Positions 1-64,000 of a stretch of 64,000 nt of DNA are shown piece by piece. Made by a program: the position numbers and the translations under genes. This DNA comes from Dehalococcoidia bacterium (GTDB lineage Bacteria > Chloroflexota > Dehalococcoidia > Bin125): the NCBI GenBank assembly GCA_022828105.1, contig JAJEJC010000007.1, positions 62,001 through 126,000 on the forward strand. Direction: 5' to 3'. How positions within the stretch are numbered: position 1 is the first letter of the stretch; the number at the start of each line of letters is the position of its first letter. The notes beneath the pieces are model-generated. The model was not told the origin of the DNA and did not search any database. It saw nothing but the letters and a program-made list of their open reading frames with translations.

Positions 1-2
1 CC

Positions 3-977
3 CGCGACTCGGCGATCGGCATGGGCGGACCGCCCCTGGTCGAGGGCGCGATGGGCTTGAAACTGACGCCCGATGAAATCGGCCCGGCCGAGATGCACGA
101 GCGGGTCGGCGGGATCGACCTGATGGTGGAGAGCGAAGCGGAGGCGATCGACGCGGCTGGCAGGTACCTGCGCTACTTCCTCTACGACCTGCCCGACGGC
201 GACATCGATCCGTGGGCTGAGCGGATCCGCTCGATCGTGCCTTCGAATCGACGCAGGGCCTATGACATGCGACGGGTGATCCGGGCGATCATGGATCGCG
301 ATACCGTCTTTGAGCTGCGTCCGAAGTGGGCGCCGCAACTGGTGACGGCGCTGGCCAGGCTGGGCGGACGATCGGTCGGAATCATCGCCAACCAGCCGCT
401 CTCGGTGATTGCCGGGGCCATCGACTCCGACGCGTCGGACAAGATTGCGCGATTCATCCAGCTCTGCGACGCCTACGAGATCGCGATGGTCTCGCTGATC
501 GACAATCCCGGCTACATGGTCGGCCGCCCGGCCGAGGAGGCGGGTATCGCGCGGCATCACGCGCGGCCGATCATCGCGCACCAGAATCGCACTGTGCCGC
601 TCTACACGATCCAGTTGCGCAAGGCCTACGGACTCGGTCCGGCGGCGATGGGCAACTCGTATGCCAACCGCGACCTGAAGCTGGCCTGGCCGACGGCCGA
701 GTCGGGCGGGATGGGCCTGGAAGGGGCGTCGCTGCTGGTTAACCGCGAACGCATCCGCGAGGTGGAGCAGGACGATCCGGTCGAGGCGAAACGGCTGCGC
801 GACGAATGGGCAGCCGAGATGCGCGAGCAAAACTCGGCGATCAACGCCGGCAAGCGCTATGACTTCGACGACGTAATCGCGCCGGAGGAGACGCGCGCCC
901 GCTTGATCGCAATGCTGCGAATGACGCCGCGAGCGCCATTGTCGCCGGTCAAGAAGCATCCGGTGGACGCTTGGTAG
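3..977 (+). CDS. acyl-CoA carboxylase carboxyltransferase subunit, C-terminal part (5' truncated by window edge)
   Basis: Frame open to the window start (RDSAIGMGGPPLVEGAMGLKL...); 'GGPPLVEGAMG' and 'VGGIDLMVESEAEAID' carboxyltransferase-type motifs. Confidence 0.8.
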   Translation, partial: RDSAIGMGGPPLVEGAMGLKLTPDEIGPAEMHERVGGIDLMVESEAEAIDAAGRYLRYFLYDLPDGDIDPWAERIRSIVPSNRRRAYDMRRVIRAIMDRDTVFELRPKWAPQLVTALARLGGRSVGIIANQPLSVIAGAIDSDASDKIARFIQLCDAYEIAMVSLIDNPGYMVGRPAEEAGIARHHARPIIAHQNRTVPLYTIQLRKAYGLGPAAMGNSYANRDLKLAWPTAESGGMGLEGASLLVNRERIREVEQDDPVEAKRLRDEWAAEMREQNSAINAGKRYDFDDVIAPEETRARLIAMLRMTPRAPLSPVKKHPVDAW

Positions 978-1887
978 AGGGAGTAGCGGGAACAGGCGGC
1001 ACATCGACGCCTGCGGCCGCTTCCAGCATGTCGAGCGTGCTGTAGTGATGCAGCTCTTCGAATCCGGCCGCCAGAGCGGCGAGATAGGTCTGGTGGGCGG
1101 CGTTGGCGACGGGCATCGGGACCTGCAACTCGCGGGCGAGCTCCAACGCCAGAGCGACGTCTTTTTCGGCGATGTAGGTGGTAGAGGTCGGGTCTTCCCA
1201 CTGCTTGGCCAGGAACAGGTCGGCGAGGCCCATGAACGGCCGGGCGGTGCCGCTGCGCAGCTTGTCGACCAGGTCCTCGCGGTCCAATCCGGCCTTTGCT
1301 CCGACGACCAGCGCCTCCTGCACGATCAGGTGTCCGGAGAGCACGATTACGTTGTTGACCAACTTGTAGAGACAGCCCATACCGGCCTCGCCGAGATAGA
1401 GGACGTGCTCGCCGATGTGATCGAGCAGCGGTCGGACGTGCTCAAACGTGTCTGCGTCGCCGCTGCCGAGCACAGTCAGCGTCCCCTCTCCCGCACGCAC
1501 GACGCCGCCCGTAACCGGCGCGTCGATGTGGGTTACTCCCGCCTCAGTCTCCAGCTCGACGATGCGCTGCACGCCTCGTCGCGAGTTGGTGCTGAGATCG
1601 ATGTGGATGTCGCCGGGCGAGCAGCCGGCGAGGATACCGTCGGGACCGGCGGTGACCGCCTCGATCTGCGGCGGTCCGGGCAGCGAGGTGAAGACGATGG
1701 CGCAGCGCGAGGCAACCTCTGCCGCGCTGTCGGCCGGTTCAGCGCCGAGTTCGAGCAGATTTTCGATGGCCTCGGGGCGCAGATCGAAGACGACGAGTTG
1801 ATGCCCGGCGTGGATCAGTTGTCGCGCCATCGGATTGCCGATGTTGCCGGCGCCGATGAATCCGATGAGTTGGTCTCTGCTGCTCAT
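949..1887 (-). CDS. NAD(P)-dependent oxidoreductase, 3-hydroxyisobutyrate dehydrogenase family
   Basis: MSSRDQLIGFIGAGNIGNPMARQLIHAGHQ Rossmann motif and DAPVTGGV; start chosen internal to the 949..2175 ORF by homology with the neighbouring paralogue. Confidence 0.88.
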   Translation of the reverse strand: MSSRDQLIGFIGAGNIGNPMARQLIHAGHQLVVFDLRPEAIENLLELGAEPADSAAEVASRCAIVFTSLPGPPQIEAVTAGPDGILAGCSPGDIHIDLSTNSRRGVQRIVELETEAGVTHIDAPVTGGVVRAGEGTLTVLGSGDADTFEHVRPLLDHIGEHVLYLGEAGMGCLYKLVNNVIVLSGHLIVQEALVVGAKAGLDREDLVDKLRSGTARPFMGLADLFLAKQWEDPTSTTYIAEKDVALALELARELQVPMPVANAAHQTYLAALAAGFEELHHYSTLDMLEAAAGVDVPPVPATPSTKRPPDAS

Positions 1888-1909
1888 GGGCAGTTCTCCG
1901 GTCCTGCGA

Positions 1910-2842
1910 CTACAACGACGCTCCGCCGCCTTCGATCTGGACGGTCGGGACTTCGATCCCGGCGGCCGATTCGAGCGCCTGCAGGGTGGCGAGGAAGGAT
2001 TGCTCGCCGTGTCCGGCGCTGAGCGCTCGCAGGAAGGTCTGATGCGCCGCATTGGCGACGGGCATCGGGACCTGGTTGACGCGGGCCGCCTCCAGCGCGA
2101 GCGAGACATCCTTCTCGGCCAGGCGCAGGGTGAAAGAGGGATTGTCGAAACGCTTGCCCAGCAGGTAGGGCGCAAGTCCCATGTAAGGCCGAGCGGTGCC
2201 CAGGCGCAGCTTTTCGACCAGGTCTTCGGGATCGAGTCCCGCCTTGGACCCGAGGACCAGCGCCTCCTGCACGATCTGATTGCCGCAGAGGATGATCACA
2301 TTGTTGAGCAACTTGAACAGGCAGCCGGCTCCGGCCTCGCCGAGGTGGAAGATGTTCGCGCCGATCTGGTCGAGCAACGGCCGCACGCGCTCGAAGGCGT
2401 CGGCGTTGCCGCTGCCGAGGACGGTCAGCGTTCCTGCTTCAGCGCCGGGCACGCCGCCGGTGACGGGCGCGTCGATGTAGCTGACTCCGGCGTCTGCTTC
2501 GAGTTGGGCCAGGCGGCGGACGGTCGTGATCGAGTTGCTGCTCAGGTCGACGTGGATGTCGCCGCGCGATGCGCCGGCGAGGATGCCGTCTGCGCCGGTG
2601 ATGGCGGCTTCGATCTCGGGCGGTCCGGGCAGCGAGCTGAAGACGACCGAACAGCGGGCGGCGACCTCGGCGCAGCTCTGGGCGGATTCCGCGCCGAGTT
2701 CGAGCAGGTTCTCCATCACCTCGGGGCGCAGATCGAAGATGACGAGCTGATGGCCGGCCTCGATCAGATTGCGCGCCATCGGATTGCCGATGTTGCCGAC
2801 GCCGATGAAACCGATCAGTTGGTCGCGGGATGAGTCTGGCAT
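1910..2842 (-). CDS. NAD(P)-dependent oxidoreductase, 3-hydroxyisobutyrate dehydrogenase family (tandem paralogue)
   Basis: SSRDQLIGFIGVGNIGNPMARNLIEAGHQL...IDAPVTGGVPGAEAGTLTVLGSG; alignable end to end with 949..1887. Confidence 0.9.
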   Translation of the reverse strand: MPDSSRDQLIGFIGVGNIGNPMARNLIEAGHQLVIFDLRPEVMENLLELGAESAQSCAEVAARCSVVFSSLPGPPEIEAAITGADGILAGASRGDIHVDLSSNSITTVRRLAQLEADAGVSYIDAPVTGGVPGAEAGTLTVLGSGNADAFERVRPLLDQIGANIFHLGEAGAGCLFKLLNNVIILCGNQIVQEALVLGSKAGLDPEDLVEKLRLGTARPYMGLAPYLLGKRFDNPSFTLRLAEKDVSLALEAARVNQVPMPVANAAHQTFLRALSAGHGEQSFLATLQALESAAGIEVPTVQIEGGGASL

Positions 2843-2852
2843 GTCGGAATCC

Positions 2853-3500
2853 TTAGAGAGATTGTTCCGGGGTGAACGTGTCGGCGGCGCGCCACATGTA
2901 CCAACTGCCGACCGAGCGGAACGGCGCCCACTTCGCGCCGATCCCGATCGCTTCCTTCGGAGTCGGCATCTCGGGCAGTTTGTAGGCCAACTGCATACCC
3001 TTGCGCACGCCGAGATCGCCGACAGGCAAGATGTCGGGGCGTCCGAGATGGAACATGAGGTGCATGTGGGCGGTCCACTCGCCGATGCCCTTGACCGCGG
3101 TCAGCGCGGCAATCACGTCCTCGTCCGGCATGCGGTTGAGTCGGAAGAGCTTGAGCCGGCCGTCGGAGGTGTGCAGCGCGAGGTCGCGGAAGTAGGACAT
3201 CTTCTGGCGCGAGATGCCGCAGGCGCGGAAGTCTTCGTCCGAGGTCGCCAGCACCTGCTCGGGCGTCGGCGTCGTCTCTTCGTCGCCGTAGAAGCCGTAC
3301 CACTTGCGCTGGATCGCCGAAGCCGCCGCACCTGCGAGTTGCTGAAAGAGGATCGCGCGGACCAGCGCTGACCAGGGATCGTTGGAAGGCCGGGGTTGGT
3401 AGGACCCGTGATCGTCGATCAGGCGCGCCAGCACCGGGTCGGCCGCGCGCAGGTGAGCGGTGGCCTTGCGGATCGAAAACTTGCGTCGGACTGCGGGCAT
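2853..3500 (-). CDS. DNA-3-methyladenine glycosylase II family (HhH-GPD)
   Basis: FQQLAGAAASAIQRKW..., LTAVKGIGEWTAHMHLMFHLGRPDILPVGDLGVRKG typical of AlkA/HhH-GPD. Confidence 0.88.
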   Translation of the reverse strand: MPAVRRKFSIRKATAHLRAADPVLARLIDDHGSYQPRPSNDPWSALVRAILFQQLAGAAASAIQRKWYGFYGDEETTPTPEQVLATSDEDFRACGISRQKMSYFRDLALHTSDGRLKLFRLNRMPDEDVIAALTAVKGIGEWTAHMHLMFHLGRPDILPVGDLGVRKGMQLAYKLPEMPTPKEAIGIGAKWAPFRSVGSWYMWRAADTFTPEQSL

Positions 3501-3519
3501 GGAGAGGCTCTGGTTTCTG

Positions 3520-3564
3520 CTAGCCGTTCTAGCCGTTCTAGCTGTTCCAGCCGTTCCAGTGGAG
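3520..3564. repeat. 9-bp tandem repeat (ctagccgtt), about 4-5 degenerate units spanning the stop codon of the nitroreductase gene
   Basis: ctagccgtt|ctagccgtt|ctagctgtt|ccagccgtt|ccagtggag read directly. Confidence 0.85.
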
Positions 3565-4164
3565 GAACTCGGCGAGCGGTTTGCGCGTGACCGGGCCGAA
3601 GTTGGCGTTGGGATGGCCCATGGGGATGACGGCGACGGGGGTCGCGTTGTCGGGCAGGTTGAGTTCGGCGCGGAGCTCGTCGATGATGCCGTCCTGCGGG
3701 GTCGTCAGGACGGTGCCGAGTCCTTCCGCGCGGGCGGCGAGCATCATGTTCTGGATGCTGGGATAGATGCTGCTGCCGGCCAGCAGTCCGGTCGGAGCAG
3801 GCGACTCGGGACGCACCAGGCAGGGAATGATCCAGACCGGTGCTGCGGCGAAGTTGTCGAACAGGTTGAAGGCGCCGCGCAGCATGCGCCGCTGGGTTGG
3901 ATCTTCGATCTGCTCTGGATCCGGACGGTCCGCGCCGAACCGCGAGGCAAACGATTCTCGGATCGCCGCCGCCAGTCGTTCGCGGATGCCGTCGTCGGTG
4001 ACGACGAGGAATCCCCAGGGCTGCGAGTTGCTGCCGCTGGGCGCCCAGCATCCGGCCTGAATGATGCGCTCGATGGTCTCGAGTTCGACCGGCTCGTCGG
4101 TCCAGCGGCGGATCGCGCGCTGGGTCTGCATGACTTCGTAGATGTCGGTGGTTCGGTTGCTCAT
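3538..4164 (-). CDS. nitroreductase family protein
   Basis: MQTQRAIRRWTDEPVE...IIQAGCWAPSGSNSQPWGFLVV; nitroreductase fold signature. Confidence 0.88.
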   Translation of the reverse strand: MSNRTTDIYEVMQTQRAIRRWTDEPVELETIERIIQAGCWAPSGSNSQPWGFLVVTDDGIRERLAAAIRESFASRFGADRPDPEQIEDPTQRRMLRGAFNLFDNFAAAPVWIIPCLVRPESPAPTGLLAGSSIYPSIQNMMLAARAEGLGTVLTTPQDGIIDELRAELNLPDNATPVAVIPMGHPNANFGPVTRKPLAEFLHWNGWNS

Positions 4165-5597
4165 GTCGCTGACCTTTCGATTCGGCGGGTGTGCCAGGTG
4201 TGGAGGCGTTTCATGGCCCGAGCGGCATCGCGAATGCTGTAGTAGACCGGCAGTCCTGCCTCGGAGATCATGCGGGCGAGCGCGGCGTTGGACGTTCCGT
4301 GCCGATGATCCATGTTGAACGGCACGACCATCGCAATGGCGATGCCGTGCCGCTGCCTCGCTTCGGCAATCTCGGCGACCATCCGTTGCCGAACATCGGC
4401 CTCCTCGCCTCCGAAGAAGCCGACGCCCCAGCTCATGCCCACCTGCACGATCACGGCGTCGACCTGGGGGTCCTCTGCGACTGCATCAAGCGTCGGACGG
4501 ACTCGCTGACCGTCCCAGAGCGACATCGTGTCGACCGGGTTGCGGATGCCGGTTCCGGCAACCGGCGTGACCTCAGCAAGCCGTGAAAGCGTGTGCTCAC
4601 TCAATGCGGGCAGTTCGAGTCCTTCCCGCTCAACGTCGTCAGCGCCTTGCACCGACACCCCGCCGCCACCCACGATCAGCCCGAGCCTGGGTCCGGCCGG
4701 CACGGCGCCGAATCGCCAGCCGACCAGCACGTCGATCATCTCCTGCATGTTGTGCACGAGCACGGCATTGGCCTGTCGCGCGGCCGCAGCCCAGAGATCA
4801 CCGGATCCGGCGAGCGACGCGGTGTGCGACTGCGTGGCGCGCCCGCCGGAGGGCAGCAATCCACCCTTGAGCAGGGCGACGGGCTTGCGCTTCGAGGCCC
4901 GACGCAGCGAACTGAAGAAGTCTCGCGCGTCCTTCATGCCTTCGATGTACGCGCCGATGATCTCGGTGCCTGGATCGCCGGCGGCGTAGTCGATCAGCTC
5001 GGCGGCCGAGACGTCAATGGCGTTGCCGAAGGAGACGACCTTGGAGAACCTCAGACCGCGCACCGCGCCGTTGTAGGTGACGTCGCTGGCGTTGGTGCCC
5101 GACTGCGAGAAAAAGGCAACGGGGCCAACGTCGGTTGGCAGTTGTTGTGCGAACGAGACCCTGCCTTCGGGTACATAGAGTCCCAAGCAGTTGGGACCGA
5201 TCAGGCGGATGCCGAGCTCGGCGGCGCGCGACTTGAGCTGTTGTTGGAGCTGCAGCCGGTCCTCGATGCCGGTCTCGGCGAAGCCGGCGGTGAAGAGATG
5301 GATGGAGCGGACGCCCTTGGCGGAGGCATCCTCGAGCATGTCGAGGACGTACGCCGCGGGGATCGCGCTGATCACGTGGTCGACGGGTCCGGGAATGTCG
5401 GTCAGCCGTGCATAGGCGGGCAGACCATCGATCTCGTCGGCCTTGGGATTGACGGGGTAGATGTTGGGCTGCCCGGCAGCCTTGAGCGAGTGGATCCAGT
5501 CTCCCGGACCGCGGGGATTGCGGCTGTCGCGAGACGCGCCCACGACGGCGACGCCGCGAGGATGGAAGATGGGATCGAGCGGGTGAGGATCGGTCAC
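4161..5597 (-). CDS. CoA-binding / NDP-forming acyl-CoA synthetase family protein
   Basis: IFHPRGVAVVGASRD...GDWIHSLKAAG..IYPVNPKADEIDGLPAY; LIGPNCLGLY; FFSQSGTNASDV. Confidence 0.88.
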   Translation of the reverse strand: MTDPHPLDPIFHPRGVAVVGASRDSRNPRGPGDWIHSLKAAGQPNIYPVNPKADEIDGLPAYARLTDIPGPVDHVISAIPAAYVLDMLEDASAKGVRSIHLFTAGFAETGIEDRLQLQQQLKSRAAELGIRLIGPNCLGLYVPEGRVSFAQQLPTDVGPVAFFSQSGTNASDVTYNGAVRGLRFSKVVSFGNAIDVSAAELIDYAAGDPGTEIIGAYIEGMKDARDFFSSLRRASKRKPVALLKGGLLPSGGRATQSHTASLAGSGDLWAAAARQANAVLVHNMQEMIDVLVGWRFGAVPAGPRLGLIVGGGGVSVQGADDVEREGLELPALSEHTLSRLAEVTPVAGTGIRNPVDTMSLWDGQRVRPTLDAVAEDPQVDAVIVQVGMSWGVGFFGGEEADVRQRMVAEIAEARQRHGIAIAMVVPFNMDHRHGTSNAALARMISEAGLPVYYSIRDAARAMKRLHTWHTRRIERSAT

Positions 5598-5624
5598 GGT
5601 TGAGAGTGTACGCGCTGACCGCCC

Positions 5625-6197
5625 TCAGCCCGCGGTGGAACAGCCACCGGCTGCGAGGGGCTCCGGGGCTTCGTCGTGGAACTCGTCGAAGAACTGCTCA
5701 ATCATTCGTTCCTCCACGCCGTCAAGCGGCAAACGGACGCCCCAGGCAACGAGCATGATCGGGCTCGACAGGCCGCCGTAGGGAGCCTGGATCACGTAGT
5801 CGCCGTCTCCGAAGTGTTTGGCGGTGATCTCGGTGAGTTGCTGCTTCTGGTCGTTGCTGATCTCTTCGGGCGAGTACCAGATCACTACCGCGCCGTGCTC
5901 CATGGCATGCACGACCATCTCAAACGGTGGACTCGCCTCATACGCACCGCAGGGTTGGGGGATCGGCGAGTGCTCCTCGCCGTACGGGGGAATCACGGTG
6001 TAGTCGGCTGCCACTCCGACGGGCAAGTGCAATTGGGCGTCGGTCGTGTGTTCGTTGTCGTAGAGCTCCAGCGCGGGATGGTCGTAGATGCTGCCTGCGG
6101 GCCCGCCGTCGCCGGAGCCGCCCCCGCAGGCCGCGAGCAGCACGGCGGACAGTCCGATCAGGAAGAGCGCAGCGCAGGCAGCCAGGGAGCGGTTCAT
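5625..6197 (-). CDS. DUF3105-type lipoprotein-like protein
   Basis: Signal with lipobox-like LLAACGGG; H-AMEHGAVVIWYSPE motif of DUF3105. Confidence 0.75.
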   Translation of the reverse strand: MNRSLAACAALFLIGLSAVLLAACGGGSGDGGPAGSIYDHPALELYDNEHTTDAQLHLPVGVAADYTVIPPYGEEHSPIPQPCGAYEASPPFEMVVHAMEHGAVVIWYSPEEISNDQKQQLTEITAKHFGDGDYVIQAPYGGLSSPIMLVAWGVRLPLDGVEERMIEQFFDEFHDEAPEPLAAGGCSTAG

Positions 6198-6985
6198 TCG
6201 GTCGCCGCTCCAGCAGAGATCGAAGAGTCGCCGCGTTCGAGCCGGTAGCGGTCGTAGTAACCGTCAGGCGCATTCTGCAGGAACGCGGTGAGCTGTTCAT
6301 TTCCTTCGACATCCCACGCGGCGATCGGGAGCAGGGTGCGCCAGGCGGCGAGCACGATGGTCGCACCGCCGTGCTCCTCGCCGAGGCCCGCGAGCGGCAC
6401 GACGGCCAGGCGCTCGCGGAACTGACGCAGGCTCTGCATCGCGCCGAGCAGTCCGCTTGGATCGTCTGCGCTGTCGTAGTGATCGGGGTCGTAGTAGACA
6501 ACCACGCCACCTCGTTCCAGCAGCGGAAGCAGTGCTGCGGGAGCAGGAATGTCGTCGTCGTCAGGCAGGTAGACATCGGCCGCCGCACCCTCGGCTGGCT
6601 GCGGACCGGAGGTTGGCGGCCAGGAGTTGTAGGCGTCGAACGTGGCGCCCTGATCAAGGTGGCGCCTGCCCTGGTCAGGGAAGACCTGGACGCCCTCGAC
6701 GTCGAGGACTTCGTCGGGCGGGAAGATGAGCTGCATGGCGAACACGGCGATCATGGCAACGAGCAGTCCGCCAAGCAACACGACGGTCATGCGCGGCATA
6801 CCGAGGAAGGTCCTGGGTCGCTGCTGCGGCTCGGAGGCGCTGCCGGATCGGCGACCGCCGCCGCGGCCGCGTTCCGGGGCCGGCTCTGCCTGCGACTGCT
6901 CGCTGCCTTGAGATTGGCCGTCCTGGCCTGCCGGCCTGGCGGATCGTCGTCTACGGCGTCGGCGACGAGCGGGCTGCTGGCTCAT
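6194..6985 (-). CDS. DUF3105-like membrane-anchored protein (paralogue)
   Basis: R-rich N-terminus, one TM, YNSWPPTSGPQP...LLERGGVVVYYDPDHYD; start overlaps the stop of the next gene. Confidence 0.7.
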   Translation of the reverse strand: MSQQPARRRRRRRRSARPAGQDGQSQGSEQSQAEPAPERGRGGGRRSGSASEPQQRPRTFLGMPRMTVVLLGGLLVAMIAVFAMQLIFPPDEVLDVEGVQVFPDQGRRHLDQGATFDAYNSWPPTSGPQPAEGAAADVYLPDDDDIPAPAALLPLLERGGVVVYYDPDHYDSADDPSGLLGAMQSLRQFRERLAVVPLAGLGEEHGGATIVLAAWRTLLPIAAWDVEGNEQLTAFLQNAPDGYYDRYRLERGDSSISAGAATE

Positions 6986-8223
6986 TGGGCGACTCCGGCG
7001 GCGACCAACGAGCCGAGCTCGTCGTGACTCAGCCCGAGTTCGCCGCAGAGCAACTCGGCCGTGTGTTCGCCCAGCAAGGGCGCGCGGCGGCCGTGCGTCC
7101 AGGGCGTCCGGCTGAGTATGTAAGGAGCGCCGGGGAAGGTCACGGTTCGATTTCGCTCCTCGTGTTCGATATCGACAAAGAAGCCGCGTGCGTGCCAGTG
7201 TTCGTCGTCGAGGCACTCATCGGGCGTGCGAATGATGCTCCAGGCGGCGCTTGCGGCCTGTGCGCCAGCGTATATCTCTTCCGCCTCATGCGCGCCGATG
7301 AATTCGGCGATGTCGGCGAGCATCATGGCGACGGTCGGTTGTTGGAGTCCGAGTTGTCGTTTGCGGCCGTCGAGCAATTCGGGATCGGAAAGGTTTCCGC
7401 CCATGCCGCGCTCCTGGATGAAGTCGACCAGGGCGAGCCATCCGGCTTCGGAGCGGGGCATGCCGAAGATGTTGATCAGGCGGCCGTCGGCGGTCGGATA
7501 CTGCCAGGGTTCGGTCGGCTGCGGGCCGGCGTGGCGGCCGGCCTGACGAATCAAGGGATGTTGCTCGTAGAGCGCCCAGGGCGCGGAGGACTCGATGGTG
7601 AAGCCCATGCACTCGTGCATGGCGATGTCGATGTGCTGGCCGAGTCCGCTTTGCTGACGCTCATAGAGCGCGGCGCAGAGGCCGGTAGCGGCGAAGTACC
7701 CGGCGATGTGGCCTGCGTGATGCTCTGTGGGTCGGATCGGCGGCGCGCCGGGAATGTTGTCGTAACCGCAACTGCCCATCGGCCCGCCGAGCGCAAGGCC
7801 CACGGCGTCGGACCAGGCGTAATCCCGCCAGGGTCCGGTCTGACCAAAGGGCGTGAGGCTGAGCACGACCAGTTCGGGGAAGTGCTCGGCAAGCGCGAAC
7901 GGGTCGAACGGTCGCCCGCGCCCCGGCTGGCAGGTCTCCAGCACGACATCGGCGTTGGCGGCGAGCTGGAGAAACAGCTCAATTCCGTCGGCGCTGTCGA
8001 TGTCGAGACCGACGGACCGCTTGCCGGCGGAATAGTGCCACCAGTAGAGGCTGCGTTCCGGTCCCGGCTGATCATCGAGGAATGGACCGTAGCTACGGCC
8101 GATGTCGCCCTGCGGCGGCTCGATCTTGATCACGTCCGCGCCCAGTCCGGCGAGCAGTTTGCCAGCGAAGTGGCCCTTCGGATCGGAGCAGTCAAGAACG
8201 CGAATACCGTCGAGCGCTCCCAT
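6982..8223 (-). CDS. CaiB/BaiF family CoA-transferase
   Basis: MGALDGIRVLDCSDPKGHFAGKLLAGLGADVIKIEPPQGD. Confidence 0.92.
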   Translation of the reverse strand: MGALDGIRVLDCSDPKGHFAGKLLAGLGADVIKIEPPQGDIGRSYGPFLDDQPGPERSLYWWHYSAGKRSVGLDIDSADGIELFLQLAANADVVLETCQPGRGRPFDPFALAEHFPELVVLSLTPFGQTGPWRDYAWSDAVGLALGGPMGSCGYDNIPGAPPIRPTEHHAGHIAGYFAATGLCAALYERQQSGLGQHIDIAMHECMGFTIESSAPWALYEQHPLIRQAGRHAGPQPTEPWQYPTADGRLINIFGMPRSEAGWLALVDFIQERGMGGNLSDPELLDGRKRQLGLQQPTVAMMLADIAEFIGAHEAEEIYAGAQAASAAWSIIRTPDECLDDEHWHARGFFVDIEHEERNRTVTFPGAPYILSRTPWTHGRRAPLLGEHTAELLCGELGLSHDELGSLVAAGVAQ

Positions 8224-8225
8224 GC

Positions 8226-9482
8226 TCAGCCCATCGCTCCGTTGGCGTGCAACTCGTCAATCTGCCGGTCGCTCAGACCGAGCAGTTCACCGAACACGTA
8301 CTGGTTGGCCTCGCCCAGCACCGGACCTGGACGGTCACGATGCGCCGGTGTTCTGGACAACCGAATCTGGAGACCATCGGTCAGGTGGGCTCCGATGACT
8401 GGATGGTCGCGAGTGGCGGTCCACTCGCGCGCGTTCATCTGCGGGTCGTTGAGCACGAGGTCGACGCCGTTCTGTACGAAACCGGCAGGGACATCGGCGG
8501 CTTGCAGCCGCTGCATCAGCGCCCGACCGTCCTGACCGGCGGTCCACGAGCCGATGTTCTCGTCCAGCTCGTCCTGATGCCTGAGGCGTGCGGGCAAGGT
8601 GGCGAAGCGGGCGTCGCTGCGCCAATGCGGATGATCGCTGACCTCGCAGAATACTTCCCACTCGGCGTCCGAGGTGCAGGTGATCATGATCCAGTTGTCG
8701 TCGCCGGCCGTCGGGTAGGTGTTGTGCGGCGCGGCCTGGGGCCAGACCGAGCGGTTGCCGGGCGGATTGCCCGTCTCGCGGTAGCGGCGGCCGTTGACGG
8801 TGAAATCGAGCGTGGCGGATCCGGTGAGGGCCATGCCGGTCTCGACCTGCGAGAGATCGATCCACTGCCCCTGCCTGGTTGCTCTGCGATGCTTGAGCGC
8901 TGCCGTGATTGCGGCGGCGGCGGTGAATCCTGCCATGTGGTCGAGGTAGGAATACCCCCAGCCGGCCGGCTCCGACGCCTCGGGCAGTCCTGACATGGAG
9001 GTCAGTCCGCTCAGCGCCTGGGCGGTTGGCCCCCAGGTCGAGTAGTCGCGCTGGGGTCCGGAGTGGCCGAAGCCGGAGAGCGAGACATAGATGATCTCGG
9101 GATTCTCGGCGCACTGCTCCTCGTAGCTCAGACCCCAGTTCTCGAGGATGCGTGAGGAGTAGTTCTCGACCAGGACATCCGAGACTCGGATCAATTGCTT
9201 GATCAGGTCCAGGCCGTCGGGATGGCGAGCATTGATCGTGACTGAGCGCTTGTTGCGATCGAGCCAGTTGAACATGCCGCTGGAATCGGGTGGCTGGAAT
9301 CCGTTGGGATGCGGGCGACCGAACCGGATCGAGTCGAGCGTCTGTTCGTTCTCGACGCGGATCACTTCGGCGCCGAGGTCGCCCAGCAGTCGGGTGCAGG
9401 TCGGTCCGGCGACGATCCAGGTGAAATCGATCACCCGGACGCCGTCGAGCGGCGGTCGCGTGTTGGGGTCGGAGTCGGTCAT
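8226..9482 (-). CDS. CaiB/BaiF family CoA-transferase
   Basis: LDGVRVIDFTWIVAGPTCTRLLGDLGAEVIRVEN...RNKRSVTINAR. Confidence 0.94.
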   Translation of the reverse strand: MTDSDPNTRPPLDGVRVIDFTWIVAGPTCTRLLGDLGAEVIRVENEQTLDSIRFGRPHPNGFQPPDSSGMFNWLDRNKRSVTINARHPDGLDLIKQLIRVSDVLVENYSSRILENWGLSYEEQCAENPEIIYVSLSGFGHSGPQRDYSTWGPTAQALSGLTSMSGLPEASEPAGWGYSYLDHMAGFTAAAAITAALKHRRATRQGQWIDLSQVETGMALTGSATLDFTVNGRRYRETGNPPGNRSVWPQAAPHNTYPTAGDDNWIMITCTSDAEWEVFCEVSDHPHWRSDARFATLPARLRHQDELDENIGSWTAGQDGRALMQRLQAADVPAGFVQNGVDLVLNDPQMNAREWTATRDHPVIGAHLTDGLQIRLSRTPAHRDRPGPVLGEANQYVFGELLGLSDRQIDELHANGAMG

Positions 9483-9497
9483 TGGCGACGCGGCGGC

Positions 9498-9902
9498 CTA
9501 AGCAGGCTCGAACTTGGGCAGGGTGTGCTCGTCGGTGACGTCTTCGAACATGACTTTGACTCGCATGCCGACGCGAATCTCGTCGACATCGACGTTGACG
9601 AGATTGGTGTTCATCCTCGGCCCCTCGTCAAGCTGGACGACAGCGAGCGTGTAGGGAATCTCTTCCTTCCAGGACGGATGGTAGAGCTGGTGCATGCGCA
9701 CCCAGGTGTAGACCTCGCCGTTGCCCGAGGACTCGCGCCACTCCCAGTCCGTCGACCAGTCCTTGTAGCAGCGGTCGCTGTAGGGGTACTGGTAGTGGTC
9801 GGCGGAAGGAAAGTACTGGAGCAGCAGCTTGTGTTCCCTGAGGCCGTCGAAGAAGGGCTGTGTCTGTTCGTCGGGGCTGGGAAGCGGCTTGTCGTAGGCC
9901 AT
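9498..9902 (-). CDS. DUF35 OB-fold protein (acyl-CoA-associated)
   Basis: FFDGLREHKLLLQYF...SGNGEVYTWVRMHQLYHPSWKEEIPYTLAVVQLDEGPRM; located beside a thiolase as usual for the family. Confidence 0.82.
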   Translation of the reverse strand: MAYDKPLPSPDEQTQPFFDGLREHKLLLQYFPSADHYQYPYSDRCYKDWSTDWEWRESSGNGEVYTWVRMHQLYHPSWKEEIPYTLAVVQLDEGPRMNTNLVNVDVDEIRVGMRVKVMFEDVTDEHTLPKFEPA

Positions 9903-9914
9903 ATGCGGGATGTC

Positions 9915-11105
9915 CTAGTTGGCGTTGGGCGAGAGGATCAGCGTGCCGTGCGTATCGAGCGTGCCGCCGTTGCCGGAGCAGAGCACGATGTCGTGCTTTT
10001 CGACCTGGCGGTCGCCGCCCGAGCCTCGGGCCTGGATCACGCCCTCCGAGATCGGCGTCATGCCCCACATGTAGTAGGACGAGAGCTGACCGCCGCCGGT
10101 GTTGATCATGGGCAGTTCGGCCTCGGGATCAGCGGGATCCTCCGGGTAGAGTCCGATGGCTTCGCCGGGCTTGGCCAGGCCGTAGTCCTCGATCGTGCGG
10201 AGCACGGTGTAGGTGTAGCAGTCGTAGAACTCGCAGACATCGACATCTTCGGGGCCGACGCCGGCCATGCGGTAGGCGGTCTCTCCCGAGACGGTTGCGC
10301 CGGACGTCGTGCCGACCTCGATCTCGGCGTGCGGGAAGTTGCCGGGGTGTCCCTGTCCCATGCCCCAGACGTAGGCGGGCGAGGACTTGAGGTCGCGAGC
10401 CCGCTCGGCGGTGGTGACGATGGTGCAGACTGCGCCGTTGGAGACGAGGCAGCAGTCGAGCAGGTGGAACGGCTCCACGATCCAGCGCGAGTTGTGATAG
10501 TCCTCAAGCGTCAGCGGCTGGCGCATGGTGGCGTGCGGATTGTCAACGGCATATCGCCGCTGGGCGACGCTCACGCGGCCGAGGTCGTTGTTGGCGATCC
10601 CGTAGCGCTCCATGTAGCGTCGCGCAGCCAGGGCGTACGACGTGTTCGCGCCGTAGAAGCCGAAGGCCGGCATGAGCGAGGCCATGCCGGTCGGTCCTCG
10701 GCGACCGGCGCCGCCGTAGGCGGCTCCTGCGGAACCGCCCTGCTGGAGCGGTGCGTCGGCGAAGATGCAGGCGACGTAGTTGGCCATGCCGTGGTGGACG
10801 GCCAGGGCGGCGTACTGGACCATCGCCGAGGCGGTCGCGCCGAAAGAGTTCATGTGGTTGAGCAGGCGCAGGTTGCGCAGCCCGAGGTATCCCTGCAGGG
10901 GAATGCTGATTCCGGTGCCCATCATCCCCGTGATCCCGGGGTTGACCAGCAGGCCGTCAATGTCGTCTTTCTCAAGACCCGCGTCCTCAATCGCCAGCCG
11001 GATTGACTCGCCGGCAAACCACGAGGCGTCGTGTCCGTAGACCTTGCCCATTTCCGTGATGCCCAGACCGCAGATGGCGGTCTGTCCCCTGATCGGATCG
11101 CTCAT
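9915..11105 (-). CDS. thiolase family protein (SCP-x-like acetyl-CoA acetyltransferase)
   Basis: AICGLGITEMGKVYGHDASWFAGESIRLAIEDAGLEKDDIDGLLV; NTGGGQLSSYYMWG. Confidence 0.9.
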   Translation of the reverse strand: MSDPIRGQTAICGLGITEMGKVYGHDASWFAGESIRLAIEDAGLEKDDIDGLLVNPGITGMMGTGISIPLQGYLGLRNLRLLNHMNSFGATASAMVQYAALAVHHGMANYVACIFADAPLQQGGSAGAAYGGAGRRGPTGMASLMPAFGFYGANTSYALAARRYMERYGIANNDLGRVSVAQRRYAVDNPHATMRQPLTLEDYHNSRWIVEPFHLLDCCLVSNGAVCTIVTTAERARDLKSSPAYVWGMGQGHPGNFPHAEIEVGTTSGATVSGETAYRMAGVGPEDVDVCEFYDCYTYTVLRTIEDYGLAKPGEAIGLYPEDPADPEAELPMINTGGGQLSSYYMWGMTPISEGVIQARGSGGDRQVEKHDIVLCSGNGGTLDTHGTLILSPNAN

Positions 11106-11176
11106 GTGAAACTCCTCGCGAGTGCGGAGTCAGTTTAGCAGTGGGCCCCGCCATTGCCCTGTAGGATCGTTCTCCT

Positions 11177-11710
11177 ATGCCTCATGATCCCGACACCAAC
11201 CAATCTGCCGAGGACATGGCGACTACGTTTCCAGATCGGGCGAGGGCGTACTACGCGATTGCCTTGGCGAGGCGCAACGAACAGTCTCAGTGGGCCAGGA
11301 CTCTTGATACGAGATTGGCAGCCTCGTTCAGTCTCAGCGCAGTGATTGTGGCGATCTTTGCCGCGGCAATGGTCATCGCGCAGGGTGATCTTCCAGTGCT
11401 GTTGGTCGGCATTTCTGCAGTTGTCCTGTTCCTGTTCGCCGCGAGTACGTTTTGCGGCTACATGGCATTCAGGTCAAGCCGCTGGGAGAAGCGTCCTGAT
11501 CTGCGTGATGTGCAGACTCGAGTCCGCCAGTCGGAGGCGCATCAGTGGTTCCTGGCGGCATCGGACATCGTTGCCGCGTACTACGCCGACGCGGTTTACA
11601 TCGAGGAGAAGGAGAAGTGGACCAGGCGATCTGTTCAGGTCACTGCCCTGAATGCGGTGGTCGTTTCGATCGGCGCCACACTGGCAATTGTGTTCTCAGG
11701 CGGGTCGTAG
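11177..11710 (+). CDS. hypothetical membrane protein, about 3 predicted TM helices
   Basis: Two hydrophobic stretches (ASFSLSAVIVAIFAAAMVIA; VLLVGISAVVLFLFAASTFCGYMAF) and a C-terminal one; no family recognised. Confidence 0.7.
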   Translation: MPHDPDTNQSAEDMATTFPDRARAYYAIALARRNEQSQWARTLDTRLAASFSLSAVIVAIFAAAMVIAQGDLPVLLVGISAVVLFLFAASTFCGYMAFRSSRWEKRPDLRDVQTRVRQSEAHQWFLAASDIVAAYYADAVYIEEKEKWTRRSVQVTALNAVVVSIGATLAIVFSGGS

Positions 11711-11732
11711 CGACAGGCTCCATCCAACCAGA

Positions 11733-11927
11733 CTAAAAGCGAGATCCAATCTCAACGCCCTGTTCATCGCGCGGAAGCGGATACCGACTCTCCAGGTACT
11801 CGAGCAACTCGTCCCCATAACGAAGCAGGTCGGCTTCAGTGGAGGACTCTGCGTCCGGCTTCTCCGGAGGCCGATCGGCCTTTGCCGAGACATGTGCCTT
11901 TCCATTCCTGAATAGGGACAGTGCCAT
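11733..11927 (-). CDS. small hypothetical protein (64 aa)
   Basis: ORF in the gap between 11710 and 11965; purine-rich SD-like sequence upstream of the ATG. Confidence 0.35.
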   Translation of the reverse strand: MALSLFRNGKAHVSAKADRPPEKPDAESSTEADLLRYGDELLEYLESRYPLPRDEQGVEIGSRF

Positions 11928-11964
11928 GTCGGATCGGTCTCCGTTCCGTTCTCATCCTATCGAA

Positions 11965-12777
11965 TCACAACACCGTGATGTCTTCGCCGCCGTCGACGTT
12001 GATCGTGTTGCCGGTGACCCAGTTGGAGTCGTCGAGGCTGAGGCCGATGATGGCTCGGGCGATGTCGTCCGGTTCCGTCACGCGGCCGGAGGGATTGTGA
12101 TTCTGGGCGAAATCGAGCAGCTGCATCCCGGCCGGAATCTTCTCCAGGGCCGGGGTGTGGGTGATGCCGGCCTTGATCGCATTGGCGGCGATGCCCTGTG
12201 GGGCAAGCTCGACGGCGAGCTGGCGCAGGTGGGCGGCAAGCGCCGCCTTGGCCGCCGAGACGGCGCCGTACTGGGGAATCACGCGCACGTCGCCGCCTGA
12301 CGTCATGCCGTAGATCTTGCTGCCGCGACCAAGCAGCCCCCGGCTGACCATGTCCTGCGTCCAGTAGACGACCGAGTTGGCCATCACGTCGAGCGTCATC
12401 TCCATCTGCCGCTGCGTAATCGGCCGGTCCTCTTTCTCGCCGACGTACGGGCCCAGGGTGCCAAATGCGAGCGAGTGCAGCAGCACGCGGACCGTTCCGG
12501 GACCGTCCGCGGCGTCGAGTTGATCGCGCAGGCTGTCGAGCATTTCGCCGCGCTTGGCGGCGTCGGCGGCGTTCATGTTGTGGAAGACGGCCTGGCGGCC
12601 GTGCGACTCAATCTCGCCGACGATGCGCTCGACATTGGCCATCGTGGAGCGGCGATCGAGGTGAACGCCGACAATGTGCATGCCCGCCTCGGCGAGCGAG
12701 ACGGCCGTAGTGCCGCCAAATCCGGATGACGCTCCGAGAATCAAGGCCCACTGACCGTCGAGTTGAGGATGTCGCAA
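11965..12777 (-). CDS. SDR family oxidoreductase (enoyl-ACP reductase-like)
   Basis: LDGQWALILGASSGFGGTTAVSLAEAG...; C-terminal NVDGGEDITVL. A TTG start at 12777 preceded by AGGGAGA is preferred over the long ATG extension in the track. Confidence 0.85.
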   Translation of the reverse strand: MRHPQLDGQWALILGASSGFGGTTAVSLAEAGMHIVGVHLDRRSTMANVERIVGEIESHGRQAVFHNMNAADAAKRGEMLDSLRDQLDAADGPGTVRVLLHSLAFGTLGPYVGEKEDRPITQRQMEMTLDVMANSVVYWTQDMVSRGLLGRGSKIYGMTSGGDVRVIPQYGAVSAAKAALAAHLRQLAVELAPQGIAANAIKAGITHTPALEKIPAGMQLLDFAQNHNPSGRVTEPDDIARAIIGLSLDDSNWVTGNTINVDGGEDITVL

Positions 12778-12826
12778 GACTGATCTCCCTGAAGCTGGGC
12801 ACTGCGGTGGCTGGATCAGATCCAGA

Positions 12827-14152
12827 TTAGAGTCGCTGCGCGTTGGTGAAGCGCCGGACCACTTCGAAGAGAATCTGGATGCCGGTGTTGAGTCCTTCGA
12901 TCGGTGTGCGCTCATTGTGGCCGTGGACGCCGGACGCCAGCGACGCGTCCATCAGCGTGGGCACGAAGCCGTACGAATGGACGCCATGCCGCCGAAGCAC
13001 GCGGGAATCGGTGAATCCGACGCAGGTCGACGGTACGACGAGCGCGCCCTCAACCTGCTCGCGTACGACATCCTCGATCACGTCGACGATTTCCGTCTCG
13101 AAGCTGCTGGCCGGTCCCATGCTGCCGAACACGACCTCGATCTCGACCTTCGCGTCGTCGATCACGTTGCGCATCTCGCCAATGAAATGCTCATAGGTCT
13201 CGCCGGGCAGAAGCCGGCAGTCGAGCGTGGCTTCGGCATCGGCGGGAATCACGTTGTGCTTGATCCCCGAGGTCGCGCCGGTATTGGAAATCGTGTCACG
13301 GGTTACGGCGGCAAACGCCGGATACGTCCGACAGAGCTTGCTGATGCTCGGCGCGGCGCCGCTCCAGGCGTTGGCGTCCTGCATTCTCTGCAGCGCCTCG
13401 GCCGTGTGCGGTTGGACAGTCACCGCTCGATCCCAGTTCTGGATCGCGTACAACGCGCGGATCAGGCGCTCAACGGCATTGTCGCCGTGCGGCGTGGAAC
13501 CGTGTCCGGGCTGTCCTTCGGCGCGCAGCTTGAGCCAGAGCGGCGATTTCTCCGAGGGAGCGCAGGCGAACACGGGCCGATTGGAACCGAGCATGTTGAG
13601 CGCGCCCATACCGCCTTCATTGAGCGCATACTCCGGCTCGGTGATCCAGTCTTGCTGGTTCTGGTCGAGCCATTCCATGCCGAACATCGAACCGGCCTCC
13701 TCGTCGGCGACGGCGAGAAAGACGATGTCTCGGTTGGGCGTCAGGTTGAACCGCTTGAAGAGCAGCATGACCAGCAGCTCAAGTACGCCCATGCCTTTCA
13801 TGTCGAGCGCGCCGCGTCCCCAGATCATGCCGTCCTTCTCAACGGCGGCAAAGGGATCGACCTCCCAAAACTCCTCCTGGACGGGGACGACATCGGTGTG
13901 ATTGAGCAGCATCAGCGGACGCGCATCGCCGCTTCCAGGCAGACGAGTACGCATCGAGACGCGGCCGGGACCGGCCTGCACGTACTCGCACTCGTAGCCT
14001 TCCGCTTCGAGGATCGGAGCGAGGAACTCGGCGGCGGCCTGCTCATTGCCGGGGGGATTCGACGTATTGACCTGGAGGTACTGCCGCAGAATCGAGGTGA
14101 CTTCGGCAGTCACGTCGTCCCAGTTGATGCCGAGTTGAGGTGTGGTGGTCAT
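12827..14152 (-). CDS. M20 family metallopeptidase
   Basis: LLNHTDVVPVQEEFWEVDPFAAVEKDGMIWGRGALDMKG; DEEAGSMFG. Confidence 0.93.
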   Translation of the reverse strand: MTTTPQLGINWDDVTAEVTSILRQYLQVNTSNPPGNEQAAAEFLAPILEAEGYECEYVQAGPGRVSMRTRLPGSGDARPLMLLNHTDVVPVQEEFWEVDPFAAVEKDGMIWGRGALDMKGMGVLELLVMLLFKRFNLTPNRDIVFLAVADEEAGSMFGMEWLDQNQQDWITEPEYALNEGGMGALNMLGSNRPVFACAPSEKSPLWLKLRAEGQPGHGSTPHGDNAVERLIRALYAIQNWDRAVTVQPHTAEALQRMQDANAWSGAAPSISKLCRTYPAFAAVTRDTISNTGATSGIKHNVIPADAEATLDCRLLPGETYEHFIGEMRNVIDDAKVEIEVVFGSMGPASSFETEIVDVIEDVVREQVEGALVVPSTCVGFTDSRVLRRHGVHSYGFVPTLMDASLASGVHGHNERTPIEGLNTGIQILFEVVRRFTNAQRL

Positions 14153-14192
14153 TGGACGAGTATACGTATTGCTCGCATTGATTCCCCTGGAT

Positions 14193-15017
14193 TCAGTTCG
14201 CCGCCGCGGTCTTGATTTGCTTGACTTCCGCCGTGATCCGCGACATCAGTTCTCCCGCTCGGTCGTGAATGGCAACGGCGCAGTACTGGGTGATGATGGT
14301 TGGATCGAGGTTGACTTCGATCATTGGGTGGCCGCGCTGACCGACGGCGAAGGCAAAGTCTGCGGCTGGAGAGACAACCGCGGTGGTGCCGACGAGGATG
14401 ACGCAGTCGGCCTGGGAAGACTCGACATAACAGCGCTGGAGGCAATCGGGCGGAATCGGTTCGCCAAACATCACGGTGTCGGTCTTGACGATGCCGCCGC
14501 ACTGATCGCAGCGCGGCGGGAAGACCTCGGGAATCTCGTCGAACGGCGTGCGCGAGTTGCATTCGATGCAGCGCAGTAGCGTCGTGCAACCGTGAATCTC
14601 GGTCAGGCACTCAGCTCCGGCGGCGCGGTGCAGGCCGTCAACGTTTTGCGTGATGATGTGCTTCAGCACGCCGATGCGCTCGAGTTCGGCCATCGCGAAG
14701 TGGGCGTCGTTGGGTTGCGCCTCGGCGATGGTGGCGGTCAGTTGGTCCGGGTTGCGGCGGCGCTCGGCAACGCGACCCCACCAAGCGGCGGGATCGGCGG
14801 AGAACTCTTCGTACTGGTTCAGAGGCGGTTCGCCGTGCTTGGTCCAGAGGCCGTCCTTGCCACGAAAGGTCGGGATGCCGGACTCCGCGGAGATGCCGGC
14901 GCCAGTCAACGCGATGCAGTATCGGGACTCGGCGAGCAGAGCCGCTGCGCGCTCAATCGACTGCTGATGCTGGTCCGGCAGGCCGCCGGACTCGATGGGT
15001 TGGGTCATGAACCACAT
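14193..15017 (-). CDS. Sir2 family NAD-dependent protein deacylase
   Basis: IALTGAGISAESGIPTFRGKDGLW; TQNVDGLHRAAG; CIEC...PPRCDQCGGIVKTDTVMFGE. Start could instead be 15008. Confidence 0.95.
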   Translation of the reverse strand: MWFMTQPIESGGLPDQHQQSIERAAALLAESRYCIALTGAGISAESGIPTFRGKDGLWTKHGEPPLNQYEEFSADPAAWWGRVAERRRNPDQLTATIAEAQPNDAHFAMAELERIGVLKHIITQNVDGLHRAAGAECLTEIHGCTTLLRCIECNSRTPFDEIPEVFPPRCDQCGGIVKTDTVMFGEPIPPDCLQRCYVESSQADCVILVGTTAVVSPAADFAFAVGQRGHPMIEVNLDPTIITQYCAVAIHDRAGELMSRITAEVKQIKTAAAN

Positions 15018-15046
15018 CCTCGGACATGAGAACTCAGATATGAGAA

Positions 15047-15064
15047 CGCCCCCTTGCGGGGGCG
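15047..15064 (-). promoter_or_regulatory. stable hairpin upstream of Sir2 (7-bp stem, GCAA tetraloop on - strand)
   Basis: - strand CGCCCCC GCAA GGGGGCG, followed by TTCTCAT. Confidence 0.65.
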
Positions 15065-15083
15065 CATCATCCTGTGTGCATCA

Positions 15084-15101
15084 GGCTCCCTAGCGGGAGC
15101 C
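15084..15101 (-). promoter_or_regulatory. second hairpin (7-bp stem, GCTA loop), with the leader ORF stop codon in stem/loop
   Basis: - strand GGCTCCC GCTA GGGAGCC. Confidence 0.6.
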
Positions 15102-15155
15102 AAGACTGTCGACTTGAAGGACTCCATACAGGAGGTGAATGTTCAGCTTGCGCAT
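15090..15155 (-). CDS. putative 21-aa leader peptide MRKLNIHLLYGVLQVDSLGSR
   Basis: Start ATG preceded by AAGGAGGG at about 5 nt spacing; stop TAG lies in a hairpin; located upstream of Sir2 on the same strand. Confidence 0.45.
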   Translation of the reverse strand: MRKLNIHLLYGVLQVDSLGSR

Positions 15156-15299
15156 CGAGCCCTCCTTCCGTTTCCCAACCGCCGTCATGGTAGCGCATGC
15201 CGAACGGATTGTCATCCCTGCGTCGGCGTTCGGCGACAGTCCCAACTCGGATACACTTCGGACGTAACGGATCGTCGCGCGCACGGAGGAAGGCAGCCG

Positions 15300-16634
15300 A
15301 TGCTAAGGCTGGCCAATCCCTTGCCCGGTCACCGGCTCGGCGGCTGGACCGAAGTGGACAACCCGCCTCGACGCGTCGCGAGCGGCGGCCAGCATTGGTC
15401 ACTGCTCATACTGGCGGCCTCCGCGCTGGTCGCCATGATGTCGGTTGTCTTTGATTTGCGCGTCGGATCCGGCCCGCAACCGCAGGCTGAAGCGTCGGCG
15501 ACCGTCGTCTCGGCACCGACATCGGATCCGAATGCCCTGGCCGATCAACGCACAACAATCGAACAGCGGGACCCGCTCGCCAGCGCGACGACAGCCACGG
15601 CGGCGACGTCGACAACCACGGCGCTCGATTCCGTCTCTGCGTCCGACCAATCGTCGTCGATGACGCCGTCGGCTGCAGCGGATTCGGGCCTCGCCACCGA
15701 GGCTGCAGCAACGATTGCGGGCGCGGGAGCGACCGGTCAGGTCGCCGCGTTGTCCGCGAGCGCCGACGAGTTGGCCAAGGATCCTGGCGGGGCGGCGGCG
15801 GGTGGAGAGTCATTAGACGCGGCTTCGCGGATTCGCGAGTACCTGGGACTTCACCCGGGCGCGCAGCTCCCCGTGTCGTTCAGCTACGAAGTGCAGGAAG
15901 GCGACACCGCATCGAGCATTGCCAGGCGATTCGGTCTGGAAGAAGCGACGGTGCTGTTCAACAACTTCGACATCTACGACGCCAATCACCTGACCGTCGG
16001 CCAGCGTCTGCAACTCCCGCCAGTGGACGGCCTGGTCTACACCGTGCAACCGGGAGATTCCCTGTCGCGGCTCGAGCAGAACTACCAGGCCGACTTCGCG
16101 GCGACCATTGCATTCACTTCCAACGGGATCACGAGCCCCGAGCAGATCCAGGTCGGACAGAGGCTGTTGCTGGTTCAGGGATCGGCGTCGATTTCAGGCG
16201 CGTCGGCGGCGAGCGAGAGTTCGGGCGGCGGGCAGGCCGCGCAGACCTGGTCGGAGCCGACCTTCGTCTGGCCGCTGGGACCGGACGGGATTAGCGATCC
16301 GTTTGGGACTCCGAGAGCGAACGCATTCGGCTATCACACCGGGGTCGATTTCCTTGCCCCGATCGGGACGATTGTCGGCGCCTCGGCGGCCGGTCAGGTC
16401 ACTGTGGCGACCTGGGACCCCTCGTACGGAAACTGGGTCGAGATCAGTCACGGCGGGGGCTACCGTTCCCGCTATGCGCATCTGGATGAGATCTGGGTGC
16501 GCGAAGGCGAGTGGGTGCAGTCCAACGCGTACATTGGCACCGTGGGCAACACGGGAAACTCCTCAGGCGCCCACTTGCATTTCGAGATCATCGTTGGCGG
16601 CCAGGCGGTCAATCCGCTGCCCTGGCTGAACTAG
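15300..16634 (+). CDS. LysM-domain M23 family metallopeptidase (membrane-anchored)
   Basis: Two LysM motifs (YEVQEGDTASSIARRFGL; YTVQPGDSLSRLEQNY) and M23 motifs GYHTGVDFLAPIGT, HLHFEI; ATG at 15300 with GGAGGA SD. Confidence 0.93.
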   Translation: MLRLANPLPGHRLGGWTEVDNPPRRVASGGQHWSLLILAASALVAMMSVVFDLRVGSGPQPQAEASATVVSAPTSDPNALADQRTTIEQRDPLASATTATAATSTTTALDSVSASDQSSSMTPSAAADSGLATEAAATIAGAGATGQVAALSASADELAKDPGGAAAGGESLDAASRIREYLGLHPGAQLPVSFSYEVQEGDTASSIARRFGLEEATVLFNNFDIYDANHLTVGQRLQLPPVDGLVYTVQPGDSLSRLEQNYQADFAATIAFTSNGITSPEQIQVGQRLLLVQGSASISGASAASESSGGGQAAQTWSEPTFVWPLGPDGISDPFGTPRANAFGYHTGVDFLAPIGTIVGASAAGQVTVATWDPSYGNWVEISHGGGYRSRYAHLDEIWVREGEWVQSNAYIGTVGNTGNSSGAHLHFEIIVGGQAVNPLPWLN

Positions 16635-16713
16635 CCGGATCGCGGCTGGTGCTACTCCCAACGGAAAATCAAGTCCGGGCTGCGGGACGAGGCCGTCCGG
16701 CGTGGAGGTTGAG

Positions 16714-17604
16714 ATGAGCGCATCCCAAACCGACTCCGATCAGTCGCAGTGGACGCATGGCTACGCGACGACCAACGGCGTGCAACTGCACTACGTGACC
16801 CAGGGAGAGGGTCCCCTGGTCGTCCTGCTGCACGGGTTCCCCGAGCACTGGTACTCATGGCGCCACCAGATCGGACCGTTGGCGGAGGCGGGATTCCAAG
16901 TCGTTGCGCCGGATCTGCGCGGCTACAACCTCTCGGACAAGCCCCGCGGCGGCTACGACATCAAGAACCTGACCAAAGACGTGCGCGGCTTGATCCGCGA
17001 GATGGGCGAACGCTCGGCAACCATTGTCGGTCACGACTGGGGCGGCGTGATTGCCCTGCAATTCCCGATCGACTATCCACAGGCGTGCGAGAAGCTGATC
17101 GTGATGAATGCGCCGCTGGTGCGCTCCTGGTACTGGGGCCGACGGAACTATCCCAACAATCTCTACGCGCTGTTGATGCAGGTGCCGGGGCTGGCCGAAC
17201 GGCGGAACTGGTCGGACATCGATGCCACGACTCGCCAGGTCTTTAGCGGAGTAGGCGCACGGGCGGGCGCGATCAGCGATGAGGACATCGCCATCTTTGC
17301 CGAAGCGCTGAAACAGCCGAAGGCGCTGTCCTCGGCCATGAAGTACTACCGCTCAATTTACTGGCCCGACTGGTTCCTGACCTGGGCCGACCGGAATGCG
17401 CGGATCACATGTCCGACACAGTTCATCTGGGGCGTAGACGATCAGGCAGTGCGGCTGCCCTTCATGGAAGAGGCGGCCGAGCGGGTCGACGATCTGCGCA
17501 CGGAGCTGATCGAGAACGCCGGTCACTGGGTGCAACAGGAACAGCCTGAGCAGGTCACCGCGGCAATGCTGGACTTCCTCGCCGGTGACCGAGCGGAAGC
17601 GTGA
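16714..17604 (+). CDS. alpha/beta hydrolase (epoxide hydrolase-like)
   Basis: VVLLHGFPEHWYSWRHQIGPLAEAGFQVVAPDLRGYNLSDKP; GHDWGG. Confidence 0.93.
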   Translation: MSASQTDSDQSQWTHGYATTNGVQLHYVTQGEGPLVVLLHGFPEHWYSWRHQIGPLAEAGFQVVAPDLRGYNLSDKPRGGYDIKNLTKDVRGLIREMGERSATIVGHDWGGVIALQFPIDYPQACEKLIVMNAPLVRSWYWGRRNYPNNLYALLMQVPGLAERRNWSDIDATTRQVFSGVGARAGAISDEDIAIFAEALKQPKALSSAMKYYRSIYWPDWFLTWADRNARITCPTQFIWGVDDQAVRLPFMEEAAERVDDLRTELIENAGHWVQQEQPEQVTAAMLDFLAGDRAEA

Positions 17605-18635
17605 CACAGATGGAGGAGCGATCCATCGAATCACAGCCGCGAGGCATCTGGAGCCATGGGTTCGCCGAAGGCGCCGGCGGCGTGCGTCTGCATTATGCCG
17701 AGGTACAGCCCGAGGAGGACCAGGAATCGGCGCCGCTGGCAATACTGCTGCACGGTTTCCCGGAGTTCTGGTGGTCCTGGAGGCTGCAGCTTCCGGCGTT
17801 GGCGGCGGCTGGCTACCGAGTAATCGCGCCCGACTTGCGGGGCTACAACCTGTCGGATGCGCCCACGCGTGTGGAAGACTACGAGCTCACCCTCCTGACC
17901 GAAGATGTGCAGCGCCTCATTGCGCACGCGGGTCGTGAACGCGCGGTGATTGTGGGCCACGACTGGGGCGGGGCCGTGGCCTGGCAGTTTGCGATGGACT
18001 ACCCGAAGCAGGTCGAGCGGCTGGTGATAATGAACGCTCCGCACCCGGAGCGAATGGCGGAGGCGTTCGGCGGCCGGCCGAATGTTCGCCAGATTGGCCG
18101 TTCCTGGTACATGTTCGTGTTTCAGATCCCCTGGCTGCCGGAGCGTTGGCTGGCAATCAACGACTACGAGCGGATCGGGCTGATCTTCCGCGATACGGCG
18201 GCGCATCCCGAAGCGTTTCCGCCTGAGGTCTTGCGGGAGTATCGACGCGCGGCGGCGAGAAACGGTCTCACCGGTCCGATTCATTTCTATCGCGCGGCGG
18301 TGCGCGCCGGAGCGCAGGAGACACGATCGCGGCTTGGCAACCGGCTCAACGGCCTGGGCGAGACCTTTGAGCACCTCTTCGGCGGATCGGGGGTCAAACC
18401 GGTCAGCTATCCGAAAATCGACGCGCCGACCCTGTTGCTCTGGGGCGAGCGCGACAAGGCGTTGGGCAAGGAACTGACCAACGACATGGAGAAGCTGTTC
18501 AGCGGTCCGTTTGAACTCACCTACTTGCCCGACAGCGGCCACTGGGTACAGCAAGAGGCCGCCGAGGACGTGAACCGGCTGATGTTGGAGTTCCTGGAGC
18601 GGTACCGGCACGACGCAGGGAACGCCGCTGGATAG
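17601..18635 (+). CDS. alpha/beta hydrolase (epoxide hydrolase-like, tandem paralogue)
   Basis: ILLHGFPEFWWSWRLQLPALAAAGYRVIAPDLRGYNLSDAP; VGHDWGGAVAWQ. Confidence 0.93.
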   Translation: MTQMEERSIESQPRGIWSHGFAEGAGGVRLHYAEVQPEEDQESAPLAILLHGFPEFWWSWRLQLPALAAAGYRVIAPDLRGYNLSDAPTRVEDYELTLLTEDVQRLIAHAGRERAVIVGHDWGGAVAWQFAMDYPKQVERLVIMNAPHPERMAEAFGGRPNVRQIGRSWYMFVFQIPWLPERWLAINDYERIGLIFRDTAAHPEAFPPEVLREYRRAAARNGLTGPIHFYRAAVRAGAQETRSRLGNRLNGLGETFEHLFGGSGVKPVSYPKIDAPTLLLWGERDKALGKELTNDMEKLFSGPFELTYLPDSGHWVQQEAAEDVNRLMLEFLERYRHDAGNAAG

Positions 18636-18643
18636 GCAGATGC

Positions 18644-19705
18644 TCAGGTGAGGGGCGAGTCGGGATCGACATCGGTAGTCGCAGCGATCCAGTAACGGCG
18701 CCGGATGCCCATCGACAGCTCCTCGAGATCGCGGGCGACCTGGCGCTCCGTATTTGCGTCCAGACCCGCCCCGCCGCAGACCCCGGTGAGCATCGAGCGC
18801 TTGAAGATCAGCCCCACCGAGGCGTCGACGAAGGACAGATCGCGCGCCTTGTTGGCGAGGAAGTACTGCATGTCCTTCGAATCGAAGGGAAGCGGCCCGC
18901 GACCGTCGGTGGGCCACAGACCCCAGCCAAGATAGCCGCCGCGAGCGACGTGCTCGCGCACGGCGCGGTGGTGCTCGATCACGTCGTCAACGTGACCTTC
19001 GCGGGCGTCGAAATGGATCAAGTTGGGACGCGCGTCAAGTACGCGGGTCCAGTTCGGGGCGGCGCAGCAGTGAATGCCGGCCAGCGCGCCGATCCGCTGC
19101 AACGGTTCGATGGCGGCGCGCAAGACCGGGATCACTTCGCGCCAGGGCAGCGGAATCGACGGTTCACCGACCGAGGCCAACTCCGGCTCGTCGAACATGA
19201 TGATCGCCTGGAATCCCTGGCGTTGGAAGACGCGGGCCTGTTCGGCGGCGGCGGCGCCCAGCCACGCGCCCAATCGTTGCAGTGTCTCCAGGTCCTGGAG
19301 CGGTGACGCCCCGGCCGCATTGCGGGACCAGCGGGCCAGGGTGATCGGGCCGACGAGCTGGCCCTTGACCACCTGAGACTTGCGCTCCTCGGGTACGCCC
19401 GAAAGATGGTCAAGCAGCTCGTAGAGCCCTTCGGCGCGATCGCGAGGGGGCAGCGCCGCGTTCTCCAGGTCGGAATCGGAGATCTGTCCGCTCCAGGTGA
19501 TGTGCTGACCATCCCAGCTCGCCCCGGGCAGCGAGAGACCTGCCTGGGGAATCATCAGCTCCTCGGCCGAGCGCTTGGGAAGCTGGGGCCAGAAGGGCAA
19601 TCGCCAGTAGTCCTCGAGGACTTCCGAGACCGCTTCGGCGGGGTCGGTGTGTCGCATTGAGCCGACGCCGCAGGGCAGCAAGGGCAGGTGAATGGGTGCG
19701 TCCAC
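18644..19705 (-). CDS. MetE/UroD-superfamily (cobalamin-independent methionine synthase C-domain-like) protein
   Basis: LPCGVGSMRHTDPAEAV..., VVKGQLVGPITLARW, IIMFDEPELASVG, GIHCCAAPNW. Confidence 0.8.
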   Translation of the reverse strand: MDAPIHLPLLPCGVGSMRHTDPAEAVSEVLEDYWRLPFWPQLPKRSAEELMIPQAGLSLPGASWDGQHITWSGQISDSDLENAALPPRDRAEGLYELLDHLSGVPEERKSQVVKGQLVGPITLARWSRNAAGASPLQDLETLQRLGAWLGAAAAEQARVFQRQGFQAIIMFDEPELASVGEPSIPLPWREVIPVLRAAIEPLQRIGALAGIHCCAAPNWTRVLDARPNLIHFDAREGHVDDVIEHHRAVREHVARGGYLGWGLWPTDGRGPLPFDSKDMQYFLANKARDLSFVDASVGLIFKRSMLTGVCGGAGLDANTERQVARDLEELSMGIRRRYWIAATTDVDPDSPLT

Positions 19706-19786
19706 TTGGTCAACGTCTCCTGTGGAGATGTGGGTAGGGCGCCGAGCCGGTCGGTCGCTGGGTTTAGCTTAGCCGTGATGCTCAGG

Positions 19787-19822
19787 ATCGCCGGCGATCG
19801 GCCAACGGAGTTCGCCGGCGAT
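19787..19822. promoter_or_regulatory. two copies of a TCGCCGGCGA palindrome, 24 bp centre to centre, in the nrdJ / metE-like divergent intergenic region
   Basis: ATCGCCGGCGAT (19787-19798) and TTCGCCGGCGAT (19811-19822). Confidence 0.45.
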
Positions 19823-19957
19823 TGATAGACTGCCCAGACAGGATTTCGGTAAACCGTTCAGGCACTTGATCAAATGGTTGATTAGTTGCGCTAAACGGAG
19901 TACTCTCGCGTTCCGTTGCATTTCAGCGGTGCGGACATAACAGAGGCCGAACTCGCA

Positions 19958-19987
19958 CTCCTGCCGGCGACTTCGTCGGAACAGGAG
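19958..19987 (+). promoter_or_regulatory. imperfect hairpin in nrdJ 5' leader
   Basis: CTCCTG...CGAC-TTC-GTCG...CAGGAG. Confidence 0.35.
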
Positions 19988-20017
19988 AGCTAATCTGGCG
20001 AATGAAGGGTACAAGAC

Positions 20018-22900
20018 ATGACTCGCGCCGACGACCAGTCCGACGTTGCCGATGAGACCACTGCCGCGTTGCCCAACGAGGCCACGGTTGAGGAGCAGGC
20101 GACGCCTGCCGCTCGCGCCGTGCGCGAGCCGCTGATTGGACGCCATTTCACGCAGCCCGGCGACGATGTCTACAGCCAGATCGAGTGGACCTACCGCACT
20201 GCGGCAATCACCTCCGACTCCGGCGAGACGATCTTCGAACAGTCTGACATCGAGACGCCTGCGTTCTGGTCGCAGACGGCGACCAACATTGTCGCCTCCA
20301 AGTACTTCTGGGGTCAGGCTGGCACGGACGAGCGCGAATCGTCGATGAAGACCCTCGTCGACCGGGTCGTCGAGACGATCACCCGCTGGGGACGGGCTGG
20401 CGGGTACTTCAACGACGGCGCCGCGGCATCCGCGTTCTCGCAAGAGTTGCGCTACCTGCTGATCAACCAATACGCCGCCTTCAACTCGCCGGTCTGGTTC
20501 AACGTCGGCGTTGAGGAGACGCCGCAGTGCTCCGCTTGCTTCATCAACTCCGTTGAGGACACGATGGAGTCGATCATGGACCTCGCCAAGCGCGAGGCGC
20601 TGCTGTTCAAGTGGGGCAGCGGCACCGGATCGAACCTGTCGACGCTGCGTTCGAGCCGCGAATCGCTGACCGGCGGTGGCAAGGCGTCGGGTCCCGTTTC
20701 GTTCATGCGCGGCTATGACGCCTTCGCCAACGTGATCAAGTCGGGCGGCAAGACGCGGCGCGCGGCCAAGATGATCATCCTCGACGCTGATCATCCCGAT
20801 GTCCTGGAATTCATCAACTGTAAGGCGGATGAAGAGCGCAAGGCCTGGGCGTTGATTGACGCAGGCTACGACGGTTCGCTGAACGGCGATGCGTACTCCT
20901 CGGTCTCGTTCCAGAACGCCAACCACTCGGTGCGCGTCTCGGACGAGTTCATGCAGGCGGTCGAAGCGGATGCGGTGTGGGCGACCCGCGAGGTGGTCGG
21001 CGGTGAGGTGGTCGAGCAGATGCCCGCCCGCGACATCTTGCGAGCGATCTCGGCCGCCACGCATCAGTGCGGCGACCCGGGGATGCAGTTCGACAGCGTG
21101 ATTAACGATTGGCACACCTGCTCGAACACTGACCGCATCTACGCGTCCAACCCGTGCTCGGAGTACATGTTCCTGGACGACACCGCCTGCAACCTTGCGT
21201 CACTCAACCTGCTCAAGTTCTACGACCTGGAGACCCACGAGTTCGACGTTGAGTCGTACCGTCACGCCTGTCGGGTGATCATCACGGCGCAAGAGATTCT
21301 GGTCTCGAACGCCTCATACCCGTCGACGCTGATCGGCGAGAACTCCGAGAAGTATCGTCCGCTGGGTCTGGGCTACACCAACCTCGGTGCGCTGCTGATG
21401 GCTCGGGGACTGCCCTACGACTCGGTGGCGGGACGCGCGCTGGCGGCGTCCGTGACGGCGTTGATGACGGGCGAGGGTTACCTGCAGTCGGCTCGGATTG
21501 CCGAGCGGATCGGGGCCTTCTCCGGTTACGCCGTCAACCGCGACCCGTTCCTGCGCGTGATGCGCAAGCACCAGGCGGCAGTGGGCCGGATCGACGGCCT
21601 GGACTCGGTCCCGGATGCCGTCCGCGAAGCGGCCGAGGACGCCTGGCGTCAGGCGATTGCGCTGGGCGAACAGCACGGTTACCGCAACGCGCAGGCCACG
21701 GTGCTTGCGCCGACTGGCACGATCGCCTTCATGATGGACTGCGACACGACCGGCGTGGAGCCTGACATCTCGCTGGTCAAGTACAAGAATCTCTCGGGCG
21801 GCGGCTACTTCAAGATCGTCAATCGCACAGTGCCGGCTGCGCTGCGCCGGTTGGGCTACTCCGAGGACGCAATCGAGCGTATTGGCGCGCACATCGACGA
21901 GACCGGCACGATCGAAGGCGCGGCCGATCTCGACACCGAGCACCTGGCGATCTTCGACTGCGCGTTCAAGGCGCAGGCGGGACAGCGCAGCATCGCGCCG
22001 CTCGGCCACATCCGAATGCTGGGCGCGGTACAGCCGTTCCTCTCGGGCGCGGTTTCCAAGACGGTCAATGTGCCCGAGCACACCGGCGTCGACGAGATCA
22101 TGCAGACCTACGTGGACGCCTGGAAGCTGGGCGTCAAGGCGGTCGCCATTTATCGCGACAACTCGAAGCGGATCCAACCGCTGGAGACAGGTGAGCGCAG
22201 CTCGTCAGCGGTTGCGGAAGACGCCCCGGTCTACGAGCCGGGACCATCCATGCCAAGCGACGCGCCAGTTGTGCTCGAGAACGCGCTCTCGCCGCCGGCC
22301 TATCGTCGGCACCGGCTGCCGGACGAGCGACAGGCGTTGACGCACAAGTTCACGATCGGCGAGCACGAGGGCTACATGACGATCGGTGAGTTTGAGGACG
22401 GCAGGCCCGGCGAGGTGTTCGTCCACATCTCGAAGGAAGGCTCGACAGTCTCCGGCCTGATGGACGCGGTCGGCACGCTGACCTCGGTTGCGCTGCAGTC
22501 CGGCGTGCCGCTGTCGACGCTGGTCAAGAAGTTCGCCCACATGCGCTTCGAGCCGATGGGCTGGACTCGAAACCGCGACATCCCACACGCCGACTCGATC
22601 CTTGACTACGTCTTCCGTTGGATGGGCACGAAGTACCTGGCCGGCGAGCCGACGGACGCGATCGCGAAACAGGCTCAGATGGCGATGGCGCCTGAAGAAG
22701 TCAAACTGGCCGACGAAGAGGCGGGACCCTCGCCGGTCACACCGCCGGTCGCATCCCTGCCGCTGGTTGATTCGTCGTCCTCGATCGGCTTCCAGAATCA
22801 GCTTGATGCTCCGCCGTGCGCGGAGTGCGGCTCGATCATGGTCCGCTCCGGCTCGTGCTTCCGCTGTATGAACTGTGGCGCGACCTCCGGCTGCTCCTGA
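20018..22900 (+). CDS. nrdJ: vitamin B12-dependent (class II) ribonucleoside-diphosphate reductase
   Basis: NSPVWFNVGVEETPQCSACFINSVEDTMESI; NPCSEYMFLDDTACNLASLNL; APTGTIAFMMDCDTTGVEPDI; AYRDNSK-type 'VAIYRDNSKRIQPL'; C-terminal Zn ribbon CAECGS..CFRCMNCG. Confidence 0.97.
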   Translation: MTRADDQSDVADETTAALPNEATVEEQATPAARAVREPLIGRHFTQPGDDVYSQIEWTYRTAAITSDSGETIFEQSDIETPAFWSQTATNIVASKYFWGQAGTDERESSMKTLVDRVVETITRWGRAGGYFNDGAAASAFSQELRYLLINQYAAFNSPVWFNVGVEETPQCSACFINSVEDTMESIMDLAKREALLFKWGSGTGSNLSTLRSSRESLTGGGKASGPVSFMRGYDAFANVIKSGGKTRRAAKMIILDADHPDVLEFINCKADEERKAWALIDAGYDGSLNGDAYSSVSFQNANHSVRVSDEFMQAVEADAVWATREVVGGEVVEQMPARDILRAISAATHQCGDPGMQFDSVINDWHTCSNTDRIYASNPCSEYMFLDDTACNLASLNLLKFYDLETHEFDVESYRHACRVIITAQEILVSNASYPSTLIGENSEKYRPLGLGYTNLGALLMARGLPYDSVAGRALAASVTALMTGEGYLQSARIAERIGAFSGYAVNRDPFLRVMRKHQAAVGRIDGLDSVPDAVREAAEDAWRQAIALGEQHGYRNAQATVLAPTGTIAFMMDCDTTGVEPDISLVKYKNLSGGGYFKIVNRTVPAALRRLGYSEDAIERIGAHIDETGTIEGAADLDTEHLAIFDCAFKAQAGQRSIAPLGHIRMLGAVQPFLSGAVSKTVNVPEHTGVDEIMQTYVDAWKLGVKAVAIYRDNSKRIQPLETGERSSSAVAEDAPVYEPGPSMPSDAPVVLENALSPPAYRRHRLPDERQALTHKFTIGEHEGYMTIGEFEDGRPGEVFVHISKEGSTVSGLMDAVGTLTSVALQSGVPLSTLVKKFAHMRFEPMGWTRNRDIPHADSILDYVFRWMGTKYLAGEPTDAIAKQAQMAMAPEEVKLADEEAGPSPVTPPVASLPLVDSSSSIGFQNQLDAPPCAECGSIMVRSGSCFRCMNCGATSGCS

Positions 22901-22907
22901 CGGCTAC

Positions 22908-22936
22908 GATCTCCCCCCGCACGGCGGGGGGAGATC
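22908..22936. repeat. palindromic repeat unit (13-bp perfect stem), just after nrdJ stop; may act as terminator
   Basis: GATCTCCCCCCGC acg GCGGGGGGAGATC; same core as arrays at 28467 and 32038. Confidence 0.85.
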
Positions 22937-22984
22937 CCGAAGGCAGAGGGAGGCGCTCCATGAGCGGTCTGCCCGTGCGACTGC

Positions 22985-23716
22985 TCAAGAGTCCTGCTTG
23001 TCGTTGAGCAACGCCCGTCTCCGGCGTTCGTACTCGGATTGGGAGAGGCCTTCGCGCTGCCGCTCGAGCGCTTCAAGTTCGGGAGAGGTGGGTTGCGCCT
23101 TGACTCTGCGGGGCGACGCCGGCTCCGTCGGGGGTGTTAGGTGTGTGGCCGGGAACGGTGACACGACACTCGGCCCAGGTGGCGCGGGCGGGGGCATCTG
23201 CATGTCGTCGCTGACGAACTCCGTCGGTTCGGTTGCGGGTTGCGGCGCTTCGCGCCGGATCACGACCAGCGTGCCGACCATGCGGTCGTGGACGCATTGA
23301 CGATCAGGGTTGAGGAGTATCCATCCGGCGTTGATGATCGGTCCCAGCAGTCCGAAGGCGTAGCCGATGAATCCGAGCAGCAAACGCTTGATCACCAACT
23401 CCCTCATCCACATGCGCTGGGGCGTGACTTCCTGTCCTGCCTCATTGATCACGTAAAGGTCGAGCAGCGACTTGGCCGGCGACTGTCCGTCACGGGATGT
23501 GAACCACATCATGTACAGCCAGATCGGCAGAAGCAGGAAGATCAGCAGGTCCAGAATCTCGCAGCCCAGCCGCCGCAAGTATGGAGCCGCGAAGTCGCCC
23601 GAAGTCGGGTGCGACATGAGCACGCCGCACTTGGCGCAAAAGACACCGACGCCGGGGTACTCTCCGCAGATCGGGCAGTGCTCGGCGCGCAACGCGCCGG
23701 GTTTTCGGCTGCTCAT
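22985..23716 (-). CDS. RDD family membrane protein with N-terminal zinc ribbon
   Basis: CPICGEYPGVGVFCAKCG; RRLGCEILDLLIFLLLPIWLYMMWFTSRDGQSPAKSLLDLYVINEAG. Confidence 0.85.
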   Translation of the reverse strand: MSSRKPGALRAEHCPICGEYPGVGVFCAKCGVLMSHPTSGDFAAPYLRRLGCEILDLLIFLLLPIWLYMMWFTSRDGQSPAKSLLDLYVINEAGQEVTPQRMWMRELVIKRLLLGFIGYAFGLLGPIINAGWILLNPDRQCVHDRMVGTLVVIRREAPQPATEPTEFVSDDMQMPPPAPPGPSVVSPFPATHLTPPTEPASPRRVKAQPTSPELEALERQREGLSQSEYERRRRALLNDKQDS

Positions 23717-23813
23717 TTCTGATTCTTCACATCGAGGCTAGCGGGGCGTCCGACAGGCAGCGCCCAGACGCGTCACTCGCACTCAAGCAGGAAGATGCGT
23801 TGGGACGAGGCAC

Positions 23814-24461
23814 TCATAGCGCCCGCAGTTCAGCGCTGGTTTGCCTGACGCCTCTGACATTGATGACCAGCGTGCCGAAGACGCGGTCGTGGAGCGTCTG
23901 ACGGTCTCGACTGAAGAAGATAGCCACGGCGTCAGCGATCACGACAATCGCGATCAGGAAGATGACGATGCTGCCTACCGCAGACTCCGGATAGAGCTGG
24001 GCTATCAGCAGCGTCGGCGCATTGACGGCGACTCTATATCCGACCTCGCGCGCCCACATCAGTCGCCGGGAGGCAGGCGCGCCGTCGGCGCGAATGACCT
24101 GGGTCGAGACGATCTGCTTGCCGGGCGTCTGTCCCCTTCGGGCGAGATAGGCGAACCAGACAAGCCAGACCAGGGAACCGACCCAGAGTTCCAGCGCCAG
24201 CACATCGCCGAGACTGGCGAGTCCGAGCACGAGGCCGATCACCGCCGGGACCAGGCCGTCGGACAAGGCGCCCATGAAACGCGACACGCGACTGGCGGCG
24301 TATCGCGGCGAATGTCCGTGCTCTGCGTCCGAGCGGAGCACTTGACAGGACGTGCAGAAGCGGACGCCGAGATCGGTGTTGTTGCCGCAGGCGGCGCAGA
24401 TGGCGCCGAAGAGGCCGCGCGGCGGAGGCGGCGTGCCCTCCAGGGGTTCGAATCGGCCCAT
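23814..24461 (-). CDS. RDD family membrane protein
   Basis: CAACGNNTDLGVRFCTSC; RRGQTPGKQIVSTQVIRADG; SRDRQTLHDRVFGTLVI. Confidence 0.82.
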   Translation of the reverse strand: MGRFEPLEGTPPPPRGLFGAICAACGNNTDLGVRFCTSCQVLRSDAEHGHSPRYAASRVSRFMGALSDGLVPAVIGLVLGLASLGDVLALELWVGSLVWLVWFAYLARRGQTPGKQIVSTQVIRADGAPASRRLMWAREVGYRVAVNAPTLLIAQLYPESAVGSIVIFLIAIVVIADAVAIFFSRDRQTLHDRVFGTLVINVRGVRQTSAELRAL

Positions 24462-24484
24462 CGGCTGCGCTCCTGAGTTCGAGC

Positions 24485-25078
24485 TTAGTAGGGCAAGGTG
24501 AAGGGGCGGTACTCGCCGCTGCGCAACGCGCGCATCAGGTCTTCGAGGCTCTTGATTTCTGCGTCGAACTCTGTCGCCGCAGTGGCGACCTCATGCAGGG
24601 CGTGCGAGTCGCTGCCGCCGATCGGCGGCAACGGACGCGTCCGTCCGCGCGATGAGGCGCTCTGGTTCTGCAGCGGACCGTCGCAGCCGTTGAGTCCCTC
24701 GACACCGTCGAACAGTTCCATCGCCTCGCGCGAGACCCGCAGTCCGGGGTCGCGCGCGGGATGGGCCAGGTACATCAGCGCGTCGCGGTCGTCACAGTAC
24801 GCGCGCAGGCGCTTCGAGTCGGTAATCCGCGGAAATGGCTCGGTCAGTCCATAGGCCAGCACGTGTCCGAGTTCAGTGGTGACTTCGATCGCCGGGAGGA
24901 CGACGATACCGATCTGTTCTGCCAGCCGGGCGGTGCGGTCCGCCGGCCAGAGGACATCGTGCTCGGTCAGCATCACCCCATCGAGTCCGCGCTCGGCGGC
25001 ACGAACCAAGGCGTCGTGCGGCAGCAGGTTGCTGTCGGTCGAGAAGACCGACGTATGGGTGTGCATATCGATCAGCAT
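24485..25078 (-). CDS. PHP domain-containing protein
   Basis: MLIDMHTHTSVFSTDSNLLPHDALVRAAERGLDGVMLTEHD. Confidence 0.9.
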   Translation of the reverse strand: MLIDMHTHTSVFSTDSNLLPHDALVRAAERGLDGVMLTEHDVLWPADRTARLAEQIGIVVLPAIEVTTELGHVLAYGLTEPFPRITDSKRLRAYCDDRDALMYLAHPARDPGLRVSREAMELFDGVEGLNGCDGPLQNQSASSRGRTRPLPPIGGSDSHALHEVATAATEFDAEIKSLEDLMRALRSGEYRPFTLPY

Positions 25079-25136
25079 CTGTCTGAAGGCTCACGGCAAC
25101 GGATGAGTCGGTCAACCGACCACAGATCAGACTCGG

Positions 25137-25478
25137 ATGTACCATCGCCACGTGAGGCAGATCACATTCATCGCCACAGTGGTGCAGGACGAGCGTCAGC
25201 TCGACGGCAGCCGGCATCTGGAAATCGTCAGCGAGATCGAAGGCAGCGACACGGCGCTCCATATCGTGATCGATCACGACGGCGAGTTGTCGGAGGCGGA
25301 CATGACTCTCGAGCTCGGCGGCGAAGCCGATTCGGTCGCTCTCGACGGAGACCCGGGCATGGCCAACTGGGAGATCCTGGAGTTCAGATTGACCTCCGAG
25401 CGGATGGTCGTGGAGGCCCGGCCACGCCAGGACGGAGACCTAGAAATGCGCCTGGCCGTGCGCGGAGTGAAGCCATGA
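25137..25478 (+). CDS. hypothetical 113-aa protein, translationally coupled to cofD
   Basis: ORF ending with an ATGA overlap with the cofD start at 25475. Confidence 0.6.
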   Translation: MYHRHVRQITFIATVVQDERQLDGSRHLEIVSEIEGSDTALHIVIDHDGELSEADMTLELGGEADSVALDGDPGMANWEILEFRLTSERMVVEARPRQDGDLEMRLAVRGVKP

Positions 25479-26416
25479 CCCGCGTTGCGGTGCTCGCCGG
25501 CGGCGTCGGCGCGGCGCGGTTCCTCGACGGACTGGTCCGTGTCGTACCGCCCGCTGACGTCACCGCGATCGTCAATGTCGGCGACGACATTGAGTGGGCC
25601 GGACTGCACATCTCGCCCGACCTTGACACGGTCATGTACACGCTAGCCGACATGGTCAATCCCGAGACCGGCTGGGGCCTGCGCGGCGAGTCGCGCCGGA
25701 CCCTGGACCGGCTCTCGGAACTGGGCGGCCCGGACTGGTTCATGATCGGCGACCTCGACCTCGCCACGCACCTGTTCCGTACGCACTGGCTTGGACAGGG
25801 CAATCCGCTCTCCACCGTTACCCGCGACCTCGTGAAACGGGCGGGCCTGGAGCTGTTCATCACACCCGTCACCGACGACCGCCTACGCACCATGGTCGAC
25901 ACCGACGCGGGTGAATTCTCCTTCCAGGACTACTTCGTGCGGCGGCGCGCCGTCGATCGCGTGCACTCGCTCAGATTCGACGGCGCCGAAACTGCGCGAC
26001 CGGCACCGTATGTCGTCGAGGCCCTGAACGAATCCGATGTAATCGTGATTGCGCCCTCCAATCCATTTCTCAGCATCGACCCCTTGCTCAGCGTGCCGGG
26101 GCTGCGCGAACTGGTCGCCTCGAATCGCTCAAAGGTCGCAGCGGTCAGCCCAATCATCGGCGGAGAGGCCGTTAAGGGACCGGCCGCCGACATTCTCCAG
26201 TCAATGGGACACGACGTGTCCGCGTTGGGTGTCGCACGATTGTACGAGGATTTGGCGGAGGTGTTTGTGCTTGACGAGACCGACGCAGCGCTCGCCTCGA
26301 CGATCGAGTCGGAGACGGGAATGCGCGTGCACATCATGCCGACGCTGATGACGGATGTCGAGGCGAAGATGGCGCTCGCCGCGGGAACGCTGAAGGCGGC
26401 GCTCCATGACGGCTGA
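25475..26416 (+). CDS. cofD: 2-phospho-L-lactate transferase (F420 biosynthesis)
   Basis: MTRVAVLAGGVGAARFLDGLVRVV; NVGDDIEWAGLHISPDLDTVMYTLADMVNPETGWGL; SNPFLSIDPLLSVPG. Confidence 0.95.
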   Translation: MTRVAVLAGGVGAARFLDGLVRVVPPADVTAIVNVGDDIEWAGLHISPDLDTVMYTLADMVNPETGWGLRGESRRTLDRLSELGGPDWFMIGDLDLATHLFRTHWLGQGNPLSTVTRDLVKRAGLELFITPVTDDRLRTMVDTDAGEFSFQDYFVRRRAVDRVHSLRFDGAETARPAPYVVEALNESDVIVIAPSNPFLSIDPLLSVPGLRELVASNRSKVAAVSPIIGGEAVKGPAADILQSMGHDVSALGVARLYEDLAEVFVLDETDAALASTIESETGMRVHIMPTLMTDVEAKMALAAGTLKAALHDG

Positions 26417-27098
26417 GCCCAGCGGCGTAGTGGCCGTTGTGCCCGTGCGAGGATTGCCAGCGGGCAAGCGCCGCCTCGCCGCGCTGCTTGACCTGGAAGA
26501 GCGCAACTCGCTGGTGCGGGCGATGCTGGACGACGTGGTCGCGGCGCTCGTTGCAGCCGAGCGCGTTGACGAGGTCGTGATCGCCTCGCGCGACTCAGCG
26601 GCCCGCGACGAAGCTGCGCGGCTGGGTGTCGGATTCCTCGACCAGACTGATCTGCGCCTCGGATACAACCGAGCGGTGCAGTTTGCCCAGCAGGCGCTGG
26701 CCGAGTCGGACGCCATCCTGATCGTGCCCGCCGACGTGCCATTGGTTACCCCCGACGCGGTCGATCTGATGGTCTCGACTGCGCCGGATGGTCCGGCCGT
26801 GGTCGTCGCGCCGGCGCACGACGGCGGAACGAACGGGCTGTTCCTGCGCCCTCCCGACGTGATCGCGCCGCAGTTCGGACCTTCTTCGGCGCGGGCGCAT
26901 CAGCAGTCGGCGGCCGCAGGGGGCGAAATGGGCGTGCCCTTCCGCGAAGCTCGGATCGATGTCTGGGCCTTTGACCTGGACACGCCGTCCGACCTGCGCT
27001 GGCTGCGCGAGACCCTGCCCCAGTTGCCCGAAGCGATTGCTCCGAATGCTCGGGCCTGGCTGATTGCGCACGAAGCGCACATGCAGGCGCTGAGCTAA
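26406..27098 (+). CDS. cofC: 2-phospho-L-lactate guanylyltransferase
   Basis: VAVVPVRGLPAGKRRLAALLDLEERNSLVRAMLDDVVAAL; VPADVPLVTP; DGGTNGLFLRPP. Confidence 0.93.
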   Translation: MTAEPSGVVAVVPVRGLPAGKRRLAALLDLEERNSLVRAMLDDVVAALVAAERVDEVVIASRDSAARDEAARLGVGFLDQTDLRLGYNRAVQFAQQALAESDAILIVPADVPLVTPDAVDLMVSTAPDGPAVVVAPAHDGGTNGLFLRPPDVIAPQFGPSSARAHQQSAAAGGEMGVPFREARIDVWAFDLDTPSDLRWLRETLPQLPEAIAPNARAWLIAHEAHMQALS

Positions 27099-27102
27099 CC
27101 CG

Positions 27103-28269
27103 CTAGGCCCTGGGCAGGCCGAAGCCTCGCTGGGCGATGATGTTTCGCTGCAGTTCGTTGCCGCCGGCGCCGAAGGTGGGCATGACGGCGGCGAGATAGC
27201 CGTTCTCCGCCGAGCCGTCGATTGGGGCGCGCTCGTCGTTGCCGTTGAGTTGACCGTAGAGGCCCATCGCGTGCAGCGAGAAGTTCTGCAGGCGCTGCAT
27301 CATCTCGGTCGAGAAGATTTTCACCTGGCTCGCTTCGTAGTTTGGCGATTCCTCGCGCTTGAGCATGTCGAGGATGCGGTAGCTGAGATGCTGCAAGACT
27401 TCGAGCTGAACCTTGAAGTCGGCCATCGTGCGTTTGATTCCGGCGTCTTCGATCGGGCGGCCCATCGGGGTGTCGGACGTGGCCCAATCCATCAACCGGT
27501 CGTAGACGGCCCGCACCGACGAGACGGTGAAGATCGAGATGCGCTCGCGGTCGAGTGCGTGGGCGGCGTAGTACCAGCCCTGATTTTCCTCGCCGACGAG
27601 CACATTGGTTGGTACGCGCACGTCCTCGAAGTAGACCTCGTTGGTGCGGTACCCGGCCATCGTCCAGAGCGGCTTGACGGTGATTCCGGCCGATTGCATA
27701 TCGACCAGCATCATCGAGACGCCGCGGTGCTTGGGTGCGTCGGGGTTGGTGCGGGTCGCCAGCCAGACGTACTCACTGCGGTGCGCGCCGGAGGTGAAGC
27801 GCTTGATCCCGTTGAGGATGTAGTCGTCGCCGTCCTTGACCGCGCGCAACTGTAGGGAGGCGAGGTCGGAGCCGGCGTCGGGTTCGGTGTAGCCCAGCGC
27901 GAACTCGACTTCTCCGCGGGCGATTGGCGGGAGGAAGCGCTCCTGCTGTTCCTCGGTGCCGAAGCGCATCAGGGTCGGACCGACCTGCTGGGTGGCGACG
28001 GTCGCCTGGGGCGCGCCGACGTAGTTCATCGCCTCCCAGAAGAGGTACTGCTCCTCGAGCGAGCGCTCCTGTCCGCCGTACTCGGCCGGCCAGGACATGG
28101 TCAGCCAGCCGCGATCGGCCAGCAGCCTGCGGAAACCGCGCTCCTCGGCCATCGTGTCCGTGGTCGGATCGCCAATCGTGGCCCGAAGCTCGGGCGTCCA
28201 TTCCTGATCGAGAAACTCGTTGACCTCGGCCTCGAAGGCGAGCGCCTTGTCACTGAATCGGTACTCCAT
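27103..28269 (-). CDS. acyl-CoA dehydrogenase
   Basis: LGYTEPDAGSDLASLQLRAVKDGDDYILNGIKRFTSGAH; FGAGGNELQRNIIAQRGFGLPR. Confidence 0.95.
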   Translation of the reverse strand: MEYRFSDKALAFEAEVNEFLDQEWTPELRATIGDPTTDTMAEERGFRRLLADRGWLTMSWPAEYGGQERSLEEQYLFWEAMNYVGAPQATVATQQVGPTLMRFGTEEQQERFLPPIARGEVEFALGYTEPDAGSDLASLQLRAVKDGDDYILNGIKRFTSGAHRSEYVWLATRTNPDAPKHRGVSMMLVDMQSAGITVKPLWTMAGYRTNEVYFEDVRVPTNVLVGEENQGWYYAAHALDRERISIFTVSSVRAVYDRLMDWATSDTPMGRPIEDAGIKRTMADFKVQLEVLQHLSYRILDMLKREESPNYEASQVKIFSTEMMQRLQNFSLHAMGLYGQLNGNDERAPIDGSAENGYLAAVMPTFGAGGNELQRNIIAQRGFGLPRA

Positions 28270-28394
28270 GTGGCGGCTCCCCAGGGTGTCGATCGGTTCG
28301 TCTGAATGCTACCGCAGCGTGGGCGGCGGGCACGGCGGAGCCGGGGTCGGGTGATCGGCCGGGAGGAAAAAAACGCGCGGGAGAGATTGGGGGA

Positions 28395-28835
28395 TTACCA
28401 GGGGTCGTCGTCTTCATCGGGTGGTTGGTCTTCGGGCGGGGAGCCCCCCTCTGTCTCTACGAGACATCTCCCCCCGCTGGAAGCGGGGGGAGAGGGAGAA
28501 GGGGCAGCGTGACATCTCTCTCCGCTGGAAGCGGGGGGAGAGGGGGAATGGGCAGCGTGACATTTCTCTCCGCTGGAAGCGGGGGGAGAGGTTCGGTCGT
28601 GGAGGTCTCGAAGGAGGTGGCGGGCGACGTCGTAGGGGTCGGTGGTGTGGTAGAGCCGGTGGTTGCGGCTGGCGTTGGGGTTGGGCGGGAACATCTCGCG
28701 GACGAGGGTCTTGAGTGCTTTGAGCTGCTTGTAGGCGGGGGCGTCGCTGTTGGCGGTTCGCCAGAGTCGGTCGATGCGGGCTCGGTAGTGGTAGGGGTTG
28801 GGCATGGGGATGCTCCTGTTCTGAGATGTACGCAT
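28395..28835 (-). CDS. hypothetical protein with three in-frame 16-aa repeats encoded by a palindromic repeat array
   Basis: N-terminus MPNPYHYRARIDRLWRTANSDAPAYKQLKALKTLVREMFPPNPNASRNHRLYHTTDPYDVARHLLRDLH; C-terminus SPPASSGEKCHAAHSP/SPPASSGERCHAAPSP/SPPASSGGRC. Start probably the internal MPNPYHY Met. Confidence 0.55.
   Translation of the reverse strand: MRTSQNRSIPMPNPYHYRARIDRLWRTANSDAPAYKQLKALKTLVREMFPPNPNASRNHRLYHTTDPYDVARHLLRDLHDRTSPPASSGEKCHAAHSPSPPASSGERCHAAPSPSPPASSGGRCLVETEGGSPPEDQPPDEDDDPW
28467..28589. repeat. three-unit palindromic repeat array, 48-bp period
   Basis: TCTCCCCCCGCT gga AGCGGGGGGAGA (28467-28493), then related hairpins starting at 28515 and 28563. Confidence 0.92.
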
Positions 28836-28885
28836 GTTCTAATGCTAACGAGGATTGGCTGCGGGCGGGGGGAGAGAGGCGAACG

Positions 28886-30271
28886 TCAGGAGCGGGCCTT
28901 GTTTGGGGCGGCTCGGAGGATGAAGGTGGCGGCGCCGTTTAGGACGGTTCGGGTGGTCTGGGCCGGCTGGAGCGTAAGTTCGGCGGGGTGCTGAGGCACT
29001 CGGGCGCGGAGGATGACGGGACGCAGCACGATGATTGCGGCGAGGATGGCGAGGACGACGAAGGACATGGGGGGGAAGAGGGTTTCCATGGTCAGCGACT
29101 GGGCAACTGCGCCGAGCGGCAGGCCGACAGCCTGGGCGATGCCCATGCCGAGGAAGACCAGACCCATGATTCGCCCGCGCATCTCGTTGGGCGTTTCGTG
29201 GGCGAGGGTGGCGTTGGCGGAGACCATTGCGGTCGACATGCCGATGCCGAGCAGGGCGTTGCCCAGCATCGCGTTGAGGACCGTGGGTGGATTGGTGAAG
29301 ACGACGAATCCGAGTGCCATGACGATCACGCCGAGGGCGGTGAGCATGCCCTTGCGCTCGATCCAGGAGAAGCGGACCAGGACGAGTGAGGCGACCATTG
29401 CGCCGCCGCCCCAGAAGACGGCGATGTAGCTGAACTGCGACCAGGTCGCGCCGACGACCGTGGTCACCCACTGGGGACCGAGGGTGCCGGTGGGCGGCAT
29501 GATCAGGGACATCATCAGGACGACGATGACGACCGTCCAGAGGATGACCGCCTTGGAACGGGCGTAGCGCAGGCCGGCGACGATGTCGCGGACGGCCTGC
29601 CCCGCACCCTGGCCCTGTCGCGCGGCGATGTGGGCGGCGGAGAAGACCGTGCGGTAGGACATCATTGCCAGGATCAAGACCTCGCCCAGGTGCCCGAAGG
29701 CGGAGATGGCAAAGACGGTGCCATGGCCGAGGTGGTCGATCAGCAGACCGGAGGCGAAGATTGAAATCGGCATTGCGAGTTGCATGGCGGCCGCGTTGAG
29801 CGCGATCCCGGACGGCGTCAGCCGGGGACCAAGGATTTCGGGCGTGATCGCGTTGCGAGTCGGGCCGTCGATCGCGTGCGCGGACGAGGCCACCACCGTG
29901 AGGGCGAAGAAGATGATCAGGTCGGTCGTCGTGCCGGAGCCGGTCCACATCACGACCGCGATCAGGATGTTGGAGATGAAGGCGACCGCCTGCGTGACCA
30001 TGAGCAGCCGGCGGCGGTCGAAGCGATCGGCGAGCGCGCCGCCGAAGAGTCCGAAGCCGATCATGCCGAGTCCGCGAATCGTGCCGATCGCGCCGACCAT
30101 GATGATCTCGACGCTGTCGTCGGCGACGAACTGAATCCAGGCGATCGAGGCGACGAACTGGAGCGGCATCATCGACTGGCCGACGATGAAGCCGGTCAGC
30201 AGCAGGCGGAACTCGCGCAGTCTCAGCGGTTCGGTCATGCCTGGACGGGTCGGAGGCGGCTTGACGCTCAT
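28886..30271 (-). CDS. MFS transporter
   Basis: Multiple hydrophobic helices; GMIGFGLFGGALADRFDRRRLLMVTQ MFS loop motif. Confidence 0.92.
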   Translation of the reverse strand: MSVKPPPTRPGMTEPLRLREFRLLLTGFIVGQSMMPLQFVASIAWIQFVADDSVEIIMVGAIGTIRGLGMIGFGLFGGALADRFDRRRLLMVTQAVAFISNILIAVVMWTGSGTTTDLIIFFALTVVASSAHAIDGPTRNAITPEILGPRLTPSGIALNAAAMQLAMPISIFASGLLIDHLGHGTVFAISAFGHLGEVLILAMMSYRTVFSAAHIAARQGQGAGQAVRDIVAGLRYARSKAVILWTVVIVVLMMSLIMPPTGTLGPQWVTTVVGATWSQFSYIAVFWGGGAMVASLVLVRFSWIERKGMLTALGVIVMALGFVVFTNPPTVLNAMLGNALLGIGMSTAMVSANATLAHETPNEMRGRIMGLVFLGMGIAQAVGLPLGAVAQSLTMETLFPPMSFVVLAILAAIIVLRPVILRARVPQHPAELTLQPAQTTRTVLNGAATFILRAAPNKARS

Positions 30272-30891
30272 GTCGGTAGTTTCGCCGCTTCGAGCACGGT
30301 GTGCCGCGAGCCCTGGCGGACCTTGGCGGCCTGGCCGGGTCCGAAGATGTCGACCAACCGGCGCTGCAGGTACTTGCGCAGTCCGTTGACCGCGACGACC
30401 GCGAGCGCGCCGCCGTCGGCGAGCGCGTCGTGAGCGTCGAGCAGGAGTTGATCGAGCGCGTCGTTGCCGGCCTGGGCGGGCAGGTTGGAGACCACGAGGT
30501 CAAACTGCGGCAGGGGCCGTTCGAGAGCGCGAATGCCGTCGCTGAGGGTCACGTCTGCGTTGCTCAGTTGGTTGCTCGCGATGTTCTCGGCGGCGGCCTC
30601 GACGGCGCGGATGTCTGTGTCCACCATAGCGACGCGAGCGTTCGGCCAGCGAGCGGCGAGGGTGAGTCCGATCGCGCCGTAGCCGCAGCCGAGGTCGAGC
30701 ACTGTGGCGGGGGCAGGCAGCCGCTCAAGCTCGCGGAGCAGGAGCGCGCTGCCGGCGTCCAACGCGCGGGCGGAGAAGAGTCCGTGGCGCGAGCGCAGGC
30801 TGATGCTGCGTGAGCCGGTGTCGATCTCGATTGTCGGCGGCGTCGCAAGCTGCGCCCGGAGGTCGGCGCAATGATCGGCCGAAGTGGTCAT
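30268..30891 (-). CDS. class I SAM-dependent methyltransferase (RsmC/MTS-like)
   Basis: VLDLGCGYGAIGLTLAARWPNARVAMVDTDIRAVEAAAENIASN; DLVVSNLPAQ (NPP-like); start MTTSADHC chosen internal to the longer ORF. Confidence 0.88.
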   Translation of the reverse strand: MTTSADHCADLRAQLATPPTIEIDTGSRSISLRSRHGLFSARALDAGSALLLRELERLPAPATVLDLGCGYGAIGLTLAARWPNARVAMVDTDIRAVEAAAENIASNQLSNADVTLSDGIRALERPLPQFDLVVSNLPAQAGNDALDQLLLDAHDALADGGALAVVAVNGLRKYLQRRLVDIFGPGQAAKVRQGSRHTVLEAAKLPT

Positions 30892-31997
30892 GTACGGACT
30901 TTGGCGGACGGCGGGCTGAAGACCGGGGCGGGTTGGGTTACGTCGCCGTCGCCGAAGATGCCCTGGTAGATGCTGGTCCACTTGCCTGCGTGGCTGCCGG
31001 CGACGGTGATGTTGATGAAGGAGGGATCCGGGACCTTGGACATGGGCGTGTCGAGGTCCTGCTCGGTCCAACCGTACTTTTCGGGCAGGAACTCACCGAT
31101 CCCGCCGCCCATCGTGGGCGTGGCGAGGCGGTCTCGCAGGGGCAGCGCGGTGAACTCCATGATCGCCTCGCGGATGTTGTCCTTGGACCAGCCGCTGGCT
31201 CGGTAGACGTCGGCGTGTTCGGGGCTGACGACAAACATCGTGGGCGAGACTTGGCCGCGCGGTTTGACAACTTGCTGGAAGGCCATGGAGATCGAGCCGG
31301 TCAGCGCGCGGGCGTCGCGGCTGGTCTGGTCGATGCAGACGCGCGGACCGCCGGTGGTCGGCAATAGCGAGACCACGCTGTCGTCCGGCTCGTAGCCGTG
31401 TTCGACGTGGTAGGGCTCCCAGGGCGAGGTGTCCTCATCCTCGGCGTAGCTGAGGGTCCACTTGTGTCCGCCGCCCTGGATGGCCTGCTCGATCTCGCCC
31501 GGCACTGCGCCGCCCACGTTGCGGAGCATCAGGCGCAGCGCGCGTCCGAGCGTCGAGTTGGCGCGGTTGCCCTGGCCCAGGGCGTTGAGGCCCCAGTTCA
31601 TGCCGATCTCCTTGCGCACCGGCCCGTTGACCAGCATCATCGGCGCGAGACCGGCGGTGGTGGCGATCGAGCCGTGCAGCGGGAAGCGTCCGCCGGCGGC
31701 GGCCTCGACCGAGGCGAGGACGGTGGGGAAGTACTCGGGCTTGCAGCCGGCCATGACGGCGTTGATCGCGGCCTTTTCGACGGTCAACGGGGCCATGTTG
31801 GGCGGGAGGGTGGCGACAATCGCTTGCGGATCGCTCCAGTCGGCGGGCGCGCAGGCGAGCATGCGGTCGACGCGCTCGCGGGTCGGCGGGACGACCGGCA
31901 GGCCGTCGGTGATGCCCTGGTCGAACATGAACTCGTAGACGTCGACGTGTTCGGCGATGGCGATGATTCGCGCCTGGGTTGCAGGATCGTCGGACAC
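30888..31997 (-). CDS. uncharacterised protein, partner of UGSC selenoprotein (paralogous to C-terminal domain of 32799..34391)
   Basis: VYEFMFDQGITDGLPVVPPTRERV, LPPNMAPLTVEKAAINAVMAGCKPEYFP shared with the downstream-numbered neighbour. Confidence 0.8.
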   Translation of the reverse strand: MSDDPATQARIIAIAEHVDVYEFMFDQGITDGLPVVPPTRERVDRMLACAPADWSDPQAIVATLPPNMAPLTVEKAAINAVMAGCKPEYFPTVLASVEAAAGGRFPLHGSIATTAGLAPMMLVNGPVRKEIGMNWGLNALGQGNRANSTLGRALRLMLRNVGGAVPGEIEQAIQGGGHKWTLSYAEDEDTSPWEPYHVEHGYEPDDSVVSLLPTTGGPRVCIDQTSRDARALTGSISMAFQQVVKPRGQVSPTMFVVSPEHADVYRASGWSKDNIREAIMEFTALPLRDRLATPTMGGGIGEFLPEKYGWTEQDLDTPMSKVPDPSFINITVAGSHAGKWTSIYQGIFGDGDVTQPAPVFSPPSAKVRT

Positions 31998-32037
31998 GGT
32001 GATGCCTTATCGGTGGGTGCCCCCCTCTGCCTTCGGC

Positions 32038-32200
32038 ATCTCCCCCCGCTCCGCGGGGGGAGATGGGAAGTGGAGTCGCTTCTCCCCTCGCTCTGTGGGG
32101 GGAGAGGGAAAGTGGAGCGGCCTCCTCCCGCGCAGAGCGGGGTGGGAGGGGCAGTGGGACCGGAGGGCCCTCTCCCCCGCACCAAGTGCGGGGGGTGAGG
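32038..32200. repeat. four-unit array of palindromic repeats, between selenoprotein gene and its partner
   Basis: ATCTCCCCCCGC tcc GCGGGGGGAGAT (32038-32064), then degenerate hairpins around 32080-32108, 32121-32149 and 32169-32200. Confidence 0.88.
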
Positions 32201-32211
32201 GAACCGGTGGG

Positions 32212-32742
32212 TTACTCGACGGGCGCCATGAGGGTGTCGAGGATTTCGTCGATGAAGCGCTCGGCGTGTTCGTGCATCTCGGCGTCGGTGCGGTCCTGCA
32301 TTGGATGCGGGATGAAGACGCGGCGCACTTCTTCGAGTCCGAGGCGTTCAGCCTGGTGGCTGGCGGCCTTGATGAACTCGGAGGTGGCGACGAAGACCGA
32401 GGGCTTGCCCTGCAGTTCGAAGAAAACGGAGTCGTGCACACTGCACGTCGTGCAGGATCCTCAATCAGCCAGCGCTTCGATGACGAAGTCGCATTCCTCC
32501 AGGATCGCATCTTTGATCGGCTGCGGGGCGGGCTTGGCGACGGTCGGCTTCATGAAGCGGCGGGTTTCGACGCCGGGCGCGCGCTCATGCAGCAGTTCCT
32601 CGAGTCGGTCGAGGAATACGTCGCCGCGGGGCTTGGAGATGTCGAGCAGGGCGATCGTGCCATGCAGCGCCTCAGGGCGCGGCGTGAGTGATCGCTTGAT
32701 CGGCACTCGTTCGTCGGTCGGGTCAAGGATTTGCGTGACCAT
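32212..32742 (-). CDS. UGSC-type selenoprotein; in-frame TGA at 32461..32463 read as selenocysteine (track shows it as two ORFs, 32461..32742 and 32212..32439)
   Basis: Same reading frame on both sides of TGA: ...DAILEECDFVIEALAD-U-GSCTTCSVHDSVFFELQGKPSVFVATSEFIKAASHQAERLGLEEVRRVFIPHPMQDRTDAEMHEHAERFIDEILDTLMAPVE. UxxC motif and hairpin just downstream of UGA. Confidence 0.88.
32431..32449 (-). promoter_or_regulatory. putative bacterial SECIS-like hairpin
   Basis: - strand CGTGCA-GTG-TGCACG perfect 6-bp stem, apical loop beginning with G about 20 nt after the UGA, plus outer G-C pair beyond an A/A mismatch. Confidence 0.65.
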
Positions 32743-32798
32743 TGGACCTCTCCATCAACGCACCGTCTGCAGGGTCGCGGCGCGCTCTACGCAGTGTG

Positions 32799-34391
32799 TC
32801 ATGTTCGGCGTTCCTGGACGCCGATTCTCGCGCTGGTCGGGGTGGAGTAGGCACCGCCGGCCCAGCCGCCGAGGATGGTGGAGAACTTAGCCGCCGGCGA
32901 ACCGGCGACGACGAGGATGATGTTGGACTTGTCCATGAACTTGGGCACGGGGCGGTCGAGGGCGGCCTCGCCGCCGAAGCGTTCGACGACTCCGGGCGCC
33001 AGACCGCAGCCGGCGTCGGCGGAGCGCAGGCGGTCCTTGAGCGGGATCGCGGTCTGCTCCATGATGCACTCGCGGACATCGTCCTTGGACCAGCCGGAGC
33101 GGCCGAAGATGCCGGCGTGATCGGGCGAAAGCACGACGAGCGTGTCGACCATGGGCGACTTGGGGTCCTGCATGCAGCTCATCGAGAGGGCCAGGGTGCC
33201 GGCCAGGCCGCGGCCGTCGCGGGAGCGCTCGTCGGCGACGGTGGCGGGGCCGCCGGACATCGCCATCAGGGTGGCGACATCGTCGGTCGCTTCGAAGCCG
33301 CGCTCGACGGCAAGCGATTCCCAGGGGCTGGCGTCTTCGTGCTCGGCGAAGTTCATGGTCATGCGGTGCGGGCCGCCCTGGGTGGCGCGGTCGGTACCGC
33401 CGGGGACGCTGCCGCCGACGTTGCGGACGCAGAGGCGGAGCGCGCGGCCGATGGCCGCGTTGGCGCGGTTGCCGGAGCCGAGCGCGCCGTGCAGGTAGTT
33501 CATGCCGATCCGGTCGCGGATCGGTCCGTTGAACACGCCGACCGGCGTGGCGCCCATCGTCGTGGCGAGTACGCCGTGGACGTTGAAGGTCTCGGTGCAG
33601 GCGATCTCGACCAGGGTGATGATCGAGGGCATGTACTCGGGCTTTGCGCCGGCCATGACGGCGTTGATGGCGATCTTCTCGACGGTGATCGGGGCGAGGT
33701 TGGGCGGCACGATGGCCACTTCCTCCTGCGGATCGCGGGTCGTCCCCTGCAGCATCTTCCAGACCCGCTCCCGAGTCGGCGGGACGACGGGGAATCCGTC
33801 GGTGTAGCCCTGCTCGTACATGAAGTCGTGGATGTCGTCGCTGGAGGCGAGGTCGACGAGTCGTGAGAGCAGGTCGCCGCTCTTGAGCGCCTGGAGTCGC
33901 TCGTAGACGCCCGGCTCGTAGTTGCGGGCGCCGCAGCCGGGGCGCTGCTCGGGCAGCGATTCCCAGTCGATGGCGGTGTCCGCGTCCGGCCGTCCGGCGA
34001 GGGTCATTGATTCGCCGGCGATCTCGCGCCACTCGTGCTTGTCAAAGCCGAAGGTCTGCAGCGTGCAGTTCTGCTCGTCGTCGTAGAGGAACAGCGTGGG
34101 CACGGTGTCGATGTCGGTCTCGTAGGAGAGGTCGAGCGCGTCGTCGTCGAGCAGTGGCATGGTCAGATCGTGGCGGTCCTTAAGCACGGCGATATCATCG
34201 CGCTTCTGCACGGCGACCCAGACATCGAGGCCGTCCTCGGTCGCGCGGTGGACCGCCTCGAGCAGCGGCAGCGTCAGGTTGCAGGTGTCGCAGTCTTCTT
34301 TGACCAGCGCGAGCAGGACCGGCCCGTCGGGCGGGAACTGCATCTCTTCACCGTCTGCGGTCGCGAGCGAGAACTGCGTGGGAGGGTGCAT
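32799..34391 (-). CDS. thioredoxin-like domain fused to uncharacterised UGSC-partner domain
   Basis: N-terminal LLALVKEDCDTCNLTLPLLEAVHRA...DIDTVPTLFLYDDEQNC; C-terminal DFMYEQGYTDGFPVVPPTRERVWKML...VPPNLAPITVEKIAINAVMAGAKPEYMP. Confidence 0.85.
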   Translation of the reverse strand: MHPPTQFSLATADGEEMQFPPDGPVLLALVKEDCDTCNLTLPLLEAVHRATEDGLDVWVAVQKRDDIAVLKDRHDLTMPLLDDDALDLSYETDIDTVPTLFLYDDEQNCTLQTFGFDKHEWREIAGESMTLAGRPDADTAIDWESLPEQRPGCGARNYEPGVYERLQALKSGDLLSRLVDLASSDDIHDFMYEQGYTDGFPVVPPTRERVWKMLQGTTRDPQEEVAIVPPNLAPITVEKIAINAVMAGAKPEYMPSIITLVEIACTETFNVHGVLATTMGATPVGVFNGPIRDRIGMNYLHGALGSGNRANAAIGRALRLCVRNVGGSVPGGTDRATQGGPHRMTMNFAEHEDASPWESLAVERGFEATDDVATLMAMSGGPATVADERSRDGRGLAGTLALSMSCMQDPKSPMVDTLVVLSPDHAGIFGRSGWSKDDVRECIMEQTAIPLKDRLRSADAGCGLAPGVVERFGGEAALDRPVPKFMDKSNIILVVAGSPAAKFSTILGGWAGGAYSTPTSARIGVQERRT

Positions 34392-34518
34392 GGACGTATT
34401 CTAGCGCCGAGCGGCGTTTCGTTGTCCGCCCGATGGGTCGATAGCGATTGACCGTGTCGCGGGTTGGCGCGACACTATGGCGAGCAGTCGAATCCGAATC
34501 GTTCAAGGATGTGATCCG

Positions 34519-34848
34519 ATGTCTCAGCTTCGCCGATTTCTGCTGGCGTTGGTGGTGGTTGGCGGCCTGAGCGCGCTCACGCTGGGCGCGGCGGCGGCTG
34601 GGGAGTATGCCCTGACCGAGCCGATGCAAGTCGCAGAGGCGGGCGGCGAGGATGACGGCAGCCTGAACGTGTCCGACGAGACGCTTGCGACCTCGTTGTT
34701 CATCCCGTTCTGCTTTGTCGGGGCGACGCTGTTGGTGTTCGTCTGGGCGATTCGCAATCGAGCGAAGCGCCAGGACGATGAGGAGCCGATGCCGTGGTGG
34801 CGGACTCGCGAGTGGTACACGCGGGGCATGGAAGAAGACGGCGGCTAA
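34519..34848 (+). CDS. small membrane protein with signal peptide and one TM
   Basis: MSQLRRFLLALVVVGGLSALTLGAAAAGE ... LFIPFCFVGATLLVFVWAIRNRAKR; start internal to ORF 34477. Confidence 0.65.
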   Translation: MSQLRRFLLALVVVGGLSALTLGAAAAGEYALTEPMQVAEAGGEDDGSLNVSDETLATSLFIPFCFVGATLLVFVWAIRNRAKRQDDEEPMPWWRTREWYTRGMEEDGG

Positions 34849-34889
34849 GGGCCTGCCGGTTCGTTGATGGATTCGCGCGAGGGAACGCT

Positions 34890-36017
34890 CTAGAAGAGCA
34901 GACGGCCGAGCCGCTTGCGGTACTCGGCAACGACCGGCTGATCGTCTCCCATCATGCCGAAGATTCCGAGCAGGGTCTTGCGGGCGGCTTCGTCGGCGGC
35001 GGACTTGTCGATCTTGACCGACTCCAGGAGTTCGTCCAGCGCTTCCATCCATTGACCCTCGACCGCCAGCAGACAGCCGTGACGGTAGCGCGCGAGCGCG
35101 TCGTTCGGGTTGGCTGCCGCGCTGCGGCGCACCACATCGGGATCGAGCCCATCCAGCGCAGCCGTGAGTTCCATCGCGGTGAGCACGCTCTTGCTCATCG
35201 GGTGATTGGGCCAGCGCCTGGCGAGCTCTACGGCCCGATCGGTCTCACCGATCCGGGAGAGCACGGCAGCCAGACCGACCCCGGCCGGCTCGTGGTTCGG
35301 ATCCTCATCGAGCGCGGCTTCGAAGTGCAGGCGGGCAATGGGGATCTGGTTCTCCTGCAGCATTCGATAGCCCTCGGTGGCCTTGATGTCGGCCTCAGAC
35401 GGGATCAGTGAATCGAAGAAGGCCCGGACCTGTTCCTCGGGCAATGCGCCGACGAAACGGTTGACGAGCTGGCCTCCGACGAAGGCAAACACGGCGGGGA
35501 TGCCCTCGACCTGAAGCGCCTGGGCTACCTGAGGGTTTTCGTCAGTGTTGACCTTGACGAGCTGGACCTGCCCGTCTCGCTCATAGGCGAGCCGCTCCAG
35601 GATTGGTCCGAGCACTCGGCAGGGACCGCACCAGGGCGCCCAACAATCGACGATCACGGGAATCTCGTGCGAGCGCTGAATGACGTCCTGGGCAAAGCTG
35701 GCGTCGGTCGCGTCGATTACCGCCGCGATGTGTCCGTGCAGGCTGACCGGCTCATTTCCGCCTGCGGCTGACTCGGCCGATTCGGCCGATTCCGGCGGCG
35801 GGGCAGGCGCAGGCGTGCGGTTCAAGGGCACGGGATCAGGCGGCGGAGCCGCTTGCGGCTGCACGCGGCGCATCGGTTGTCCCGACGCGGAGTAGATGAT
35901 CGGCCCTGACGACTGCTGCTGGCCAGGTTGAGTAGGTTGAGCAGGCTGAGGCGAGCCCGCGCCTCGCTGGACGCGGTCGCTGGGAAACGGAATCGGGTCG
36001 GGCGGCCGCTGGGTCAT
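34890..36017 (-). CDS. thioredoxin domain protein with tetratricopeptide C-terminus (YbbN-like)
   Basis: VIVDCWAPWCGPCRVLGPILERLAYERDGQVQLVKVNTDENPQVAQALQVEGIPAVFAFVGGQLV; proline-rich N-terminus. Confidence 0.92.
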   Translation of the reverse strand: MTQRPPDPIPFPSDRVQRGAGSPQPAQPTQPGQQQSSGPIIYSASGQPMRRVQPQAAPPPDPVPLNRTPAPAPPPESAESAESAAGGNEPVSLHGHIAAVIDATDASFAQDVIQRSHEIPVIVDCWAPWCGPCRVLGPILERLAYERDGQVQLVKVNTDENPQVAQALQVEGIPAVFAFVGGQLVNRFVGALPEEQVRAFFDSLIPSEADIKATEGYRMLQENQIPIARLHFEAALDEDPNHEPAGVGLAAVLSRIGETDRAVELARRWPNHPMSKSVLTAMELTAALDGLDPDVVRRSAAANPNDALARYRHGCLLAVEGQWMEALDELLESVKIDKSAADEAARKTLLGIFGMMGDDQPVVAEYRKRLGRLLF

Positions 36018-36051
36018 TCGAGCCTCCGGGCTGTTCGTCGAGACCGGCTCA

Positions 36052-36252
36052 TCACCAGTTCGTGTAGCGCTTGCGCTTGGGGAAGTTGGCGGAGCGATTC
36101 TTGGTGGAGTTGTTCTCGAAGATACCGGCAATCACGCGATCGGCCTTCGCGTCGCATGACGGGCAATCCTGCGGCTCCGAAGCCTGCGACATGGGACGGA
36201 TCTTCTCAAAGCTCTCGCTGCACGCTTCGCAGTGATAGGTGTAGACAGGCAC
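36052..36252 (-). CDS. FmdB family zinc ribbon protein
   Basis: MPVYTYHCEACSESFEKIRPMSQASEPQDCPSCDAKADRVIAGIFEN. Confidence 0.92.
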   Translation of the reverse strand: MPVYTYHCEACSESFEKIRPMSQASEPQDCPSCDAKADRVIAGIFENNSTKNRSANFPKRKRYTNW

Positions 36253-36290
36253 AGTGTGATCTCCTCAACCGCTGATCGATCGAATCGAGT

Positions 36291-37166
36291 TTATCGCGCC
36301 CGTGTCGAATCAAGGGAGCGCAACAGGGAACGGGCCGCAGTTGACACCTTGAGCGCCCAGGCCACTTCCTCGACATCGTGGACACGAACGACATGCGCGC
36401 CCAGAAACGCGGCGAGCACATTGAAGGCGATCGTCGCCTCGATCATGCCGGGTCGTCCCTGCGCGTCGTGTGATCGCAACTCGCCGTGGCCGAGCAGTTC
36501 GGCCAGAAATCCCTTGCGAGACGCGGATATCAGGACGGGGTATCCGAGGCTCGCGAGTTCGGGAAGTGCGAGCAGGAGGCGGATGTTGTCCTCCAGTCCC
36601 CGGCCGAACTGGAATCCGGGGTCAATCCAGACGGCGGGAGCACCGGCCTTGCTGATTTCGCCGGCCCGCCGCTCGAGGTAGTGGCACACCTCGGCGGCGA
36701 CATCGTCGTATGCGTGGTCGACCTCGCGATGGCGCTGGGGGCGGCCGCGCATGTGCATGATCGCGATTGGCGTCCCGGTCTCGACGGCTACTTCGACGGT
36801 CTCGGGATCCGCGCCGGTGATGTCGTTGATCAGATGAGCGCCGGCTTGGACGGCGGCGCGAGCGACGGATGCGGTCCAGGTGTCGACGGAGACCAGATGG
36901 CCCTCTGCGACCAGAGACTCAACGACCGGTCCGATCCGAGCGATCTCTTCGTCGGGAGCAATTTCGGCAGCGCCGGTTCGCGTCGACTGTGCGCCGACAT
37001 CGATGATGCTGGCGCCTGCGCGGCGCAACTGGTCCGCCCTGCGTGCCGCCTGACCGACGGGTACGACTGAGTCGATGACGGGCGAGTCGGTCGCAACGTT
37101 GAGAATGCCCATGACCAAGCAGTGGTCGGTCGCGTCGAGCGTTTGGCCGCCAAGTTCGATCAGCAT
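36291..37166 (-). CDS. folP: dihydropteroate synthase family protein (divergent loop 1)
   Basis: MGILNVATDSP..., ASIIDVGAQSTRTGAAEIAPDEEIARIGPVV, VSVDTW, HLINDITG, IMHMRGRPQ, ISASRKGF. Confidence 0.82.
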   Translation of the reverse strand: MLIELGGQTLDATDHCLVMGILNVATDSPVIDSVVPVGQAARRADQLRRAGASIIDVGAQSTRTGAAEIAPDEEIARIGPVVESLVAEGHLVSVDTWTASVARAAVQAGAHLINDITGADPETVEVAVETGTPIAIMHMRGRPQRHREVDHAYDDVAAEVCHYLERRAGEISKAGAPAVWIDPGFQFGRGLEDNIRLLLALPELASLGYPVLISASRKGFLAELLGHGELRSHDAQGRPGMIEATIAFNVLAAFLGAHVVRVHDVEEVAWALKVSTAARSLLRSLDSTRAR

Positions 37167-37176
37167 CGTGGAGTGC

Positions 37177-38616
37177 TCAGCGCCGCCTGGCGATGTAGTG
37201 AGGACTGCGGCCAAAGAAGAGCTGAGCGGCCTCCATGATCGACTCGTTGAGCGTCGGATGCGCGTGGATCGATTCGGCGAGGTCGGTGACACGGGCGCCC
37301 ATCTCGACCGCCAGCACGCCTTCACCGATCAGTTCGCCCGCGCCCGGTCCGACAATCTGCATGCCCAGCACCCGCTCGGAGCCCTGCTCGACAACCAGTC
37401 GTGTGAGTCCGTCGTTGCGGCCCGAAGCGGAAGCGCGACCGAGCGCCGCCCAGGGGAAACTGACCGTGGTCGCCTCGACATCGAGCGCTGCGGCGTCGGA
37501 CTGGGTGAGGCCGCACCAGGCAATCTCAGGGTCGGTGAAGATCACTGCGGGAACGGCAAGCGGGCGGAACGCAGCAGGCTCACCGAGAATCGCCTCGACC
37601 GCGACCGTCGCCTCCGCGGTGGCCTTGTGTGCCAACATCGGTTCGCCGGCGACATCTCCGATGGCAAAGATCGACGGCTCGGCGGAGCGGCGCTGCATGT
37701 CGGTGACGATGAAGCCGTGATCGTCGACATGCGCCCTGGTGCGGTGCAGTCCCAGTCCGCCGCTGTTCGGTCGCCGGCCGGTGGCAATCAAGACGCGGTC
37801 GAATGTCTCCGACCGCTCGACGCCCGCGTTATCGGCGAGGACCGCTTCGATGCCCTGGTCAACCTCCGTGAGCGAGACCACTGTGGTGTTGACGTGTGTT
37901 TCGGTGAACCGCGAGCGCAGGCTGCGCTTCAGCACGCGAACCAGGTCGTGCTCCACGCCGTTGAGGATGTCGGGCAGCGCCTCGACGACGGTGACGGACG
38001 AACCCAGTTCGGCGTACACGGTTCCCAGTTCGAGCCCGATGTAGCCGCCGCCGATCACGAGCAGCGAGTCCGGCACTTCGGGCAATTCGAGCGCCTGGGC
38101 GGCGTCCATGACGCGTTCAGAGTCGATCTGCAAGGGGCGGGCGATCACCGCCGTCGAACCGGTCGCGATGATCAGCGCGTCGAAGTCGAGCGGCAGGACC
38201 TCTCCGTTCGACTCGATGTTGAGTTGGGTCGCGTCGCGGATGCGGCCGAATCCCTGCTGATACTGGACCTGGCGCTGACGCCGCAGCAGCCCGAGTCCGT
38301 TGGTCATCTTGCGGACGACGCCGTCTTTCCAGTCGCGAAGCTGGTCCAGGTCTATCTGCGGGTCGCCGAAGTCGATTCCCCATTCGGACGCGTGGCGCGC
38401 CTCGCGCATCAGCTTGGCGACATGTAAGAGCGCCTTGGAGGGAATGCAGCCTTCATAGAGGCAGACGCCGCCGGGCTGGGGGCGCGTATCGATCAGCGTG
38501 ACATCGAGTCCTCGTTCGGCGGCGTGGAATGCAGCCGGGTAGCCGCCCGGTCCCGCGCCGAGCACGGCGACGCGGGGCGCGCCGCCGTTCGTTCCGGTAG
38601 CGTCGCTGGTCGCCAC
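37177..38616 (-). CDS. lpdA: dihydrolipoyl dehydrogenase
   Basis: VAVLGAGPGGYPAAFHAAERGLDVTLIDTRPQPGGVCLYEGCIPSKALLH (redox-active CxxxxC-type motif). Confidence 0.96.
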   Translation of the reverse strand: MATSDATGTNGGAPRVAVLGAGPGGYPAAFHAAERGLDVTLIDTRPQPGGVCLYEGCIPSKALLHVAKLMREARHASEWGIDFGDPQIDLDQLRDWKDGVVRKMTNGLGLLRRQRQVQYQQGFGRIRDATQLNIESNGEVLPLDFDALIIATGSTAVIARPLQIDSERVMDAAQALELPEVPDSLLVIGGGYIGLELGTVYAELGSSVTVVEALPDILNGVEHDLVRVLKRSLRSRFTETHVNTTVVSLTEVDQGIEAVLADNAGVERSETFDRVLIATGRRPNSGGLGLHRTRAHVDDHGFIVTDMQRRSAEPSIFAIGDVAGEPMLAHKATAEATVAVEAILGEPAAFRPLAVPAVIFTDPEIAWCGLTQSDAAALDVEATTVSFPWAALGRASASGRNDGLTRLVVEQGSERVLGMQIVGPGAGELIGEGVLAVEMGARVTDLAESIHAHPTLNESIMEAAQLFFGRSPHYIARRR

Positions 38617-38618
38617 TG

Positions 38619-40046
38619 CTAGCCCCCGAGCGCCAGGACGAGCGGCTGACGAATCACGTCGGCGATCCAGGTCATGAATCGAGCGCCGTCCGCGCCGTCC
38701 ATGACGCGGTGATCGAAGGTAAAGGAGAGCGGCAGGATGCTGCGCGGCTCCCAGTCGTTGCGCGCATCAGACCAGACCGGGCGTCGCTCGGCGCGGCCGA
38801 TGCCGAGGATGGCCGTGTTGGGGTGATGAATGATCGGCGTGAAGTGACCGGTTCCCAGCCCGCCGAGATTGGTCACCGTGAAGCTGCTGCCCCGGAAGTC
38901 CTGCAGACCCAGCGAACCGGAACGCGCTCGTTCGGAGATGTCGGTCAGTTCCACGGAGATCTCGATGATGTTCTTGGTGTCGACATCGCGGATTACGGGC
39001 ACGACCAGGCCCCTGGGCGTGTCGACGGCGACGCCGAGATGGACGTACTGCTTGATAATGAGCTCGTCGCGTTCAGCATCGATCGAGCTGTTGACGTGAG
39101 GATGTTCCTTGAGCGCGGCGGCGGTGATCTTGAGCAGGATGGCGGTGATCGTCAGGCGGCCGCCGGCCTCTTCGGCGTGTTCGCGGTAGTCGCGCCGCAC
39201 TTGTTCGAGTTCAGTGACGTCGGCAGTGTGGAACAACGTCACGTGCGGCACTTCGTGCCAGGCGGTCGCCATGTTGCGCTTGATCGTGCGGCGCAGACGG
39301 CTCATCGGCAGCCGCTCGACCGCACCGAACTCGGAGAAGTCGGGCAGCGGTCCCGGAGCGGTCGCGGTATGACTGCCTGCCGGCGCCGGTTCGGGGAGGT
39401 CCCGGGCATGCCGCTTGACGTCCTCCAGGTCGATTCTGCCTCCCGGCCCTGCTCCGCGCACGGCGCGGATGTCAACGCCGATCTCGCGCGCGAATCGGCG
39501 CACGGAGGGCGACGCGAAGACGGGCGTCGTTTCAAGGTCCCCTTCGACCAACGGCGCGGGAGCCGCAGTCGGCGTGGGCGGATTCGGCACAGTCGGCGCA
39601 GTCGGGACACTCCCGACCTGCTCAATCCCGTTGCCTGCTTGCTCGGAGCCGTTCTCAGAGGGCGCAGCGCCATTCTCAACGGGTGGAGCAGCCTGAGGTG
39701 GTGGTCCCGCCGCTTCAGTCGATTCTGGCTGAGCCGGCGCAGCGCTCGATGTCGCAGCTTGCGCAACCAGGTCAGGCGTCGAGTCGGGGCCGCCCGGCTC
39801 GATGCTGATCACGGGATCGCCGGGGCGAATCGTGTCGCCCGCCTTAACGTGCACTTCCTTGACGATTCCGGCAAGCGACGAGGGCAGGTCGAGCGTAGCT
39901 TTCTCGGTCTCGATCTCGGCGATCGGCTGTTCAATGACGATTGTGTCGCCCACCTTCACGTAGACCTGGAGCACGTCGGCCTCTTCGATGTCTTCGCCGA
40001 GGTCGGGCAACAGCACAAGTCCGGGGTCGGAAGCTGCAGTGGTCAT
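38619..40046 (-). CDS. dihydrolipoamide acyltransferase (E2), single lipoyl domain
   Basis: EIETEKATLDLPSSLAGIVKEVHVKAGDTIRPGDPVI; E3-binding domain; C-terminal FDHRVMDGADGARFMTW. Confidence 0.95.
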   Translation of the reverse strand: MTTAASDPGLVLLPDLGEDIEEADVLQVYVKVGDTIVIEQPIAEIETEKATLDLPSSLAGIVKEVHVKAGDTIRPGDPVISIEPGGPDSTPDLVAQAATSSAAPAQPESTEAAGPPPQAAPPVENGAAPSENGSEQAGNGIEQVGSVPTAPTVPNPPTPTAAPAPLVEGDLETTPVFASPSVRRFAREIGVDIRAVRGAGPGGRIDLEDVKRHARDLPEPAPAGSHTATAPGPLPDFSEFGAVERLPMSRLRRTIKRNMATAWHEVPHVTLFHTADVTELEQVRRDYREHAEEAGGRLTITAILLKITAAALKEHPHVNSSIDAERDELIIKQYVHLGVAVDTPRGLVVPVIRDVDTKNIIEISVELTDISERARSGSLGLQDFRGSSFTVTNLGGLGTGHFTPIIHHPNTAILGIGRAERRPVWSDARNDWEPRSILPLSFTFDHRVMDGADGARFMTWIADVIRQPLVLALGG

Positions 40047-40055
40047 GGCAGTCGT

Positions 40056-42758
40056 CTAACTCATCATCGGATCGGCGCGATCGGGATCGATGCCGAGCTG
40101 TTCGCGCGCCCGGAGCAGGGTGTCGCCGTCGATCTCGTCGCGCCGACCGAGCGCGCTGAGCGCGGACCAGACGACGTGATTGGCATCGACTTCGAAGAAA
40201 TCGCGCAACGCCTCGCGGGTGTCGGAGCGACCGAATCCGTCGGTGCCGAGCGCCGTGAGCGGGCCGGGCAGCCAGCGCGCGACGAGGTCGGGCAGCGAGG
40301 CGGTGTAGTCGCTGGCCGCCACGAACGGCGCGTCAGAGTGTCCCAGCGAAGTCTCCAGCCAACATCTGCGCGGTTCCTCCAGCGGGTGCAGTCTGTTCCA
40401 ACGGTCGGTGTGGAGCGCCTCTCGTCGCAGTTCGGTGTAGGAGGTGACCGACCAGACATCGGCGCGGATGTCGAAGTCGTCGCGGAGCATCTGTTGCGCA
40501 ACCCGAACCTCGTTGAGAATCGGGCCGCTGCCCAGCAATCGCACTTGCGGCGCTTCGTTGGGAACTAACGGATAGATGCCGCGCAGGATGCCTTCCCTGA
40601 CTACTTCCGACTCGGGCATCGGCGGCTGAATGTACGGCTCGTTCTCGACGGTGATGTAGTAGAAGATGCTCTCGTCTTCATCGTGCATGCGCCGAATGCC
40701 GTCCTGGACGATGACTGCGATCTCGTAGGCGTAGGCGGGGTCGTAGGCGATCAGATTGGGAATCGTCGAGGCGAGCAGGTGGCTGTGGCCGTCCTGGTGC
40801 TGCAGGCCTTCGCCGTTGAGCGTGGTGCGGCCGGCTGTGGCGCCGATCAAGAATCCGCGCGCGCGGGAATCGCCGGCGGCGTACGCCAGATCGCCGAATC
40901 GTTGCAGCCCGAACATCGAGTAGAAAATGTAGAACGGAATCGTCGGGACTTGGAGCGAGGAATAGGACATCCCGCCGGCAATGAAGGAAGACATCGCCCC
41001 GGCTTCCGTGATCCCCTCCTCGAGAATCTGACCGTCGCGGGATTCCTTGTAGAACAGCAGCCGATCGGAGTCGACCGGCTCGTAGAGCTGACCGGCAGAA
41101 GCGTAGATACCGAATTCGCGGAACATGCCTTCCATGCCGAATGTGCGGGACTCGTCGGGCACGATCGGCACGATGCGTTCGCCCAGCTCACGGTCGCGCA
41201 TGAGCCGGCTGAGCATTCTGACAATGCCCATCGTCGTCGACGCTTCGCGGTCGCCGGTGCCTTCAAGGAACTCGGAGAAGGTCTCGTCGGGCGGCGCGCT
41301 CAAACTGGATCGCGGGGAGCGTCGCTCGGGAACGTGCCCGCCGAGCGATTCCTTGCGTGTGGCAATGTACGTCGCTTCGCGGCTGTCACGCGAGGGCCGG
41401 TAGAGGGGCGCGCCGACGACTTCGTCGTCGGAGAGGGGAATCGCGAAGCGATCGCGGAACTGCATGAGTTCCTGCTCGTTCAGTTCCTTCTGCTGATGCG
41501 TGATGTTACGTCCCTCGCCGGCTTCGCCGAGTCCGTAGCCCTTGATCGTGCGAGCCAGGATCACGGTCGGCGCGCCACGATGGTCGACGGCGGAGCGATA
41601 AGCGGCGTGCACTTTCAGCGGATCGTGTCCGCCGAGCCGCATCCGCCAGAGTTCGTCGTCGGAGACGTCGTCAACCATCTGCAGCAGACGCGGATCGACG
41701 CCCCAGAACTGATTGCGAATGTATCCGCCGCCGGCCACGGTGTACTTCTGGTACTCGCCGTCGACGACCTCGCCCATGCGCTGGACGAGCAGTCCCTGAT
41801 CGTCCCGGGCGAGCAGCTGATCCCACTCCGAGCCCCAGATGACCTTGATCACATTCCAGCCGACGCCGCGAAAGACGGCCTCGAGTTCCTGGATGATCTG
41901 GCCGTTGCCGCGGACCGGTCCGTCGAGGCGCTGCAAGTTGCAATTGACGACGAAGATGAGATTGTCGAGTTCCTCGCGAGAGGCCAGGGCGATCGAACCG
42001 AGCGATTCCGGTTCGTCGGTCTCGCCGTCGCCGAGGAAGCACCAGACCTTGCGATCGGTCGGTTCGAGCAGGTCGCGGTTCTCGAGATAGCGGATGAAGC
42101 GCGCCTGGTAGATGGCCTGGATCGGTCCGAGGCCCATGGACACGGTCGGGAACTGCCAGTAGTCATCCATGAGCCAGGGGTGCGGATAGGACGGCAGGCC
42201 GCCCGAGAGTTCTTGACGAAACTTGTGGAGTTGATCCGGAGCGAGGCGGCCCTCGACGTAACCCCGCGCATAGATGCCCGGCGCGGAATGGCCCTGGAAG
42301 TAGACCAGGTCTCCGCCGGAGGGATGATCCTGGCCGCGGAAGAAGTGGTTGAATCCGACTTCGTAGAGCGTGGCTGCGGAGGCGTAGGTCGAGATGTGTC
42401 CGCCGATGCCGTGATTGTTCTGATTGGCCTCGACGACCATCGCCATCGCGTTCCAGCGGATGATCGACTTGATCCGCCGCTCAAGCGCGAGATCGCCGGG
42501 ATAGGGCGGCTGCTTCTCAATCGGAATCGTGTTGACGTAGGGCGTCTGCGAGGTGACGGGCAGGCGGATGCCCGAGCGCTGCGCTTCAATCTGCAGCGTT
42601 TGCAGCAGTCGCGAGACTCGGTCCGGTCCTCGCCGCCTGGCGACATCGCGAAGCGAGTCGATCCAGTCGTTGGTCTCCAGCCAATCCTCGGAGCCCGAAG
42701 GCTCAAAATCGCGACCAAGCGCCATTCGCCAGGGAGACTCGGAGGTGGTCATATCCAT
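40056..42758 (-). CDS. aceE: pyruvate dehydrogenase E1 component, homodimeric type
   Basis: NAMAMVVEANQNNHGIGGHISTYASAATLYEVGFNHFFRGQDHPSGGDLVYFQGHSAPGIYARGYVEGRL; WCFLGDGETDEPESLGSI. Confidence 0.97.
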   Translation of the reverse strand: MDMTTSESPWRMALGRDFEPSGSEDWLETNDWIDSLRDVARRRGPDRVSRLLQTLQIEAQRSGIRLPVTSQTPYVNTIPIEKQPPYPGDLALERRIKSIIRWNAMAMVVEANQNNHGIGGHISTYASAATLYEVGFNHFFRGQDHPSGGDLVYFQGHSAPGIYARGYVEGRLAPDQLHKFRQELSGGLPSYPHPWLMDDYWQFPTVSMGLGPIQAIYQARFIRYLENRDLLEPTDRKVWCFLGDGETDEPESLGSIALASREELDNLIFVVNCNLQRLDGPVRGNGQIIQELEAVFRGVGWNVIKVIWGSEWDQLLARDDQGLLVQRMGEVVDGEYQKYTVAGGGYIRNQFWGVDPRLLQMVDDVSDDELWRMRLGGHDPLKVHAAYRSAVDHRGAPTVILARTIKGYGLGEAGEGRNITHQQKELNEQELMQFRDRFAIPLSDDEVVGAPLYRPSRDSREATYIATRKESLGGHVPERRSPRSSLSAPPDETFSEFLEGTGDREASTTMGIVRMLSRLMRDRELGERIVPIVPDESRTFGMEGMFREFGIYASAGQLYEPVDSDRLLFYKESRDGQILEEGITEAGAMSSFIAGGMSYSSLQVPTIPFYIFYSMFGLQRFGDLAYAAGDSRARGFLIGATAGRTTLNGEGLQHQDGHSHLLASTIPNLIAYDPAYAYEIAVIVQDGIRRMHDEDESIFYYITVENEPYIQPPMPESEVVREGILRGIYPLVPNEAPQVRLLGSGPILNEVRVAQQMLRDDFDIRADVWSVTSYTELRREALHTDRWNRLHPLEEPRRCWLETSLGHSDAPFVAASDYTASLPDLVARWLPGPLTALGTDGFGRSDTREALRDFFEVDANHVVWSALSALGRRDEIDGDTLLRAREQLGIDPDRADPMMS

Positions 42759-42926
42759 GTCAGTTTACTCATCTGGAGGCCGCCGTCTGTTGACGAAACG
42801 GTGCGATCAATAGACTTAACCGAAGGATCACAGGTTGGGAAGCAGCATGTCGGCAGTGGCGGCGAGTGCAGCGAGGCAAGGGTTCGAGCCGGCGTTTGAA
42901 CGCTCCAGCATTGTCCAAGTGGACGC

Positions 42927-43556
42927 TTGTCCCCCATGCCCATTGAGGCCGCGCTCGCCTGGCAGCGGCGGCGGGCCGAGGCGGTGGCCAGCGGAGATCT
43001 GCCTGAGATCGTCGTCGTTGTGGAGCATGAGCCGGTCTATACGCAAGGTCGGCGCGGTGGCCGCGGGCACGTGCTCGGAGAGCTGTCGGCGCCGATTGTC
43101 GACACCGATCGCGGCGGCGACATTACGTTCCATGGTCCGGGGCAACTGGTGGTCTGGCCGATCCTGCGGCTGCGGGAACGAGGGATTGGGATCGCGGCCT
43201 ACGTCCGTGGTCTGGAAGCCGCGGCGATGCAGGTCGCGCGGTCCTATGGACTGAACCCGGAACGGATCCCCGGCCGGCCTGGGATCTGGCTGGGCGATCG
43301 CAAGCTGGCGAGCGTCGGCGTACGGCTGCAGGCCGGCGTGAGCAGGCATGGCCTGGCCCTCAACTGCGATGTGGATCTGTCCTGGTTCGACGCAATTCGC
43401 GCGTGCGGCATCGAGGGCGCGACCGCGACGTCACTGACGGCCGAGCTTGGAAGGCCAGTCACGGCCTCTGAGTGCGAACCGGCGATTCAAAATGCGGTCG
43501 CCACAGCGTTCGGGTTGCGGCTGTCGCCGGTAGAGCGCCTGGGCGACGAACCATGA
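42927..43556 (+). CDS. lipB: lipoyl(octanoyl) transferase
   Basis: VVVEHEPVYTQGRRGG; TDRGGDITFHGPGQLVVWPIL; GRPGIWLGDRKLASVGVRLQAGVSRHGLALNCDVDLSWF. Exact start uncertain (TTG 42927 or ATG 42936). Confidence 0.94.
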   Translation: MSPMPIEAALAWQRRRAEAVASGDLPEIVVVVEHEPVYTQGRRGGRGHVLGELSAPIVDTDRGGDITFHGPGQLVVWPILRLRERGIGIAAYVRGLEAAAMQVARSYGLNPERIPGRPGIWLGDRKLASVGVRLQAGVSRHGLALNCDVDLSWFDAIRACGIEGATATSLTAELGRPVTASECEPAIQNAVATAFGLRLSPVERLGDEP

Positions 43557-44443
43557 CACGCATTCGCGAGCGCAAGCCAAGTTGGATTCGCGCGCAGTTT
43601 CCGTCGGGAGCGCGATATAGCGAGATTAAACGCCTGCTGCGGGAAGAGACACTGCACACGGTCTGCGAGGAGGCGCACTGCCCGAACATCGGCGAGTGCT
43701 TCAATCGCGGCACGGCGACGTTCATGATCCTGGGCGATACGTGCACCCGGGCCTGTGGATTCTGCGCGGTCACGTCGGGCAAGCCGGCGCCGCTGGACTG
43801 GACCGAGCCGCGCCGCCTTGCCGAAGCGGTCGATCGACTCGATCTCGCCTACGTGGTGATTACATCCGTCAATCGCGATGACGCAGCAGACGGCGGCGCG
43901 CAGATCTTCGCATCGTGCATCGAGCTGATCCGGCAACGACGGGAGCAAACGGCAGTGGAAGTGTTGATCCCCGACTTCCTGGGCGACCTCAGCGCACTTC
44001 AGACGGTGTTGCGGGCCCGACCCACCGTGCTCAATCACAACGTCGAGACCGTGCGACGGCTCTATCCGACGGTGCGTTTCCAGGCTCGTTATCAGCGTTC
44101 CCTGGAACTGCTGCAGCGTGCGTCGGAATGGACACCGCGGATCCCAACAAAGACCGGCTTCATGCTCGGACTGGGCGAACAGCGCGAGGAGGTGTCGGAG
44201 TTGCTGCGCGACTTGCGGCAGGTGAACGTTGAGCTGTTGACCGTGGGCCAGTACCTGCGGCCCTCGCCGAAGCATCTGCCGGTTCATCGCTATGCGCCGC
44301 CCGAGGAGTTCGAGTCAATCCGCGATGAGGCGCTGCAGTTGGGTTTCCGACACGTCGAGTCGGGCCCTATGGTGCGTAGCTCCTATCACGCCGACCAACA
44401 GGCTCGCGCCGCACAACTCGTGAAGGTTGAACTCCACGCCTGA
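43553..44443 (+). CDS. lipA: lipoyl synthase
   Basis: CEEAHCPNIGECF and CTRACGFC Fe-S motifs; VITSVNRDDAADGGAQIFA; start internal to ORF 43472. Confidence 0.97.
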   Translation: MTRIRERKPSWIRAQFPSGARYSEIKRLLREETLHTVCEEAHCPNIGECFNRGTATFMILGDTCTRACGFCAVTSGKPAPLDWTEPRRLAEAVDRLDLAYVVITSVNRDDAADGGAQIFASCIELIRQRREQTAVEVLIPDFLGDLSALQTVLRARPTVLNHNVETVRRLYPTVRFQARYQRSLELLQRASEWTPRIPTKTGFMLGLGEQREEVSELLRDLRQVNVELLTVGQYLRPSPKHLPVHRYAPPEEFESIRDEALQLGFRHVESGPMVRSSYHADQQARAAQLVKVELHA

Positions 44444-44459
44444 GCCAGGGCGACTCCGA

Positions 44460-45296
44460 CTACGATTGCTCGCCCTCGTCAGTGTCCCGCGGCACGAGCA
44501 ACACGTCGCCGGGATGGATGAAACTGAAGCCGTCGAGGCTGTTCAACTCCATCAGCTTGTTGACGGTCGTCCCGAATCGCTCGGCAATGTCGTAGAGCGT
44601 GTCTCCATCCTCCACGACGTATTCGAATGTGTTGGCCGATTGCGGCAGCGCCACGGTGTCTTCGGCGTCTTCGGCGGCGGCGGAGGCTGGTTTCGGCGCC
44701 GCGACGACGATGGGCCTCACAACTGTGCTCATTTGGGACGACTGACCTGATGCGGTGAGTTGTGTGTTTGCCGGCGGGCTGACCTCAGTCCCGGCGGCGC
44801 TTCCCGACAATGAACTGGGCTGCGCCGCCTGTGGAGGCTGTAGCTGAGATGCGCTGATTCGGGAAACGGTGGTGTCTCCGTCGCTGCTTCGGTCGATCGC
44901 GCTGACGTTGTCGCGCAGTGTGGTCTCCGCGTCGCCGGAGCCTGACCCCTCAGAGCCAATCGCGCCGCCGATGAAGAGGAGGATCGCCAACGCGCCGATC
45001 GGACCGAGCAAGACCGAGGTTGGTACGCCGGAGACAGGCCGGCGCGCGGCGCGGAATGACGGGCCGGCCAGACCATAGGCGGAAACGTTTGCGAAGGGAG
45101 AATCGGATCGGCTCTGGACGGCGTTCGGACTGGCGTCGATTCGGTCTCGCCACCAGATCGTTGCCGCGGCCAGCACCAGGGCAACTCCGATGATCAACAA
45201 CCAGGCGCCGTGTCCGGGCCAGGTCAGACTGAACAGCAGAAGCAAGAAGAAGGCGGCGGCGGCAAAGGCCGCCGCGGGCTTTGGCTGCACTCGCAT
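44460..45296 (-). CDS. LysM domain-containing membrane protein
   Basis: C-terminal FEYVVEDGDTLYDIAERFGTTVNKLMELNSLDGFSFIHPGDVLLVP; N-terminal TM helices. Confidence 0.87.
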   Translation of the reverse strand: MRVQPKPAAAFAAAAFFLLLLFSLTWPGHGAWLLIIGVALVLAAATIWWRDRIDASPNAVQSRSDSPFANVSAYGLAGPSFRAARRPVSGVPTSVLLGPIGALAILLFIGGAIGSEGSGSGDAETTLRDNVSAIDRSSDGDTTVSRISASQLQPPQAAQPSSLSGSAAGTEVSPPANTQLTASGQSSQMSTVVRPIVVAAPKPASAAAEDAEDTVALPQSANTFEYVVEDGDTLYDIAERFGTTVNKLMELNSLDGFSFIHPGDVLLVPRDTDEGEQS

Positions 45297-45528
45297 TGTG
45301 TCATTGGCCGCGCCGCCGACGCACCAGCGTGTCTACTCTAGCCGACAGGACGGCGGGGTTGACGAGCACGGAGTGTTGCATCAGGAGCGCAACACTTACA
45401 GGATGTCGCGGGATGTCGCACCTGGTCGCGTACACTCGCGGGAACCGCGACAGTTCCGCCGCGATTCGGGACTCTTCGAGCAATGCGGCAGAACTGCTAC
45501 AGATGTGTGTAAGGGAGCGTGAACGGCG

Positions 45529-46815
45529 ATGACCCAAACGCAGTCGGACACGCCGTCGCTGAGTGACTTAGCCCAGGCCGCCGGCCTGCGCATGGAAGAG
45601 ATGGACGGTCACCAGCGGGAGACGGGCTCGGCCGACATCTTTGAGCGGGTCTCGCACTTTCAGCTCGCCGATCAGGCTCGGGCCGCCGGGCTGTATCCGT
45701 TTTTCCAGCCAATCGAGGTGAATGACGGTCCCGAAGCGATTGTGGACGGCAAGCGCGTCATCATGCTCGGTTCGAACAACTACCTGGGCTTGACGCGGCA
45801 TCCGAAAGTGCTCGACGCAGCGCGTGAGGCGTTGGATCGATTCGGCCCTTCTATGACCGGCTCGCGCCTGCTCAACGGGACCAGCCCGGTTCACCTGGAA
45901 CTCGAGGAATCGCTGGCCGACTTCCTCGGGATGGAGATGGCGATTGTCTTCTCAACCGGCTACCTGGCCAATCTGGGCGCGGTGTCGGCGCTCGTGGATC
46001 GGCACGGAGTATCGGTGCTCGATCGAGATGTCCATGCCTCGATCTATGACGCGGCCGGGCTCGCCCTGGGCAAGTCCACCCGTTTTCAACATAACGATCC
46101 GGAGCACCTCGACCGGGTCTTGGGCAATCTTCCCCCAGAGCAGCCTCGGCTCGTGCTGATCGATGGCGCGTACTCGATGGGCGGAGATCTGGCCCCGTTG
46201 CCTGAGCTACGCGAGGCCTGCGCCAAACACGACACGAGAATGCTTGTTGACGACGCGCACGCGATCGGGACGGTGGGTCCGACGGGCCGCGGCACGCGTT
46301 CGCATTTCGGGCTTGAGGAGCCCGACGACCTGACAATTGGCACGTTCAGCAAGACGCTGGCATCGGTCGGCGGATTCTGCGCCGGGCCTCGAATGGTCAT
46401 TGAGTACATCCGCCACTTCTCTCGCCCCATGTTGTTCACTGCGGCCCTGCCGCCGGCATCGGCGGCGGCGGCGCTGGCTGCGCTGCGCCTGATCGATGAA
46501 GAGAACTGGCGCGTGTCGCGGGTTCAGGAGATCGGCGAGCGAATGCGCCGGGGCCTGTCGGCGCTGGGGTTCGACGTGGCGAACTCGGCCACGCCGATCA
46601 TTCCGATCCGGGTCGGAGACGAAGTGCGGACGGCGGCATTCTGGCGCGATCTGCTGGATCACGGCGTCTACACCAACGCCGTGATTGCGCCGGCGGTGCC
46701 TCGAGGTCAGGCGATCCTGCGCACGTCGTACATCGCCACCCACACCGATGAGCAACTCAACCGGGCGCTGGAGATTTTCGCCGAGGCCGGCCGTCGCCAC
46801 GGAGTGATCGAGTAG
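45529..46815 (+). CDS. PLP-dependent alpha-oxoamine synthase, serine palmitoyltransferase-like
   Basis: LYPFFQPIEVNDGPEAIVDGKRVIMLGSNNYLGLTRHPKVLDAAREALDRFGPSMTGSRLLNGTSPVHLELEESLADF; DDAHAIGTVG; TFSKTLASVGGF. Confidence 0.92.
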   Translation: MTQTQSDTPSLSDLAQAAGLRMEEMDGHQRETGSADIFERVSHFQLADQARAAGLYPFFQPIEVNDGPEAIVDGKRVIMLGSNNYLGLTRHPKVLDAAREALDRFGPSMTGSRLLNGTSPVHLELEESLADFLGMEMAIVFSTGYLANLGAVSALVDRHGVSVLDRDVHASIYDAAGLALGKSTRFQHNDPEHLDRVLGNLPPEQPRLVLIDGAYSMGGDLAPLPELREACAKHDTRMLVDDAHAIGTVGPTGRGTRSHFGLEEPDDLTIGTFSKTLASVGGFCAGPRMVIEYIRHFSRPMLFTAALPPASAAAALAALRLIDEENWRVSRVQEIGERMRRGLSALGFDVANSATPIIPIRVGDEVRTAAFWRDLLDHGVYTNAVIAPAVPRGQAILRTSYIATHTDEQLNRALEIFAEAGRRHGVIE

Positions 46816-46821
46816 ACCGCG

Positions 46822-47799
46822 GTGCGGGTTCTGCTGACCGGTGGCAGCGGGTTCGTCGGCGGACACATTGCGCGCGCGCTCGCAGCGTCGGGCCATGAGT
46901 TGCGACTGCTCGTGCGGCCGACCAGCGATACGTCCTTCGTTGACGATCTCACCTTCGAGTCATCGATCGGGGATCTGGGCTGGCCCGAGTCCTTGCGTTC
47001 GGCCTGCAGCGGCATGGATGCGGTCGTCCATTCGGCGGCAATCCTGCGCGCGGCGGACAAGCGGGAGTTCATGCGCGCCAACCGAGAGGGAACGAAGCAT
47101 CTCGCGCTTGCAGCGGCAGAGTCGGGAGTGCAACGGTTCGTGAACATCTCGTCGCTGGCGGCGCAGGGACCGTCGCATGACGGCGTCGCCGAGTCGGCAG
47201 AGACGCTGCCGCATCCTGTCTCGGCATACGGCCGATCAAAGCTCGAAGCGGAGCGGGTGCTGGAGGAGTTTGGGGAGCGGATTGACGTGGTCCACCTGCG
47301 TCCGCCGCTCGTGTACGGCCCAGGCGACACAGGGCTGCTGGCCTTCTTCTGGATGGCGCGGCGAGGGTTCGCAGTTCGACTGGGCGACGGCTCGCGGCTG
47401 GTTGACGCTATCTACGGGCCGGACCTTGCCGATGCAGTCGCTGCCTTGCTGGAAGTCGGACGGCCAGCGGAACCTTGCTACTACGTGAGCGACCCATTGG
47501 GGCCGTATAGCTGGAACGATCTGCTCTCCGCGCTGTCGGATGTTGCAGGCCGGCGGCTGCTCATCCCGTCGGTTGCTCCTGGCGTGTTTCACGGCATTGC
47601 CCGCTGCTCGGAGTGGTGGGCGAAGCTGAGCCGGTCGGAGCCGATGCTGGATCGGACTCGGGTGCTTGAAATGCGTCAGGCCGCCTGGCTCTGCGACGCT
47701 ACGGCGCTGACCCGAGACACCGGCTGGCAAGCGCGGACAGCCCTGCAGACCGGACTGACTGAGACGATGTTGTGGTATCGAGCGCAAGGTTGGGTCTGA
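46822..47799 (+). CDS. NAD-dependent epimerase/dehydratase
   Basis: RVLLTGGSGFVGGHIARALAASGHELRLLVRPTS; YGRSKLEAE; GTG start. Confidence 0.92.
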   Translation: MRVLLTGGSGFVGGHIARALAASGHELRLLVRPTSDTSFVDDLTFESSIGDLGWPESLRSACSGMDAVVHSAAILRAADKREFMRANREGTKHLALAAAESGVQRFVNISSLAAQGPSHDGVAESAETLPHPVSAYGRSKLEAERVLEEFGERIDVVHLRPPLVYGPGDTGLLAFFWMARRGFAVRLGDGSRLVDAIYGPDLADAVAALLEVGRPAEPCYYVSDPLGPYSWNDLLSALSDVAGRRLLIPSVAPGVFHGIARCSEWWAKLSRSEPMLDRTRVLEMRQAAWLCDATALTRDTGWQARTALQTGLTETMLWYRAQGWV

Positions 47800-47802
47800 C
47801 AA

Positions 47803-48390
47803 ATGGAGGTCGAGCCGGTGCTGTGGTCGTTCGACCTGGACGGAGTGCTGGCAGCGCCGCCGTTCGGCTGGAATCCGGCCATCAACCGCGACGTATCGCT
47901 CGAGCCGGTCGCCAGCGATGTGGCGTTGCAGCATCCAGGCAACCGGCTCGTTGACCGGCTGCTGGAGGCATCGTGGTACCGCGCGCGGTATCTGCTGCGT
48001 CCGCCGCGTGCTGGCTCGATTGACGCGGTTGGCGCGGCAGCGGCGCGCGGGAGGGTAATCGTCCTCACCGGTCGCCATGAGCGGGGGCGGCGCCAGACAC
48101 AGGCATGGCTGGATCGGAATGGGTTCAGTTCGCTCATTGATGCGCTGGTGATGAACGGCAGTTCGCTCAAGTCGGCGCGGTACAAGGAGGCCTACTTGCG
48201 CTCGCGCGGTGTGGCGCTGCATATCGACGATGACGCGGCGACGGCCGCTCTGCTGGCGCGCAATGGCATACGCGTCGGCTTGGTGAGCTGGCCCAGGAAT
48301 CGTGACCTGGAGTTCCCGGAACTGGTGACCCGCTGCGAGGACCTGGACTCCGTTCGGCGGTTGATTGAGGAAGTGGCGGGCGATGATTGA
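47803..48390 (+). CDS. HAD-like phosphatase family protein
   Basis: LWSFDLDGVLAAPPFG; IVLTGRHERGRRQTQAWLDRNGF; HIDDDAATAALL. Confidence 0.75.
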   Translation: MEVEPVLWSFDLDGVLAAPPFGWNPAINRDVSLEPVASDVALQHPGNRLVDRLLEASWYRARYLLRPPRAGSIDAVGAAAARGRVIVLTGRHERGRRQTQAWLDRNGFSSLIDALVMNGSSLKSARYKEAYLRSRGVALHIDDDAATAALLARNGIRVGLVSWPRNRDLEFPELVTRCEDLDSVRRLIEEVAGDD

Positions 48391-48736
48391 GCCGGTCGAT
48401 TCGGCGGCGCCGGCGGAAGTGGTCTGGAGACTCTTGCGGGAGGAGGCGGGAGCGGGAGCAGCGGAGGGGCAGGCCGAAATCCTGTGGGAGCATCCGCCTC
48501 GCGAGCTGTGGATCGAGGTCCGGATGGGGATTGGATTCCGCGTGCAGCACGCGTACAGCATTGAACGACGCGCCGACGGTTGCCGCCTGTCCGATCGGAT
48601 TCGGCCCCTGGGTTGGCGCTGGAGGCTGAGCAACCTGTTCCTGTTCGGGCGCGGGCTTCGTCCACTCGAAGCTGCGGCCCACCAGGGTTTGTTGAACCTG
48701 AGCCGCGCAGCCGAGTCAGACGACAGTCCCGCCTAG
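48383..48736 (+). CDS. hypothetical small protein (SRPBCC-like), overlapping the HAD gene
   Basis: MIEPVDSAAPAEVVWRLLREE...; overlaps previous stop; family assignment tentative. Confidence 0.6.
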   Translation: MIEPVDSAAPAEVVWRLLREEAGAGAAEGQAEILWEHPPRELWIEVRMGIGFRVQHAYSIERRADGCRLSDRIRPLGWRWRLSNLFLFGRGLRPLEAAAHQGLLNLSRAAESDDSPA

Positions 48737-48759
48737 CCGCTGCTGGGGGCGACTTCCCG

Positions 48760-50226
48760 ATGGTGTCAGCCGACACATGTGTAGAGTGTGGGAAGCGGCA
48801 GGGCTGGCTCTTGAGTCGGCGGAAGGCGCGACACGTGGTCTCTCTGGATGGATGTCAGGCTGCCCGACTCAGTCGAGCGGCTTTGCTTGTGCTGGTCGTA
48901 TTCTTCGCGGCAGTCGCCGGCGCGGCACTGAGCTCAGTTGGAGCCGAAGAGCCGAGCGAACCCGCAACGCAACAAACGTTGAATGGTGGAGTTACCGGAA
49001 TCAACGCCGCCGCGTTTTCGCAAGACCTGAGCGGCCGTGTCTATGTCTGGGATCAGGGCCGCTTGCGACCGGCGTCGAGCGCGAAGGTGTCCACCGGCAA
49101 TGCGATGGTGCGCACCGACAGCAGCGGCCGATTCCACTTCGGAGCGGCGGACCGCACGGGTTCGCTCTCCATAGTTCAGCCCGGGTACGACGTCGTGCGC
49201 CGACCGATCTACTACGACGAGACGGTGATTGTGTTACGCAGCCTGGTGGTACGGGCGGTCTACATCCCGTTCAGCGCGCTGACTGATCCGAAGGTGCAGG
49301 CATGGGCGCACGACCTTGTGGACCGCGACTTGATCAACGCCGTCGTCGTCGACCTCAAAGATGAGTCAGGGCGGGTGTTCTCGATCGCTGCGACGCCCAC
49401 GGTCAAGCAGATCAACGCCGATGTCAACGGAGAATCGGTAGGAGTCTTCCTGGAGGAACTCAAACAGAAGGGGGTCTACCGAATTGGCCGGGTCGTGACC
49501 TTCCTCGACCGCACCTATCCATATTGGTTTAGCGACAATGCCCTGCACAATCTCTCCGGTGGTCTGTTCATTGACGGCATGGGAAGCACATGGTCATCGG
49601 CTTACAACTCCGGCGCGCGCAGGTACAACATCGAGATCGGCGTCGCTGCGGCTGATTACGTTGAAGAGATTCAATACGACTACGTCCGATTGCCATATGA
49701 GAGCGGTTTGCTGCAACGGAGGAGTGAGGCAGACCGGGTAGCCGCGATTACGCGGTTTGCGCAGGAAGCAAGCGAAGCGCTGCATCTGGCCGGGCTGGCG
49801 GTCTCGTTCGACACGTTCGGCGTGGTCTCCACGGCCGGCAACGATCAAGGGATCGGCCAATCGGTCGAGGGATTGGCGCCCTACCTCGACTACATTTCGC
49901 CGATGGTTTACCCCAGCGGCTGGCATCCCGGCTCGCTCGGCTTCGCGTATCCGCCGGCGCATCCTGGTCCGGTCGTGAGGATCAACGTCGAGGCCACGGT
50001 CGATCGAATCGAGATGCCCGGTTCTGCGCTGGTGCGTCCCTGGCTACAGGACTTTCGCGACTATCAGGGCCGCGGGATACCCTACGACGCCGAACGGGTT
50101 CACGCTCAGATCGTCGCCACGGCGGCTGCCGGCGGCTTCGGCTTCATGCTCTGGGATCCGTCGCTTCGCTATGAGCAGGACGCGCTTGAGCAGGCGCTGG
50201 GGATCGTCTGGACCAACGCCGGCTAG
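48760..50226 (+). CDS. putative glycoside hydrolase (DUF4015-like), secreted/anchored
   Basis: VRAVYIPFSALTDPKVQAWAHDLVDRDLINAVVVDLKDESGRV; YVEEIQYDYVRLPYE; LDYISPMVYPSGW. Confidence 0.88.
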   Translation: MVSADTCVECGKRQGWLLSRRKARHVVSLDGCQAARLSRAALLVLVVFFAAVAGAALSSVGAEEPSEPATQQTLNGGVTGINAAAFSQDLSGRVYVWDQGRLRPASSAKVSTGNAMVRTDSSGRFHFGAADRTGSLSIVQPGYDVVRRPIYYDETVIVLRSLVVRAVYIPFSALTDPKVQAWAHDLVDRDLINAVVVDLKDESGRVFSIAATPTVKQINADVNGESVGVFLEELKQKGVYRIGRVVTFLDRTYPYWFSDNALHNLSGGLFIDGMGSTWSSAYNSGARRYNIEIGVAAADYVEEIQYDYVRLPYESGLLQRRSEADRVAAITRFAQEASEALHLAGLAVSFDTFGVVSTAGNDQGIGQSVEGLAPYLDYISPMVYPSGWHPGSLGFAYPPAHPGPVVRINVEATVDRIEMPGSALVRPWLQDFRDYQGRGIPYDAERVHAQIVATAAAGGFGFMLWDPSLRYEQDALEQALGIVWTNAG

Positions 50227-50229
50227 CGG

Positions 50230-51012
50230 CTAGAGGCCGTTGCCCCATCCCGCGTCCGCGAGAAAGCGGCTGAGCTGACCGTTGAACTCCTCGGCTCGCT
50301 CGAAGTAGACGCTGTGCCCGGTGGCGGGAATCTCGTAGTACTCCGAGCCGGGCACGTGCGCATGCGCAGCGCGAATGATGGCGGGCGATGTCAACGGGTC
50401 GTTGCCGCCGACGATCCAGAGCACCGGCATCGACAGATTGGCAACCGCGTCCGGGTCTGGTGCGAGCTCGTTCAAGGAGTCGGTCAGATCGGGCTCTCGC
50501 GGTGGATTCATCGCCATGATCTCGTCGTAGAGGAACGCGAGCGCCGGGTCGCGCTTCTTGAGACCCTGGTCGTAGGCAAGCGAACCGAGTCCCTGGGCTT
50601 GGACGAGTCGCCGCGTCTGTTTCCAGAGGCCATCGATCTCCTCGGTCATCAGCCCGCCCATCGTGTCGGCCATGACCAGCGCCGCGACGCGCTCCGGCGC
50701 CGGCACAGCGGCCCCGAGGCAGGTCCAGCCGCCCATCGACTGCGCGACCAGGGCCGCACGATCGATGCGCAGCTCGTCCATCAATGCGATCAGGTCGTCG
50801 ACGAACGCGGCGCGTCCGGGACCTCCGCTGGGGATGCTGCGGCCCCAACCTCGGTGATCGAAGGCGACGCAGCGGTAGGAGCCGGCGAAGACGGGCACCT
50901 GTTGCCACCAGGACAGATGATTGCCGCCGGCTCCGTGGGCGAAGATGATCGCCGGACCGCTGCCGGTCTCCTCGTAGAAGATGTCGCAGTTCGGACGTTC
51001 CAGGGTCGGCAT
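50230..51012 (-). CDS. alpha/beta hydrolase
   Basis: IIFAHGAGGNHLSWWQQVPVFAGSYRCVAFDHRGWGRS; VAQSMGGWTCLG. Confidence 0.93.
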   Translation of the reverse strand: MPTLERPNCDIFYEETGSGPAIIFAHGAGGNHLSWWQQVPVFAGSYRCVAFDHRGWGRSIPSGGPGRAAFVDDLIALMDELRIDRAALVAQSMGGWTCLGAAVPAPERVAALVMADTMGGLMTEEIDGLWKQTRRLVQAQGLGSLAYDQGLKKRDPALAFLYDEIMAMNPPREPDLTDSLNELAPDPDAVANLSMPVLWIVGGNDPLTSPAIIRAAHAHVPGSEYYEIPATGHSVYFERAEEFNGQLSRFLADAGWGNGL

Positions 51013-51118
51013 GGTGCGCTCCCGATTGAATCTGCGCCGACTCAGGCTCGGCTCAGGGCATACGCTTCATTTGCAGAACAGAGCGTAGCAGCGGACCGAG
51101 CGCCCTGAGGACAGGCCG

Positions 51119-52051
51119 ATGTCGACGATGCGGATTGTGCTGACCGGGTCCGATCAGCCCGCGGGCGCGGCGATCCTGCGCGAACTCGAGCGTCACGATG
51201 CGGAGCTCGACCTGATCGAGATCGGCCCCGAGTCAGGGACGATTGCGCTGCCTGCCGGAGTCACCCACGTCGTGCATGCGGCGGCCGCGTCGCAACCCGG
51301 ACTGTCGCCGGCTGCGTACACCGCGGCGAACGTCCACGCGACCACCGCACTGCTCGACGCCTGCCGGCGACACGAACTTCAGCAAGTCGTCCTGATTTCG
51401 ACTACGGAGTCGTACGGCAGCCAGTTGCCGCCCTGGCCCGTCACGGAGAGTTGGATCCCGCGGCCGCTTGGCCCCGCGCAACAGAGTCGCGTGGCCGCCG
51501 AGCGGGTCGCGCGGACCTATCGGCGGCGCGTGCCGCTGTCGATCCTGCGTCCCGCCCCGCTGATCGTGAGCGGCGAGAGCTCGCTGATGACCGTGGTTCG
51601 CCACTTCGTCTCGCGACCCAGGGGCGCGCTGGTCGCGGGCGGACAGGCTCCGCTATCGATTCTCGCCGGGGCGGACCTGGGCCGAGCGGTCTGGGCGATG
51701 CTGACGCACGCCGAGGACTCGGTCGATCACGTGTTTCACGTCGCTTCGGCGCACACGACCTGGCGTGAACTGGCGTCGGAGGCCTGCCGCTTACGCGGTG
51801 TCGAAGGCAGATTTTGGAACGCGCCCTACCTGTTCGCGCGAGGACTGGACGCGTTGCGCCTGTCGGCCTGGGTGCTGCCCGAGCCGGAGGGCGTCGAGGC
51901 GTACGTGCAACTCACCGGGCGGCCGCATCTGATCGACGACTCGCGGGCGCGAGTCGCCCTGGAGTACGCGCCGCTGCTCGGACTGCGCGGCGCGTTGGCT
52001 CAGGCGCTCGACGTGTACGAACGCGCACCGGAACCGGACTCTGAGGGCTAG
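51119..52051 (+). CDS. NAD-dependent epimerase/dehydratase family protein
   Basis: MRIVLTGSDQPAGAAILREL...; THVVHAAAASQPGLSPAAYTAANVHATTALLDACRRHELQQVVLIST. Confidence 0.85.
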   Translation: MSTMRIVLTGSDQPAGAAILRELERHDAELDLIEIGPESGTIALPAGVTHVVHAAAASQPGLSPAAYTAANVHATTALLDACRRHELQQVVLISTTESYGSQLPPWPVTESWIPRPLGPAQQSRVAAERVARTYRRRVPLSILRPAPLIVSGESSLMTVVRHFVSRPRGALVAGGQAPLSILAGADLGRAVWAMLTHAEDSVDHVFHVASAHTTWRELASEACRLRGVEGRFWNAPYLFARGLDALRLSAWVLPEPEGVEAYVQLTGRPHLIDDSRARVALEYAPLLGLRGALAQALDVYERAPEPDSEG

Positions 52052-53209
52052 CTAGCCGGTGGCCTGGACCGCGTCGGCGACCCTGTAGGCCAGACCTTCT
52101 TCGAAGATGCTCGGCACGATGCGGTCCGGTGTGGGGTCGCTGACGAAGTCGGCGATTGCCTGTGCGGCGGCAATCTTGTGCTCGTCTTCGATCTTGGGGA
52201 TACCGCCGTCGAGCAGCCCGCGGAACATGCCGGGGAAGCCGAGCGCGTTGTTGATCTGGTTGGGGAAGTCGGAGCGTCCGGTGGCGATGATCGCGGCGCC
52301 GGCCTCGGCCGCCTCATCGGGCATGATCTCGGGCGTTGGATTAGCCATCGCGAAAACCATGGAGTTGTCGTTCATCGAGGCGACATCGGAGACGGTCACG
52401 AGGCCCGGACCGGCGAGACCGAGGAAGAGGTCGGTGCCGCGCATGACCTGGGAGGTTTGCGGGATGCTGCCGTCGTCGTTGTTGCGGAAGTCGCACCACT
52501 CCGCGGCGGATCGCTTCCAGGGGTTGAGGTCCTCACGGTCAATGGTGAGGAGGCCCTTCGAGTCAATCAGGGCGATATCTTCGCAGCCCATCTCACGCAG
52601 GATCGCCCCGCAGGCGATGCCGCTGGCGCCGGCGCCGAGGATCACTGTTCGGATGTCCTTGAAGTCGCGGTTGGTCAGCCGCAGAGCATTGATCACACCT
52701 GCCAGCGCGACGACTGCCGTGCCGTGCTGGTCGTCATGCATGACCGGGATGTCGAGCGAGTCGTGCAATCGCTGTTCAATCTCGAAGCAACGCGGCGCGG
52801 AGATGTCCTCGAGGTTGATGCCGCCGAGTGAGGGAGCAATCGCCTCGATCGCGGCGACGATGTCGTCAACTTCGCGAACCGAAAGCGCGATGGGGATTGC
52901 GTCGACGCCGGCGAAGCTGCGGAACAGCACGCACTTGCCTTCCATCACCGGAAGCGCCGCCTGCGGACCGATATCGCCAAGACCAAGCACTGCAGAGCCG
53001 TCGGTGATCACAGCGACCAGGTTGCCGACACCGGTCATCACGCGAGCAAGCTCGGGATCGCGGGCGATCTCCAGGCAGGGCGCGGCGACTCCGGGCGTGT
53101 AGACCACCGAGAGATCGTCGTGGTTCTCGACGGTGACCTTGGAGGCGTAGTCGACCTTGCCGCCCCATTGACGATGCATCTCGATGGCGCGCTGGTCGTA
53201 GTCGCTCAT
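52052..53209 (-). CDS. malic enzyme (NAD(P)-dependent)
   Basis: KVTVENHDDLSVVYTPGVAAPCLEI; TDGSAVLGLGDIGPQAALPVMEGK; FRSFAGVDAIPI; HDDQHGTAVVALAG. Confidence 0.96.
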   Translation of the reverse strand: MSDYDQRAIEMHRQWGGKVDYASKVTVENHDDLSVVYTPGVAAPCLEIARDPELARVMTGVGNLVAVITDGSAVLGLGDIGPQAALPVMEGKCVLFRSFAGVDAIPIALSVREVDDIVAAIEAIAPSLGGINLEDISAPRCFEIEQRLHDSLDIPVMHDDQHGTAVVALAGVINALRLTNRDFKDIRTVILGAGASGIACGAILREMGCEDIALIDSKGLLTIDREDLNPWKRSAAEWCDFRNNDDGSIPQTSQVMRGTDLFLGLAGPGLVTVSDVASMNDNSMVFAMANPTPEIMPDEAAEAGAAIIATGRSDFPNQINNALGFPGMFRGLLDGGIPKIEDEHKIAAAQAIADFVSDPTPDRIVPSIFEEGLAYRVADAVQATG

Positions 53210-53399
53210 GATCTCGCTCTTTCTGAGGCTCTGGACTGATCGACCGAGCCGCGAATTGGTATTCCTGCACTGTAAACGCGCAAGTGAAATCGGTCACTAG
53301 AGAACCGAGCAGCGAACAGTCAGATCGCCTGATACGTAGCAGCGATTACACCCGTGCAACAAAGCAGGAACTACTTGCAGCCGACTCGCGTCGTGCGGC

Positions 53400-53774
53400 T
53401 CAGAGGAGCGAGCCTTCAAGAATGCCGCGATGGGCACGCAGCACGAGCTGTCCTTCTTCGCGACGCTCCACGATCAGCGGCTTGCGGCAGTGAACACAGG
53501 GCGTCGTCTCCTTGCGCCGCACGAGCCCTTTGGGCGGAACGCGTGCCACTGTTGCATCCTTGCAATAGGGACAGGTGACATCCCAGCGCATGCAGGCGCG
53601 AATGCGCAACGGTTCGCCTGGCTTCTGCGCGCGAGAGACGACCAGGTCATGGTTGCAGCTCCGGCACATCGTCACGACGCGCCGAGTCCGGCCGCTCTCA
53701 GGCGGGACGCCAACGTCAAGTCGTTCCGAGCAGTTGGGACAGCGAATGTGCCTGGAAGAGACGTTCGGAGCCAT
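53400..53774 (-). CDS. zinc-ribbon protein with four CxxC pairs
   Basis: CPNCS..CRSC..CPYCKD..CVHCRK. Confidence 0.75.
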   Translation of the reverse strand: MAPNVSSRHIRCPNCSERLDVGVPPESGRTRRVVTMCRSCNHDLVVSRAQKPGEPLRIRACMRWDVTCPYCKDATVARVPPKGLVRRKETTPCVHCRKPLIVERREEGQLVLRAHRGILEGSLL

Positions 53775-53830
53775 GCCGACATCGTAGCGAGAGCGCTTCA
53801 GGGGCGAGTTGGCGCTACCGCGATCCAGAG

Positions 53831-54760
53831 GTGATCACATACCCTGCATCAATGAGTCAGTTCTCCCGGGACCCTCGAGGGGCGCGGGACTTTTCCAGTC
53901 CCCAGGTTCGCGTTCGGGGCGCCAACGACTTTCGCACGTACAGCGATCAACGGCTGCGTTTGCCAAACGAGCGTCCGCCGCTTGGCCCCCTGCTGCGCAG
54001 GCTGATCGGGGCGCTACTCACGCTGGCCGCCGTTGCCGCGATCGGCGTTGGCGTGTACTTCGGGGTTACCGAGTTGCTCGCTGAGGATGAGCCCGGCGTT
54101 GTGTCGACGCAGGAGGCAAGCGAAGCGGAACAATCAGCCGCCGCGGCGGCGTCGGCTGAATCGCAGACTCAGGCCGATTCCGCTGCGGAAGAGCAGACTG
54201 CCGCCGAAGCGGATACCGAAAGCGCTGAGCTTGAGGACACAGACATCGCGCAGGAAGCACCGGCGCAGGACGACGAGCCTGCTGCCACCGCAACAGATTC
54301 CGCAGCAGACACCGAAGCTGCGCAGCAGGAACAATCGGAGGCTGCCGCGCCCTCGATTTCGGCCGTCGTGCCGACGGTGAGCGAGGAACCGGTCGTGCCC
54401 GCGCAGATCGGCGGCGCGGAGGTTGTCGCCGAGCGAGTGACGGCGGAGGCGATCCCATCCGGAATTCCGAGGACCCTGGCCGATGGCGTTGAGTACGACC
54501 CGACCGAGCCTGCAACGGTGTTCACGTCGCGCTGGCCGGTGGGAACGACACTGCGCCTGACCCGGTTGCCGGGGGCAACGCTGTTGACCGATGAGCAACA
54601 GTCTCAGGTCCTGGGCGCGCAGGCCCTGGTCGTCGTGCGAGGCACGGAGGCAACGAACACGGACCTGCAGATGAGTCCGGCTGCGTTCGACTTGGTCGCG
54701 TTCTACGGAATCGAGCGGATCATCGCGGTGCGCGTAGAGGTTGTCGCGCCGCCGCCGTGA
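53831..54760 (+). CDS. single-TM protein with Ala/Glu/Gln/Asp-rich linker and C-terminal globular domain
   Basis: TM LLTLAAVAAIGVGVYFGVTELL; low-complexity linker; TSRWPVGTTLRLTRLPGATLL C-terminus (RlpA/DPBB-like, tentative). Confidence 0.75.
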   Translation: MITYPASMSQFSRDPRGARDFSSPQVRVRGANDFRTYSDQRLRLPNERPPLGPLLRRLIGALLTLAAVAAIGVGVYFGVTELLAEDEPGVVSTQEASEAEQSAAAAASAESQTQADSAAEEQTAAEADTESAELEDTDIAQEAPAQDDEPAATATDSAADTEAAQQEQSEAAAPSISAVVPTVSEEPVVPAQIGGAEVVAERVTAEAIPSGIPRTLADGVEYDPTEPATVFTSRWPVGTTLRLTRLPGATLLTDEQQSQVLGAQALVVVRGTEATNTDLQMSPAAFDLVAFYGIERIIAVRVEVVAPPP

Positions 54761-54783
54761 TTGTGGCCGAATCAGCGCCCGGG

Positions 54784-55089
54784 CTACGAGCGGCGACGGC
54801 GACCGAAGGGCATTCTCAGTTCTTCGCCGTAGTTGAGGAAGTCCTTCTCGGCGCCGCACTTCGAGCAACGACCATGAGATACTTGCTGGTTGGGGCGATC
54901 AATCTCCCAGGCGTGCGAGCAATCAACGGTCTCGGTCGGCGCTCCGGCAGGATCTGAAGAAATCTCCTCGGCCGGCTGCCGAGTATCGGTTGTAGGCTCG
55001 ACCACGTGCTCCGCCTTGTCGGTTCGTTGCCCGAACACACTCCACCGCAGCCTATGACAACCAGCTAACACGTTCATAGTTGGCGACAT
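54784..55089 (-). CDS. small zinc-binding protein (CSHAWxI...CSKCGAEKDFLNY)
   Basis: CSHAWEIDRPNQQVSHGRCSKCGAEKDFLNYGEELRMPFGRRRRS; start uncertain. Confidence 0.6.
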   Translation of the reverse strand: MSPTMNVLAGCHRLRWSVFGQRTDKAEHVVEPTTDTRQPAEEISSDPAGAPTETVDCSHAWEIDRPNQQVSHGRCSKCGAEKDFLNYGEELRMPFGRRRRS

Positions 55090-55139
55090 AAGCAGAGGGC
55101 CCAGGGAGAACCAGGTCAGCAGAAACACGCCCAAGTGCG

Positions 55140-55571
55140 TTACGAGGTGCGTTCGTAGAGCGTGTGGTATTTCTCGCCGCCGGCGATGGCCTGGCGAATG
55201 TCCTCGCGATCGAGCTCGTAGAGACGGCTCAGCGCCGCCCGGGCGTCGTCTTCTGCGGTGGCATCGCCGGCGCAGCGGTCGAGGATGCGGTCGAACAGAT
55301 CGGCCTCGACGAACGAGTCGACCCGTCCAGCCCAGGGAAAGAACACGAACGACTCGGGGTCGTCGAAGTTGGGACGCAGTTTGCGCAGTTCGCGTATCCG
55401 ATCCTGCGGAGAACGGACCGGCTCGACGACGCGAATGTAGGGTCCATCCGTATCGTTGCGCCGGCCGTCGATCAGGAGCCGTTCCTGGAGCCAGCCAAAG
55501 CCGATCACGACGACATCGGCCTCGCGCAAGGCGCGCAGCGTCTCTTCCAGGTCGAATCCTTCGTCGGGCAT
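55140..55571 (-). CDS. hypothetical protein (143 aa)
   Basis: Coherent ORF between flanking genes; no family recognised. Confidence 0.65.
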   Translation of the reverse strand: MPDEGFDLEETLRALREADVVVIGFGWLQERLLIDGRRNDTDGPYIRVVEPVRSPQDRIRELRKLRPNFDDPESFVFFPWAGRVDSFVEADLFDRILDRCAGDATAEDDARAALSRLYELDREDIRQAIAGGEKYHTLYERTS

Positions 55572-55654
55572 GGCTGCAGTATACGATCAGCACCGCACTG
55601 GAACCCAATGGCGCGCGCCATCAGTGGGTATGATCGGGCAAAGGCCGACCTCCC

Positions 55655-56482
55655 ATGCGACGATCTCCGAGCGCGGTACGCCCCCATCGCTCTGTCGAGC
55701 AGGCCGAGGCGTTTCGTACGTTGTTCCGACAACAGAGTGATCGGCTCTGGAACGCCGACCGCGATGTGGACTGGTCGGCAGGCTCCGAAATTCCCGATTC
55801 GAAGCGCGCCGCCTGGCTGCGAATGATGAACGTATTCCTGGGCCTTGAGGTCATGGGGCTGGACACCATTCAGGTGATGATGAGCCAGGCGACGCACCAG
55901 GTACGCGACCCGGCGCTGAATCTGTACCTCGCGGCGCAGTGTCAGGACGAAGCGCGGCACGTCTACGTGCTTGACCGCTACCTGACCGAGGTCGGCGGCC
56001 ATGGCTACATCTCAAAGCCGGAAGAGTTCCTGATCGAGCGGTTCGGCGGGATGGCCTCGTGGGGCTTCTTCCGGGTCGAGAACTGGTTGACGTCGACGTT
56101 GTTCAGCGAGAATTTTGCGGCGCTCTTCCTGCAGCAGGCGCTGGAGCTGGACGATGTCGATCCGCTGGCCAAGCAGATCTTCCGCCTGATCCTGCGCGAT
56201 GAAGTTCGGCACGTGAACTTCCTGCACACCATCCTGCCCAGGCTCATCGATCGATTGCCCGCGATCGGGCGGATGTACATCTGGCAGAGCCAGATCCTGC
56301 TTGCCGGAGCCGTGGCGCTCGGCTTGCGCAGGATCAAGTCTGACGTATCGGCGTTGGGGCTCGATGTGGACGGCTACAAGCGGACGCTGCTGGACAATCT
56401 GGAGACGCAGTTCGTGGACGCGGGACTGGATTCGTTTCTCAAGATCGACACCTACGCCAAAGTGATCAATGCCGCGACATGA
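55655..56482 (+). CDS. ferritin-like di-iron (R2-like) protein
   Basis: AAQCQDEARHVYVLDRY and LILRDEVRHVNFLHTILPRL: paired E..H di-iron motifs. Confidence 0.82.
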   Translation: MRRSPSAVRPHRSVEQAEAFRTLFRQQSDRLWNADRDVDWSAGSEIPDSKRAAWLRMMNVFLGLEVMGLDTIQVMMSQATHQVRDPALNLYLAAQCQDEARHVYVLDRYLTEVGGHGYISKPEEFLIERFGGMASWGFFRVENWLTSTLFSENFAALFLQQALELDDVDPLAKQIFRLILRDEVRHVNFLHTILPRLIDRLPAIGRMYIWQSQILLAGAVALGLRRIKSDVSALGLDVDGYKRTLLDNLETQFVDAGLDSFLKIDTYAKVINAAT

Positions 56483-57048
56483 GCAGCATTGACGACTGGC
56501 GGCGGTTGAGTTCGGAGATCATCGAGGACTTCAGGTTCTTCAAGCTCCGGCGCGACATCTCCCGACACCCCACGTCGGGCCGCGAACACCGATTCTTCAT
56601 CTTCGAGTTCCCCGACTGGGTGAACATCATGCCGATCACGCCGGATCGCGAGGTGGTGTTCGTCAACCAGTTTCGACATGGCACCCGAGAACTGACACTG
56701 GAGATCCCGGGCGGCATCGTCGACCCGGGCGAGTCGGCGAAGGAAGCGGGCCTGCGGGAGATGTTCGAGGAGTCCGGCTACTCCGCGCCCGACGCCGTCG
56801 AGCTGGGCTGGGTTCATCCGAATCCTGCGCTGCAGGAGAATCGCTGCTGGTCGTTCCTGGCCCAGGATGTATCGCGCATCGTCAACGACGACCACGTCGT
56901 GGGCACGTCGAGCGAAGCGATCGAAGTGTCGAAGGTGCCGCTCGACGAGATCCCCGGGTTGGTCAACGACAAGCTGATCACGCACGCGCTGACGATTGCC
57001 GCGTTCGATCACTATTGGCGTTGGAGCGGTCAGGTCGCGGATCGGTAA
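56479..57048 (+). CDS. NUDIX hydrolase
   Basis: GGIVDPGESAKEAGLREMFEESGY Nudix box. Confidence 0.94.
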   Translation: MSSIDDWRRLSSEIIEDFRFFKLRRDISRHPTSGREHRFFIFEFPDWVNIMPITPDREVVFVNQFRHGTRELTLEIPGGIVDPGESAKEAGLREMFEESGYSAPDAVELGWVHPNPALQENRCWSFLAQDVSRIVNDDHVVGTSSEAIEVSKVPLDEIPGLVNDKLITHALTIAAFDHYWRWSGQVADR

Positions 57049-57069
57049 AGCTGTTGCAGTTGTTGAAGC

Positions 57070-57444
57070 TCACGCGCGCAGCAAATCGACATCGAAGTCG
57101 TCCGGCAACGGAATGAACAGGCTTCGGCGCGGACCCTCGAGGTCTCGGGTGATGTGACCTCGACCGCTGACATCGTCGGCCAGCAGGATGTCTCCGCCGC
57201 GCAGTTGCAGCTTTGTACCGTCGCCGACCTCGATCTCGACCGTACCGCTCAGCGTGACGACGAACTGCCTGCGCGGCGCGTTGTGGAAGTCGAGCTCGCC
57301 GCCGACCGGCGTGGTGCGGAAGATGACGCCCTCGGCATCGAACATCCGGGAGAGCGTGCCGTAGCGGCTCTCGCTCTGGGCAACGTCGATGGTCTCGAAG
57401 TGGGACTCGCCGTCGTCGCCGGTGTAGACACGAGTGATCTGCAT
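57070..57444 (-). CDS. cupin-fold protein
   Basis: FHNAPRRQFVVTLSGTVEIEVGDGTKLQLRGGDILLADDVSGRGHITRDLEGPRRSLFIPLPDDFDVD. Confidence 0.85.
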   Translation of the reverse strand: MQITRVYTGDDGESHFETIDVAQSESRYGTLSRMFDAEGVIFRTTPVGGELDFHNAPRRQFVVTLSGTVEIEVGDGTKLQLRGGDILLADDVSGRGHITRDLEGPRRSLFIPLPDDFDVDLLRA

Positions 57445-57467
57445 GGTTTGTCCTCCCCTTTCTGGAC

Positions 57468-57854
57468 TCAGTCGCCGAATGAGCGCGCCCAGTGATGGAC
57501 GTCGAAGTCGTCGGGCAGGAATACCATCAGGCTGAGGCGCGGTCCTTCGAGGTCCGTGGTCAGGTGACCGGGTCCGTCAACATCTTCGGCGTAACAGATT
57601 TCGCCGGGTCCGAAGCGGCGGGTCTCGCCGCTGGACACTTGCGTCTGCACGGCGCCCTGAATGACGATGATCATCGTCTTCTGGGTCGCGTTGTGCCAGT
57701 CGTACACGAGGTCCGGCGGTGAGATCCTGAACGACATGTGCTGGGGGCGCAGATTGCGGGTGAATGCGCCAATGTCCAACTCGGTCATGCCGATCTCGAT
57801 GTCCTCGAACTGAGATGTGCCGTCTTCGCCCAGGTACATCCGGGTGAGTTTCAT
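57468..57854 (-). CDS. cupin-fold protein (tandem paralogue)
   Basis: MKLTRMYLGEDGTSQFEDIEI...WHNATQKTMIIVIQGAVQTQVSSGETRRFGPGEICYAEDVDGPGHLTTDLEGPRLSLMVFLPDDFDV. Confidence 0.85.
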   Translation of the reverse strand: MKLTRMYLGEDGTSQFEDIEIGMTELDIGAFTRNLRPQHMSFRISPPDLVYDWHNATQKTMIIVIQGAVQTQVSSGETRRFGPGEICYAEDVDGPGHLTTDLEGPRLSLMVFLPDDFDVHHWARSFGD

Positions 57855-57876
57855 CGCGTACCTCCTGCGCTTGATG

Positions 57877-58563
57877 CTATCGGGAGTAGTAGAGCCGCCA
57901 GTAATCGCCGAGTTCGGCGAGCGATTGGACAATGAGGTCAGGCTGCACGTCGTCCGGGATTGGTTCGTGGAAGCGTCGCACCCAGACCGTTCTCGCGCCA
58001 AGCTCGGCCGCGGGACGGATGTCGTGCGCGATTGACCCGGCGATGTGGAGTTGCTGACTCGCCCCGACGTCCCGCGACCGGTAGAGCTCACGCCAATGGT
58101 CGTGATCGGGTTTGTAGCTGCAAACGTCTTCCGCCGTGATTAGCTGGTCGAAACCAAAACCGAGCTTGCGGACGCTGACGCCCAAACTGGCGCGGGTCAC
58201 ATTGGACAGGATCGCCAACGGCGCGCCCACGGTCGCCAGGCGCTTGAGGAATCCGCCGGCGTCCTGAAAGGGCGGCCAGTCTGCGATCGAGTCTGCAAAG
58301 GCGACGGCCGAGGCATCGCTCAGGTCGACGCCGAACTCGGCCGCGGTGCGCTGTATCGATATCGCGAGCACCCGGTCGTAGGGCCGATAGTACTCATGCT
58401 CAACCTCGAGCTCGACTTCAAGGCGTCGAGCGATCAGCGACTCGACATCCACATGCGCCAGTTCAGGGATGGCGCGGACGGCGGCTCTCGCACCGGATTG
58501 CCAGTCGATCAGGGTGCCGTAACAGTCAAAGCTGACCACCGCCGCGTCGCGTGGATGGATCAT
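57877..58563 (-). CDS. haloacid dehalogenase-like hydrolase (type II)
   Basis: AAVVSFDCYGTLIDWQSG; LAILSNVTRASL; HIAGSIAHDIRPAAELGARTVWV. Confidence 0.92.
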   Translation of the reverse strand: MIHPRDAAVVSFDCYGTLIDWQSGARAAVRAIPELAHVDVESLIARRLEVELEVEHEYYRPYDRVLAISIQRTAAEFGVDLSDASAVAFADSIADWPPFQDAGGFLKRLATVGAPLAILSNVTRASLGVSVRKLGFGFDQLITAEDVCSYKPDHDHWRELYRSRDVGASQQLHIAGSIAHDIRPAAELGARTVWVRRFHEPIPDDVQPDLIVQSLAELGDYWRLYYSR

Positions 58564-59789
58564 CGAGCCTCCTCGGATGTGGACGTCGGTCCAAAGTGGA
58601 CGATATCGCCGCCGTACTTCTGGTTCAGTTCTTTGACCGCCTCATCGACGACGCGCTGACGAGCTTTGCGTGACGTCGACTCCGGCGGTGCGAGCGCGGA
58701 TCGTCCCGACTCGTCGAACAGCGAGAGTTGCGCCGCAAGGCCCTGGTGTTCGAGCCCGGCGACACCGACGCCGACCAGTCGAAACCGGCGAGAGGGGGAG
58801 AGTTGCTCTTCGAGCAGGCTCAGTGCCGTTTGCTCAATCGCGCCCGCAGCTTGCGTCGGACTGGCGAGCGTGCGTTGCCGTGTAAAGGTGGTGAAATCGG
58901 AGAGGCGCAGCTTGAGTTGGACGGTACGAGTGCGGAATCCCTGCTCGACCAGGCGCCGGGCAACGGTCGACGCCTGGTCTTTGACAATGGACCGCAATCT
59001 GGCCTCGTCGCCGAGATCTTCGGCGAAGGTGGTCTCCGAAGAGATCGACTTGGTCTGCCGATCCTGGCTGAGCGCCCGATCGTCGATGCCGCGGGCAAGC
59101 TGCCAGAAGAACTCGCCGCGCGATCCGAACCGGTCGACAAGCCAGGGCAACGGCCGTTGTGCGAGGTCGCCAATCGTCTCGATGCCGGCGTTGCGAAGGC
59201 GATCGGCGGTCTTTGGACCGACGCCCCAGAGGTCGGAGATGGGAAGCGGCGCCAGGAAGGCGGCCTCGTCTCCCGGGGCGACCACCGTGAGGCCGTCGGG
59301 CTTGTTCTGATCGGACGCGATCTTGGCCACCGACTTGCTGGTCGCGACTCCGCAAGAGACGGTCAGCTCCGTGGCCTCGCGCACCCGCTGGCGTATCCAC
59401 TGGGCGAGCTCGGCCGGTCGGCTGCCAGCCTCGACGCGGTGGCTGATGTCGATAAACGCTTCGTCGACCGAGAGCGGTTCCACGAGCGGCGAGACATCGC
59501 GGAAAATCGACATAATCTGCGCGGAGACCTCGCGATAGCGAGAGAATCGGGGCCGCACGATCTCTGCCTGCGGGCAGAGCCTCACGGCGGTGCGCATCGG
59601 CATCGCCGAACGACAGCCGAACACGCGGGACTCGTACGATGCCGCCGCCACGACGCCGCGTCCCTGTGGCGAGCCGCCGACGAGCACAGGTTTGCCGCGC
59701 AACTCAGGCCGGTCCCGCTGCTCAACGGAGGCAAAGAACGCGTCCATGTCTGCGTGAATGATGTGACGAGTGTTGGGACGGTTGGTCAC
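58560..59789 (-). CDS. dinB: DNA polymerase IV
   Basis: HIIHADMDAFFASVEQRDRPELRGKPVLVGG; EPLSVDEAFIDIS; SVAKIASDQNKPDGLTVV. Confidence 0.96.
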   Translation of the reverse strand: MTNRPNTRHIIHADMDAFFASVEQRDRPELRGKPVLVGGSPQGRGVVAAASYESRVFGCRSAMPMRTAVRLCPQAEIVRPRFSRYREVSAQIMSIFRDVSPLVEPLSVDEAFIDISHRVEAGSRPAELAQWIRQRVREATELTVSCGVATSKSVAKIASDQNKPDGLTVVAPGDEAAFLAPLPISDLWGVGPKTADRLRNAGIETIGDLAQRPLPWLVDRFGSRGEFFWQLARGIDDRALSQDRQTKSISSETTFAEDLGDEARLRSIVKDQASTVARRLVEQGFRTRTVQLKLRLSDFTTFTRQRTLASPTQAAGAIEQTALSLLEEQLSPSRRFRLVGVGVAGLEHQGLAAQLSLFDESGRSALAPPESTSRKARQRVVDEAVKELNQKYGGDIVHFGPTSTSEEAR

Positions 59790-59833
59790 GCCACTACGCT
59801 ATCAATCGCGGAAGCCGGTACGGGGAGCCAGTG

Positions 59834-60433
59834 ATGAGTCTGTTCAGCCGCCTTCGCAACCGAATTGGGCGCGACCCCGAGTCCGACCTACGACGCAGCA
59901 GTCTGGAAACAGCCGAACGGATACTGCGCGCCGGTGGATCCGTTGCGGAGATTCAGCAAGTCGTGCGGGGACTCATCGAACATAACGACGTCGAGTCGTC
60001 CTGGTTGGCCCTGATTCGAGGTGACCTGGACTCTGCGCTGGAGGCGTCCTACCGGGCTGCCGACCGGCGTCCGTATGACGTCGATTCACGGCTCGTCCAT
60101 GGCCTGGTACGACTGGCGCGCAACGAGCTCGAACATGCCGAGCACGAGTTCGACGCAGTGATCGAGGAGTTCGGCGCGGAACGAGAGGTGTCGGACGGCA
60201 GGCGCGCGGTGATGCTCGCGCGCGGTTTCGCCCCGCTGGACGAACTGCCCGCCTCCGAGTCGGACTGGGAGTCGGCCGCGGTGCTGCTCACGACCCTGTG
60301 GCGGTTATCGGGCACATATGAGGAGCGGACCAATGCGTTGCACAGCGGACACGATACCGGCGTAGCTATCGTGAAACAGGCGTTGGATCGGGGACTGGCG
60401 CTGGACAGGGAGTCGGACGATGGGACTGTTTGA
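59834..60433 (+). CDS. hypothetical protein (TPR-like)
   Basis: Coherent ORF; helical repeat-like composition (ALIRGDLDSALEASYRAADRRPYDVDSRLVHGLVRLARNELEHAEHEFD). Confidence 0.65.
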   Translation: MSLFSRLRNRIGRDPESDLRRSSLETAERILRAGGSVAEIQQVVRGLIEHNDVESSWLALIRGDLDSALEASYRAADRRPYDVDSRLVHGLVRLARNELEHAEHEFDAVIEEFGAEREVSDGRRAVMLARGFAPLDELPASESDWESAAVLLTTLWRLSGTYEERTNALHSGHDTGVAIVKQALDRGLALDRESDDGTV

Positions 60434-60746
60434 CGGTCTGCGGCGTCGATTCTCCGAACTCAACGCGGTACGCGACGCGACGCAGGCGGAAGCCGCGACG
60501 CTGGCGGATGTGGAGACGGTGCGCCGCGCCCTGTCGGCGGAGTCGGCGCGCCTGGGCAGGCGCGACCGCATTTCCGTGACGATGCTGATGGAGCATTCGG
60601 GCGAGGACCTGCGCCGCCTGGATCTGTTCCAAATCCTCGGGCACCTGGACGCGGAAGGCGAGATTCGCAACGTCGAACAGGATTCATTCGGGAATCTCAA
60701 GTTTGACCTGGTTAAGCGCCCGGAACGAGGCGGCCGCGAACCATGA
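60420..60746 (+). CDS. hypothetical protein (108 aa)
   Basis: MGLFDGLRRRFSELNAVRDATQAEA...; overlaps end of previous gene. Confidence 0.65.
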   Translation: MGLFDGLRRRFSELNAVRDATQAEAATLADVETVRRALSAESARLGRRDRISVTMLMEHSGEDLRRLDLFQILGHLDAEGEIRNVEQDSFGNLKFDLVKRPERGGREP

Positions 60747-60807
60747 TCGCACTATGTGGGTTATGACACGCCAGATGCGCCGCCCGCGACATAACTGACC
60801 GGCAGGG

Positions 60808-61848
60808 TCACTCAGCGCGCTCAAACACAAGCTCGAACTCCATGATCCCGATGTCTTCGATCGAGAGGACACGGAATCCGGTCGGCTTCTCGATGTCGTA
60901 ATCGGCGAGGGCAATCTCGGTCGATCCGGCGACGACCACGAGTCCGTCCACATACTGGCCCTGGAGGTCGACGGCCACGGCATTGGTGACGCCGTGCAGT
61001 TCGAGCGTGCCGGCCACGGTCACGCTGAGCGTCTGCCCGGCGACCGGCAGATCGTCGATGGCGATCGGCTCCGTCAGCGTGAAGGTGGCGAAGGGATACG
61101 TGTCTGTCTCAATGCCGCGCGTGCGCAGGGCGCTGTCGCGGAACGACTCATCGCTGCGCAGGGTGCGGAGGTCGGCGGTGATCACGACCAACGTGATCGC
61201 GGCGCCGTCGAATTCAAGAGTCGCTTCGACGTCGCCGGTCCGACCCACGGCGGTCGTGGTGCCGATGTTGGCCAGCTCCTCACCGATCCGATAGCCGACG
61301 AACGACTCACCTCGTTCCGAGATGGTCCAGGAACCGGCAAGGTCGGCAAGACTGGACGGCTGCGCACTCGACTCTTGCTGTTCCTGCTGCGCTTGCGCCT
61401 GTTGGACCTGCTGAACCTGCTGAGCCTGTTGCGGTTCAGCATCCTGTTGCACCTCGGCCCCGTAGTCGTCCTGGTACTGATCCTGATACTGGTCGACGGC
61501 CGCCTGCTCCGACGGTGCGGACGCTGCGTCCTGCTGATCCTGTTGGGGCTGGGAAGCGCCTGGGTCGGACGCGGACGATTGTTTGGCCGTCTGCTGCTGC
61601 GGCTCGTCCTGGACAAGACTTGATTGCGGTTGCGGCTGTTCCGAATCCTGTTCGGACGCTGATTGCTGCTGTTGTTCGTCCTGGCTCAACGACTCCACGG
61701 CCGACTCCAAGGCCGCCGGTGGCGGCGGACTGTCGAAGACGCCGAGCTGCCAGAGGATGATCAGGAGCGCGGCCAGCAACACGCCGGCGAGAGTGAGCGC
61801 GAGCGTGATCAACCGTCGCGGGCTGAGATTCAGCAGTTGGCCCAACAT
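60808..61848 (-). CDS. YceI family protein with N-terminal TM and Gln-rich linker
   Basis: FVGYRIGEELANIGTTTAVGRTGDVEATLEFDGAAITLVVITADLRTLRSDESFRDSALRTRGIETDTYPFATFTLTEPI; start MLGQLLNLSPRR internal to ORF. Confidence 0.88.
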   Translation of the reverse strand: MLGQLLNLSPRRLITLALTLAGVLLAALLIILWQLGVFDSPPPPAALESAVESLSQDEQQQQSASEQDSEQPQPQSSLVQDEPQQQTAKQSSASDPGASQPQQDQQDAASAPSEQAAVDQYQDQYQDDYGAEVQQDAEPQQAQQVQQVQQAQAQQEQQESSAQPSSLADLAGSWTISERGESFVGYRIGEELANIGTTTAVGRTGDVEATLEFDGAAITLVVITADLRTLRSDESFRDSALRTRGIETDTYPFATFTLTEPIAIDDLPVAGQTLSVTVAGTLELHGVTNAVAVDLQGQYVDGLVVVAGSTEIALADYDIEKPTGFRVLSIEDIGIMEFELVFERAE

Positions 61849-61873
61849 TGGTCTCGCCTCCGTTCTGTAGCGG

Positions 61874-62884
61874 TCAGTCGTCCGCGAGCAACGCATCGAC
61901 AAAGGCGGCCGCATCGAACGGCGCGATGTCGCCGAGCTGCTCGCCGGTGCCTGCGAAGCGAACGGGAATGCCGAGTTCCTCGGCGATCGCGAAGACGATG
62001 CCGCCCTTGCTGGTGCCGTCGAGCTTGGCCAGGCAAACGGCCGTGACGCCGGTGGCGTCGGAGAACTGTCGCGCCTGGCTAAGCGCATTCTGTCCGCTGG
62101 TCGCGTCGATCACCAGCAGCACTTCGTGAGGCGCGCCGGGATGACGAGACTCGACCACTCGCCGCACCTTTCCCAGTTCCGACATCAAGTTGCGCTGGGT
62201 CTGGAGCCTGCCGGCGGTGTCGATCAGAACGACGTCGGCGTCCCTGGAAACAGCCGCCTCGACAGCGTCGTATGCGACGGCGCCGGGATCCGATCCCTGC
62301 TGATGCGCGATGACGGGGACGTCGATTCGTTCACCCCAGGTCTGGAGCTGCTCGATCGCGGCGGCGCGGAAGGTGTCCGCGGCGGCCAGGATGACCGACT
62401 TGCCCTCTTCCTGGTATGCGTGCGCCAGCTTGGCGATGGAGGTGGTCTTGCCGGCGCCGTTGACGCCGACGACGAGGATCACGTGGGGGGTGCTGAGCGG
62501 CTCGGATCCATTGACCGAGTTCCAGAGCATGCCGCCGCCCGAGGGTCGCTCGAGTCCCAGGATCATCCGCTCCCGCAACAGTTCCCGGACGGCCGCTGCA
62601 TCCTTGCCCGATGACTCTGCCTGCAGGTCTTCAACCCAACGGGCCGAGGTGGCGCCGCCGACATCGCCCAGGATCAACGTTTCTTCCAGCTCGTCCCAGA
62701 AGTCGTCGTCGACTCGGGAACGTCGAAAGATGCTGCGTAGCGCGCCGAGTTGACCTCGGCGAGTGGAAGCCACGCTGCGCCGATATTCCTCGCGGACCTC
62801 GGCCGAATCCTGGGCGTCCTGCGCGGCGGCCTGTTCCGGCGGCTCGTCGCAGCTGCGGCGGAAGCGTCGGAAGAGACTGGCCAT
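61874..62884 (-). CDS. ftsY: signal recognition particle receptor FtsY
   Basis: [94 protein letters not shown]-type [10 protein letters not shown]. Confidence 0.97.
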
Positions 62885-63549
62885 CAGTCGCCGGCTCCTT
62901 CGCCGAGCATTCGCTCGCTGAGCCAGGCGGAGAGATCGTGCAGACTCTGGCGTCCGATCTCGTGCTGCATCGGGTACTCGCGATAGTCAAGATTCATCCG
63001 CATGGCCTGCAGACGGTCGCGGGAGTTGCGACCGCGATCGATTTCGACGAGCGGGTCGTTGGTGCCGTGCAGAACCAGCAGCGGAAGGTCGGGCGCGTCG
63101 ATATGCACATCGTCGGCGGCCTCGTCGGAGAGCCAGGTTGAGAGCATGGCCGCGCCGCGCCAGCGGCGAGGCTCGCTCAGCGCGAGCCGATAGGCGAGCG
63201 AGCCGCCCTGCGAGAAGCCCAGCAACGCGAGCCGTTGCGTGTCGACGTGATAGCGCTCGCATGCGGCGTCGATGAACTGTGAGAGGGACGAGGCGACGCG
63301 GGCCAGTTCACCGTCGAGCGGTCGATCATTGGCGCCCCGTCGCATCCAGGTGTACATCGGCGCGTACGAGTAGGGCGCTCCCTCGAGCCGGAATTCGGCT
63401 TGCGGACAGATGACCTGAAGCTGGCCATCGGCCAGGAGCGGCGCGAGCGGGGCGAGATCCTGGCAGTGCGCGCCGTGGCCGTGCAGTGCGATTAGGGTTG
63501 GATGTGGTCCCGGGCCGGCCGGGGTCCAGACAGCGTGAATGAATTCCAT
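62884..63549 (-). CDS. phospholipase/carboxylesterase family hydrolase
   Basis: LIALHGHGAHCQDLAPLAPLLADGQLQVICPQAE; LLGFSQGGSLAYRLAL; VLHGTNDPLVEI. Confidence 0.9.
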   Translation of the reverse strand: MEFIHAVWTPAGPGPHPTLIALHGHGAHCQDLAPLAPLLADGQLQVICPQAEFRLEGAPYSYAPMYTWMRRGANDRPLDGELARVASSLSQFIDAACERYHVDTQRLALLGFSQGGSLAYRLALSEPRRWRGAAMLSTWLSDEAADDVHIDAPDLPLLVLHGTNDPLVEIDRGRNSRDRLQAMRMNLDYREYPMQHEIGRQSLHDLSAWLSERMLGEGAGD

Positions 63550-63638
63550 GCAACTCAGACTACGACAGCGCGGCGCACCGACTGCCGGCGGACCCTCGTT
63601 GGATGTCTGTGCATCGTCAGCAACTCGTCAAGAGATCG

Positions 63639-64000
63639 TTAGGACGCGGCCGAGACCGCCTGGTCGACCCTGACCGACAACAACCGGCTGACGCCCGCCG
63701 CGCCCATGGTGACGCCATAGATGCTGTCGGCCTGCTCAATCGTGCGTCGGTTGTGGGTGATGACCACGAACTGCGTGTGCCTGGCCCGTTCCTTGAGCGC
63801 GCTGACGAAGCGCTCGACATTGGCCTCGTCCAGCGCGGCGTCAACCTCGTCGAGAATGCAGAACGGGGCAGGTCTCACCTCCAGCAACGCGAAGAGCAGG
63901 GCAATCGCAGTCAGCGCCCGCTCTCCACCGGAGAGCAGTCCCAGCGTCGAGACGCGCTTGCCCGGCGGCTGCGCGCGAATGTCCACACCGGGTTTGCTGC
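63639..64000 (-). CDS. smc: chromosome segregation protein SMC, C-terminal fragment (runs off the window)
   Basis: [51 protein letters not shown] signature and Walker B; frame stays open to 64000. Confidence 0.93.

Follow-up and report, generated by a model that had tools for sequence, protein, structure and literature searches.

The window, which here means the whole 64-kb stretch of DNA that was analysed, carries a minus-strand gene between an MFS transporter gene and an acyl-CoA dehydrogenase gene, and the parts of this gene are listed in Table 1. The minus-strand ORF at 28395-28835 translates exactly as quoted in the first-pass annotation of this DNA. Its frame is real, but the start has been revised: nearly all of 75 related copies keep the start MPNP, which lies at window position 28805, and the ATG at 28835 falls inside a LexA-like operator, so that the start was set at 28805 and the protein has 136 aa, not 146. 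Helices of the core were placed at residues 4-18, 24-38, 45-54 and 57-72, and AlphaFold2 modelled the core as a four-helix domain (block-mean pLDDT 86-97 over residues 1-70) and left the linker and the tip disordered. Downstream of the stop codon, the segment CGCGCGTTTTTTTC...GGCCCCGCCGTGCCC is kept in nearly all copies, and homology stops abruptly beyond it.

Table 1. Features of the gene and its flanks in the window, and SSB-domain matches in the same genome.
Feature	Position	Strand	Evidence
Gene, 136 aa: four-helix domain, repeat-filled linker and acidic tip	28395..28805	-	conserved start and end
Core domain, residues 1-72	28590..28805	-	alignment, AlphaFold2, charge
Acidic C-terminal tip PDEDDDPW	28398..28421	-	conserved in family
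Shine-Dalgarno AGGAG	28813..28817	-	sequence; AAGGAG-like in most copies
LexA-box-like operator AGAACATGCGTAC	28828..28840	-	motif match
-10-like hexamer TAGCAT (family TACNAT), adjoining operator	28842..28847	-	
Conserved 3' untranslated segment CGCGCGTTTTTTTC...GGCTCCGCCGTGCCC	28328..28394	-	68-copy downstream alignment
Repeat unit 1 SPPASSGEKCHAAHSP, 48 bp	28542..28589	-	TRF and ORF translation
Repeat unit 2 SPPASSGERCHAAPSP, 48 bp	28494..28541	-	TRF and ORF translation
Repeat unit 3 SPPASSGGRCLVETEGG, full palindrome plus small second hairpin	28443..28493	-	folding; dispersed in genome
SSB-domain matches	G000:C10:142937-143750, G000:C6:46319-47142, G000:C8:13664-13975		

The in-frame palindromic 48-bp array described at first reading was recovered by TRF at 28463-28591 (period 48, 2.7 copies, 93% matches, score 223) and is the strongest of the three TRF arrays in the window. 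Its DNA is dispersed, with 52 matches in the own genome (2.74 Mb). In the fetched copies, to which the scoring of dispersed repeats was confined, the unit consists of CCCTCT, a strong hairpin (CCCCCCGC..GCGGGGGG), a second small hairpin and AGAGGGGGG, and folds as two hairpins with an outer stem closing both. The tetranucleotide GTAG is confined to the inner second hairpin and does not stand at the palindrome end. Outside the gene the unit also forms tandem arrays with periods of 40, 42 and 47, so that there is no tie to multiples of three there, and genome G003 contains the unit and no copy of the gene family; the repeat is thus independent of the gene. Two more SPPA-type hairpins of the same form lie in the window outside the gene, at 22912-22932 and 32041-32061. 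Searches of Rfam returned no credible match, only sub-threshold eukaryotic ones, on which ground a known RNA element was rejected.

The 75 distinct family copies were collected from all loci and fall within one genus of Chloroflexota (Dehalococcoidia). Searched with the first 82 residues, the own genome gave four matches and a relative as many as 24; matches came from 12 of 61 genomes, one of which lies outside the genus and is marginal. A profile search placed the family in 11 of the 15 genus genomes; 279 further genomes of the class yielded none. The named records of this kind belong to Dehalococcoidia/Chloroflexota MAGs, and no relatives were found in phage, plasmid or IMG/VR records, for which reason a phage or plasmid origin was rejected. 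All intact copies share one plan: some 70 residues of core (consensus MPNPYHFRARIDRLWRR..NPGYIRLKALNAIVRELFAP..RARLNH..YLATDPYDVARHKLRDLYD), then a hypervariable linker, then an acidic end, EEDDDP[L/W]-stop; the median net charge is +5 in the core and -9 in the tail. That the N-terminal part looked like a real protein is borne out by the conservation of the core in the 75 copies, by its confident fold and by dN/dS being lowest in the coding frame. Comparison of the core with Pfam, NCBIfam, PHROGs and PDB sequences, and with PDB and BFVD by Foldseek, was empty or gave E above 0.2; a known protein domain was accordingly rejected, and any function of the core is a guess, as it has no Pfam, NCBIfam, PHROG or PDB fold match. 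Distant relatives occur at L240-L247 and L250, several of them at contig ends in G014 and G006, including proteins of the type MGYREAMGDLSEIAKEGPAYVRVKALVTIVRETSPNNPRH... with a CPxCG motif and the end EEEDPH, and another beginning MSFSVNYETVM... and ending EEDDDPL.

In most family promoters stands CAGAACATACGTAC, which varies the LexA box GAAC-N4-GTTC found at the lexA promoters of the genus themselves, and TACnATCAGAACATACGTAC was found upstream of most copies, mostly 33-45 bases before the start. The pattern AGAACANNNGTNC has 15 matches in the own genome (2.7 Mb), four of which are the four family promoters. Boxes of the genus lexA genes (for example CAGAACGGACGTTCCGCAC or GGAACATCAGTACTG) lie about 170-320 bases upstream of the DNA-binding domain; lexA was picked out by pattern in all of 15 loci but L221, L227, L228 and L229, and the common form GAAC-N4-GTTC/GTAC was read by eye and by pattern. 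The family operator matrix gave modest scores on lexA promoters, with not every lexA box above background, because GTTC is preferred over GTAC in the second half-site of lexA; in the family box GTAC is preferred. A radical-SAM gene resembling spore photoproduct lyase has the box GAACATATGTAC. In several copies, mainly of G014, the box is altered or displaced. From the architecture shared by lexA, the family promoters and the radical-SAM gene, we conclude that the family operator is most likely a LexA box, and LexA control of the family is proposed with moderate confidence.

Other small genes stand behind similar boxes. Small HTH genes, some with a SEC-C motif, do so at L211:1518-2210, L125 (G006), L126 (G014) and L140 (G013), and such HTH/SEC-C genes occupy the same intergenic sites as the family in other genomes (at L125 and L126, the MFS/acyl-CoA dehydrogenase site). 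A second small family with a LexA box and without a Pfam match (L206:1558 on and L213:1559 on) has the sequence ...PPLPFTxDAIIDxLRHQATNGPAYVQHSATKALAHIKGLY..., and L152 (G013:C22) is a decayed remnant of the unit, in which another dispersed repeat, TCCGTCATTCCCGCG, adjoins the LexA-like box region and ATGCCCAAC without a gap.

The homologous, perhaps mobile unit measures about 520 bp (window about 28328-28850) and comprises the LexA-box promoter, ribosome site, ORF and conserved 3' tail; its 3' end is sharp (CCGCCGTGCCC) and its 5' start lies near the operator. At the MFS/acyl-CoA dehydrogenase site G000, G013 and G001 carry the unit and G002 has it inverted, an unrelated HTH/SEC-C gene stands in its place in G006 and G014, and the site is empty in G003, G004, G007, G008 and G009. 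For 56 of 72 copies the nearest relative is another copy of the same genome, against 11% by chance. Neither terminal inverted repeats nor a target-site duplication were seen at the copies and empty sites compared, the flanks of which are too diverged for a target duplication to be recognised, and no transposase could be assigned to the unit. An integron cassette had been considered for the layout of a small ORF with a 3' segment, and visual inspection revealed no attC-like core. SOS control is common among mobile elements, and the operator might belong to another repressor or the family might be a selfish mobile one with no host role in DNA repair, a reading favoured by the amplification within genomes, the empty and inverted sites, the restriction to one genus and the occupation of these sites by small HTH genes of other kinds. 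We regard it as rather unlikely, since the box matches that of lexA itself and that of the DNA-repair-type radical SAM gene, and neither a transposase nor ends nor phage relatives came to light; selfish spread would in any case be compatible with LexA control.

The linkers differ far more than the cores. At least one recognised repeat class occurs in 62 of the 75 linkers, the classes being SPPA[S/G]xGGRC..EGG (that of the window), PLPLGEGWGEG, APAQAGA and SPxGGGAP..GAEG, with a CPALDAG class nested within both SPPA and LGEG units; most of the other 13 copies keep core, operator and tip. The first-pass annotation had proposed palindromic elements inserting into coding sequence, which the comparison of the copies supports, or a gene extended by repeat capture; an extension at the gene's end does not hold, as the repeats sit between a conserved core and a conserved tip. 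Cores at least 90% identical in DNA, with some pairs 96-98% identical, bear different linker classes, and a core tree implies at least 15 switches between SPPA and LGEG, the tree being weak as it is built from a 207-bp core. Palindromes are also nested: CCTGCCCCGC..GCGGGG has been inserted into two other palindromic repeats, at their loops or joints, both in the linkers of L153, L167 and L182, where it is in frame in intact genes, and in the intergenic DNA of L124 and L125.

Many of the linker switches may be explained by recombination between copies instead of fresh insertion, and the linkers might even have been filled once in an ancestor and then shuffled by gene conversion, with no continuing insertion. 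The clustering of copies by genome noted above is expected from gene conversion, and the asymmetric LGEG class always has one frame and one orientation (frame in 22 of 22 units, orientation of the asymmetric tail in 21 of 21), although five of the six frames of the LGEG unit are open by our own reading. Still, this account is unlikely in view of the at least four unrelated dispersed palindromic classes that occur in linkers singly, in tandem and nested, and of the local character of the 48-bp tandem growth in the own genome, where the four sister copies have 3, 2, 2 and 1 array units and the array thus grows by 48-bp steps. Each class may have been captured long ago and then exchanged between copies.

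Evidence for translation of the tail comes from the frame. Of the 65 copies with recognised tip DNA, 63 have it in frame, over 30 core-to-tip lengths; about a third would be expected if the process were blind to frame. This argues for selection on the tail at the protein level. The out-of-frame pair, L176 and L165, seem to be genes in decay, and L033, L035 and L161 lie at or near contig ends. The single frame and tail orientation of the LGEG-type units likewise favour capture in frame. The ending DDDPL or DDDPW is found in 60 of 75 copies and written in 11 different codon strings, so the tip is constant as protein and varied in its codons. Over the core, dN/dS (NG86, which is rough at the GC content of this genome) is lowest in the coding frame, with a median of 0.60 against 0.79-1.30 in the other five frames. 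Comparing homologues with and without the repeat tail had been suggested as a check, homologues ending before the repeats being held to speak against translation; in the comparison, homologues pass through differing linkers to a common EEDDDP[L/W]-stop, and with this common acidic C-terminus after diverse linkers they do not end before the repeats. By these comparisons the tail is under selection as protein, and the palindromic repeats, which leave the frame unbroken, apparently code for a flexible linker. Our confidence in the anatomy and in translation, judged from this comparative evidence, is high.

The palindromes could instead act as RNA or DNA hairpins (an attenuator, a stability element or a protein-binding hairpin), with translation incidental. 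The repeat strand of the array does fold strongly, its -53.5 kcal/mol comparing with -36.9 +/- 3.2 in shuffled sequences (z -5.1); in 27 of 68 copies the linker stem exceeds those of all 30 codon-shuffles in length, and most linkers contain a recognised repeat class. We consider such a function very unlikely, as the linkers without a recognised repeat mostly belong to otherwise preserved genes, the hairpins of different copies are unrelated and of unequal strength (the LGEG-type unit folds like its shuffles, z 0.0), frame and tip are maintained across the 30 lengths, and Rfam gives no credible match. It is hardly credible that the frame is open merely because GC-rich palindromes rarely contain stops and that the tail is untranslated or unimportant, for although several frames of such palindromes often lack stops and the opposite strand of this stretch also has long ORFs, the common C-terminus follows 30 linker lengths in all recognised copies except L176 and L165, and the coding frame has the lowest dN/dS.

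The window therefore probably holds a real gene of a genus-restricted, amplifying family under LexA control, with a disordered linker that tolerates the capture of palindromes in frame. We propose that unrelated dispersed palindromes have repeatedly entered the linker, or passed between copies by recombination, and that only frame-keeping insertions and tandem duplications survive, since the tip is required and frame-breaking ones are lost. The array of the window then arose by duplication of a 48-bp unit of 16 codons to three copies, sister genes having one or two. DNA damage would lead to cleavage of LexA and production of the family proteins, expression and SOS induction being predicted from the operator; the basic helical domain might bind nucleic acid or a partner, and the tip might dock on a protein of DNA metabolism in the manner of an SSB tip, the repeat-filled linker serving merely as a flexible tether. 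SSB-like docking by the tip is possible though doubtful, and our confidence in the corresponding biochemical function, a basic helical domain tethered to a docking tip, is low. More speculative is the broader picture of a new class of SOS-induced small proteins that would modulate DNA repair through the tethered SSB-like tip and be encoded by self-amplifying units, the tether forming a continuing sink in which several families of selfish palindromes become protein; we consider it rather unlikely.

Palindromes in frame are already known from the Rickettsia palindromic elements (RPEs) and from intragenic REPs; what is new is that the single linker of an orphan family is refilled repeatedly by several unrelated palindromes, under a LexA-type promoter. 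Whether intragenic palindromes are tolerated, selected or artefactual has been debated since the Rickettsia elements, and this family offers some 75 naturally replicated cases, spread over 12 genomes, in which the cores are matched, the repeats are of several unrelated kinds and the tip reports the frame. It is also a multicopy orphan family with a LexA box, apparently within a wider set of small genes that share its operator; the Chloroflexota genus that harbours it is represented here by metagenome-assembled genomes.

The likeness to RPEs drawn in the first-pass annotation stands as regards palindromes in frame within protein genes, the host protein apparently still being made, and a passage of PMC3733652 cites the expression in vivo of RPE-decorated proteins. 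It need not extend to identity, and the insertion sites of the units appear to differ; RPEs occupy many unrelated genes, whereas here several unrelated kinds of repeat enter one linker of one Chloroflexota family repeatedly, and the comparison, drawn across phyla, is one of layout. As in intragenic GTAG/CGTC REPs, the repeats are short dispersed hairpins, mostly intergenic and in part within ORFs (PMC3733652), and such REPs are reportedly often found in DNA-repair genes (PMC3733652); unlike in GTAG REPs, the GTAG of the window's unit is internal and not a terminal tag. The RAYT (Y1) transposase PF01797 is absent from the own genome and from 14 of the 15 genus genomes, with positive controls and one weak Y1 match among the 15, and RAYT-driven REPs were rejected on this absence. 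PARCELs are dyad-symmetric DNA repeats that code for a protein repeat in mobile, variable ORFs (PMC2996958), and the present palindromic repeat likewise codes for a protein repeat; PARCELs are 25-residue amphipathic domains, whereas the units here are of 16 residues, rich in Pro, Ser and Gly, and predicted to be disordered.

SSB has a folded domain, a poorly conserved, Gly/Pro-rich, disordered and insertion-tolerant linker and an acidic, conserved extreme C-terminal tip (PMC7290993). The family shares this layout, in that 60 of 75 copies finish exactly in an acidic run plus Pro-hydrophobic, but lacks an OB fold (all-helical model, no Pfam SSB match), ends in DDDP[L/W] where SSB has a PF-type end, and has a linker of captured repeats. 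The own genome has five SSB-domain matches, in two close pairs and one single (Table 1), with unusual C-termini; those of its SSBs are DLPFE, DQPF, DSPF and SPV. Finally, in B. subtilis and Gram-positives the motif of LexA is GAAC-N4-GTTC (PMC3323433), and the same half-site architecture is found here at lexA and at the family promoters; unlike in the Gram-positive regulon, the family box favours GTAC as its second half, and the members are a new family of small proteins.
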